From positions 1 to 40,085 of the forward strand of contig NZ_SMAR01000034.1 of assembly GCF_004342225.1 (NCBI RefSeq): DNA of 40,085 bases. Reading direction: 5' to 3'. The notes beneath the pieces are model-generated. The model saw only the letters and a program-made list of their open reading frames with translations, did not search any database and had not been told where the DNA came from. Position 1 is the stretch's first letter. Every line of letters begins with the position of its first letter. A program made the translations under genes and the position numbers. This document shows positions 1 through 40,085 of the stretch, piece by piece. The stretch is from Martelella mediterranea. GTDB taxonomy: Bacteria > Pseudomonadota > Alphaproteobacteria > Rhizobiales > Rhizobiaceae.

Positions 1-285
1 CGCCAAACCCAAATCATTAACACACATTAACCAATCAATCAGCCCAACAAAACAGCAATACAATGAAATGAATGAAAAATGGGCAGGGGTTTATTCATAA
101 GATCGGCAGACCAGCAACGACATCAAAGTGCCACTTTCAGCCGCGAAGGAATATTCTCGTTATATAATCTTCAATGGTCTCTGGTGGCGAGACGCCGGGC
201 TCATTGACAGCTAAGACTATTCTGGGGCACTTAGAGGAACGCGCGCGGCGCTCTTTCCGACTACTTTATGCGTGACAGCAGGTTT

Positions 286-2241
286 ATGAAGAACAAGAAA
301 AATCCGGCACGCTCTTTTGGCAGGAAGACACCTATTGTTGTGGACGGTCGTCGGCCGCCAGCGCGGCGTGATGTTTCGTTGCGGTGGCTCACGGGTGCAT
401 GCCTGACCGGGCTGACGGGCACGGCCTTGATGGCGGTTGCTCTTTCAGCTGCGGTAGACGGTCGTCAGCGGCTTGCCATCCCGGCCTCCGCATTTGCCAG
501 TGCGACCCCCGGTATCTCAGCCACTGATGATGATGCCGTCAGAGGAAAACGGCTGATCCCGACCACGGTGATCGCCAAACCTTCCAACAAACGTATCCTT
601 CAGGTGCCGACGGTTGAGCGGCAGGATAATCGTGATGTCATTCACTACGAAGCCTTTTCGGAAGTGAAGATGGCGCTGGCTGCAAACTACGGCGCCACCC
701 CGGACTACCCGGCCTTCGACCCCTTCGCGGTTTTCTCCACCGGCGAGACGCCCGACGGCGCGACCGGTTCAAATGACATGATCTATGGAACCGACGTTGT
801 CGGAGAAGTCGAGCTCCAGACAGACGAATTTTCGCTGAATGGCAACACGCGGCCTTATGCGGGTGAACTGACAACGCAGCAGATCGAGGCCGCGATCCGT
901 TCAAATGAAGCCGCTTTTCAAAACAGCATGGGCGAAGTGTCCATGCTCAGCTATGTCAACCCGGATCGTTTTGAAGCTGATACGGCTGTCGGCCCCTTCA
1001 ATCCCGGGCTTACAGCCCAGATTGTTGATGAAAACGTCTCTGTCAGCGCGCTTCAGTCGGTTTTCACACAGGATTTCAACGATGATATCCTGCCGGTTCG
1101 CCAGCCCGTTGAAGCCGCGGCTTTACTGAAAGCAGCGGGCTATCCCGGAAGACAGGCTGACGAAATGAGTCGGCTTATTGACCAGGCAAGCGGTTCGGAC
1201 ATGCTGGAAGCCGGGGATGTCATACGGATTGGCCTGATGCGGATGGGCCGCAATGTTCGCGTGGTTCGAATAAGCCTTTACCGCGCCGGTGACCATGTGA
1301 TGACAATGGCGCTGAACGATGAAGGACGCTTTGTGAAAGGTGTTGAGCCGGCCCTGTCGGAGGCCGTCGCCAATGCTTCAGCCGAAGATACAGACCTTCT
1401 GATCGGCATGACCAAGAAGCCCGTTCGGGTTTATGATGGCATCTACCGGGCAGCACTGAGCTACGGCCTGAATGAGCGCATGGCTGCTCAACTCGTATCG
1501 CTTCTGGCGAGCAAGGTTAATCTTCAGGCACAGGCCTCTCCGGATGATCAGCTCGATCTGTTCTTTTCCAATGCCGATGAAAACGGACAGGCGACCGAAA
1601 CATCGGAACTGTTTTATATCGACGCACAGATCGGCGACCAGTCCTTCAGACTATACCGCTATCGTGATCCGAAAACCGGTGCGATTTCCTTTTATGACAG
1701 GGAAGGCAAAAGCATTCGCCGCTTCCTGCTGCGAAACCCCGTTCCCAATGGCAAGTTCACATCCGGCTTCGGAATGCGTCGCCACCCGGTATTGAAATAC
1801 GCGCGGATGCACAGCGGTGTGGACTGGGCAGCCCCGACGGGCACGCCGATTATTGCCGCAGGTGACGGGGTTGTCGAAAAGGCAGGCTGGTCATCCAGCG
1901 GATACGGTAACCAGACAATCATCCGCCACGCCAATGGTTATGAAACCTCCTATAACCATCAGAGCAAGATTGCGCCCGGCGTGACAGAAGGTGCCCGTGT
2001 CAAACAGGGCCAGGTGATCGGTTACATCGGCGCAACAGGTCTCGTGACAGGTCCGCACCTTCACTACGAGATGATTGTGAACGGTACCAAAGTCGATCCG
2101 ATGAAAATCAAGTTTCCAAATGCAGACGCGCTTTCCGGAGAGAATCTGGTCCAGTTTGAAAGCGAGCGAAAACGCATCGATGCTCTTTTGGGCAACAGCA
2201 CGGAAACCAATATCGCTTCCAATGCGGCCAACAGATCATAA
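286..2241 (+). CDS. M23-family peptidoglycan peptidase (LytM/NlpD-like), membrane anchored
   Basis: Predicted cell-wall endopeptidase or amidase activator acting in the periplasm. About 651 aa from the ATG at 286. One membrane segment lies near residues 34-57, followed by a long, poorly conserved periplasmic region. The C-terminal M23 domain begins around residue 490. It has the zinc ligands H509 and D513 (HSGVD) and the H591-L-H593 motif, so the domain looks catalytically intact. An in-frame ATG at 268 has no ribosome-binding site. The 286 start has only a weak AGCAGG just upstream, so the start is uncertain by six codons. The gene converges on clpB and shares a hairpin terminator with it. 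Family assignment is firm; the exact role (division, elongation or lytic) is not visible. Confidence 0.88.
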   Translation: MKNKKNPARSFGRKTPIVVDGRRPPARRDVSLRWLTGACLTGLTGTALMAVALSAAVDGRQRLAIPASAFASATPGISATDDDAVRGKRLIPTTVIAKPSNKRILQVPTVERQDNRDVIHYEAFSEVKMALAANYGATPDYPAFDPFAVFSTGETPDGATGSNDMIYGTDVVGEVELQTDEFSLNGNTRPYAGELTTQQIEAAIRSNEAAFQNSMGEVSMLSYVNPDRFEADTAVGPFNPGLTAQIVDENVSVSALQSVFTQDFNDDILPVRQPVEAAALLKAAGYPGRQADEMSRLIDQASGSDMLEAGDVIRIGLMRMGRNVRVVRISLYRAGDHVMTMALNDEGRFVKGVEPALSEAVANASAEDTDLLIGMTKKPVRVYDGIYRAALSYGLNERMAAQLVSLLASKVNLQAQASPDDQLDLFFSNADENGQATETSELFYIDAQIGDQSFRLYRYRDPKTGAISFYDREGKSIRRFLLRNPVPNGKFTSGFGMRRHPVLKYARMHSGVDWAAPTGTPIIAAGDGVVEKAGWSSSGYGNQTIIRHANGYETSYNHQSKIAPGVTEGARVKQGQVIGYIGATGLVTGPHLHYEMIVNGTKVDPMKIKFPNADALSGENLVQFESERKRIDALLGNSTETNIASNAANRS

Positions 2242-2285
2242 GCTAAATAGTTTTCGGGTCGGTTCAGCAGGTAACATGAAACACG

Positions 2286-2316
2286 AAAGCCCGCCGTTTC
2301 CGGCGGGCTTTGATCT
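2286..2316. terminator. Shared hairpin between convergent M23 peptidase and clpB genes
   Basis: An 11-bp perfect stem with a 4-base loop (AAAGCCCGCCG / CGGCGGGCTTT, 2286-2311) sits between two convergent genes. Short T-rich stretches lie on both sides, so it can serve either strand; neither T-run is long. Confidence 0.7.
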
Positions 2317-2349
2317 TGTCTTCACCGCAAATCGGCCTTTTGAGGTCTC

Positions 2350-4953
2350 TTAAGCGGCCTGTTCCAGCCCGGCGCCGATGGAAAACAACAGCCGGTCAGA
2401 ACCAGCACTGACCTTGATATGCGCGCCATCTGAGATATCACCAGCCAGAATTTTCTCTGCCAGCGGATCCTGCACGGATGTCTGGATTACCCGTTTCAAC
2501 GGTCGTGCACCATAAGCCGGGTCATAACCCTTTTCGGCCAGCCATTCGCGTGCATCGGGCTTCAGCTCAAGCACAACCTTGCGGTCAGCCAGAAGCGCTT
2601 CGAGCCGCTGAAGCTGGATATCGACAATGGCACCCATGTCTTCGCGATGCAGACGATGGAACAGGATGATATCGTCAACCCGGTTCAAGAATTCCGGTCT
2701 GAACGACGCCCGGACAACTTCCATGACCTGTTCGCGAGCGACAGAGCTGTCTTCATCGTCACCGAGCTGGGTGAGGAATTCCGATCCCAGATTCGACGTC
2801 ATGATGATGATCGTGTTCTTGAGATCGACGGTACGCCCCTGACCATCGGTCAGCCGTCCGTCATCAAGCACCTGCAAAAGCACGTTGAAGACATCCGGAT
2901 GCGCCTTTTCGATCTCATCGAACAGGATAACCTGATATGGTCTGCGCCGCACAGCCTCAGTCAGAACACCACCTTCATCATAGCCGACATAGCCGGGCGG
3001 TGCGCCGATAAGCCGGGCTACGGAGTGTTTCTCCATATATTCCGACATATCCATCCGCACCATCGCCGAATCGTCATCGAACAGGAAGCGCGCCAGCGAT
3101 TTGGTCAGTTCGGTTTTACCAACACCCGTCGGGCCTAAGAAAATGAACGAGCCAATCGGCCGGTTCGGATCCTGGAGGCCGGCACGGGCACGGCGGACGG
3201 ACCTCGAAACCGATTGCACAGCCTCGCCCTGCCCGACAACCCATTTTGCCAGCTCATCTTCCATCCGCAGCAGCTTTTCGCGTTCACCTTCCAGCATGCT
3301 GTCGACCGGGATCCCGGTCCAACGGGAAATCACCTGGGCAATATTGTCCGGCGTTACCACCTCGTTGAGGATCGAATCCGTTACGGTATTGTCTTCAGCC
3401 TCAGCGTCTTGCAGTTCTTTTTCCAGCTTCGGGATCGAACCATAGGCCAGTTCACCGGCTTTCTGATACTCACCACTGCGCTGGGCAATCGCCAGCTCAT
3501 TGCGGGCAGCATCCAGCTGCTTTTTCAGATCCGCAGCACGGTTGAGCTTGTTCTTTTCGGATTGCCACCGGGCTGTCAGCGTATCCGCCTCTTCTTCCAG
3601 TGAAACCAGTTCGGATTCGAGCTTTTCCAGCCGATCCTTGGAAGCACGGTCGGTTTCCTTCTTCAGTGCCTCACGCTCAATCTTCAGCTGAATGATGCGG
3701 CGATCCAGCTCGTCCAGCTCTTCCGGCTTGGAATCGACCTGCATACGGACGCGACTTGCTGCCTCGTCCATCAGGTCGATGGCCTTGTCGGGCAAGAACC
3801 GGTCCGTGATATAGCGGTTTGAAAGTGTGGCAGATGCAACAAGCGCGCTATCGGAAATGCGCACCTGATGATGCTGCTCATATTTCTCCTTCAACCCGCG
3901 CAGGATCGAAATCGTATCCTCAACCGTCGGCTCGTTCACCATCACGGGCTGGAAGCGGCGGGCAAGGGCTGCATCCTTTTCAACATGCTGGCGATACTCA
4001 TCCAGCGTGGTTGCACCAACGCAGTGCAGTTCGCCACGCGCCAGTGCCGGTTTCAGCAGATTGGATGCATCCATCGCACCATCGGTTTTGCCAGCGCCGA
4101 CCAGCGTGTGCATTTCGTCGATGAACAGGATGATGTTTCCGTTTTCGGACTGAACCTCATTCAGGACCGCTTTCAGCCGCTCTTCAAATTCCCCGCGGTA
4201 CTTCGCCCCGGCGATCAGAGCGCCCATGTCCAGCGCCATCAGCTTTTTGTCTTTCAGGCTTTCCGGCACATCACCGTCAACAATGCGCAGAGCAAGACCT
4301 TCCGTGATCGCCGTTTTGCCGACGCCGGGCTCACCAATCAGAACCGGATTGTTTTTCGTACGGCGTGACAGCACCTGAATTGTACGGCGAATTTCATCGT
4401 CGCGGCCAATCACCGGATCCAGCTTGCCATCGCGAGCGTCCGCCGTCAGATCGCGCGCATATTTTTTCAGCGCATCATAGCCCTGTTCGGCATTGGCGCT
4501 GTCTGCGGTACGACCTTTGCGAATTTCATTGATAGCATCATTCAACCCGTTGGGCGTAACGCCAGCGCCTGAAAGCGACTTCGAAGTCGACGCGCTTTTC
4601 TCGATTGTCAGAGCCAGCAACAGGCGCTCAACGGTGACGAAGCTGTCACCAACCTTTTTGGCTGCATCTTCGGCCGTATTGAAAACCTTGGCGAGCGGCT
4701 GGGCCAGATAGATCTGCCCGTTACCACCGGTTACCTTCGGCAGTTTTGCAAGCGCAGCATCGTTGGCAAGGCGCGCTTTCGCAGCATCGCCTCCTGCATG
4801 GGCGATCAGCGAGGCCGCCATGCCTTCGCGGTCATCCAGTAAAACTTTCAGAACATGCTCTGGGCCGAACTGCTGATGGCCCTCACCGAGGGCATAGGTT
4901 TGAGCAGACTGCAGAAAGCCGCGAACCCGCTCCGAGTATTTTTCAAAATCCAT
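2350..4953 (-). CDS. clpB: ATP-dependent chaperone ClpB
   Basis: Hsp104/ClpB disaggregase that acts with DnaK in the cytoplasm to dissolve heat-denatured protein aggregates. 867 aa, the usual full length. An N-terminal Clp repeat domain spans residues 1-145. The first AAA+ module has Walker A GEPGVGKT at 207-214. A charged coiled-coil middle domain runs from about 400 to 530, the feature separating ClpB from ClpA/ClpC. The second AAA+ module has Walker A GPTGVGKT at about 606-613, followed by the ClpB D2-small C-terminal domain. The start [10 protein letters not shown] is typical and is preceded by GGAGG. A sigma-32-like promoter lies upstream. Single-gene unit. Confidence 0.97.
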
Positions 4954-5078
4954 AATTTGCCTCCATTCCTCACCCCGACCTTTGAAAGCGACGCGGCGAT
5001 GATAAAGATCGGCCCCCTTGCTTGAGGCGAACCGCTACTGCTGCCACAGGCAACGTCATCGCTGCCTGCGCTTCAGTG

Positions 5079-5107
5079 ATATGGGGAGGCTTTGAGACCG
5101 TTTAAAG
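5079..5107 (-). promoter_or_regulatory. Candidate heat-shock (RpoH) promoter of clpB
   Basis: On the minus strand CTTTAAA (5107-5101) is followed after 14 bases by CCCCATAT (5086-5079). This resembles the sigma-32 consensus CTTGAAA-N(11-16)-CCCCATNT, with one mismatch in the -35. It would give a leader of roughly 120 nt before the clpB start at 4953. ClpB is a classical RpoH target, which supports the reading; no experimental support is visible. Confidence 0.55.
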
Positions 5108-5207
5108 ATCGTCCGGGACGTTTTTGTTGCGATTTTGCAACAGCCGACAAACCCGCTGAGAATCAGACGTTAGCCCTTCAACTTCAGACACTTCAGGCCA
5201 ATAATCA

Positions 5208-5834
5208 TCAGCTATGTGCGAAGATATCGCTGTCTTCCCAGCCGAGCAGATCAAGCTTTGCCCGGGTTGGCAGGAAACTGAAGCAGGCACCGGCAAAGTC
5301 CATCCGGCCATCACGGATCAGGCGCTCCATCAGCTTATCGCGCAAAGCGTGAAGATAGAGCACATCGGAGGCCGCATAATTCAGCTGAGCTTCGGATAGT
5401 TCTTCCGCAGCCCAATCAGACGATTGCTGCGCCTTGGACACATCAACTTCGAGCATTTCGCGCAAATTATCTTTGAGTCCGTGCCGGTCCGTATAGGTTC
5501 GGGTCAGCTTCGAGGCAATCTTGGTGCAGAAGACATTTTCCGTGGTCACGCCGAAGGTGTGAAACAGAACAGCGATATCGAACCGGCCAAAATGAAAGAT
5601 CTTCTGCCGCGCAGGATCGGCCAGCATGGCAACGAGATTCGGCGCCTCTTTCTGGCCAGCGCTGATCTGTATCACATCGGCGGAACCATCACCGGGGGAA
5701 AGCTGCACAACGCAAAGCCTGTCGCGACGCGGAACAAGGCCAAGTGTTTCAGTGTCGATCGCAATGGCACCTGTATAACGGGCGGCATCTTCGGCGGAAA
5801 TATCGTTCTTGTGAACGCGGATTGCTGCAGTCAT
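5208..5834 (-). CDS. rnd: Ribonuclease D, short alphaproteobacterial form
   Basis: DEDDy 3'-5' exoribonuclease, probably involved in tRNA or structured RNA 3' maturation. 208 aa from the start used here. Motif I is D27-T-E29, motif II has D86 (GRFDIAVL) and motif III has Y153...D157 (NYAASDVLY), so the full catalytic set is present. It lacks the C-terminal HRDC domains of the E. coli enzyme, as is usual for the short forms in alphaproteobacteria. The start at 5834 was chosen because GGAGA lies about 8 bases upstream; the frame stays open to 5930 but without a ribosome-binding site. It follows clpB's promoter region and is transcribed in the same direction but independently. Confidence 0.9.
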   Translation of the reverse strand: MTAAIRVHKNDISAEDAARYTGAIAIDTETLGLVPRRDRLCVVQLSPGDGSADVIQISAGQKEAPNLVAMLADPARQKIFHFGRFDIAVLFHTFGVTTENVFCTKIASKLTRTYTDRHGLKDNLREMLEVDVSKAQQSSDWAAEELSEAQLNYAASDVLYLHALRDKLMERLIRDGRMDFAGACFSFLPTRAKLDLLGWEDSDIFAHS

Positions 5835-5980
5835 CCGTCTCTTCTCCGGAATTTCTTCTTGCGTTTTGTTGGTGCGCGTCATAGCGGATTGCACCGCAAT
5901 GCGATACCTAAAACGTGAACTGGCGAGCAACAGCCGCCGAATTCAGGCAGGAAACCCGAAACAGAAGCGAAGGAGAAAAT

Positions 5981-6343
5981 GTGAGAATTCCCGTTCGCGC
6001 ACTCTGGCGGCGCCATCGCCCGCTTTGCATTGCATTTCTGATCACGGCCCTTGTCGCACTGATTTTCGCGGCCCGCTTCATACTGATCGTGTTTTATTGG
6101 CACAATCCGGAAAACCGTGACGTTGACCTGAGAGGCTGGATGACACTTGGTCACGTTTCGATGGTGTATGACATTCCAACGCCGGACCTTTCCGAGGCAC
6201 TGGGCATGCTTCCCGAAGTCGACCGCCGCCTGACGCTGCACCAGATTGCCAGACTTAAGGGCATCTCCGTGACCGAGCTGGAAAATCAGGTCGAAGAGGC
6301 ACTGATCGCGCACGAAAAGGCGGAGACGGAACCTGATGAGTGA
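5981..6343 (+). CDS. Small single-pass membrane protein linked to DedA
   Basis: About 120 aa from a GTG start. The GTG has AGGAG five bases upstream, whereas the open frame further upstream lacks a ribosome-binding site and the nearby ATG at 5979 is followed directly by a stop. There is a basic N-terminus, one strong hydrophobic helix at about residues 15-39, then a soluble tail. In the tail, a tract around residues 83-108 (LTLHQIARLKGISVTELENQ) looks like a helical, helix-turn-helix-like segment. The last 8 bases overlap the dedA start, which implies translational coupling. I do not recognise a named family. It may be an accessory subunit for the DedA protein, an inference from position only. 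Confidence 0.7.
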   Translation: MRIPVRALWRRHRPLCIAFLITALVALIFAARFILIVFYWHNPENRDVDLRGWMTLGHVSMVYDIPTPDLSEALGMLPEVDRRLTLHQIARLKGISVTELENQVEEALIAHEKAETEPDE

Positions 6344-6974
6344 ACAGTTCCTCGCTCTGATACCGGTTTACGGCACGCCGGTGATTGCGCTGACCGTCTT
6401 TCTGGCCTGCTGCGGCATTCCGCTGCCAGCCGCCGTAATGATGCTGCTCGGCGGCTCTCTGGTCGCCACCGGCGACATTCCCCTCTGGGCACTGTTCCCG
6501 GCATGTTTTGCAGCCGCCTGCAGCGGCGATCAGTTCGGCTACTGGCTGGGCCGCCTGCGCGGAACCGAAGTGGTGGAGCGGCTTGCAAACCGGGGGCCCA
6601 AGCAGCGCCGGCTCATTGACCGGGCACGCGCATTTCTGGATCGTAGAGGTGTGATCGCCATTTTTCTGACGCGCTGGCTGCTGGCCATGATCGGCCCCTA
6701 CGTCAACCCGGTTGCCGGCGCTGCCGGCATGCGCTGGAAAAGCTTTGTCAGCGCCGCGGTTCCAGGACAGGTGCTCTGGGTCGGTGGTTATACGCTTCTC
6801 GGCTACACATTTTCACAGAACATCATCGCCGTTGCCCAGATCGCCGGAAATGCCAGCGTCTTCCTCGCAGCAGGCTTTATCGCGCTCATTCTGGGCCGCC
6901 GTCTGCTTAAAATTCTGCTGCGTATTCTGCATAAAGACCGCCCACGCTTTATCAAACCCCGCAGCCGCTACTGA
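6336..6974 (+). CDS. DedA/VTT-domain membrane protein
   Basis: Polytopic inner-membrane protein of the DedA (SNARE-associated, VTT domain) family, 212 aa. Several members have been shown to flip undecaprenyl phosphate or other lipids across the membrane and to support proton-motive-force homeostasis. Visible family traits are the re-entrant segment rich in G and P near residues 25-40, the central GDQFGYWLGR tract (about residues 65-74), and a basic FLTRWLLAMIGPYVNPVAG stretch matching the family F-x-R-[FW]-x-P signature. Several hydrophobic helices follow, and the tail is very basic. It overlaps the upstream small membrane protein by 8 bases. The transported lipid cannot be told from sequence. 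Confidence 0.88.
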   Translation: MSEQFLALIPVYGTPVIALTVFLACCGIPLPAAVMMLLGGSLVATGDIPLWALFPACFAAACSGDQFGYWLGRLRGTEVVERLANRGPKQRRLIDRARAFLDRRGVIAIFLTRWLLAMIGPYVNPVAGAAGMRWKSFVSAAVPGQVLWVGGYTLLGYTFSQNIIAVAQIAGNASVFLAAGFIALILGRRLLKILLRILHKDRPRFIKPRSRY

Positions 6975-7079
6975 GTGCCGCACACCAGCCGCCTGCCCTT
7001 GCTTGACAGCGCAACCTGAGCGGAACATCTTTCATAACTGAATTTCAGTTCCTCCCCCCGCTTCGCGCGAAAGCCTCTC

Positions 7080-8024
7080 ATGAACGAAATCGTTAACAGC
7101 GTCCTGCCTCTTTTCGTGCTGATCCTCATCGGTTGGGCGGTTGTCAAACTCAACTATTTCAAGGCGGAACATGCGGGAGTTCTGACCAGCTTTGTCTTCA
7201 AGATTGCGCTTCCGGTCCTTTTGATGCGCACGGTTGCCGTGGCTGATTTTCACGATGCCCAGCCGCTGAAGATCTGGCTCACCTATTTTTGCGGCGTGGC
7301 CATCGCCTGGACAAGCGCCGCCCTGATCGCCCGGCATTTCTTTCACCGGGATCGCGCATCTGCTGTGATCATCGGTCTTTCCGGGACGTTCGCCAATGCA
7401 GCATTTATCGGCATTCCGCTGATCAGCCATATCGTCGGCGAAAATGGTCTGATCGTGCTGTCACTGATCCTTGCCATTCATATGCCGGTGATGATGGTTA
7501 CCGGCACCGTTCTGGTGGAGCACGCCAAGGCACAGGAAGGCGGCGCCATGAGCAACCCGCGTAAAGTGGCGATGACCGTGCTTTATAATCTGGTTTCCAG
7601 TCCGCTGGTGATCGGGCTTTTCATCGGCGCTATGCTGCACGTCATTAATGTTCAGCTTGGCGGCCCGCCTGCCGTTGTCATCAACATGATTGCCAGCATG
7701 GCGGCACCCGTTGCCCTGATCTCCATCGGCATGACGCTGACACAATATAAGATTGCAGGCAATGTCGGCCTGTTCAGCGTGGTATCAGCCATCAAGCTCT
7801 TATTTCTACCCGCCATGGTCTTTGCGCTGGCCCATCTCTTTCGCCTGTCCGATGTGGCAACGGCGACGCTGGTTTTAACCGGCGCGACACCGGCTGGTGT
7901 CAACGCTTTCGTGCTGGCCAATCAGTTCGGCACCGGCAAAAACATCGCTGCCTCGACAATCACGCTGACCACGGCACTTGGTGTTCTCACCGTCAGCTTC
8001 TGGGTGTTTGTGCTCGGATACTGA
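7080..8024 (+). CDS. AEC-family (auxin efflux carrier-like) transporter
   Basis: Predicted secondary transporter of the AEC/BASS fold, 314 aa, with about ten membrane helices in two inverted halves. The N-terminus (NEIVNSVLPLFVLILIGW) and the internal GLSGTFANAAFIGIPL segment are characteristic of the family, as is a second G/P/N-rich region near the C-terminus (TGATPAGVNAFVLANQFG). Bacterial members move dicarboxylates such as malate or malonate, but the substrate cannot be assigned here. There is no strong Shine-Dalgarno. It converges on cycM with only 12 bases between the stops. Confidence 0.88.
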   Translation: MNEIVNSVLPLFVLILIGWAVVKLNYFKAEHAGVLTSFVFKIALPVLLMRTVAVADFHDAQPLKIWLTYFCGVAIAWTSAALIARHFFHRDRASAVIIGLSGTFANAAFIGIPLISHIVGENGLIVLSLILAIHMPVMMVTGTVLVEHAKAQEGGAMSNPRKVAMTVLYNLVSSPLVIGLFIGAMLHVINVQLGGPPAVVINMIASMAAPVALISIGMTLTQYKIAGNVGLFSVVSAIKLLFLPAMVFALAHLFRLSDVATATLVLTGATPAGVNAFVLANQFGTGKNIAASTITLTTALGVLTVSFWVFVLGY

Positions 8025-8036
8025 ACAGGTCTCCGA

Positions 8037-8786
8037 TCATTCAGATTGTGAAGCCGCGTCTGTTTGCGAAGCAGAGCCACCATCTTCAGACGCGTCGTCG
8101 CCCCCCTCACCCGGTGCCTCTTCATTCGGTTTGCCGGCATCCGCAGGCTCACCTGAAGCGGCATCTGTCTGCTCAGCAGGCGTTGTTTCGTCACCTTCGG
8201 GCGTTGTTGCGGTGCCACTGGCATCTGCCGTTTTTTCAGGCTCCGGTTCCGGGAAAGGCACAGGATCGTTCGACATCGTGCTCAGATAGGCAATCAGATC
8301 AGCGCGGTCCTCATCATCGGAAAGGCCGGCAAAGCCCATCGCCGTGCCGGGGACATCCTTTTTCGGCGCTTTGATGAAGGCATCAAGATTCTCATAGGTC
8401 CATAATGTCTCGCCGCCATTGGCGTATTCCTTCATGGCAGCGGAGTAGGAAAAGCCTTCATGAGAGGCCACCGGCCGGTTCACGATATCCCAGAGATTCG
8501 GACCGACCTTGTTGGGACCGCCTTCGGTATCGGTGTGACAGGCCTGACAGCGTTTAAAAACACGCGTCCCCGCATCCGCACTGGCATTTGCCAGAAGCAC
8601 TGCAATCGGTGTTTCCTGCTTTTCAACGGGCTTGCCGGATGCAGGCTCCTCCGGCACTGCAATCGCATAGCCCTCTTTTTCCGGCAATCTCGGATCAAAA
8701 ACCGCTTCAGAAACGAACGAAACCGTCATCAGGACAAAGATTGTCCCTAACAGCGACGCCAGGACCATATTGAGATTGAATTTCAT
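8037..8786 (-). CDS. cycM: Membrane-anchored cytochrome c (CycM/c552-like) with acidic tail
   Basis: Class I c-type cytochrome held in the inner membrane by an uncleaved N-terminal helix (residues 6-30), with its haem domain in the periplasm. 249 aa from the start at 8786, which has GGGGAG about 9 bases upstream; the frame extends to 9035 but with no support. The haem attachment site is C80-Q-A-C83-H84, and the likely sixth ligand is M150 (PGTAMGF). This matches the CycM/c552 group that passes electrons from the bc1 complex to cytochrome oxidases. After about residue 175 comes a long low-complexity tail rich in E, D, A, T, P and S, unusual in length. Divergent from kdsB. Confidence 0.88.
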   Translation of the reverse strand: MKFNLNMVLASLLGTIFVLMTVSFVSEAVFDPRLPEKEGYAIAVPEEPASGKPVEKQETPIAVLLANASADAGTRVFKRCQACHTDTEGGPNKVGPNLWDIVNRPVASHEGFSYSAAMKEYANGGETLWTYENLDAFIKAPKKDVPGTAMGFAGLSDDEDRADLIAYLSTMSNDPVPFPEPEPEKTADASGTATTPEGDETTPAEQTDAASGEPADAGKPNEEAPGEGGDDASEDGGSASQTDAASQSE

Positions 8787-8937
8787 TGCGTTGCAGCTCC
8801 CCTTCCGCCCGGCCTCTCCACCAGACCACCTTGCAATCCAAAAGAACCTATGTCTTTTGATGCTCTGATGCAACGGCGCGGGTCTCCGCGCCCCGACCGT
8901 TTTCAATTGTATGCGCAGATTGATAAAGAGCAAGACA

Positions 8938-9699
8938 GTGAAACACCACTCCTCCGACGAAACCATCATTCTCATACCCGCCCGCATGGCCTCGACCCGC
9001 CTGCCGGACAAACCGCTGGCCGATATCGCGGGCAAGCCGATGATTGTGCAGGTTGCAGACCGGGCCCGTGAAGCCGGGATGGGCCGGATTGTGGTCGCTG
9101 TCGATGATGACCGGGTTTATGAAGCCGTGGCAAACGCCGGTTATGAAGTGGTGATGACCGGACAGCAGCATCAATCCGGTTCTGACCGAATCTATGAAGC
9201 GCTCAGGAAAGTCGATCCCGAAGGCAAGGCAAAAGCGGTTATCAATGTTCAGGGCGATCTTCCGACGATTGATCCGCGCATCATTCAGGCGGCATTGAGA
9301 CCGCTTGAAAACCGCGCCGTCGACATCGCAACACTTGCCGTCGAAATCAAGGAGGAAGCTGACAAGACCGCATCACAGGTGGTGAAGGTCGTCGGAGCCC
9401 CGATCGGCGCAACCCGGCTTCGCTCCCTTTACTTTACACGGGCAACGGCACCATGGGGCGATGGCCCGCTTTATCATCATGTCGGGCTTTATGTTTACCG
9501 TCGCGAAGCGCTGGAGCGCTTCGTTTCTCTGCCGCGCTCGTTTCTCGAAGAGCGCGAGCGGCTGGAGCAGTTGCGCGCGCTCGAACATGGCATGCGGATC
9601 GATGTCGAAATCGTCAACGATGTGCCGCTGGGTGTTGATACACCGGAAGACCTGGAAAAGGCCCGTCGGATTCTGGAAGGCCGGAAGGAACAGTCATGA
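8938..9699 (+). CDS. kdsB: 3-deoxy-manno-octulosonate cytidylyltransferase
   Basis: Activates KDO with CTP to give CMP-KDO, needed for the inner core of lipopolysaccharide; cytoplasmic. About 253 aa from a GTG at 8938, which has AAAGAG at good spacing. An in-frame ATG at 8911 (262 aa) lacks a ribosome-binding site and remains possible. The nucleotide-binding signature [17 protein letters not shown] is at the N-terminus and the metal-site motif QGDLPTIDP is near residue 105. The C-terminal part ([14 protein letters not shown]) is also typical of KdsB. Its last four bases overlap the pheA start (ATGA), so the two are translationally coupled, an arrangement often seen in rhizobia. Confidence 0.94.
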
Positions 9700-10568
9700 T
9701 CATGAAAACCAACCGCATCGCCTTTCAGGGTGAGTTTGGTGCCAATTCCGATATGGCCTGCCGCGATGTTTATCCGGATATGGAACCGTTGCCGTGCAAG
9801 ACCTTCGAGGATGCGTTTCTGGCGGTCGAAAACGGCGATGCCGATCTGGCGATGATACCGATTGAAAACACGCTGGCCGGACGCGTGGCCGATATCCATT
9901 ACCAGCTTCCTGATTCGCGGCTTTACATTACCGGCGAATATTTCATGCCGATCCGTTTTCAGCTGATGGCACTGCCGGGAACAAAGCTGGAAGACATCAA
10001 AACGGTCCACAGCCACATCCATGCACTCGGCCAGTGCCGCAAGATCATCCGCCGGAACAAGTGGAACCCGGTTATTGCCGGTGATACGGCAGGTGCCGCT
10101 ATGCTGGTGAGGGAAAAGGGCGATAAATCCATGGCTGCGCTCGCGCCGAAGCTTGCCGCCTCGCTCTACGAGCTCGACATCCTGGCGGAAAATGTTGAAG
10201 ACTCAGAGAACAATGTCACCCGTTTTGTTGTGCTTTCCGACAAGGAAAAGCACGCTCCGATGAACGGACCGGACAAGACGATTGTGACCACCTTCATCTT
10301 CAACGTTCGCAACATCCCGGCAGCCCTTTACAAGGCGCTTGGGGGCTTTGCCACCAATGGCATCAATATGACCAAGCTGGAAAGTTATCAGATCGGTGGC
10401 AAATTCATTGCCACACAGTTTTATGCCGATATCGAAGGCCATCCGGACGAGCCTGCTGTTGCCCGGGCGCTTGAGGAACTGGAATTCTTCTCTGAAAAGG
10501 TGCGGATTCTGGGTGTTTATGAAGGCCACCCCATGCGCCGTACACTTCAGGCGATGCCCGGAATTTAG
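9696..10568 (+). CDS. pheA: Prephenate dehydratase
   Basis: Converts prephenate to phenylpyruvate in phenylalanine synthesis. 290 aa, the monofunctional form without a chorismate mutase domain. The PDT domain includes the early FQGEFGANS segment, [11 protein letters not shown] near residue 55 and the catalytic T-R-F tract (NNVTRFVVL) near residue 175. A C-terminal ACT domain begins at about residue 195 ([28 protein letters not shown]) and should give feedback control by phenylalanine. The start overlaps kdsB by four bases; a second ATG lies two codons in (9702). The TAG stop is the first three bases of an intergenic palindrome. Confidence 0.95.
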
Positions 10569-10613
10569 AGCATTTCGCAATCAGATGCGAAACATCTGAC
10601 TGCGATTTTCTAA
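10565..10613. repeat. TAGAGC-type intergenic palindrome downstream of pheA
   Basis: A 49-bp imperfect palindrome bounded by TTAGA and TCTAA. Inner arms CGCAATCAGATG and CATCTGACTGCG match at 11 of 12 positions around a CGAAA loop. The left edge TAGAGCAT supplies the pheA stop codon and equals the outer edge of the IS630 end at 39924. It lies between convergent genes and may also stop transcription. Confidence 0.65.
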
Positions 10614-10639
10614 AGTGCAGTGCCTTCGCCAACCAACTT

Positions 10640-11014
10640 TTATTTGTCCGGCTCGCACACACGAATGCGGTGACCATCCGGATCGGCAATCACAAATGTC
10701 GGCCCGAACGGCGCCGTCGCAAGCGGCTGAAGGATGATATAACCATCGGCTTCGGCCTGACGGTAAAACGCAGCCACGCCACCCGGTGCATCCATCATCA
10801 CACCGATTTCAGAAACGCCGGGACCACCTTCTGCTTCCGGTTTGGCTGTTGCCTTTCGCCAGAGACCGAGCATCAGCCCGCCCGGCATATGGAAAGCAAT
10901 AAAGCCTTCCGATAAAACATTCGGCTGAAGGCCCAGAAGAGCCTGATAAAAGATTGCACTCTTTTGCACATCATCGACGTACAGAACAATCAGATTGACT
11001 GGCTTCATAGACAT
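10640..11014 (-). CDS. VOC-superfamily (glyoxalase/bleomycin-resistance fold) protein
   Basis: 124-aa single-domain member of the vicinal oxygen chelate superfamily. It shows the two beta-alpha-beta-beta-beta repeats: NLIVLYVDDVQKSAIFYQALLG at the start of the first, and the closing PFGPTFVIADPDGHRIRVCEP of the second. Members are metal-dependent isomerases or dioxygenases, or drug-binding proteins; the substrate is not evident. AAGGAG precedes the ATG. It is the last gene of a minus-strand run with a WYL-type regulator 72 bases upstream, the common pairing of YafY-like regulator and VOC gene, so that regulator may control it. Confidence 0.85.
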   Translation of the reverse strand: MSMKPVNLIVLYVDDVQKSAIFYQALLGLQPNVLSEGFIAFHMPGGLMLGLWRKATAKPEAEGGPGVSEIGVMMDAPGGVAAFYRQAEADGYIILQPLATAPFGPTFVIADPDGHRIRVCEPDK

Positions 11015-11086
11015 GAAACGCTCCTTCTGTTGTAAGACGGGAGCATTTTGAGCCAGGACAGTGACAGTTTCTGTCAGCAGTGTTTT

Positions 11087-11767
11087 TTAAGGCAGCGTTT
11101 TGCGCCAGTTATGCAAAAGAACTGACCGGCGCTCAGGGTAGCGTTGATCGCTGACGGTCAGCCCCGCAATCCGGTCAGTTCGAAAATGCCGGAAACCGTC
11201 GCGCATTTCACACCATGCAACTACGACCCGTACACGCTCGAAATAGGCCAGTCCAATCGGCCATATAACTCGGCGGCTGGCACGGGCATTTTCATCCCGG
11301 TAGTCGAGTTCGACTTTGAGGCTATCTCGAATGGCACCGCGCAAAACCCCGATATCAGCTGTTTCAGGCGCAATATCCCGAGGGCCGATAATCAGAGCCG
11401 TCTGATCAAGCATATCCGACAAGTGCTCAGGCAGAATGCTGGCAATCTTCGTCAGTGCCTGCGATGCGGCGGCTGAAAGCTTTTCATCTGTTGATCGCTC
11501 GACCCAGCGCGATCCCAGCACCAGCGCCTCGATTTCTTCTGCTGAAAACATCATTGGCGGCAACAGAAAGCCGGGGCGCAAGACATAGCCGATACCGGCT
11601 TCGCCCTCGATCGCCGCTCCCTGAGCGCGCAAACTGGCGATGTCGCGATAAAGTGTGCGCAAGCTGACATTGAGCAGATCAGCAAGTTTCTCGCCGGAAA
11701 CCGGATAGCGATGACCGCGTAAAAGCTGCAACAGGGCGAGAAGACGCTCTGAGCGCGTTCCAGACAT
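11087..11767 (-). CDS. HTH/WYL-type transcriptional regulator (YafY-like)
   Basis: 226-aa DNA-binding regulator. The N-terminal DeoR-like winged helix-turn-helix (residues 1-60, with SGEKLADLLNVSLRTLYRDIASL) is followed by the conserved GYVLRPGFLLPPMMFSAEE linker and a C-terminal WYL-like ligand-sensing region (VVVAWCEMRDGFRHFRTDRIAGL). Such proteins usually act as local repressors or activators that respond to a small molecule or nucleic acid. It starts 5 bases after nudC ends, so it is in the same transcript, and lies upstream of the VOC gene. The ligand is unknown. Confidence 0.87.
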   Translation of the reverse strand: MSGTRSERLLALLQLLRGHRYPVSGEKLADLLNVSLRTLYRDIASLRAQGAAIEGEAGIGYVLRPGFLLPPMMFSAEEIEALVLGSRWVERSTDEKLSAAASQALTKIASILPEHLSDMLDQTALIIGPRDIAPETADIGVLRGAIRDSLKVELDYRDENARASRRVIWPIGLAYFERVRVVVAWCEMRDGFRHFRTDRIAGLTVSDQRYPERRSVLLHNWRKTLP

Positions 11768-11772
11768 GCGGG

Positions 11773-12732
11773 TCAGTCTCCGCGTGGCCAGTCGACGAAA
11801 TCACGCATCAGCCGGTAGGCAATGGCGCCTTCCGGTGGTGCCGTGACATAGCTATGGCGACCATCCAGAACATCTGCAAGTTCCTGCCGTGAAAACCAGC
11901 GACAATCATCAAGCTCAAGATCATCGCGGCTGACCTCAAAGCTCTCTGCCTTTCCGTAACAACCAAGCATCAGCATATGCGGCATCGGCCAGGGCTGCGA
12001 GGCATAATAGCGCACGGCCCCGACGCGAATGGCGGATTCTTCCATCACCTCACGGCGCACGGCATCTTCAAGCGTTTCACCGGGTTCCAGAAAACCGGCA
12101 AGGCATGAATACATGCCCTCACGGAAATGCGGGCTTCGGCCCAGCAAACAGCGATCCTTGTCCTCATCCACCACCAGCATGATCGCGACCGGATCAGTGC
12201 GGGGAAACATCATATGCCCACAGGCCGTGCACTGGCGGCGAAAGCCACCGGCAGCCCCTTCTGTCTTTCCGCCGCACACACCGCAGAAGCGGTGATTGCG
12301 GGTCCAGGCATTCAGGCTGACCGCCAATGCAAACGCGCCCAGCGTTTCGCCATCCATCAGCCCCTCGCTATAGACAGCCCGCGCACTTGCCGCTTTCAGA
12401 TGTGCAGGCAATGCCTCCGGGTTCAGTCCGACATCAATCGCCAGAAGCGGCGCACCACCGGGCTCATGACCGATCAGAACAGCGCTTTCACGATCAGGCG
12501 AAAGTTCAAGAACTTCGTAGCGTGCGAAGAAAGGGTCCAGCACCTGACGCTCATGCTTGAAGATAAACTGACCGCCAGCGAATACAAAAAAACGGGCATC
12601 AGGAGAACGCGCGGCCTTAATCAGTGCATCATCGTCACGATGCTCAGAATCCCGGATGATACGGCAACCTGCAAAAGCGGTGAGCCCGCTTGGGTCGTCA
12701 AACGGACCGAAATGGTCAAACATGGATTTCAT
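11773..12732 (-). CDS. nudC: NAD(P)H pyrophosphatase / RNA decapping enzyme NudC
   Basis: Nudix hydrolase that splits NADH to NMNH and AMP; E. coli NudC also removes NAD caps from RNA. 319 aa. A four-cysteine zinc ribbon is formed by C150, C153, C168 and C171. The Nudix box runs from G213 (GFLEPGETLEDAVRREVMEE) and keeps the REVMEE metal-binding core. The downstream SQPWPMPHM tract at 245 is the NADH-specific signature. The start overlaps the hit stop by four bases (ATGA), so the two are translationally coupled. Confidence in family and reaction is high. Confidence 0.95.
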   Translation of the reverse strand: MKSMFDHFGPFDDPSGLTAFAGCRIIRDSEHRDDDALIKAARSPDARFFVFAGGQFIFKHERQVLDPFFARYEVLELSPDRESAVLIGHEPGGAPLLAIDVGLNPEALPAHLKAASARAVYSEGLMDGETLGAFALAVSLNAWTRNHRFCGVCGGKTEGAAGGFRRQCTACGHMMFPRTDPVAIMLVVDEDKDRCLLGRSPHFREGMYSCLAGFLEPGETLEDAVRREVMEESAIRVGAVRYYASQPWPMPHMLMLGCYGKAESFEVSRDDLELDDCRWFSRQELADVLDGRHSYVTAPPEGAIAYRLMRDFVDWPRGD

Positions 12733-13142
12733 TGGTCTGACATAGCCTCAGTGATTTTCACAGCGAGCATCTTCATTGTGTCGCCGGTGTGGAAGACCGG
12801 CTCACCATAGCCCCAGATCGGACCGGGCCAGTTGGGGTCGCCGCTGAATCGGGCAACAATATGTACATGAAGCTGGCGGACCTGATTGCCGATCATGGCA
12901 ATATTGATTTTCTCAGCACCGGTGACACCCTTGAGCGCTTTCGCCGCTTCGTTTACCTCAAAGGTCAGCATGGTCTGATCCAGTGGCGCCAGCTCAAACA
13001 CCTCGGTCACGTCTGCACGTCGCGGCACTGCAATCAGCCACGGCCAGCGCCCGTCTTTCATCAGGCGCAACTGGGTCAGGCCCAGATTGGCGAGGCAGAT
13101 GCTGTCACGTTCCAGCCTCTCATCGAGGGTAAATTCCTGCAT
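12729..13142 (-). CDS. HIT-family nucleotide hydrolase/transferase
   Basis: 137-aa histidine-triad protein. The active-site tract is QLHVHIVARFSGD near residues 102-114, where the first His of the canonical HxHxH is Gln, as is common in this alphaproteobacterial subgroup. It is followed by the WPGPIWG tract also typical of the subgroup. HIT proteins act on nucleoside phosphoramidates, dinucleotides or similar nucleotides; the substrate is unknown. It heads the run hit-nudC-regulator-VOC and overlaps nudC. Coupling of two nucleotide-cleaving enzymes suggests a shared housecleaning role, which is an inference. Confidence 0.88.
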   Translation of the reverse strand: MQEFTLDERLERDSICLANLGLTQLRLMKDGRWPWLIAVPRRADVTEVFELAPLDQTMLTFEVNEAAKALKGVTGAEKINIAMIGNQVRQLHVHIVARFSGDPNWPGPIWGYGEPVFHTGDTMKMLAVKITEAMSDQ

Positions 13143-13167
13143 GGCGCGTATGCTTCCCGGTTTTAAA

Positions 13168-13251
13168 AAGCGTTTCCGTTTTTATTGTTCATGCATCCGG
13201 CATGACCCATCCATAATAAAGATGGCACAATAACAATAAACGTAAACGCTT
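13168..13251. repeat. 84-bp inverted repeat with three-way-junction fold
   Basis: The outer arms 13168-13189 and 13232-13251 pair over 19 bp in three blocks (AAGCGTTT, CGTTT, ATTGTT), with one mismatch and a TT bulge. Between them lie two small hairpins, TCATGC/GCATGA and CCATC/GATGG. It sits between the divergent hit gene and the 4.5S RNA gene. It may be a mobile palindrome, an operator region, or a structured leader for hit. Confidence 0.55.
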
Positions 13252-13307
13252 CGCGACTACGCTGAAAGACAATCGGGCGTCATTCTGAGTTTTTTTCGGT
13301 CCTGCGC

Positions 13308-13336
13308 TTGCATTCAATATTCAAATTGACGATATG
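13308..13336 (+). promoter_or_regulatory. Sigma-70-type promoter of the 4.5S RNA gene
   Basis: TTGCAT (13308-13313), a 17-base spacer and GATATG (13331-13336) place transcription start about 7 bases downstream, at 13343, exactly where the SRP RNA begins. The agreement with the RNA 5' end is the main support. Confidence 0.6.
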
Positions 13337-13342
13337 TGCGCT

Positions 13343-13441
13343 TGGGAGGTTGGTGGTGGACGCGCCACTCGCCAACCGGGTCAGGTCCGGAAGGAAGCAG
13401 CCCTAACGAGCCCGGCACGGGTCATCGTGCCAGCCTCCCAC
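13343..13441 (+). ncRNA. ffs: Signal recognition particle RNA, small bacterial (4.5S) type
   Basis: RNA scaffold of the SRP, which with Ffh delivers nascent membrane proteins to FtsY. The highly conserved apical tract GGTCAGGTCCGGAAGGAAGC (13379-13398) is present, followed by AGCCCTAACGAG, the Ffh-binding asymmetric loop and tetraloop region. The ends pair: TGGGAGG at the 5' side with CCTCCCA at the 3' side. Length about 99 nt, as expected. Its position just upstream of ybaK and dnaX is common in rhizobia. Exact ends are estimated from the terminal helix. Confidence 0.95.
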
Positions 13442-13475
13442 CCTTCGTTTCTATGAAAGCCGTGCTGGAGATGGA

Positions 13476-13946
13476 ATGAGCATTGAGAGTGTAAGGGAAC
13501 ACTTGAACCAGTCGGCGCCGGACCTCGTCATCATTGAAACAGAAGCCAGCAGCGCCACTGTTGAAGAGGCTGCAGCTGCTCATAATGTCGACCCGGCCCA
13601 AATCGCAAAAACGCTCTCATTTGCTGTAAAAGATCGTATTTTACTTCTGGTTGCCCGTGGCGACGCCCGTCTCGATAACAAAAAGGCCAAGGCCTTTTTC
13701 GGCGGCAAGGTCAAGATGTTATCGCTGAATGAGGTTGAGACGGTCACAGGGCATCCCGTCGGCGGCGTATGTCCGTTCGGACTTGCAAGCGACATTCCTG
13801 TTTATTGCGATGAAAGCCTGAAGGCTTTTGATGAAGTTGTACCGGCAGCAGGCGCCCGCAATGCGGCGGTTCGCATATCTCCTTCACACATGGCTGAAAT
13901 TACCGGTGCTCAGTGGGTTGATGTCTGCCAGCAGCCAGCCGGCTGA
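13476..13946 (+). CDS. YbaK/EbsC-type aminoacyl-tRNA deacylase
   Basis: 156-aa protein of the YbaK/ProX editing superfamily, which hydrolyses mischarged aminoacyl-tRNAs (for example Cys- or Ala-tRNA-Pro) in trans. The conserved lysine region (IAKTLSFAVKD), the GDARLDNKKAKAF tract and the GHPVGGVCPFGL loop are all present. GGAG lies upstream of the ATG. It is a stand-alone editing domain, not fused to a synthetase. The precise substrate cannot be told from sequence. It lies between the SRP RNA and dnaX. Confidence 0.88.
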   Translation: MSIESVREHLNQSAPDLVIIETEASSATVEEAAAAHNVDPAQIAKTLSFAVKDRILLLVARGDARLDNKKAKAFFGGKVKMLSLNEVETVTGHPVGGVCPFGLASDIPVYCDESLKAFDEVVPAAGARNAAVRISPSHMAEITGAQWVDVCQQPAG

Positions 13947-14108
13947 CACAGCGAGGTTCAGGAAATCAAAAAATCCTGTGCATTTCGCCAAAACTTCTGC
14001 AAGACTGAGACCCTGTTTGTGACTCCGGCCCAAAGGATCGAATATCCTCGCTGCCTGCCCGGAAACGACCTTCATCTGCGGGCCGAGCAGAAAGCGACAT
14101 GAGTGGCA

Positions 14109-16133
14109 ATGGACAAGACAATATCCGACACACAGGCTGAAACGCCGGAAAAGACGGAACAGGGCTATCGCGTGCTCGCACGCAAATACCGCCCGAAAGA
14201 TTTCTCCGACCTGATGGTCGGTCAGGAACCGATGGTCCGCACGCTCACCAATGCGTTCGAAACCGGGCGAATTGCACAGGCCTATATGCTGACTGGTGTG
14301 CGCGGGGTTGGCAAAACCACCACCGCGCGCATTCTGGCGCGTGGGCTGAACTATAAAACTGACACGGTCGACAAGCCGACCATCGACCTGAAAGAAATGG
14401 GCGAGCATTGTCAGGCGATCATGGAAGGGCGCCATGTTGACGTCATTGAGATGGATGCGGCCTCGCATACCGGTATCGATGACATCCGCGAGATCATCGA
14501 TCAGGTTCGCTATCGTCCATCGCAGGCACGCTATAAAGTCTACATCATTGACGAGGTGCATATGCTCTCCACGCAGGCCTTTAACGGCCTGTTGAAAACG
14601 CTGGAAGAGCCACCGGAACATGTGAAGTTCATCTTCGCCACGACAGAAATCCGCAAAGTGCCGATCACGGTGCTGTCACGCTGCCAGCGCTTTGATCTGC
14701 GCCGTATTCCGGCTGCCGACCTCGTCCGGCTATTCACAACGATCTCCGCCAAGGAAGGCGTCGAAATCGAAGAAGACGCTGTGTCGATGATTGCCCGCGC
14801 GGCAGAAGGCTCGGCGCGTGACGGACTTTCACTGCTGGATCAGGCGATTTCCCATGGCAACGGTAAGGTTGAAGCCGATGCTGTGCGCGCCATGCTCGGT
14901 CTTGCCGACCGTGCCCGCATTGTCGACCTGTTCGGTCATATCGTCAACGGCGATGTCGCCGCTGCCCTTAACGAGTTTCAGTCACAATACGAAGCCGGAG
15001 CCAATCCCGTTGTCGTACTGACCGACCTGGCAGACTTCACCCATCTTGTCACAAGGTTGAAATTCGTCACGGACGGTGCGGAAGACGTTTCGCTGAGCGA
15101 GATTGAACGAACGCAAGGTGCAGAATACGCCCAGAACATTGCTGTTTCAGTGCTTTCCCGCATCTGGCAGATGCTGCTGAAGGGTATCCCCGAGGCTGAA
15201 AATGCCGCCAGGCCTTATGGTGCTGCCGAAATGGTGCTGATCCGCCTGGCCCACGCCGCAAGCCTGCCTTCACCGGAAGATGCGGCACGCCGCCTGATGG
15301 AACTGGAAAGTGGCGAAGCCGCATCGCCGTCAGCTCCGGCTTCACCCTCAGCACCGGCGGCTTCGCAGGCAAGAGCAACCCCTTCAGCATCTCAACCAGC
15401 ATCAACCGCAGCCGCGCCATCGCAGCAAACGACGGCATCGTCTGCACCGCAGCCGCAACGTTCGGCAACGGTTACTATGCTGCGTCCACAATCGGCAGAG
15501 GCACGCGCGCCTGAGGAAGCCGCGCCGGATGCAGACACTGCAGCCGAGGCGGCGCAGAATGAAGCTGAACCTGTCAGCGAAGCGGTCGCAGAGCCGGAGC
15601 CGATACCAGCAGAACAGATACAGACGAAAGCGGACGCAGCGGCAGTTTCGTCTTCGAAAATCAAATCTTTGCGCGACATTACCGATCTTTGCAGCCAGCA
15701 CCGGGCGATCAAGTTACGGGCTGAAATCCGCAACTTCGTGCATCTGGTGCGTCTGAAGCCGGGCACTGACGGCGAAAGCGGCCAGATTGAAATACGTCTT
15801 GAGCCCGGCGCGCCCCGTTCACTTTCTCAGGAGCTTGGGCCAAAGCTGAAGGAATGGACCGACGAGAAATGGGTCGTCGTCTTAAGCAGTGAGGCCGGGG
15901 AGCCAACGCTTCTGGAATCAGAGGCCGCCGAGCGGGCTCAGCTTTTCCGCGACGCCAGCGAAACACCTGAAATCATCGCGATCATGAAGATGTTCCCCGG
16001 TGCCCGGATTACCGATGTGCGGGTTCGCGCCGATGAAACACCCGAAACCGGAGAGACAGAAGACGCGCCCGATGCAGCCATCAACGATGACGGCGATGTG
16101 CTGCCCGGCGATGACCTCGATGAAGAGTTTTAA
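14109..16133 (+). CDS. dnaX: DNA polymerase III subunits gamma and tau
   Basis: Clamp-loader ATPase and replisome organiser, about 674 aa. The AAA+ domain has Walker A GVRGVGKT near residues 63-70 and the DEVH Walker B in YIIDEVHML. The segment that holds the four-cysteine zinc module in E. coli is here GLNYKTDTVDKPTIDLKEMG and keeps only one Cys, as in other Rhizobiales. A low-complexity A/P/S/Q/E linker spans roughly residues 395-515, followed by the tau-type C-terminal region. A GTG at 14103 in the same frame is an alternative start. I saw no clear A-rich slippery sequence for gamma production. Followed closely by ybaB. Confidence 0.96.
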   Translation: MDKTISDTQAETPEKTEQGYRVLARKYRPKDFSDLMVGQEPMVRTLTNAFETGRIAQAYMLTGVRGVGKTTTARILARGLNYKTDTVDKPTIDLKEMGEHCQAIMEGRHVDVIEMDAASHTGIDDIREIIDQVRYRPSQARYKVYIIDEVHMLSTQAFNGLLKTLEEPPEHVKFIFATTEIRKVPITVLSRCQRFDLRRIPAADLVRLFTTISAKEGVEIEEDAVSMIARAAEGSARDGLSLLDQAISHGNGKVEADAVRAMLGLADRARIVDLFGHIVNGDVAAALNEFQSQYEAGANPVVVLTDLADFTHLVTRLKFVTDGAEDVSLSEIERTQGAEYAQNIAVSVLSRIWQMLLKGIPEAENAARPYGAAEMVLIRLAHAASLPSPEDAARRLMELESGEAASPSAPASPSAPAASQARATPSASQPASTAAAPSQQTTASSAPQPQRSATVTMLRPQSAEARAPEEAAPDADTAAEAAQNEAEPVSEAVAEPEPIPAEQIQTKADAAAVSSSKIKSLRDITDLCSQHRAIKLRAEIRNFVHLVRLKPGTDGESGQIEIRLEPGAPRSLSQELGPKLKEWTDEKWVVVLSSEAGEPTLLESEAAERAQLFRDASETPEIIAIMKMFPGARITDVRVRADETPETGETEDAPDAAINDDGDVLPGDDLDEEF

Positions 16134-16160
16134 GAAAACAGAATACTCAAGGAGAAGTGC

Positions 16161-16484
16161 ATGCGTGACCTCATGGGCATGATGGGCAAGATGAAAGAAA
16201 TGCAGTCCAAGATGGAACAGTTGCAGCAGGATATCGCTGCCACCGAAGTCGAGGGCGTTTCCGGCGGCGGCATGGTTAATGTGAAAATGACCGGCAAGGG
16301 CGAGATGCTGTCGATCAAGATCGACCCGACGCTGCTTTCTGAAGATGACGCCGAAATGCTGGAAGACCTGATCGTTGCCGCGCATCGCGATGCCAAGGAC
16401 CGGGCCGAGCAGAAGGCTGAGGAAATGACCAAGGAACTGACTGCCGGACTGCCGATCCCGCCCGGCATGAAGCTGCCTTTTTAA
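16161..16484 (+). CDS. ybaB: YbaB/EbfC nucleoid-associated protein
   Basis: 107-aa DNA-binding protein of the YbaB/EbfC family; dimers form a tweezer-like structure and bind DNA across the nucleoid. The N-terminus is a charged amphipathic helix rich in M, K and Q. The conserved core VEGVSGGGMVNVKMTGKGE and the C-terminal PGMKLPF ending are characteristic. AAGGAG lies just upstream. It sits 27 bases after dnaX and upstream of recR, the classic dnaX-ybaB-recR order, here interrupted by a lysE-type gene. Confidence 0.94.
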   Translation: MRDLMGMMGKMKEMQSKMEQLQQDIAATEVEGVSGGGMVNVKMTGKGEMLSIKIDPTLLSEDDAEMLEDLIVAAHRDAKDRAEQKAEEMTKELTAGLPIPPGMKLPF

Positions 16485-16493
16485 TGATCTGAC

Positions 16494-17105
16494 ATGACAA
16501 TCAGCGCCCTCGTCCTTTTCGCCATCACGCTGTTTGTGGCTGCCGGTTCGCCGGGGCCAAGTGTGGCAGCGCTCGTTGCTCGCGTGCTTTCGCGCGGGCA
16601 TCGCGATGTGTTGCCTTTTCTGGTGGCCATGTGGCTGGGTGAGGCTCTGTGGCTCACACTGGCAGTCTTCGGTCTCGTTGCGATTGCCGAACGCTTTCAT
16701 GAAATCTTCGTGCTGATCAAATGGGCAGGTGTCGGCTATCTCATCTATCTGGCATGGAAGATGTGGACATCTGATCCTTCCGAAAAGGGCGAGGCGCTGC
16801 CAGAGGCCGGCTCCACCCTGAAGCTGTTTCTGACGGGAATGAGTGTCACACTCGGCAACCCCAAGATCATGATGTTTTATGTGGCGCTACTGCCAAGCAT
16901 TATCGATCTCAGCCGCGTGACTGTCTTTGGCTGGCTGGAGCTGACGGCAACACTGATTGCCGTGCTTGCTGTGGTCGATCTTTCATGGGTGTTTCTGGCG
17001 GCAAAGGCCCGACGATTGCTGAAAAGCCCGCGCGCGATGAAGATCGCCAACCGCATTTCCGCAGGCATGATCGGCAGTGCTGCCGTTGCGATTGCCGCCC
17101 GGTAA
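16494..17105 (+). CDS. LysE/RhtB-family exporter
   Basis: 203-aa inner-membrane protein of the LysE/RhtB superfamily, which exports amino acids or related metabolites. The N-terminal helix ends in the family tract AAGSPGPSVAALVARVLSRG (residues 16-35). The middle shows GVGYLIYLAWKMW and LFLTGMSVTLGNPKIMMFYVALLP, both diagnostic. About six membrane helices. It begins 9 bases after the ybaB stop without a clear ribosome-binding site and precedes recR by 38 bases, so it appears inserted into the dnaX-ybaB-recR unit. Substrate unknown. Confidence 0.88.
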   Translation: MTISALVLFAITLFVAAGSPGPSVAALVARVLSRGHRDVLPFLVAMWLGEALWLTLAVFGLVAIAERFHEIFVLIKWAGVGYLIYLAWKMWTSDPSEKGEALPEAGSTLKLFLTGMSVTLGNPKIMMFYVALLPSIIDLSRVTVFGWLELTATLIAVLAVVDLSWVFLAAKARRLLKSPRAMKIANRISAGMIGSAAVAIAAR

Positions 17106-17143
17106 CGATTCCCAAACGCATTCGAATACGCTAAAGCCTCCGC

Positions 17144-17749
17144 ATGGCAAAACGAGTCACCGGTCCCGAAATTGAAAAACTGATCCAGCTTCTGGCCAAG
17201 GTGCCGGGGCTTGGCCCCCGCTCTGCGCGGCGCGCAGCTCTGCACCTGATCAAGAAAAAGGATCAGCTGATGGGGCCGCTTTCCGGCGCATTGCAGGAGG
17301 CCCATGAGAAGGTGAAGATCTGCTCGACCTGCGGCAATGTCGATACCGCCGACCCCTGCACGATTTGCACCGATCCGACCCGTGACCAGAGCGTTGTCAT
17401 TGTCGTTGAGGATGTCGGCGATCTGTGGGCGCTGGAACGCGCCGCGGCGCTGAACGCAGCTTACCACGTTCTGGGCGGAACGCTCTCGCCGCTTGATGGC
17501 ATCGGCCCTGATGATCTGACGATCTCGGCGCTTGTCGATCGCGTGAAGGCCGGTCATGTCAAAGAGCTGGTGATTGCCGTCAACGCGACCGTCGAAGGGC
17601 AGGCGACGGCCCATTACATCACAGACCAGCTTGAAGGCCTCGATATCAAGATCACCCGTCTTGCCCATGGGGTGCCTGTCGGCGGCGAGCTTGATTATCT
17701 GGATGAAGGCACGCTGATTGCAGCGCTCAGATCCCGTACAAGCCTTTAG
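17144..17749 (+). CDS. recR: Recombination mediator protein RecR
   Basis: 201-aa DNA-repair protein that works with RecF/RecO to load RecA on gapped DNA. Helix-hairpin-helix region at the N-terminus ([16 protein letters not shown]). Zinc finger C60-x2-C63...C72-x2-C75. Toprim domain from about residue 83 ([15 protein letters not shown]), and the closing Walker-B-like region with [22 protein letters not shown]. Length and domain order are standard. The TAG stop is formed by the left edge of a TAGAGC palindrome. Confidence 0.96.
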
Positions 17750-17789
17750 AGCGGCTTCAGCGTTTCAGTGAGAAGCCGGACGGGCTCTA
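17747..17789. repeat. TAGAGC-type intergenic palindrome at the end of recR
   Basis: TAGAGC-GGCTTC (17747-17758) is mirrored by GAAGCC (17772-17777) and GCTCTA (17784-17789), with a short asymmetric insert. The first three bases are the recR stop codon. Same edge sequence as the element after pheA. It lies between convergent genes and may act as a terminator. Confidence 0.6.
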
Positions 17790-17793
17790 TAAT

Positions 17794-18384
17794 CTAGACG
17801 ATAAGATCAATCAGGCGCTCCTCTCCTGTCCAGTGAAACGCGGTCCAGCCTCTGGCAAACGCTGCATCAATATTGGCTTTTGAATCGTCGACAAACACAA
17901 TCTCGTTTGCGCTGAAGCCCGTTTTCGTCTCCGCATGCGCGAAAAAATCATCCGATGGCTTTTTAACACCGAGTGCAGCAGAATAGACGATGCCGTCAAC
18001 ATGTGCGGCAAGCCCCATCGCATCCATCAGATAGCAAGCACGCTGATGCTCCTGATTGGTGGCCAGATAGATGCTGAGACCTCTGTTTTTTAAGCAGCAG
18101 AGATCATCCAGAACGGCTGCATCCACCGCTGAATCGCGCTCAAACCAGTAGGCCATAAAGTCTTTCGCCGTCACCGTAGCTGATAAACCGGGCAAGCAAG
18201 CTTGCAGCGCACTCTCCAGCTTTTTGCGCCCGAGAATAACCTCACGCCAGTGCACGTTAAAAAATTCCGCTGTCAGCCGGTCCGGATCGATGCCGAGATC
18301 CTGCTTCATATCGTCAGCCCAGGACCGGCTGTTTTGCGGATGCACAAGGACGCCATCCACGTCCAGCATCAGGCACTTTTTCAA
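17794..18384 (-). CDS. HAD-superfamily hydrolase
   Basis: 196-aa haloacid-dehalogenase-like phosphatase. Motif I is D-V-D-G at residues 8-11, motif II the ATNQEHQ tract near 105, and motif IV VFVDDSKANIDAA near 170 with its acidic pair. The lysine of motif III is probably in GVKKPSDDFF. The helical cap follows motif I, the subfamily IA layout. The start is TTG at 18384, with GGGAGAG at good spacing; the next ATG would remove the first beta strand. Substrate unknown. It converges on recR. Confidence 0.83.
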   Translation of the reverse strand: MKKCLMLDVDGVLVHPQNSRSWADDMKQDLGIDPDRLTAEFFNVHWREVILGRKKLESALQACLPGLSATVTAKDFMAYWFERDSAVDAAVLDDLCCLKNRGLSIYLATNQEHQRACYLMDAMGLAAHVDGIVYSAALGVKKPSDDFFAHAETKTGFSANEIVFVDDSKANIDAAFARGWTAFHWTGEERLIDLIV

Positions 18385-18491
18385 TTAAACTCTCCCGCCG
18401 CAGCGTGTGAATCGGCTTTTCCGTGCCAACGATAAGGGCTGCGCGTCCGATCTGGCCACCCCGATCATTCACCACCCGCCATCAAAGTCTG

Positions 18492-18525
18492 TTGACTTTC
18501 ACAACATATCCATTATTCTGGATAT
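18492..18525 (+). promoter_or_regulatory. arsR promoter and overlapping ArsR operator
   Basis: TTGACT (18492-18497), a 16-base spacer and TATTCT (18514-18519) predict transcription start at about 18526, which is the A of the arsR ATG. An inverted repeat ATATCC-N8-GGATAT (18506-18525) covers the -10, the expected place for an autorepressing ArsR operator. No Shine-Dalgarno is present, so the mRNA is probably leaderless. Confidence 0.65.
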
Positions 18526-18918
18526 ATGGATGAATTACAGACAATCGCGGCATTGGCCGCACTGGCACAAACCACACGACTTCAAACCTTTCGGCTTCTG
18601 GTCGAGAGCGAACCGGAAGGCATTGCAGCCGGCGAGCTGGCAAAGCGCCTTTCTGTTCCGCAAAACACAATGTCCGCCCACCTTTCAACACTAACCAGTG
18701 CGGGCATCGTCAAAAAAGAACGTCAGGGCCGCTCGATTATTTACCGGGCCGACCTGACAGGCTTTCGCGCCACCATGCTTTATCTGCTGCAGGATTGCTG
18801 CGGCGGCAACCCTGATCTTTGTGAGCCATTGATCGAAAAGCTGACACCATGCTGCCAAGCCCCGGCAAGCGCGGACAACCCCATCGGGAGACACCGCAAT
18901 GACCGACAAGCCCCTTAA
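18526..18918 (+). CDS. arsR: ArsR/SmtB-family arsenic-responsive repressor
   Basis: 130-aa winged helix-turn-helix repressor, expected to leave its operator when it binds arsenite. The recognition region is AGELAKRLSVPQNTMSAHLSTLTSAGIVKKERQGR split over residues 30-66. The usual helix-3 CVC metal site is absent. Cysteines instead lie toward the C-terminus (a C-C pair in LLQDCCGGNPDLC near residues 88-96, and another in LTPCCQ), as in the atypical ArsR proteins paired with Acr3. The start is fixed by the family N-terminus and lacks a ribosome-binding site. It overlaps arsC by 20 bases, implying co-expression. Confidence 0.92.
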   Translation: MDELQTIAALAALAQTTRLQTFRLLVESEPEGIAAGELAKRLSVPQNTMSAHLSTLTSAGIVKKERQGRSIIYRADLTGFRATMLYLLQDCCGGNPDLCEPLIEKLTPCCQAPASADNPIGRHRNDRQAP

Positions 18919-19426
18919 CATCCTGTTTCTGTGCACGGGCAATTCCGCCCGCTCGATTCTGGCAGAATCCATCCTTGACGGCGAAGGAAACGGCCGGTTC
19001 CGCGCCTTTTCTGCCGGCAGCCACCCTAAGGGCGCCCCGCACCCGCTGGCGCTGGAAACCCTGAAGGCCATGGGCTACCGCTCGGAGGGTTTTCGTTCAA
19101 AGAGCTGGGACGAGTTTACCGCGCCCGGCGCACCGGAGGTCGATTTCATCATCACCGTCTGCGACAGCGCCGCGGGCGAGGCCTGCCCGATCATGCGCGG
19201 CCCCGGCAAACGCGCCCACTGGGGCGTTGAGGATCCGAGTCATGTGGAAGGGACCGAGGAAGAAAGGCGGCGCGCCTTCACCCAGACCGCAACCTATCTG
19301 AAAAGCCGGATTATGGCCTTCATCAATCTCCACAGCACCGACAGCAAGCCCGAAGACTTCGACGCGCAGATCAAGGAAATCGGCGTCATGGAAGGCGCGA
19401 CCGAGAAAGCCCGAAAGGCAGACTGA
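18899..19426 (+). CDS. arsC: Arsenate reductase, low-molecular-weight phosphatase type
   Basis: Reduces arsenate to arsenite in the cytoplasm so it can be exported. 175 aa. The P-loop C12-TGNSARS is the phosphatase-type catalytic motif, and C88 and C96 (VCDSAAGEAC) provide the redox relay, as in thioredoxin-coupled enzymes. The conserved HWGVEDPS tract carries the general acid region. A C-terminal extension of about 30 residues, rich in charged residues, follows the catalytic domain. GGGAG precedes the ATG. It overlaps arsR and is followed after one base by the arsenite exporter. Confidence 0.93.
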   Translation: MTDKPLNILFLCTGNSARSILAESILDGEGNGRFRAFSAGSHPKGAPHPLALETLKAMGYRSEGFRSKSWDEFTAPGAPEVDFIITVCDSAAGEACPIMRGPGKRAHWGVEDPSHVEGTEEERRRAFTQTATYLKSRIMAFINLHSTDSKPEDFDAQIKEIGVMEGATEKARKAD

Positions 19427-19427
19427 C

Positions 19428-20492
19428 ATGTCCACATTTGAACGTTATCTGACTGTCTGGGTCGCACTTTGCATTGTCGCTGGCGTGGCCCTCGGACACT
19501 TGTTTCCGACACTGTTTCACACTGTAGGCGATATCGAGATGGCCCGCGTCAACCTTCCGGTTGCCGTTCTCATATGGCTGATGATTATCCCGATGCTACT
19601 GCGCATCGATTTTTCAGCACTGGCGCAGGTTGGCCTCCACTGGCGCGGAATCTCTGTGACGCTGTTCGTCAACTGGGCTGTAAAGCCGTTTTCCATGGCG
19701 CTGCTCGGCTGGCTTTTCATTGGCTGGCTGTTCCGCCCGATGCTGCCGGCCGATCAGATCGATTCCTATATTGCCGGCTTGATCATACTCGCCGCCGCGC
19801 CGTGCACCGCCATGGTTTTCGTCTGGTCGAACCTGACAAAAGGTGAACCGCATTTCACTTTATCACAGGTCGCGCTGAATGACGCGATCATGATCGTCGC
19901 TTTCGCACCGATCGTGGCACTGCTGCTTGGCCTCTCTGCCATCACCGTGCCCTGGTCGACACTGGTTCTGTCCGTCGCGCTCTATATCGTCATTCCGGTG
20001 ATTATTTCTCAGGTCATTCGCAAAAGCCTGATCAAGGATGGCTCAACCGTGAGGTTGGAAAGGCTGCTGGCAAAACTGCAACCCGCCTCTCTCGTCGCGC
20101 TTCTGGCCACACTCGTTCTTCTGTTCGGCTTTCAGGGCGAACAGATCATCGCCCAGCCCATGATTATTGCATTGTTGGCGGTTCCGATCCTGATTCAGGT
20201 CTATTTCAATTCCGGCCTTGCTTACCTTCTGAACCGCGCTTCGGGGGAGGAACATTGTGTCGCCGGACCTTCGGCCCTGATCGGTGCATCAAACTTCTTC
20301 GAACTGGCCGTGGCGGCTGCCATCAGCCTGTTCGGCTTCAATTCCGGCGCTGCGCTGGCAACCGTTGTCGGGGTGCTGATTGAGGTGCCAGTGATGCTCT
20401 CAGTGGTCTGGATCGTGAACCGCAGCAAGGGCTGGTATGAAGACGGCGCGGCCGTCTCGCGCAATAGCTCGAAAAGGCAAAACGCCAGCTAA
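19428..20492 (+). CDS. arsB: Arsenite efflux permease, Acr3 family
   Basis: Exports arsenite across the inner membrane. 354 aa with ten predicted helices. It belongs to the Acr3 (BART superfamily) group and not to the ArsB proper group: it has the diagnostic WLMIIPMLLRIDF tract near residue 50 and the essential cysteine C126 in APCTAMVFVWS, with NDAIMI downstream. The name acr3 would also be correct. It begins 1 base after arsC ends, completing the three-gene unit arsR-arsC-acr3. A hairpin with its T-run on the other strand lies downstream. Confidence 0.93.
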   Translation: MSTFERYLTVWVALCIVAGVALGHLFPTLFHTVGDIEMARVNLPVAVLIWLMIIPMLLRIDFSALAQVGLHWRGISVTLFVNWAVKPFSMALLGWLFIGWLFRPMLPADQIDSYIAGLIILAAAPCTAMVFVWSNLTKGEPHFTLSQVALNDAIMIVAFAPIVALLLGLSAITVPWSTLVLSVALYIVIPVIISQVIRKSLIKDGSTVRLERLLAKLQPASLVALLATLVLLFGFQGEQIIAQPMIIALLAVPILIQVYFNSGLAYLLNRASGEEHCVAGPSALIGASNFFELAVAAAISLFGFNSGAALATVVGVLIEVPVMLSVVWIVNRSKGWYEDGAAVSRNSSKRQNAS

Positions 20493-20496
20493 GCTT

Positions 20497-20531
20497 AAAA
20501 AAGCGTCGGGACGCACCGCCGCGCCCCGACG
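20497..20531 (-). terminator. Terminator of the dsbB unit
   Basis: The stem CGTCGGG (20504-20510) / CCCGACG (20525-20531), read on the minus strand, is followed by six Ts (20502-20497). It ends the dsbB transcript and may also help stop acr3 transcription from the other side. Confidence 0.65.
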
Positions 20532-20578
20532 TTCTGCTCAACGACGCACGATGCGTAGATTCAAACGGATACTCTAAA

Positions 20579-20638
20579 GGAATTTCCGAATTTGAAATTC
20601 GCACTCAAGGTGGCTGCAATAATGCAGGCGAATTTCAA
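20579..20638. repeat. Nested palindromes between acr3 and dsbB
   Basis: Three copies of a GAATTTC/GAAATTC core lie at 20579-20587, 20587-20601 (perfect palindrome CGAATTTGAAATTCG) and 20628-20638. Copies two and three pair as an 11-bp perfect stem (TTGAAATTCGC / GCGAATTTCAA) around an inner hairpin CTGCA-ATAA-TGCAG. Function unknown; both neighbours end here. Confidence 0.5.
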
Positions 20639-20648
20639 GTTTACCACA

Positions 20649-21206
20649 CTAGCGACCAGTCAGCGCATTCAGCGCCTCATAGCTGACAGGGTTATCCGGG
20701 CAGAGCCCCAGACCACACTCTGCGAGGGTTGAAACGCCGTTTCCAACAGTCATTACCGCAAAGAAAACAACGGCGGCACCCCCAAGGGCAGTCACTTTTT
20801 TGGCCTGAGAGACATCGCGTGTGAAACCACCGAGAAGCAGCATCACACCGGCACCAACGATGACCAAAACAAAGAGAACAAAGGCCCACGTGTAAAAGTG
20901 CATTCCGAGAAATGGCGCACCATAGCCACCGGTTCCCGGAACGATATGCAGAGCCACTTGTCGTAAAGCCGCTGTTCCACCGATAACAGCGCCGAGGATC
21001 ATCAGTCCATAATGGCTTGGCCGGACTCCCAACAGCAAATTCAACGCCAGAGCCGTTCCGACAAGAACGAAACCGCCGCGCTGCAAAAGACAAAGCGGAC
21101 AGGGCAATTCGCCGTCGGAAAACTGGGCATAAAAGGCAAAGGCAAGCACAGCCGAAATGCCCAGAAGTGCGACTGCATTCAGCTGATAAACAAGACGCTC
21201 TGACAT
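20649..21206 (-). CDS. dsbB: Disulfide bond formation protein B (DsbB-like)
   Basis: Inner-membrane quinone-linked thiol oxidase expected to re-oxidise DsbA-type proteins. 185 aa from the start at 21206, which has AAAGGAG upstream. The first periplasmic loop holds the C36-P-L-C39 redox pair followed by the Q-R signature. The usual second cysteine pair in the loop around residue 100 is missing (that loop, GTGGYGAPFLGMHFY, has no Cys). Instead C164 and C169 lie after a fifth helix near the C-terminus, probably on the periplasmic side. It follows the small DUF5993-like gene by 13 bases. Confidence 0.88.
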   Translation of the reverse strand: MSERLVYQLNAVALLGISAVLAFAFYAQFSDGELPCPLCLLQRGGFVLVGTALALNLLLGVRPSHYGLMILGAVIGGTAALRQVALHIVPGTGGYGAPFLGMHFYTWAFVLFVLVIVGAGVMLLLGGFTRDVSQAKKVTALGGAAVVFFAVMTVGNGVSTLAECGLGLCPDNPVSYEALNALTGR

Positions 21207-21219
21207 GGACGCGGCTCCT

Positions 21220-21375
21220 TTAAAGATCAAGATTGAGTGCGTCGGTCGCATGGAAGCGGTACAGAACAAGGACAGTAAGTACAGCCAGAAGCGTTACCCA
21301 GACGGCGGCGCGCCCTCTGCCACGCCACGCAAGATACACTGCCGCCGCGCTTATGAAAAACGGCAAAGTCATCAT
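21220..21375 (-). CDS. DUF5993-like small membrane protein
   Basis: 51-aa protein with two hydrophobic helices (residues 2-17 and about 24-41) around a basic RGRGR turn and the ending FHATDALNLDL. The pattern of two short helices plus an HATDPLNL-like C-terminus, next to dsbB, matches the DUF5993 family as I know it. GAGGAGGGG lies 7 bases upstream of the ATG at 21375; the frame is open to 21420 without support. It is co-transcribed with dsbB and may be an accessory part of that system, inferred from position. Confidence 0.72.
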   Translation of the reverse strand: MMTLPFFISAAAVYLAWRGRGRAAVWVTLLAVLTVLVLYRFHATDALNLDL

Positions 21376-21493
21376 GGGAATTCCCCTCTCCTCATCACCC
21401 CTTAAGAAAAGGGATGACAAGCTTTATCGTTTTCAGCAAGCCGCAAAACGAAACAAACGTTCTTTTCGCGCGGATAAATCCAGCAGCATCTGG

Positions 21494-22915
21494 TTATTTT
21501 GCATCCGGCCAGGCTGAAGGATCGGTATCAAGATCCGGAAAGTTCTTCGGTTCGAAAACCGGTTTGTGATTACCTTCCGCCAGCTGAGCACGAAAATCAT
21601 TGATCAGACGGAGCGCAATCGGGAACATCATCATCATAGCCAGCAGGTTGACCACCGCCAGAACGCCCATCAGCGGATCGGAGAAATTGAACACCGCTGT
21701 AGCACCCGGAGCAACCGCACCAATGAAAACAATCGCGATAATGATGAGTCGCAGCACCTGCACAGCGACCGGGTTTTTGGTCATGAAGGCAAGTGCATTT
21801 TCTCCAAGATAGTAGTTGTAGATGATTGAGGAAAACGAGAACAGCAGGATTGCGCCGGTCAGATAATACTGCGCCCAGTTGCCCACATGACTGACCATGC
21901 TTTGCTGCGTCAGGATGACACCGTCAACGCCTTCCTGTCCTGGCTGGTAGACATCACCCAACAGAATGACAAAGGCCGTGCAAGTGCAGATCACCATCGT
22001 ATCGACAAATACCGAAAAGCTTTGCGTGATGCCCTGACTGACCGGGTGGCGCACATAAGCCGTCGCCGCCACGTTCGGCGCCGAGCCAAGACCGGCCTCA
22101 TTGGAAAACAGGCCGCGCCGCAAACCGTTGGCCAGTGCCGCGCCGACGCCACCGGCAACCGCTTCGCGCAGACCAAAGGCATTGGCGAGAATATCCCAGA
22201 TCACACCGGGAAGCGCTGTGATGTTCAAGATGATGATCAACAGCGCCATGGCGATATAGCCAAACGCCATAACCGGAATGATGACATCGGATGCCTTGGC
22301 GATACGATGAATACCGCCATAAACAATCAAACCCGTGGCAGCGGCCAGCAGAATACCGGTCGCATAGCGGGGAATACCCATACTGTCTGCCGCGGCACCA
22401 GCCACCGTGTTCCCCTGAAATGCATTAAACCCGATTGCAAATGATGCGATCAGGCAGATGGCATAAATAATGGAGAGCCAACGGTAGTTTTCACCAAGAC
22501 CATGAATAATTGCCTGCGCCGGGCCACCGCGATAATCGCCTTCCGCAGTCGTTCGTTTAAAGACCTGAGCAAGCGTTGCCTCGACCAGCCCGGAGCACAT
22601 ACCGATCAGCGCAATTGCCCACATCCAGAAGACAGCACCGGGGCCACCTGCCGTAATCGCGACGGCCACACCGGCAATATTGCCGCCGCCAACGCGGCCG
22701 CCAATCGATACGAACAAGGCCTCTCGGGCGCTGATTTTCGAAGGATCTCCGTCTTCGTCTCCAAGCAGGACGCCGAACATGCGCCTGAAAAAACGGAACT
22801 GAACAAAACCGCTTGCCGTTGTGAAAAAGACACCAAGGACGACCAGAAACGGCACCAGTGCCCAACCCCAGGTCAGATCATTGATGACACCGAACAAAGA
22901 ATCAAAAAACTGCAC
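21494..22915 (-). CDS. Sodium:alanine (AGCS-family) symporter
   Basis: Inner-membrane sodium-coupled importer of alanine or glycine, 473 aa from a GTG at 22915 with GAGGGG six bases upstream. An in-frame start at 22951 is possible but unsupported. About eleven helices. Family tracts include ALFVSIGGRVGGGNIAGVA near residue 73, GGPGAVFWMWAIALIGM, a conserved IGFNAFQGNTVA region, and GLFSNEAGLGSAPNVAATA in the middle, all typical of AGCS. The C-terminus ends in a short hydrophilic tail. Apparently a single-gene unit. Confidence 0.92.
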   Translation of the reverse strand: MQFFDSLFGVINDLTWGWALVPFLVVLGVFFTTASGFVQFRFFRRMFGVLLGDEDGDPSKISAREALFVSIGGRVGGGNIAGVAVAITAGGPGAVFWMWAIALIGMCSGLVEATLAQVFKRTTAEGDYRGGPAQAIIHGLGENYRWLSIIYAICLIASFAIGFNAFQGNTVAGAAADSMGIPRYATGILLAAATGLIVYGGIHRIAKASDVIIPVMAFGYIAMALLIIILNITALPGVIWDILANAFGLREAVAGGVGAALANGLRRGLFSNEAGLGSAPNVAATAYVRHPVSQGITQSFSVFVDTMVICTCTAFVILLGDVYQPGQEGVDGVILTQQSMVSHVGNWAQYYLTGAILLFSFSSIIYNYYLGENALAFMTKNPVAVQVLRLIIIAIVFIGAVAPGATAVFNFSDPLMGVLAVVNLLAMMMMFPIALRLINDFRAQLAEGNHKPVFEPKNFPDLDTDPSAWPDAK

Positions 22916-23090
22916 GAAAAGCCCCTCTTCGCTGCATTGAGCCAGCAACACAGCTTAACCGAACACCTGTCTTGAAACCCTTTAGCCACCCCAACTGACT
23001 GACCGCCGGGCTTTTATCAACAATCACTGAATTAGAAACGGTATCGGGCCAACACTCAGGCAGCAAGACTATACTTGCCAAATGATACAA

Positions 23091-23127
23091 ATATAAAAGG
23101 CTCCGGCGGGAGCATTCCGCCGAAGCC
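23091..23127 (-). terminator. Terminator of the LLM oxidoreductase gene
   Basis: Stem GGCT-CGGCGG / CCGCCG-AGCC with one mismatch (23099-23127). On the minus strand it is followed by TTTTATAT. It lies 44 bases beyond the stop codon of the upstream gene. Confidence 0.75.
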
Positions 23128-23170
23128 TTGGCATTTCAGGCTGGTGATCACTGATCCGCCGCCAGCTCGC

Positions 23171-24193
23171 TTAACGCCAGCCCATGGCCGGAGCAACATG
23201 CTTCAGGATGGCTTCAATGACATGCGCATTGTATGCCACACCAAGCTGATTGGGCACAGTCAGAAGCAATGTATCGGCCTCAGCGATCGCTTCATCACCT
23301 TTCAGCTGCTCAACGAGACGATCCGGTTCATCGGCATAGGAACGGCCAAAGACAGCGCGGGTCTTTTCGTCGATATAGCCGATGGAATCCTGTTCCTTGC
23401 CACCACGGCCGAAATAGGCACGGTCCATATCGTTAATCAGCGCAAAGACGGAGCGGGAAACCGAAACACGAGGGGTCCAGTCATGACCGGCCGCTTTCCA
23501 GGCGGCACGATAGGCACGGATCTGATCAGCCTGCTGCTTGTGCAGCGGCTCGCCGGTTTCATCAAATTTAAGGGTGGAACTTTGCAGGTTCATTCCCAGT
23601 CTGGCCGCCCATTCAGCTGTGGCATTCGTTGCAGAGCCCCACCAGATGCGCTTGCTCAGCCCCTCAGAATGAGGTTCCAGCCGCAAGAGGCCGGGCGGAT
23701 TGGGAAACATCGGGCGCGGATTTGGCTCGGCAAAGCCCTTGCCTTTGAGCATATCGAGAAAGACTTCGGTATGACGACGTGCCATCGCAGCCTCGTCTTC
23801 CCCCTGACCGGGCTGATAACCGAAATAACGCCAGCCTTCGACGACCTGCTCAGGCGAGCCGCGCGAAATGCCCAGTTGCAGCCGGCCATTGGAGATCAGA
23901 TCCGCCGCGCCGGCATCTTCCACCATGTAAAGCGGATTTTCATAGCGCATATCGATAACCCCCGTACCGATCTCGATACGGCTGGTTTTGGCACCAACAG
24001 CGGAAAGCAGGGGAAACGGAGAGGCCAGCTGGCGGGCGAAATGATGAACGCGGAAATAGGCACCATCAGCACCCAGTTCTTCTGCGGCCACGGCCAGGTC
24101 GATGGACTGTAAAAGCGCATCGGCCGCCGAACGCGTCGCCGATTGGGGCGAGGGCGTCCAGTGGCCGAAGGACAAAAAGCCAATATTTTTCAT
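23171..24193 (-). CDS. LLM-class flavin-dependent oxidoreductase
   Basis: Luciferase-like monooxygenase fold enzyme, about 340 aa, using reduced flavin to oxidise a small molecule. The N-terminus NIGFLSFGHW, followed by AEELGADGAYFRVHHFARQLASP, and the GTGVIDMRYENPLYMVEDAGAADLISNGRLQLGISRG region form the first strands of the TIM barrel and the flavin-contact segment. The start may be either the ATG at 24202 or the one at 24193 used here. The substrate cannot be inferred. It is monocistronic, with its own terminator. Confidence 0.88.
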   Translation of the reverse strand: MKNIGFLSFGHWTPSPQSATRSAADALLQSIDLAVAAEELGADGAYFRVHHFARQLASPFPLLSAVGAKTSRIEIGTGVIDMRYENPLYMVEDAGAADLISNGRLQLGISRGSPEQVVEGWRYFGYQPGQGEDEAAMARRHTEVFLDMLKGKGFAEPNPRPMFPNPPGLLRLEPHSEGLSKRIWWGSATNATAEWAARLGMNLQSSTLKFDETGEPLHKQQADQIRAYRAAWKAAGHDWTPRVSVSRSVFALINDMDRAYFGRGGKEQDSIGYIDEKTRAVFGRSYADEPDRLVEQLKGDEAIAEADTLLLTVPNQLGVAYNAHVIEAILKHVAPAMGWR

Positions 24194-24347
24194 GGGACGC
24201 ATATCCAGATTGTTTCATTTATCTGGTGTGTTCATCGCATAATCAGGCCTTAACCGGCAATTCTGCGTTCGCTGAACACTGCGTCACCCCGCACGCGGAA
24301 CTTTACAGCATCGTGCTTTGTACATCCGAATGGATGCACGGCGCTCT

Positions 24348-24581
24348 CTAACGACGGGTTTTGCGGCGTGCGGACGGTAAAAGACCTTCGCGCTGAAGCT
24401 GCTTCTTGCGCTGTTTACGCAGACGACGGACGGCTTCGCCTGCTTCGCGGTTGCGGCGTTCAGACGGTTTCTCATAGGCGCGACGCGCGCGCATCTCACG
24501 GAACATGCCCTCGCGCTGCATCTTTTTCTTCAAAGCGCGCAGTGCCTGGTCGACATTGTTATCTCTGACAACAACCTGCAT
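24348..24581 (-). CDS. rpsU: 30S ribosomal protein S21
   Basis: 77-aa, highly basic small-subunit protein that sits near the 3' end of 16S rRNA and aids initiation. The opening [20 protein letters not shown] is the standard S21 signature, and the second half is the usual R/K-rich helix. AAGGAGG precedes the ATG. Upstream on the same strand lie a compact hairpin and a strong terminator belonging to a candidate structured RNA. No convincing promoter is visible between that terminator and the gene, which raises the question of read-through control. Confidence 0.96.
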
Positions 24582-24615
24582 GAAACCTCCTTGATTGTTT
24601 TTACTGTGCCACCAA

Positions 24616-24645
24616 CATCAGGCGACCCGAAAAGGGTCGCTGATG
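24616..24645 (-). promoter_or_regulatory. Stable hairpin in the rpsU leader
   Basis: CATCAG-CGACCC, a TTTTC loop, then GGGTCG-C-CTGATG on the minus strand forms a 12-bp stem with one bulged base. It lies between the upstream terminator and the rpsU ribosome-binding site. No T-run follows, so it is not a terminator. It may stabilise the mRNA or bind protein. Confidence 0.5.
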
Positions 24646-24652
24646 GGGCAGC

Positions 24653-24677
24653 AAAAAAGGCCGGGGCATCCCCGGCC
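24653..24677 (-). terminator. Strong intrinsic terminator upstream of rpsU
   Basis: Stem GGCCGGGG (24659-24666) / CCCCGGCC (24670-24677) with a three-base loop, followed on the minus strand by six Ts (24658-24653). It ends the candidate structured RNA and not a protein gene. Confidence 0.8.
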
Positions 24678-24822
24678 TCATCCTGTGCCGCTGCCAGTAC
24701 ATCCGTGGTCAGCGACAGCGAATCCCTTTGACATATGGGCCTGACGCGGAATTTCCGTCTTGTTCGCCAAACTGCCAGTACATCCGTGGTCAGCCGGAAA
24801 CGAACTTTAATCAGGCCATATG
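24653..24822 (-). ncRNA. Candidate structured RNA (sRNA or rpsU leader) with duplicated hairpin
   Basis: This occupies most of the rpsU-proximal part of a 557-base gene-free stretch (24582-25138). Read on the minus strand: a long-range 12-bp stem, CATATGGCCTGA (24822-24811) with TCAGGCCCATATG (24744-24732), encloses a first hairpin motif at 24794-24772. An identical 23-nt copy follows at 24713-24691. A GC-rich 8-bp terminator hairpin with six Ts ends it (24677-24653). Each copy folds as CTG-(A)-CCA / TGG-CAG with the loop CGGATGTAC. I do not recognise the family. The 5' end is unknown; 24822 is the outer stem. The rest of the stretch (24831-25087) shows no gene. Confidence 0.55.
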
Positions 24823-25087
24823 CTTATCCGCATACGGCATCCGCCAAACGTCAGTCGAAAGACGATTTTCGCTGCAAATCGAGGCTGAAATGATTGCAGA
24901 AGCAATCGCGTTATCAGAAACGGCCTGAGAGCGAAAACGGTGCAATAGAATATGGATCGGATGAGCCAATCCAAAACCGCATCAAACGGCCAAGGCACCT
25001 TTATAGTGGCGGACTACCCGAGGATTTATAAACGAAGGGCAATTCGCAATGACTGTGATATAGGCTTTCACTTATCGAAATACAAGC

Positions 25088-25110
25088 CCCCGCCCCATAA
25101 CGAGGCGGGG
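25088..25110 (-). terminator. Terminator of acetoacetyl-CoA synthetase
   Basis: A 7-bp GC stem CCCCGCC (25088-25094) / GGCGGGG (25104-25110) lies 28 bases beyond the stop codon. The T-run on the minus strand is weak (CTTGTATTT). Confidence 0.6.
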
Positions 25111-25138
25111 CAAACCGCATACCAGCTGGCCTGAGCGC

Positions 25139-27103
25139 CTATGTCTGAAGGGCTGCAAGCCCCTTATAGAATTCCAAAGCCTCCGGATTCGAGAGCGCTT
25201 CCCTGTTCTTCACTGGCCGCTCATGCACGACCTCGCGAACGGCCAGCTCCACGATCTTGCCGGATTTGGTGCGTGGAATATCCGTGACCGCGATGATCTT
25301 TGCCGGTACGTGCCGGGGTGACGCACCAGTGCGAATTTGGGTTCTGATTGCCTTTTCGAGTGCGCCATCAAGCACAATGCCCTCAGCCAACCGGACAAAG
25401 AGCACGACACGCACATCATCGTCCCAGTCCTGTCCGATGCAGATGGCTTCCAGCACCTCCGGCATCTGCTCAACCTGATTGTATATTTCCGCTGTCCCGA
25501 TCCGTACACCTCCGGGGTTCAGGGTCGCATCGGAACGGCCATGAATGATCAGGCCGCCATGTTCGGTCCACTCAGCAAAATCGCCATGGCACCAGACATT
25601 TTCAAACTCAGAGAAGTAAGCGGCCCGGTATTTGGCGTTATCAGCGTCGTTCCAGAAACCGACGGGCATATTGGGGAACGGCTTTGTGCAAACCAGTTCT
25701 CCCTTTGACTGCCGAACAGGATTTCCGTGCTCATCCCAGACATCGACCGCCAGTCCGAGACCCGGCCCCTGTATCTCGCCCTTCCAGACCGGCTTGACCG
25801 GAATGCCGAGCACGAAACAGGACACGATATCAGTTCCTCCGGAAATGGATGCCAGCTGAACATCTGACTTGATTTCCTCGTAGACGAAAGAAAAACCCTC
25901 CGGCGACAACGGCGATCCGGTGGAGGTCATCAGCCGCAGGCCGGACAAATCATGCTGCTTTGCCGGGTGATATTCTGCCTTTCGCACAGCATCAATATAC
26001 TTTGCCGAGGTTCCGAAAACGGCAAAACGCTCCTTTTCGGCATATTGAAAAAGCACATCCGGACCGGGCGCAAAGGGTGAGCCATCATAAAGGCAAAGCG
26101 TTACGCCGCTGGCCAGGCCGCTGGCCAGCCAGTTCCACATCATCCAGCCACACGTCGTGAAATAGAAGAGGCGCTCTCCGGCTTTCAGCGAGCAGTGGAG
26201 CTGATGCTCTTTCAGGTGCTGCAGCAGCACTCCGCCGGCGGAATGGACGATGCATTTCGGTATGCCGGTCGTGCCGGACGAAAACAGAATGTAAAGCGGA
26301 TGCGCGAATGGAAGACGCTGATAGGTCAGCTCTGCCGGAGAAAAAGGCGCCAGAAATGCCTCGAATGTAACCCCGTTTTTCACAGAACCGGCAACGGCGC
26401 CACTGTCACCGGCCAGCGGAACAACGACGGTCGGTGCCTCAAGTTCAGCCGCGATCTGCCGCACCTTTTCGCCGACATCCTGAACTTTGCCATTATACCA
26501 GTACCCGTCACAGCAGAAGAACAGCTTCGGACCGATCTGGCCGAACCGGTCCAGCACACCGTTCACGCCGAAATCCGGAGAACACGACGAAAACACGGCA
26601 CCCACAGACGATGCAGCCAGCATGATTGCAATTGTTTCCGGCATATTCGGCATCATCGCCGCGACCCTGTCACCGGACTGAACACCTTGAGCAAGCATCG
26701 CCTGTTGCAGCCGTGAGACTGTTTCCTTCAGCTGCTGCCAGCTCCAGCGTGCGGCGAACCGGTCTTCCGCTCTGAAGATGATGGCATCATCGTCAGGCTT
26801 CAGAGCGGCGCCGTGTTCCAGCAGGTTTTCCGCAAAATTCAGCTTCGCGTCAGGAAAAAATCGGGCCGCCAGCATGTCATCGCCATGGATCAGAATGCGC
26901 GCTCCTTTTTCACCTTTGACCTGACAAAAATCCCACAGAGCCGACCAGAACTCAGCACTTTCATCAACAGACCACTGATGAAAGTTGTCATAGTTTTCGA
27001 AAGTGATCCGGAAGCGCTCAGCACAGAACTGCATGAACCGGGTCACCGGAGCATCGGCAATTCTGCAGTGATCCGGCTGCCAAAGCGGCTTGTTTTCGCT
27101 CAT
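25139..27103 (-). CDS. acsA: Acetoacetyl-CoA synthetase (acetoacetate-CoA ligase)
   Basis: Activates acetoacetate with ATP and CoA, letting the cell use ketone bodies or recycle PHB breakdown products. About 654 aa, the standard length for this family and distinct from acetyl-CoA synthetase. The opening (LWQPD...[11 protein letters not shown]) with [17 protein letters not shown] is typical. The AMP-binding core [18 protein letters not shown] is present near residue 270, and the C-terminal domain ends with the catalytic lysine region [24 protein letters not shown] lies just upstream of the ATG at 27103; the frame extends to 27172 without support. The symbol acsA is used in Sinorhizobium; aacS is a synonym. 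Confidence 0.93.
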
Positions 27104-27306
27104 CGTCTCCTCCCAGGCGCAATTAGCAAAAGTCAGATTTCTATAACGTCTCCCGCTGACAAATGAAATCAATCAAACGTCGTGTACGCACGATCAGACA
27201 GGGTTTGCAGAGGGTGAAAGAGGTGAAAGAATTGCAACACCCCTCATTTTGGTCTATCCGCGCAGCAGGGGAGCGATTTGAAACCAACTGATTGAAACGA
27301 CGCTCA

Positions 27307-29145
27307 ATGAACCGCACGACCGAAACACCTGACACTGGCCGACGCCTCAGCCGCTACCGTAATCGCAGCCCGTGGCGCTATGTGGTTGCAGCTGTCATCC
27401 TTCTGGCGGTGGCGACCTATCACCTCGTCCCCATGATCGTTTCAACCGAACGTGTTACCGACCAGTTGAAAGAAGACCTCACGGCGGTCATTGGCGCTCC
27501 TGTAACAATCAGCGGCGATACGCACATCTCCTATTGGCCGCGCCCGGAAATTACGATCTCCGGTGTGAGCGCACCGCAGCCACCAGGACGCGGGCCGCTG
27601 GTTTATGGTTCGATCCAGACGCTGACCGCACGTTTCAGCCTCCTCAAGGCGTTGACAGGTGAGACCGCTTTCACTGATGTCACCCTTGAAAGTCCGACAA
27701 TCATTCTGGAAGAAACGGGAGAAAGTGGCGGGCCTGCGCATTCAAGACTCTCGAAAGCCCTGACAGTCAGCGCGGCTGCAGGCTCTGGTTTCAGGATGAC
27801 AGGTGTTTCATCCCTCAGTATCCTTGATGGCACACTTGGCCTTTCCGGAGATGACGACACGAAGGTCATCAAGGGTGTGAACGGCACATTCAGCTGGCCT
27901 CAGCTCGGCGGACCAATGACCTTCAACGGCACCGCCACGCTGAATGAGCAGATTTCAGACATATCAGCCACGATTGACAAACCGCTTGAACTGAACCGCG
28001 AAACAGCATCGCCGGTGAAACTGAGCCTGAAAAACAGCCTGGCTGAAATGACCTATGAAGGGACTGCAACACGCAGCGCTCCTTATCTTATGGACGGCAG
28101 TTTCAGTTTTTCGACAGCGAACACGCATCAACTGGGCGATTGGATAGATGTTCCCGTTCTTGTGCTGGAAGACGTAAACCGTCTGGCCATCAAAGGGACA
28201 GTGACCCGCAGCAGCGGTTCCTTGCGTTTTTCACCGGCCACGCTGTCTCTGGGCGGAAGTGAAGGCAAGGGCGTCGTCGACCTCGCACCGGCCAGTGAAA
28301 AGCAGCCGCTGAAGATGATCGCAACTCTGGCTTTCGGCGACATCACACTTTCCAACATTCGCTCATCGCTTCCGGCATGGATTGACGCCGTCTCCGCCAC
28401 CCCGGATGAGTTTTCAGACGAAGACTGGAAGCTGCCGGCGCTTGATCTCAGACTTTCCGCTTCAACAGTCAAATTGTCAGATGTGACCCTTGAAGATGTT
28501 GCAGCGAGTGTCATGCGCTCCAAAACACAGACGAGTTTTGACATCGCCGACAGCAGGCTTGGCTCGGGAACACTCTTCGCCCATATCGGCGTGCAAAAGA
28601 ATATGGCGGCTGAAGTTGATATTTCCGCTGAAAAAGTGGCTGCCGAGCCATTTTTCCGGCAGCTCGGCTTCAACGTGCCGCTGACATCGGACTCACTTGA
28701 TTTCGACATGGCGGTTGATGCAGAGCTTCCATTCAGCCGGATCGCGGCCGAAAACACCACGGGTGATGTGCGCTTTACAGCACGAGGCGGCAGCCTGGCC
28801 TGGCTGGATTTCGCAACGCTGATCGAAAAGGCCGGTACCGATAACACATTTCTGCTCACCTATCCGGGTGACACGGCGTTCAGCTTCACACGCCTGAAAG
28901 GCGACGCCACGCTGAGCGGCACAGAGCTGGACCTGAATGATCTCATCATCGAAACTGAAACAGATATGATATCGCTCACAGGCTCACTCGATACGCAATC
29001 CGGTCAGCTTGATGCCACGGCAACAATCACATCAAAGGTGGACGAAAACGCTACCCCAGCTTCCGTTTCGATTATCGGAAATCCGCTTGCGTCTCTCGTC
29101 CGGCGCATTGATCCCGTTTCTGATGAAGCAAGCGATGCACCCTGA
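27307..29145 (+). CDS. AsmA-family protein
   Basis: About 612 aa, envelope protein of the AsmA superfamily (inner-membrane anchored, bridge-like proteins linked to phospholipid transport or outer-membrane assembly). One N-terminal helix (YVVAAVILLAVATYHLVPMIV) is followed by the family signature TGAPVTISGDTHISYWPRPEITISGV in near form and a long beta-rich repeat region. The C-terminal AsmA-like domain includes the NTTGDVRFTARGGSLAWLDF stretch. A TTG five codons upstream (27292) is possible; neither start has a strong ribosome-binding site. Function is inferred from the family only. Confidence 0.82.
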   Translation: MNRTTETPDTGRRLSRYRNRSPWRYVVAAVILLAVATYHLVPMIVSTERVTDQLKEDLTAVIGAPVTISGDTHISYWPRPEITISGVSAPQPPGRGPLVYGSIQTLTARFSLLKALTGETAFTDVTLESPTIILEETGESGGPAHSRLSKALTVSAAAGSGFRMTGVSSLSILDGTLGLSGDDDTKVIKGVNGTFSWPQLGGPMTFNGTATLNEQISDISATIDKPLELNRETASPVKLSLKNSLAEMTYEGTATRSAPYLMDGSFSFSTANTHQLGDWIDVPVLVLEDVNRLAIKGTVTRSSGSLRFSPATLSLGGSEGKGVVDLAPASEKQPLKMIATLAFGDITLSNIRSSLPAWIDAVSATPDEFSDEDWKLPALDLRLSASTVKLSDVTLEDVAASVMRSKTQTSFDIADSRLGSGTLFAHIGVQKNMAAEVDISAEKVAAEPFFRQLGFNVPLTSDSLDFDMAVDAELPFSRIAAENTTGDVRFTARGGSLAWLDFATLIEKAGTDNTFLLTYPGDTAFSFTRLKGDATLSGTELDLNDLIIETETDMISLTGSLDTQSGQLDATATITSKVDENATPASVSIIGNPLASLVRRIDPVSDEASDAP

Positions 29146-29189
29146 CCTGATCAGGGAAAACGGGATTTTTGGCAATGCTACCGAGAAGC

Positions 29190-30368
29190 TTATACTGCGT
29201 CGCCCGCAGCAACAGCAGACGCCCAGGCCCACTGGAAATTATAGCCGCCAAGCCAGCCGGTGACATCAACGCACTCGCCAATAAAATAGAGCCCCGGCAG
29301 GGATTTCACTTCCATGCTCTTCGATGAAAGAGCACTGGTATCAATGCCGCCCAGTGTGACCTCGGCAGTACGATAGCCCTCCGTGCCGGCTGGACGAATA
29401 TGCCAGTTCTGGATGCTGTCTGCGAGCTTGTTCAAAGCCTTGTCAGGCATATCTGCGAGCGCTGAGATCATCCCCGCCTGCTCTGTGAAAAACTGCGCCA
29501 GCCGTCTGGGCATATGTTGCGCCAGTACCGTTGATGATGTCTGGCGTCCGTTTTCGCGCTTGGCCTGATGAAGCAGGTCACGCAGAGGCACTTCCGGCAA
29601 AAGACGCGCCACAACCTCATCCCCGGGTTTCCAGTAAGAAGAAATCTGCAAAACAGACGGTCCTGAAAGGCCGCGATGGGTAAACAGCAGGGCCTCTCGA
29701 AATGTGGTCTTGTTGCAGATAAGCTCTGCCGGAACGCCAATACCCGCAAGAGGCTTCAGTGTTTCCAGCATCGCCGGATCGAGTGTAAAAGGGACCAGGC
29801 CGGCCCGCGGTTCGATCACCGGAACAGAGAACTGGCCGGCAATTTCATAAGCAAATCCGGTGGCGCCCATCTTGGGAATCGACTTTCCACCCGTTGCGAC
29901 CACAAGCGCATCGCTGAGCACCGTTTCGCCACCCAGGCTGACGCGAAAACCATGGTCGCTTTTCCGTACTGAAGAAACAGACGTCTGGAGGCGGATATCA
30001 ACCTTGCCAGCCGCGCACTGATCGAGCAACATACTGACAATCTGTTTTGATGACCCCTCGCAGAATAGCTGACCGAGTGTTTTTTCGTGCCAGTCAATAC
30101 GGTACTGCTCGACAAGATCGAGAAAATCGCGCGGTGTGTAGCGGGCCAGCGCTGATTTGGCGAAATGACGGTTGGACGAGATGTAATTTTGAGGTCCGGC
30201 ATGAATGTTGGTAAAGTTGCATCTGCCGCCACCGGAAATACGGATTTTTTCTCCCGGCGCGCGTGCATGATCAACGAGCAGAACACGCCTGCCCCGCTGT
30301 CCGGCCCTGGCGGCACACATCAGGCCTGCGGCTCCGGCCCCCAGCACAATGACATCAAACTGTTTCAT
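29190..30368 (-). CDS. BaiN/HI0933-like FAD-dependent oxidoreductase
   Basis: About 392-aa flavoprotein of the HI0933/YhiN/BaiN group. The Rossmann FAD-binding motif GAGAAGLMCA is at the N-terminus, followed by the hallmark KIRISGGGRCNFTN tract near residue 45. A mid-chain ATGGKSIPKMGATGFAYEIA region contributes the second dinucleotide contact, and GLYFIGECVDVTGWLGGYNFQWAWASG-like residues close the C-terminus. Physiological substrate unknown for most members. An ATG at 30380 is an alternative start. It is convergent with the AsmA-like gene. Confidence 0.9.
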   Translation of the reverse strand: MKQFDVIVLGAGAAGLMCAARAGQRGRRVLLVDHARAPGEKIRISGGGRCNFTNIHAGPQNYISSNRHFAKSALARYTPRDFLDLVEQYRIDWHEKTLGQLFCEGSSKQIVSMLLDQCAAGKVDIRLQTSVSSVRKSDHGFRVSLGGETVLSDALVVATGGKSIPKMGATGFAYEIAGQFSVPVIEPRAGLVPFTLDPAMLETLKPLAGIGVPAELICNKTTFREALLFTHRGLSGPSVLQISSYWKPGDEVVARLLPEVPLRDLLHQAKRENGRQTSSTVLAQHMPRRLAQFFTEQAGMISALADMPDKALNKLADSIQNWHIRPAGTEGYRTAEVTLGGIDTSALSSKSMEVKSLPGLYFIGECVDVTGWLGGYNFQWAWASAVAAGDAV

Positions 30369-30497
30369 GGTTGCGATCATCTCATATTTGTCGCGCCTTG
30401 TTCCGTCTTAGCGAAAGAAAGTCAACGCCGCCCCTCGCCAATCTGCGCACGACCGCTATGATAACGACTATCTTGTAATGACCATTGGCCAGAACAC

Positions 30498-31955
30498 ATG
30501 TCAGTAAAAAAACCGGCGAAAGCCGCCAGCAAGACGACCCATCACACCACGGCAAAACCGGCCAAAAGGCCGGCTATACCGGCCGCGCTGGCACAGGCCC
30601 GCGGCGTGAAGGACTGGAAGGATGCCGCCCGCTGGCTCAAAACCCGCGGCATTGAAGACATCGAATGCATTACCCCTGACCTTGCTGGTGTGCCCCGCGG
30701 CAAGATGATGCCGACATCGAAGTTCACCTCAAACACTTCGCTGGCACTGCCTTCAGCGCTCTATCGCCATACGATATCCGGCGGCTACCCGGATGAAAGC
30801 GGAAACTTCCGTTATGAGCCGCGCGACAGCGACCTCAAACTGGTGCCGGACCTTTCCACGCTTTCGAATGTTCCATGGGAGAGCGACCCCACCGCCCAGG
30901 TCATCTGTGATGTTGTCGGCAGCGATGGGCGTGAAATCGCCTATACGCCGCGTAATGTGCTCAAACGCGTGATCGCTCTTTATGCAGAAAAGGGATGGAA
31001 ACCTGTGGTGGCCCCGGAAATCGAATTCTATCTGGTGGCACAGAATGGTGACCCGGACCTGCCGCTGACCCCGCCTGTCGGGCGCTCAGGCCGACCGATT
31101 GTAGCCGGACAGGCTTATTCAATTGCAGGCATCAACGAATTCGACGAGCTGATCGATGATATCTATCACTTCTCTGAAGGTCAGGGGCTGGAGATCGATA
31201 CACTGATCCATGAAGAAGGTCCGGCGCAGCTGGAAATCAACCTGCGTCATGGCGACCCTCTGGAGCTGGCGGATCAGGTTTTCTTCTTCAAGCGCACGAT
31301 TCGCGAGGCTGCCGTGAAGCACGGCACGTTTGCAACATTCATGGCCAAACCGATGCAGAACCAGCCCGGTTCAGCCATGCATATCCACCAGTCGGTGATC
31401 GATATCGAAACCGGGCGCAATGTGTTCTCTCTGGAAAACGGCGAACCTTCACCGGAATTCTTCCATTTCATCGGCGGCATGCAAAAATATGTGCCGGCCA
31501 CGCTGGTGATGATGGCACCTTATGTGAACTCCTACCGGCGCCTGACACCGGACATGGCCTGCCCGGTCAATACGGCATGGGGTTACGACAATCGCACGAC
31601 CGCCTTTCGCATCCCCGTTTCCGATGCACAGGCGCGGCGCGTGGAAAACCGTCTGCCGAGTTCGGATGCCAACCCGTATCTGGCGCTGGCAGCATCGCTG
31701 GCCTGCGGCTATCTTGGCATCGAGAACATGGTCGACCCGTCCGCCCCGACAGCCGATACGGCTAATGAAGGTGATATTGATCTGCCACGCGGATTATTGG
31801 AAGCGTTGGCTCTTCTGGAAAACGAAACGGCACTTCAGCCGGTTCTGTCTTCAGAGTTCATCAACCTCTATGCTGGCGTAAAAAAAGGCGAGTTTGAAAC
31901 CTTTATGGAGGTCATCAGCCCCTGGGAGCGCGAATTTCTGCTTTTGAATGTATAA
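30498..31955 (+). CDS. Glutamine-synthetase-like gamma-glutamyl ligase (PuuA-like)
   Basis: 485-aa member of the glutamine synthetase superfamily, most like gamma-glutamylputrescine synthetase, which joins glutamate to an amine. The glutamate/metal site VAPEIEFYLV, the EEGPAQLEINLRHGD region and the ATP-site tract NQPGSAMHIHQS are present. The first ~30 residues form a Lys/Ala/Pro/Thr-rich extension (KKPAKAASKTT...AKPAKRPAIPAA) not usual for the family. It is followed 36 bases later by a PuuB-like oxidase, supporting a polyamine-breakdown role. There is no strong ribosome-binding site, so a later start cannot be excluded. Confidence 0.86.
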   Translation: MSVKKPAKAASKTTHHTTAKPAKRPAIPAALAQARGVKDWKDAARWLKTRGIEDIECITPDLAGVPRGKMMPTSKFTSNTSLALPSALYRHTISGGYPDESGNFRYEPRDSDLKLVPDLSTLSNVPWESDPTAQVICDVVGSDGREIAYTPRNVLKRVIALYAEKGWKPVVAPEIEFYLVAQNGDPDLPLTPPVGRSGRPIVAGQAYSIAGINEFDELIDDIYHFSEGQGLEIDTLIHEEGPAQLEINLRHGDPLELADQVFFFKRTIREAAVKHGTFATFMAKPMQNQPGSAMHIHQSVIDIETGRNVFSLENGEPSPEFFHFIGGMQKYVPATLVMMAPYVNSYRRLTPDMACPVNTAWGYDNRTTAFRIPVSDAQARRVENRLPSSDANPYLALAASLACGYLGIENMVDPSAPTADTANEGDIDLPRGLLEALALLENETALQPVLSSEFINLYAGVKKGEFETFMEVISPWEREFLLLNV

Positions 31956-31991
31956 TCCCGACCAACATTATCATTGGAGCTTCAGACCGTC

Positions 31992-33281
31992 ATGACCTGG
32001 CAAAGCCCGATTGCCCCCGGTATCTCCTGGTATCAGGCAACGCTTGAGGAGCGGCCTGCCTATCCGCGCCTTGAAGAATCAACCTCGGCTGATGTGGCGA
32101 TTGTCGGAGGCGGCTTTACCGGCTTGCAGGCCGCCTACCATCTGGCGGCCAATGGAACGGATGTAGTGCTGATTGATGCCGCCAGGCTTGGCGACGGAGC
32201 CTCCGGGCGCAATGGCGGACAACTTGGCACCGGCCAGCACTGGTGGCCAGAGGATATGGAATCAAAGCTGGGACCGGAGCGTTCAAAAGCGTTTTTCCGG
32301 ATCGCCGAAGATGCGAAATCTCATCTGCTTGATTTTGCCAAGACACATGGCATCAACATCGACTTTCAGCCAGGGCAGATTTCCGTCGCGCATAAGCGCA
32401 ACATGGAATTCAGCTTTAAAAACCACGTTGAAGCACTGGCAGAGCGCTACGACTACCCGCACCTGTCCTTTCTGAGTAAGCACGAAACTGAAGAAAGGCT
32501 GGGCTCCAACCGCTATTTTTGCGGTATTCGCGACATCGGTACAGGCCATATTCATCCGCTGAAACTTCTGATCGGCACAGGCAAGGCGGCGGCAACGGCC
32601 GGCGCCCGCATCTTTGAAATGACCAAAGCCGATAACATTGAGCAGAAGGAAGGGCGCATCGCCGTTTCGACGGAGCGCGGCACAGTTACAGCCGACCGCG
32701 TTCTGATTGCCTGCAATGGTTATATCGAAGAGCATCTCGAACCCGGCACGGCTGCCAAGGTCATGCCGATCCGGTCGTTCATCGCGGCAACAAGACCGGT
32801 TACAAAATCGGAAAAGATCCTACCGGGTGGAGAATCCGTAGACGACAGCCGTTTTGTCGTGCGCTATTTCCGCAAGACAAAAACCGGTGAATTGCTGTTC
32901 GGCGGACGCGAGGCCTATACCGCCGACCAGCCCAAAGACATTTCAAAGCACCTGCGCCGACAGATTGCCGAGATCTACCCGGCGCTGAAGAAGATTGAAA
33001 TCACCCATGCCTGGGGCGGCAATGTGGGCATCACCATGCCACGCCGCCCGCTGGTGCATGAGATTATGCCGGGCGTGACCTCGATTGGCGGTTTTTCCGG
33101 TCATGGCGTCTTGCTGTCAAATTACTGTGGTAAGCTTTTTGCAGAAGAGTTGTTAGGACAGTCCAGTGAACTGGACCTCTATCGTGATCTGGATATCCCC
33201 GCCTTTCCGGGCGGAGGTGCCCTCAGAAAGCCACTTCTGTTCCTTGCACTGACCTGGTTCTCCCTCCGGGACCGGTTCTGA
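31992..33281 (+). CDS. puuB: FAD-dependent oxidoreductase, gamma-glutamylputrescine oxidase-like
   Basis: 429-aa DAO-family flavoenzyme predicted to oxidise the gamma-glutamylated amine made by the upstream ligase. N-terminal SYWxA-like start (ISWYQATLEERPAYP), FAD-binding VAIVGGGFTGLQAAYHLA near residue 38, then the GASGRNGGQLGTG motif typical of PuuB-type oxidases. The C-terminal GGFSGHGVLLSNYCG tract closes the FAD site. GGAG lies 11 bases upstream of the ATG at 31992; a TTG at 31974 is less likely. Downstream is a terminator-like hairpin and the zwf operon. Confidence 0.87.
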   Translation: MTWQSPIAPGISWYQATLEERPAYPRLEESTSADVAIVGGGFTGLQAAYHLAANGTDVVLIDAARLGDGASGRNGGQLGTGQHWWPEDMESKLGPERSKAFFRIAEDAKSHLLDFAKTHGINIDFQPGQISVAHKRNMEFSFKNHVEALAERYDYPHLSFLSKHETEERLGSNRYFCGIRDIGTGHIHPLKLLIGTGKAAATAGARIFEMTKADNIEQKEGRIAVSTERGTVTADRVLIACNGYIEEHLEPGTAAKVMPIRSFIAATRPVTKSEKILPGGESVDDSRFVVRYFRKTKTGELLFGGREAYTADQPKDISKHLRRQIAEIYPALKKIEITHAWGGNVGITMPRRPLVHEIMPGVTSIGGFSGHGVLLSNYCGKLFAEELLGQSSELDLYRDLDIPAFPGGGALRKPLLFLALTWFSLRDRF

Positions 33282-33312
33282 GCCATTTTTTCGGAATGGG
33301 ACTGGCTTTTTT
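33281..33312 (+). terminator. Probable terminator after puuB
   Basis: AGCCA (33281-33285) pairs with TGGCT (33303-33307), and an alternative inner stem CCATT/AATGG is possible. A run of six Ts follows (33307-33312). The stem is short, so confidence is moderate. Confidence 0.5.
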
Positions 33313-33346
33313 AAATCGATTTGATAAAACAATGTCAACCGTTGAC
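33313..33346 (+). promoter_or_regulatory. Two palindromes in front of zwf, candidate operator
   Basis: AAATCGATTT (33313-33322) is a perfect 10-bp palindrome, and GTCAAC-C-GTTGAC (33334-33346) is a perfect 13-base palindrome 14 bases before the zwf ATG. A repressor bound to the second would block initiation. The regulator is not identified. Confidence 0.45.
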
Positions 33347-33360
33347 GATTGAGAGAAAAC

Positions 33361-34839
33361 ATGGCGACTAGCAGTCAGATTATTCCCGTCGAGCCTTTCG
33401 ACTATGTGGTCTTTGGCGCCACTGGCGATCTCACCGAGCGTAAATTGCTTCCTGCGCTCTATCATCGCCAGCTTGCCGGCCAGTTTACTGAACCTACCCG
33501 GATCATCGGCGCCTCGCGCTCGGAGCTGACATCTGAAGAATTCCGCAAGCACGCCCAGCAGGCGCTGAAAGAGCACCTGAAGAAGGGCGAGTATGACGAC
33601 GCACAGGTCGCCAAGTTCCTTGGCCGGATTGAATATGTCTCGGTCGATGCCACAAACAACCGTGGCTGGGACGATCTGAAGAAACTGCTGGAAGAAGGCA
33701 AGGAACGTGTTCGCGCCTTTTATCTGGCTGTCGCTCCCGGTATTTTCGGTGCGATCTGTGACGGCATTCGAGACCACAAGCTGATCACCAAGCAGACGCG
33801 CATCGTTGTCGAAAAGCCGCTCGGGCGCGACCTTGACTCCGCACTTGAGCTGAACAACACGGTTGGCAAGGTTTTCAGGGAAGAACAGATCTTCCGTATT
33901 GACCATTATCTGGGCAAGGAAACCGTTCAGAACCTGATGGCGCTGCGTTTTGCCAATGCGCTTTACGAGCCGCTCTGGAACGCCAACCATATTGACCATG
34001 TTCAGATCACAGTTTCCGAAGAAGTCGGCCTTGAAGGCCGTGCCGGTTACTACGACAAGTCCGGTGCACTTCGGGACATGGTCCAAAACCATATTCTGAA
34101 CGTACTCTGCATGGTTGCCATGGAAACGCCTTACTCCATGGATGCGGAGGCCGTGCGCGACGAAAAGCTGAAAGTGCTGCGCTCGCTCAAGCCGATCAAC
34201 GCCGATAATGCAGGGTACCTGACGGTGCGCGGCCAGTATCGCGCCGGTGCTTCGCGCGGTGGCCCGGTCAAGGGCTATCTGGAAGAGCTTGATGGCGAAT
34301 CCAACACCGAAACATTCGTCGCAATCAAAGCTGAAATTGATAACTGGCGCTGGGCAGGTGTCCCGTTCTACATCCGCACAGGCAAGCGTCTTGCCTCCCG
34401 CGTTTCAGAAATCGTCGTGACCTTCAAACCGATCCCGCACTCGATCTTTGAGCCGAGTGCAGGCCGCGTGGTTGCCAACCAGCTTGTATTGCGTGTGCAG
34501 CCGGATGAAGGCGTGAAACAGTGGCTGATGATCAAATCGCCGGGTCAGGGTGGCATGCGTCTGCGCCATGTGCCGCTTGATATGACCTTTGCTCAGGCGT
34601 TCGATTCACGGAACCCGGATGCCTATGAACGTCTTCTGCTCGACGTTATTCGCGCCAACCAGACACTGTTCATGCGCCGTGACGAAGTTGAAATGGCCTG
34701 GAACTGGGTCGATCCGATTCTGAAGGCCTGGGAAGAAACCGGACAGCCGGTTCAGACCTACACCGCCGGAACGTGGGGCCCGAGCAAGTCGATCGCTTTG
34801 ATCGAACGTGATGGCCGCACATGGCACGAACCGGAATAG
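33361..34839 (+). CDS. zwf: Glucose-6-phosphate 1-dehydrogenase
   Basis: First enzyme of the Entner-Doudoroff and oxidative pentose phosphate routes; oxidises glucose-6-phosphate with NADP. 492 aa. The coenzyme motif FGATGDLTERKLLPALYH is at the N-terminus, the active-site tract RIDHYLGKE near residue 180 carries the catalytic His-containing signature, and the EKP tract (VVEKPLGRD) is near 148. The ATG at 33361 has GAGAG just upstream; a TTG at 33349 is less likely. It heads zwf-pgl-edd with 17 bases before pgl. Two palindromes precede it. Confidence 0.96.
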   Translation: MATSSQIIPVEPFDYVVFGATGDLTERKLLPALYHRQLAGQFTEPTRIIGASRSELTSEEFRKHAQQALKEHLKKGEYDDAQVAKFLGRIEYVSVDATNNRGWDDLKKLLEEGKERVRAFYLAVAPGIFGAICDGIRDHKLITKQTRIVVEKPLGRDLDSALELNNTVGKVFREEQIFRIDHYLGKETVQNLMALRFANALYEPLWNANHIDHVQITVSEEVGLEGRAGYYDKSGALRDMVQNHILNVLCMVAMETPYSMDAEAVRDEKLKVLRSLKPINADNAGYLTVRGQYRAGASRGGPVKGYLEELDGESNTETFVAIKAEIDNWRWAGVPFYIRTGKRLASRVSEIVVTFKPIPHSIFEPSAGRVVANQLVLRVQPDEGVKQWLMIKSPGQGGMRLRHVPLDMTFAQAFDSRNPDAYERLLLDVIRANQTLFMRRDEVEMAWNWVDPILKAWEETGQPVQTYTAGTWGPSKSIALIERDGRTWHEPE

Positions 34840-34856
34840 GACAGCCGGGAGATATC

Positions 34857-35555
34857 ATGACCAACTCCATGCACAGCTTCGAAAACGGCGATGCGCTGGC
34901 TGATGCGCTGGCGGCCACCGTGGCAGAGAAACTCGCATCCGCGATTGCGGACAAGGGAACGGCCTCACTGGCCGTTTCCGGTGGCTCCACGCCCAAGGCT
35001 TTCTTCAGGGCGCTGTCAACCGCGCCGATTGAATGGACCAACGTCCATGTTACGTTGGTCGATGAGCGTTTCGTTCCCGAAGACAATCCACGCTCCAACC
35101 ATCTTCTGGTCAATGAAAACCTTTTAGTCAGTCCGGCCGCGAAGGCACGCTTCATTCCGCTTTATCAGCCGGTTGAAACGGCTGAGGAAGCTGCCGAGAT
35201 TGTGACCAACAAGGCTTCTGCGGCAAGCCTGCCCTTTGATGTCGTAATCCTTGGCATGGGAACAGATGGCCATACAGCGTCGTTTTTCCCGGGCGGTGAC
35301 ACGCTGGCAAAAGCGCTTGACAAGAACACGCCTGCCGGCGTGATGGCCATGAATGCCGAAACCGCCGGTGAAGCCCGGCTGACTTTTACATTTTCCAGCC
35401 TTGAAAATGCCAGCCTTCTGGTTCTGCACATCGAAGGCGAAAAGAAAATGGATGTTCTGAACAAGGCTCTGGCCGGTGACGATGAGGCAGAGATGCCCAT
35501 TCGCGCCGTTTTGAACAGAGCTTCTTCCCCTGTGGAGATCTACTGGGCGCCCTGA
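34857..35555 (+). CDS. pgl: 6-phosphogluconolactonase
   Basis: Hydrolyses 6-phosphogluconolactone to 6-phosphogluconate. 232 aa, DevB-type. Signatures: LAVSGGSTPKAFFRAL near residue 40, VTLVDERFVPEDNPRSNH near 65 and the catalytic VILGMGTDGHTASFFPG near 130. GGGAG lies 6 bases before the ATG at 34857; an upstream ATG at 34821 would overlap zwf and has no ribosome-binding site. Second gene of the operon. Confidence 0.95.
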   Translation: MTNSMHSFENGDALADALAATVAEKLASAIADKGTASLAVSGGSTPKAFFRALSTAPIEWTNVHVTLVDERFVPEDNPRSNHLLVNENLLVSPAAKARFIPLYQPVETAEEAAEIVTNKASAASLPFDVVILGMGTDGHTASFFPGGDTLAKALDKNTPAGVMAMNAETAGEARLTFTFSSLENASLLVLHIEGEKKMDVLNKALAGDDEAEMPIRAVLNRASSPVEIYWAP

Positions 35556-35606
35556 CAGTTCTGCCGGGCGCCTTCCGAAATTCAGTCTTGATGACAGGAA
35601 AAGCCC

Positions 35607-37427
35607 ATGACCGCCGATCCCCGTATAGCCCAGATTACAGCCCGCATTGTCGAGCGATCAAAACCTGCGCGTGATGCTTATCTTCAGCGCGTTTCGGATG
35701 CGATCTCGCAAGGCGTTCACCGCTCGGTTCTCTCCTGCGGCAATCTCGCCCATGGCTTTGCCGTCTGTTCCCCCGCCGAGAAGGAGGAGCTGTCCGGCGA
35801 CAGTGTCCCCAATCTCGGCATTATCACAGCTTACAACGACATGCTTTCGGCACACCAGCCGTTTGAGACGTTCCCCGCGATGATCCGTGAGGCCGCCCGC
35901 GAAGCCGGTGGCGTCGCACAGGTTGCAGGCGGTGTTCCGGCCATGTGCGATGGCGTCACGCAGGGTCAGCCAGGCATGGAGCTATCGTTGTTCTCGCGCG
36001 ATCTGATTGCGATGTCAGCCGCTGTCGGGCTGTCGCACAATATGTTCGATGCGGCCGTCTATCTCGGTGTTTGCGACAAGATCGTCCCCGGACTGACCAT
36101 GGCCGCCCTGACATTCGGACACCTGCCGACGGTCTTCATTCCGGCTGGTCCGATGACCACGGGACAGTCGAATGACGAAAAGTCACACATTCGTCAGCTC
36201 TATGCGGAAGGCAAAGTTGGCCGCAAGGAACTACTGGAATCGGAATCGAAATCCTATCACGGTCCCGGCACCTGTACTTTTTACGGCACAGCCAATTCGA
36301 ACCAGATGCTGATGGAAATGATGGGCCTGCATATGCCAGGCGCATCCTTCATCAATCCGAATACGCCGCTGCGTGATGCTCTGACGAAGGAAGCAACCAA
36401 ACGGGCGCTCGCCATCACCGTAAACGGCAACGAATTCACGCCCGTTGGTCAGATGATTGACGAACGTTCGATCGTCAACGCCGTTGTTGGCCTACATGCA
36501 ACCGGTGGCTCAACCAATCACACCATGCATCTGGTCGCCATGGCGCGCGCCGCAGGGATCAAGCTGACCTGGCAGGACATTTCCGAACTGTCTGACATCG
36601 TACCGCTGATGGCCCGCGTCTATCCGAACGGGCAGGCCGACGTGAACCATTTCCACGCAGCAGGTGGCATGGGCTTTCTGATCAAGCAACTGCTTAAGCT
36701 GGGCCTGCTACACGATGATGTGCGCACCGTTTATGGCGAAGGCATGGAAGCCTACGCCATTGACGTGAAGCTCAATGAAGACGGAACAGTGCGCCGCGAA
36801 CCGGTTGAGGACGGAGACAGTGCTGATCCGAAGGTTCTGGCCCGCTTTGACAAGCCATTCCAGCCGACAGGCGGTCTGAAGATGCTTTCAGGCAATCTCG
36901 GCAAGGGCGTGATCAAGATTTCAGCCGTGAAGCCGGAACGCCGCCTGATTGAAGCTCCGGCCCTGATTTTCCACGATCAGCAAGAACTGCAGGATGCGTT
37001 CAAGGCTGGCAAGCTGGATCGCGATTTTATTGCGATTGTTCGCTTCCAGGGGCCGAAATCGAACGGCATGCCGGAGTTACATCGCCTGACCCCGCCGCTT
37101 GGTGTGCTTCAGGACCGTGGCTACAAGGTTGCACTGGTGACAGACGGACGCATGTCCGGCGCTTCGGGCAAGGTTCCTGCAGCCATTCATGTGACGCCGG
37201 AAGCCAAGGATGGCGGCCCGATTGCCAAAGTCCGTGAAGGCGACATAGTTCGCCTCGATTCCGAAAACGGAACGCTGGAAGTCATTACGGACACTGCCGA
37301 ATTTGAAGCACGCGAACCGGTGAAAGCCGATCTCAGCCACAATGACTATGGCATGGGCCGGGAGCTTTTTGCACCGTTCCGTCACCATGTTGGTACGGCG
37401 GATGAAGGTGCAAGCGTTTTTGGCTGA
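35607..37427 (+). CDS. edd: Phosphogluconate dehydratase
   Basis: Dehydrates 6-phosphogluconate to KDPG, the committing step of the Entner-Doudoroff pathway. 606 aa of the IlvD/Edd family. The [4Fe-4S] cluster cysteines lie in CGNLAHGF-like, [15 protein letters not shown] and [14 protein letters not shown] tracts, and the C-terminal barrel has [27 protein letters not shown] precedes the ATG. Third gene of zwf-pgl-edd; the aldolase gene eda is not nearby. A good terminator follows. Confidence 0.97.
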
Positions 37428-37456
37428 ATCAAGCCTTTAAAATGAAAAAACGATGC

Positions 37457-37490
37457 GGCGCGGATTTGTATCCGCGCCGTTTATCTTTTT
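37457..37490 (+). terminator. Terminator of zwf-pgl-edd
   Basis: A perfect 9-bp stem GGCGCGGAT (37457-37465) / ATCCGCGCC (37470-37478) with a four-base loop, followed by GTTTATCTTTTT. Confidence 0.85.
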
Positions 37491-37571
37491 CTGCACTGTC
37501 ATCACAGCATCACCGCTTGTGCCTATAGGCCGGCACGATATCTTTGGCATTTTCAGGGAGCCCATTCCGTC

Positions 37572-38933
37572 ATGACAGATTTTTACGTTCGCCGCCGCAG
37601 CATGTTGAAACTGATGGCCTCTGCTGCCGCCTTGCCACTTCTCGGCGTGCAGGCCGCGCACGCCGGTCAAACGACGGGCATCAACATCATTGTGATGGCC
37701 GATCTTCACTCGGCCTATGACCGCACCGGGCAGCTTCTTGCCGCCGTTGAAGACCAGATTGCCGCAAGCACCCGCCCCTCCATCATTGTCATCAATGGCG
37801 ATCTTTTTGAAAAAGGGAATGTGGTTGCGGATCGCTCGAACGGCAAAATAGACTGGGCTTTCCTCGAAGCGCTCACGGAAGAGGCTCCCGTCGTCTTAAA
37901 TATCGGGAACCATGAGCCGGATTTTGACAACGATCTGGCGAACTTCGTTTCGCGCGCTGAGGATCTTGGCGTGACAGTGCTGACAAACATTACCGACAGC
38001 CGCACCAACGCACTTTATGCACCGGCAACGGCAACCCTCGACATCGGTGGCCAGCCCGTAACGTTTGCCGCGATCGCTGTCGATAACCTGTTCACCTACC
38101 CCAAAGCGACACGCGAGCAGCTGGCAATTCCCGAGCCCGTGAAATGGGCGAAAGAAAATCTTGGCCAGCAGCTGCAAGCCGGTCATATCAATATCGTGCT
38201 CAGCCATGCAGGTGTCGTTCCCGACAAGGCCATTTTGCCGATGTTGCCGGATGGCACACTCATGATTGGCGGTCACGACCATCTCAATATTGAGCATGAA
38301 GAGGGGATGACGCGGTACCTTCATACCGGATGCTGGTCGACGGCGTGCACCGTTGCCACAATTGCCGGCCCGGGCGAAAGCGCCCGCTTTAGCCGGATTG
38401 ATATCACCCCGACAGCCCGCAGTTCCGAGAGGCTGAATGCCCTCATTGCCGATGTGATCGCACGCCATCTGAGCGCAGAAGACACCGAAACGGTCGGGCA
38501 CACCAGCGCTGCCATGACCAATGACGAGGTCGGCCTTCTCGTGGCCGCAGCATTGGCAAAAGCCGCCGGTGGCGACATCGGCTTTATCGGTCACACAACC
38601 TTCGGCGCCGGTCTGCCTGAAGGGCCTGTTAGCCGCCACGCTTTTGATTCATCGGTGCGTTTTGACGGTGGTCTGAAAAAGGCCGAGGTGGATGCGGAAA
38701 CACTCAAGACCATTCTGCCGCGCTGCAATCAGTTCGGGGCGTTTCCCTTCAAAGACCGGACCGGGGACTACCTCTACGCCAACCCGCAGGCCGGGCGCAA
38801 GGAAACCTACACACTTGTCTGCAATGGCTGGTCTGCTGTGAACGCGAAGAGCTATTTCGGCCGTGACGACCTGACCTTTACCGACGTTCCGGATTTACAG
38901 GTTAAACCGGTCGCGCTCGATGCCATAAAATGA
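37572..38933 (+). CDS. Tat-exported metallophosphatase, 5'-nucleotidase-like
   Basis: 453-aa periplasmic phosphoesterase. The N-terminus has a twin-arginine signal, RRRSMLKLMASAAALPLLG, ending at AHA near residue 31. The calcineurin-like metal site is visible as ADLHSAYDR, INGDLFEKG, IGNHEPDF, LSHAG and IGGHDHLN, so the dinuclear centre looks complete. The second half resembles the 5'-nucleotidase C-terminal substrate domain, with NQFGAFPFKD near residue 385. Likely removes phosphate from nucleotides or related esters; the substrate is not certain. Single gene between two terminators. Confidence 0.85.
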   Translation: MTDFYVRRRSMLKLMASAAALPLLGVQAAHAGQTTGINIIVMADLHSAYDRTGQLLAAVEDQIAASTRPSIIVINGDLFEKGNVVADRSNGKIDWAFLEALTEEAPVVLNIGNHEPDFDNDLANFVSRAEDLGVTVLTNITDSRTNALYAPATATLDIGGQPVTFAAIAVDNLFTYPKATREQLAIPEPVKWAKENLGQQLQAGHINIVLSHAGVVPDKAILPMLPDGTLMIGGHDHLNIEHEEGMTRYLHTGCWSTACTVATIAGPGESARFSRIDITPTARSSERLNALIADVIARHLSAEDTETVGHTSAAMTNDEVGLLVAAALAKAAGGDIGFIGHTTFGAGLPEGPVSRHAFDSSVRFDGGLKKAEVDAETLKTILPRCNQFGAFPFKDRTGDYLYANPQAGRKETYTLVCNGWSAVNAKSYFGRDDLTFTDVPDLQVKPVALDAIK

Positions 38934-38980
38934 ACACAAGCTGTGCATTAAAAAAACATAACGCATGAATAGTTCGTAAG

Positions 38981-39006
38981 GATCGGGAACCTTCCCGATC
39001 TTTTTT
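38981..39006 (+). terminator. Terminator of the metallophosphatase gene
   Basis: GATCGGGA (38981-38988) and TCCCGATC (38993-39000) form an 8-bp stem with a four-base loop, followed by six Ts. Confidence 0.88.
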
Positions 39007-39100
39007 CGTTATGGGGTAGAGGGTCGATCAAGCGATTTCCAAACTGTATCTTTTACGCAACGGCGTTCACGAAATAAAACTATCGTGACCAACAGTTTAA

Positions 39101-39129
39101 TTGAACGTTTGAGCTTAGGCGCCTATGTA
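39101..39129 (+). promoter_or_regulatory. Sigma-70-type promoter of the outer-membrane protein gene
   Basis: TTGAAC (39101-39106), a 17-base spacer and TATGTA (39124-39129) predict a start near 39136 and a short leader carrying AAGGAG at 39149-39154. Confidence 0.55.
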
Positions 39130-39161
39130 CTTTCCATCGATATGACTCAAGGAGTGAAGTT

Positions 39162-39824
39162 ATGAAAAAGATTCTTCTCGCTTCCGCCGCCGTTGTTGCT
39201 ATGTCCAGTTCAGCTTTTGCTGCTGACGTTGTTATGCAGCCGCAGCCGAGCGAACCTTATATTGCACCCGTAGCCACCCCGCAGACCTTCAGCTGGTCAG
39301 GCTGGTATCTTGGTGCAACGGCCGGATATGACTGGGCACACACCAAGCTTCAGAGCAGCACTCAGATGAATGACGCTGACTACGGCGGCTTCAAGATCGG
39401 TGGCTTTGGTGGTTACAACTACCAGCTCGACAACAATGTCGTTCTGGGTGTTGAAGGTGAGTTTGACTACAATACCGACAACGAAAAGGCGATGAACCTG
39501 GCCAAGTTTGGCTATGACTGGGAAGGTTCGGTTCGCGGCCGTGTCGGTTATGCATTCGACAACGCTCTGCTCTACGGTACTGCCGGTTGGGCCATCGCCA
39601 ACGGTTACGCTGAAGCACCCGGTGTAAGCACTGAAAACCAGGCTTTCAACGGCTACACGGTTGGCGCAGGTCTTGACTACGCCTTCACGAACAATGTCTT
39701 CGGTCGTCTTGAATACCGTTACACCGACTTTGGTAGCCACGATCTGGGCGGTGCATTCGACGGCATCAAGGCCAAGGACTTCACTTCGAACCGCGTTATG
39801 GCCGGTGTTGGTGTAAAGTTCTGA
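39162..39824 (+). CDS. Outer-membrane beta-barrel protein, Omp25/Omp31-like
   Basis: 220-aa small porin-like barrel. The signal peptide is MKKILLASAAVVAMSSSAFA, cleaved before ADVV. A proline-rich linker (residues 21-45) is followed by eight alternating amphipathic strands beginning FSWSGWYLGATAGYDW, and the chain ends in VMAGVGVKF with the terminal aromatic needed for BAM recognition. Many surface loops are rich in N, D and Y. It is related to Brucella Omp25/Omp31 and Bartonella hemin-binding proteins; a specific role is not visible. Strong ribosome-binding site and a double terminator suggest high expression. Confidence 0.9.
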   Translation: MKKILLASAAVVAMSSSAFAADVVMQPQPSEPYIAPVATPQTFSWSGWYLGATAGYDWAHTKLQSSTQMNDADYGGFKIGGFGGYNYQLDNNVVLGVEGEFDYNTDNEKAMNLAKFGYDWEGSVRGRVGYAFDNALLYGTAGWAIANGYAEAPGVSTENQAFNGYTVGAGLDYAFTNNVFGRLEYRYTDFGSHDLGGAFDGIKAKDFTSNRVMAGVGVKF

Positions 39825-39838
39825 TAACCTGAATGACC

Positions 39839-39873
39839 AAATGGCTGGCACCTCCCCCAGAAGCCAGCCATTT
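39839..39873 (+). terminator. First of two tandem terminators after omp
   Basis: AAATGGCTGGC (39839-39849) pairs perfectly with GCCAGCCATTT (39863-39873) across a C-rich 13-base loop; the tail is only TTTCT. Confidence 0.65.
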
Positions 39874-39875
39874 CT

Positions 39876-39906
39876 AAAGCCCGTCTGATATCAGGCGGGC
39901 TTTTTT
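39876..39906 (+). terminator. Second tandem terminator after omp
   Basis: AAAGCCCGTCTGA / TCAGGCGGGCTTT (39876-39903) with one G-T pair, followed by a six-T run. A strong intrinsic terminator. Confidence 0.88.
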
Positions 39907-39923
39907 ATATCTGTATTCCCGGC

Positions 39924-40085
39924 TAGAGCATCGGGCGATTAGTCTGCAACGCATGCTGTTGATTTGAAGTAGTTCCAGCATTCCTGTGGTGAGAACAGTG
40001 CGCACACGTGGCCTACCGCTCTCCACAGGTCGTCATAGGTTCGCGCCTTTGCCTTCCTGAGAAGGGCCTTGAGCTTGGAGAACGC
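39924..40085 (-). mobile_element. One end of an IS630-family insertion sequence (cut by the window)
   Basis: The element edge reads TA-GAGCATCGGGCGATTAG from 39924, with TA as the likely duplicated target. The transposase stop codon lies about 13 bases inside, as is normal for IS630/Tc1-type elements. The other end is outside the window. Confidence 0.7.
39939..40085 (-). CDS. IS630-family transposase, C-terminal part
   Basis: 48 codons are visible; the frame runs off the window edge with no start. The translation reads AFSKLKALLRKAKARTYDDL, then WRAVGHVCALFSPQECWNYF and an ending in CVAD. This is the typical C-terminus of IS630 DDE transposases (the pattern FxKLKxLLRxAxARTxDxLW...F..EC.NYF). 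Being in a complete frame up to a normal stop, it shows no sign of decay in the visible part. It is transcribed toward omp. Confidence 0.8.
   Translation of the reverse strand, partial: AFSKLKALLRKAKARTYDDLWRAVGHVCALFSPQECWNYFKSTACVAD

Follow-up and report, generated by a model that had tools for sequence, protein, structure and literature searches.

A tandem GGAUGUA hairpin before rpsU in Martelella mediterranea and its likeness to the 3'-UTRs of cold-shock genes

The GGAUGUA hairpin and the Martelella locus

A cspA-rpsU cold-shock operon was reportedly described in Sinorhizobium meliloti by O'Connell and Thomashow in 2000. Rhizobia also carry RFMSmelB053, an RNA with a GGAUGUA loop described in 2011 together with related 3'-UTRs, 29/33 of them at cold-shock genes, for which Hfq-dependent action or the interception of degradation complexes was suggested (Reinkensmeier et al., PMC3927594). 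Members of its Rfam family, ar35 (RF02346), have a variable or missing first stem-loop (PMC3927594). SmelB053 has been equated with smrB35 in a 2020 review, according to which no recognisable CsrA is encoded by rhizobia (PMC7143759), and in S. meliloti smrB35 is expressed and is a candidate for a trans-encoded sRNA (PMC7143759, PMC2873474). The available account of SmelB053-related elements does not name rpsU (PMC3927594), whereas the element described here precedes this gene. In the literature searched by loop letters and names, with subscription papers mostly beyond reach, no partner of the GGAUGUA hairpin is named. Within that same literature, what is new is that the hairpin occurs in tandem, that it stands in front of rpsU and that cspA appears to have been lost repeatedly while the element stayed.

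The window, that is, the whole stretch of 40,085 nt that was analysed, is contig C34 of the 4.30-Mb M. mediterranea genome (G000). Its element lies on the minus strand in a gap of 557 bases between the acetoacetate-CoA ligase gene and rpsU, which is free of genes as the initial annotation had stated (Table 1). The same annotation had claimed two exact 23-nt copies of a hairpin, the first enclosed by a 12-bp long-range stem, and a strong terminator. All three were found: the copies are identical and form the longest direct repeat within 24860-24645, the stem contains one bulged base, and the terminator folds with a z of -4.07 (0/200 shuffles equally good). Both 23-mers can fold into a CUG/CCA - UGG/CAG stem with the bulged A that was claimed, but the minimum-energy fold has one extra G-C pair, bulges a C and leaves GAUGUA open.

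Table 1. Features of the element and its neighbours, in window coordinates (R1, covariance model described in the text)
Feature	Position	Strand	Evidence or remark
Hairpin 1 (23-mer, tip of long-range stem)	24772-24794	-	R1 match 24805-24750
Hairpin 2 (23-mer, terminator-proximal copy)	24691-24713	-	Outer stem about 24686-24716; R1 match 24724-24654
Long-range stem, 5' arm	24811-24822	-	Counterpart GGCTTGA in sister genomes is the last cspA codons and stop
Long-range stem, 3' arm	24732-24744	-	Sequence repeat/fold and ortholog folds
Intrinsic terminator	24679-24657, T run to 24653	-	Terminator scan and fold
Promoter-like site TTGTAT-17-TATATC	25057-25085	-	Resembles TTGCAA-17-TATATC before sister cspA
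rpsU (ribosomal protein S21), downstream gene	24348-24581	-	Pfam PF01165 and TIGR00030
Acetoacetate-CoA ligase gene, upstream	25139-27172	-	TIGR01217, 1030 bits

The initial annotation knew no named family with this layout, a statement that did not hold, since RFMSmelB053, smrB35, ar35 and the related cold-shock 3'-UTRs have this very loop. The ar35 model matches the window at 24784-24650 of the minus strand with 32.9 bits, below its gathering score of 45. In this alignment the conserved GGAUGUA hairpin is present letter for letter, and the element shares with ar35 the hairpin UUGACCaCGGAUGUACuGGCaC, the Rho-independent terminator and the intergenic position, while the first stem-loop of the model, which falls inside the match, aligns poorly and a second copy of the hairpin is found instead. 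The described cspA 3'-UTR elements, which stand directly after cold-shock genes, likewise have a GGAUGUA hairpin followed by an intrinsic terminator (PMC3927594); the window element differs from them by its tandem hairpins, its long-range stem and the missing cspA frame. Both these RNAs of rhizobia (SmelB053/smrB35; Rfam ar35) and the cold-shock 3'-UTRs published in 2011 are marked by the hairpin GACCACGGAUGUACUGG.

Elsewhere in the window, the sole Rfam match above gathering score is the bacterial small SRP RNA (RF00169; 13345-13441, plus strand, 62.2 bits). Right after the rpsU stop, GTGCATCCATTCGGATGTAC (24320-24339, minus strand) forms a hairpin with the loop letters CGGATGTAC inside its stem, which may be chance.

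Covariation and distribution of the hairpin

The 186-nt fold of the element is more stable than its shuffled versions (z -3.95, 0/200 equally good), an edge that comes mainly from the long stem with hairpin 1 (z -4.16, 0/200) and from the terminator. Taken singly, the short hairpins reach z -2.60 (4/200 shuffles) and z -1.39 (20/200); they are clear of chance because they are conserved elsewhere, and not by fold energy alone. We aligned 59 elements from outside the genus (alignment A2; 62 of 97 passed the terminator pattern, and L082, L134 and L160 were omitted by hand) and found 92.1% of cells paired versus 86.7% in shuffled alignments, 67 cells with double-sided changes versus 29.9, and a covariation score of 0.215 versus 0.130, values that none of 500 shuffles reached. 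Shifting the partner lowered pairing to 25-54%. About half of the elements lack two pairs of the outer stem (columns 12/35 and 13/34), so that internal loops are frequent at this place. Of 180 instances, 144 have T-A and 32 have C-G immediately flanking the core, with 179 paired versus 151.5 expected. This pattern of substitutions indicates that the structure is under selection.

A covariance model, R1, was built from A2, with the genus excluded and with E-values that are rough. R1 detected the second and third stem-loops of the SmelB053 type, in sequence and structure, at hairpin 2 plus terminator (62.9 bits, E 2.3e-17, a rough value) and at hairpin 1 (32.4 bits), the latter without a terminator of its own, scoring at the top of the background and assigned by its exact core. 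Matches were obtained in 13/13 genomes of the genus; those that score less than about 32 bits form this background and probably represent ordinary terminators. A covariance search, a kind of check proposed in the initial annotation, recovers the window element, with double changes in the stems of the 59 elements of A2, and the suggestion in that annotation of a structured RNA, either an independent sRNA or a conserved leader, gains support from covariation and orthologs alike.

In its own genome the 22-mer occurs three times with up to three mismatches, twice in the window and once on contig C36, where the match to ar35 reaches 48.2 bits. This third copy (L003) lies after a cspA and before a gene for a small FKP protein, which in sister genomes follows rpsU; these neighbours suggest a rearranged ancestral locus. 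With up to two mismatches, GACCACGGATGTACTGG is present in 167/199 genomes of the family, and its reversed control also gave some matches, mostly 0-2 per genome and once 5. At up to one mismatch the motif was found in 77/297 genomes of the order, a sample that includes genomes of the family, versus 4/297 for the reversed control. Exact matches in named genomes comprise at least 119 stretches, among those listed Rhizobium, Mesorhizobium, Brucella/Ochrobactrum, Aureimonas, Bosea and others; a few of these (a Rhodospirillum bin, for example) could be chance matches. The same scan revealed another tandem, in L182, which by this source is outside the genus of the window: its hairpins, at 1059 and 1126, are spaced by 67 nt and follow a csp frame.

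Gene contexts were counted for 177 exact instances, in loci gathered mostly by the motif itself. In 97 a cold-shock frame on the same strand ends no more than 400 nt upstream, in 154 a T run follows the core within 93 nt, and in 31 an S21 gene lies within 1.5 kb, 26 of which also have a csp gene before; in 80 of 179 instances a csp stop is at most 60 nt away. Sorting by tail sequence divided 181 rows into 101 csp, 48 ar35-like, 9 with a GCGGG terminator, two other groups of 5 each and 13 others, where all csp counts are lower bounds because the residue pattern that gives the label misses some cold-shock frames (L058 ends in cold-shock sequence yet is unlabelled). In five genomes the exact hairpin follows the stop by 18-26 nt in 7/17 single-domain csp genes, with a decayed hairpin in 1/17 and none in 9/17, and no hairpin was found after any of the five two-domain cold-shock proteins of the same genomes, so that not every csp gene is marked by a hairpin.

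Other contexts were also observed. Downstream starts of the GCGGG group match Mem_trans (AEC transporters) in 3/4 tested, and in L030, L097 and L181 the motif hairpin and a terminator lie upstream of AEC-family transporters; the AEC transporter of the window itself (PF03547, 7080-8024) has no motif match nearby. Loci with the GGTTCGAA tail carry a gene for a small HLF(T/S)IGQ protein next in 4/6 cases as judged by eye, the start of which has no Pfam or NCBIfam match. Genome G441 contains five near-identical repeats (L291-L295), perhaps a mobile element, in which the hairpin with the GGATGAAC loop is the terminator stem (GCCCCGC...GCGGGG followed by a T run).

Sister genomes and the missing cspA frame

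In nine sister genomes (G001, G002, G005, G006, G008, G009, G010, G011 and G012) the order is cspA, double hairpin, rpsU, and the double hairpin begins 16-19 nt past the cspA stop. These sisters share the cspA-then-rpsU order with the operon reported for S. meliloti and have the element between the two genes, whereas the window has no cspA and the acetoacetate-CoA ligase gene occupies the position beside the element. The link of SmelB053-type elements to cold-shock genes, usual but not universal in the published set, is found in nine orthologs and is missing in the window, where no csp frame lies within 400 nt upstream and none of the three frames before the element has cold-shock residues. 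The clpB gene is on the same strand at 25-28 kb in six of the nine sisters and at 20 kb in the window. When orthologs were folded one by one, 9/10 formed the long stem GGCYUGA/UCARGCC or a shorter form, L019 using another register, and the column pair 18/97 is C-G in the window, U-A in seven orthologs and U-G in one. A formal count on a ten-row MAFFT alignment, which we relied on for hairpins 1 and 2 only, paired just 47.5% and 83.3% of the cells of the long stem because a gap set by the aligner split the 3' arm.

The cspA frame is missing both in the window and in G003 (L011), and both keep the two hairpins, the stem and the terminator, with a cspA-like promoter box upstream. No cold-shock reading frame was found before the element of G003, which retains letters of the cspA promoter and 5'-UTR and an end resembling AADDLISA-stop. 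In a tree of a single gene, clpB, in which the window row has an unusual base composition, G003 groups with G006, G001 and G005 (100/99), all of which have cspA, and the window genome falls outside; because G003 nests within a group with full support whose other members keep cspA, the losses look independent, and two separate losses appear to be the simplest account. G004 and G007 present cspA with only a decayed hairpin, GGCCACGGATTTATTGG, and the element is therefore dispensable there. Taken together, the comparison shows an element of the GGAUGUA-hairpin type (SmelB053/cspA-3'-UTR) that is tandem in the genus, with its first hairpin at the end of a long stem and an intrinsic terminator behind, and that two lineages appear to have kept after losing cspA.

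Promoter-like sites were scored with weights of our own. The best one in the gap of the window (Table 1) scores 11.0, and TTGCAA or TTGCAT-17-TATATC/G is the best site in 6/7 sisters tested, with scores of 13-15; in G003, TTGTAA-17-TATATC is the second-best site. A promoter box, GCCTATATCAC.GTCAT, is common to the window and to cspA promoters. A generic sigma-70 scan gave no promoter-like site in the gap of the window. The whole upstream region of the window does not align beyond chance to most cspA upstream regions. What aligns is the promoter box alone, in two of nine local alignments (L005 and L009), which beat all shuffles (0/200 each); for the remaining seven, shuffles were as good in 4 to 165 of 200.

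Candidate functions of the orphaned element

We give about an even chance, roughly 0.5, to a combined reading in which the element is an orphaned cspA 3'-UTR or intercistronic RNA with hairpins that serve as docking sites for a putative trans-acting factor. The identity and origin of the element are very likely correct, and the docking or decoy mechanism is more tentative, with the balance slightly against it. According to this proposal, the stretch would descend from a cspA-rpsU cold-shock operon, as its 3'-UTR or intercistronic part, and the cspA frame of this ancestor would have been lost. Transcription would probably start from the retained cspA-type promoter near 25060 and yield an RNA of roughly 400 nt, mostly ending near 24653 and in part possibly reading through into rpsU. 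The unchanging hairpin would dock a conserved factor, a protein likelier than an RNA. Loop letters wobble at one position only (U or A) and all other stem and loop letters are fixed, with an outer stem that covaries, a pattern that looks more like a protein site than a pairing seed. The orphan may then compete with cspA mRNAs for the factor, as a decoy or a sensor, and may set the amount of rpsU.

A wider reading, possible with the odds clearly against it, takes the hairpin as the operator of a dedicated RNA-binding protein whose regulon, controlled after transcription, would extend over Hyphomicrobiales and include cspA copies induced by cold, free sRNAs, AEC transporters and small leader-controlled genes. 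The window would then hold a free two-site decoy of this protein, made from a cspA mRNA minus its frame.

We consider it unlikely that the element acts as an independent sRNA like ar35/smrB35, pairing through its loops, GGAUGUAC, with target mRNAs in their start regions with the help of Hfq. The sub-threshold ar35 match, the expression of smrB35 as an sRNA candidate in S. meliloti and the terminator with its T run would fit such an RNA, and tandem loops would double its dose; against this, the stem letters are nearly unchanging too, beyond the need of a seed, the loops GGAUGUAC and GGAUGAAC are both in use, and most copies with a recognisable neighbour are in cspA 3'-UTRs. Nor do complements to the loop in the cspA 5'-UTR and coding sequence of nine loci exceed chance level (longest 4-6 nt, equalled by 88 to 200 of 200 shuffles), and pairing of the loop with its own cspA mRNA was rejected on that count.

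Also improbable is a regulated terminator or leader of rpsU, in which the hairpins and terminator would set read-through from the upstream promoter and Csp may antiterminate. About 72 nt separate the terminator from rpsU in the window, an interval that has no strong promoter-like site (best score 8.2), the order cspA-element-rpsU is frequent (the 26/177 exact instances above), and CspA homologs have been described as antiterminators (PMC3557214). However, 146/177 instances have no S21 gene after the hairpin, so that regulating rpsU cannot be what it does in general, and in G003 the gap has a promoter score of 10.0.

A simple stabiliser of the 3' end, or a relic of a terminator, acting without any partner in trans, would explain the strong terminator and the T run that follows most cores, but would not need 17 letters unchanged across a family of 100-odd genera, nor a core that stayed exact while cspA frames vanished, and we regard it as very unlikely. 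Still less probable is kissing of the two loops through GUAC, raised in the initial annotation since this tetramer is self-complementary and carried by both: the window RNA itself could kiss, but most elements have a single hairpin, and GGAUGAAC, which is unable to self-pair there, occurs in the same contexts, namely a cspA 3'-UTR (L299), one of the two hairpins of G005 (L013/L247), an ar35-like RNA (L296) and two others (L297, L298), so that kissing is not needed. The proposed titration of CsrA/RsmA, suggested by the GGA in the loop, a partial consensus match and a layout of repeated GGA hairpins able to titrate a protein as in the CsrB/RsmZ decoys (a possible way of working, though the window has other loop and stem letters and just two hairpins), was rejected because the search for csrA, a check advised at the time, detected no CsrA (PF02599) in the own genome or the 12 others of the genus (0/13) and only one among 41 relatives in all, in line with the review cited above (PMC7143759).

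In conclusion, two lineages without the cspA frame and with its tail amount to a natural experiment, and the retention of the tail after the loss of the frame suggests that it is worth keeping without its protein. This renders a motif described in 2011 open to a direct test of function with a simple bait RNA.
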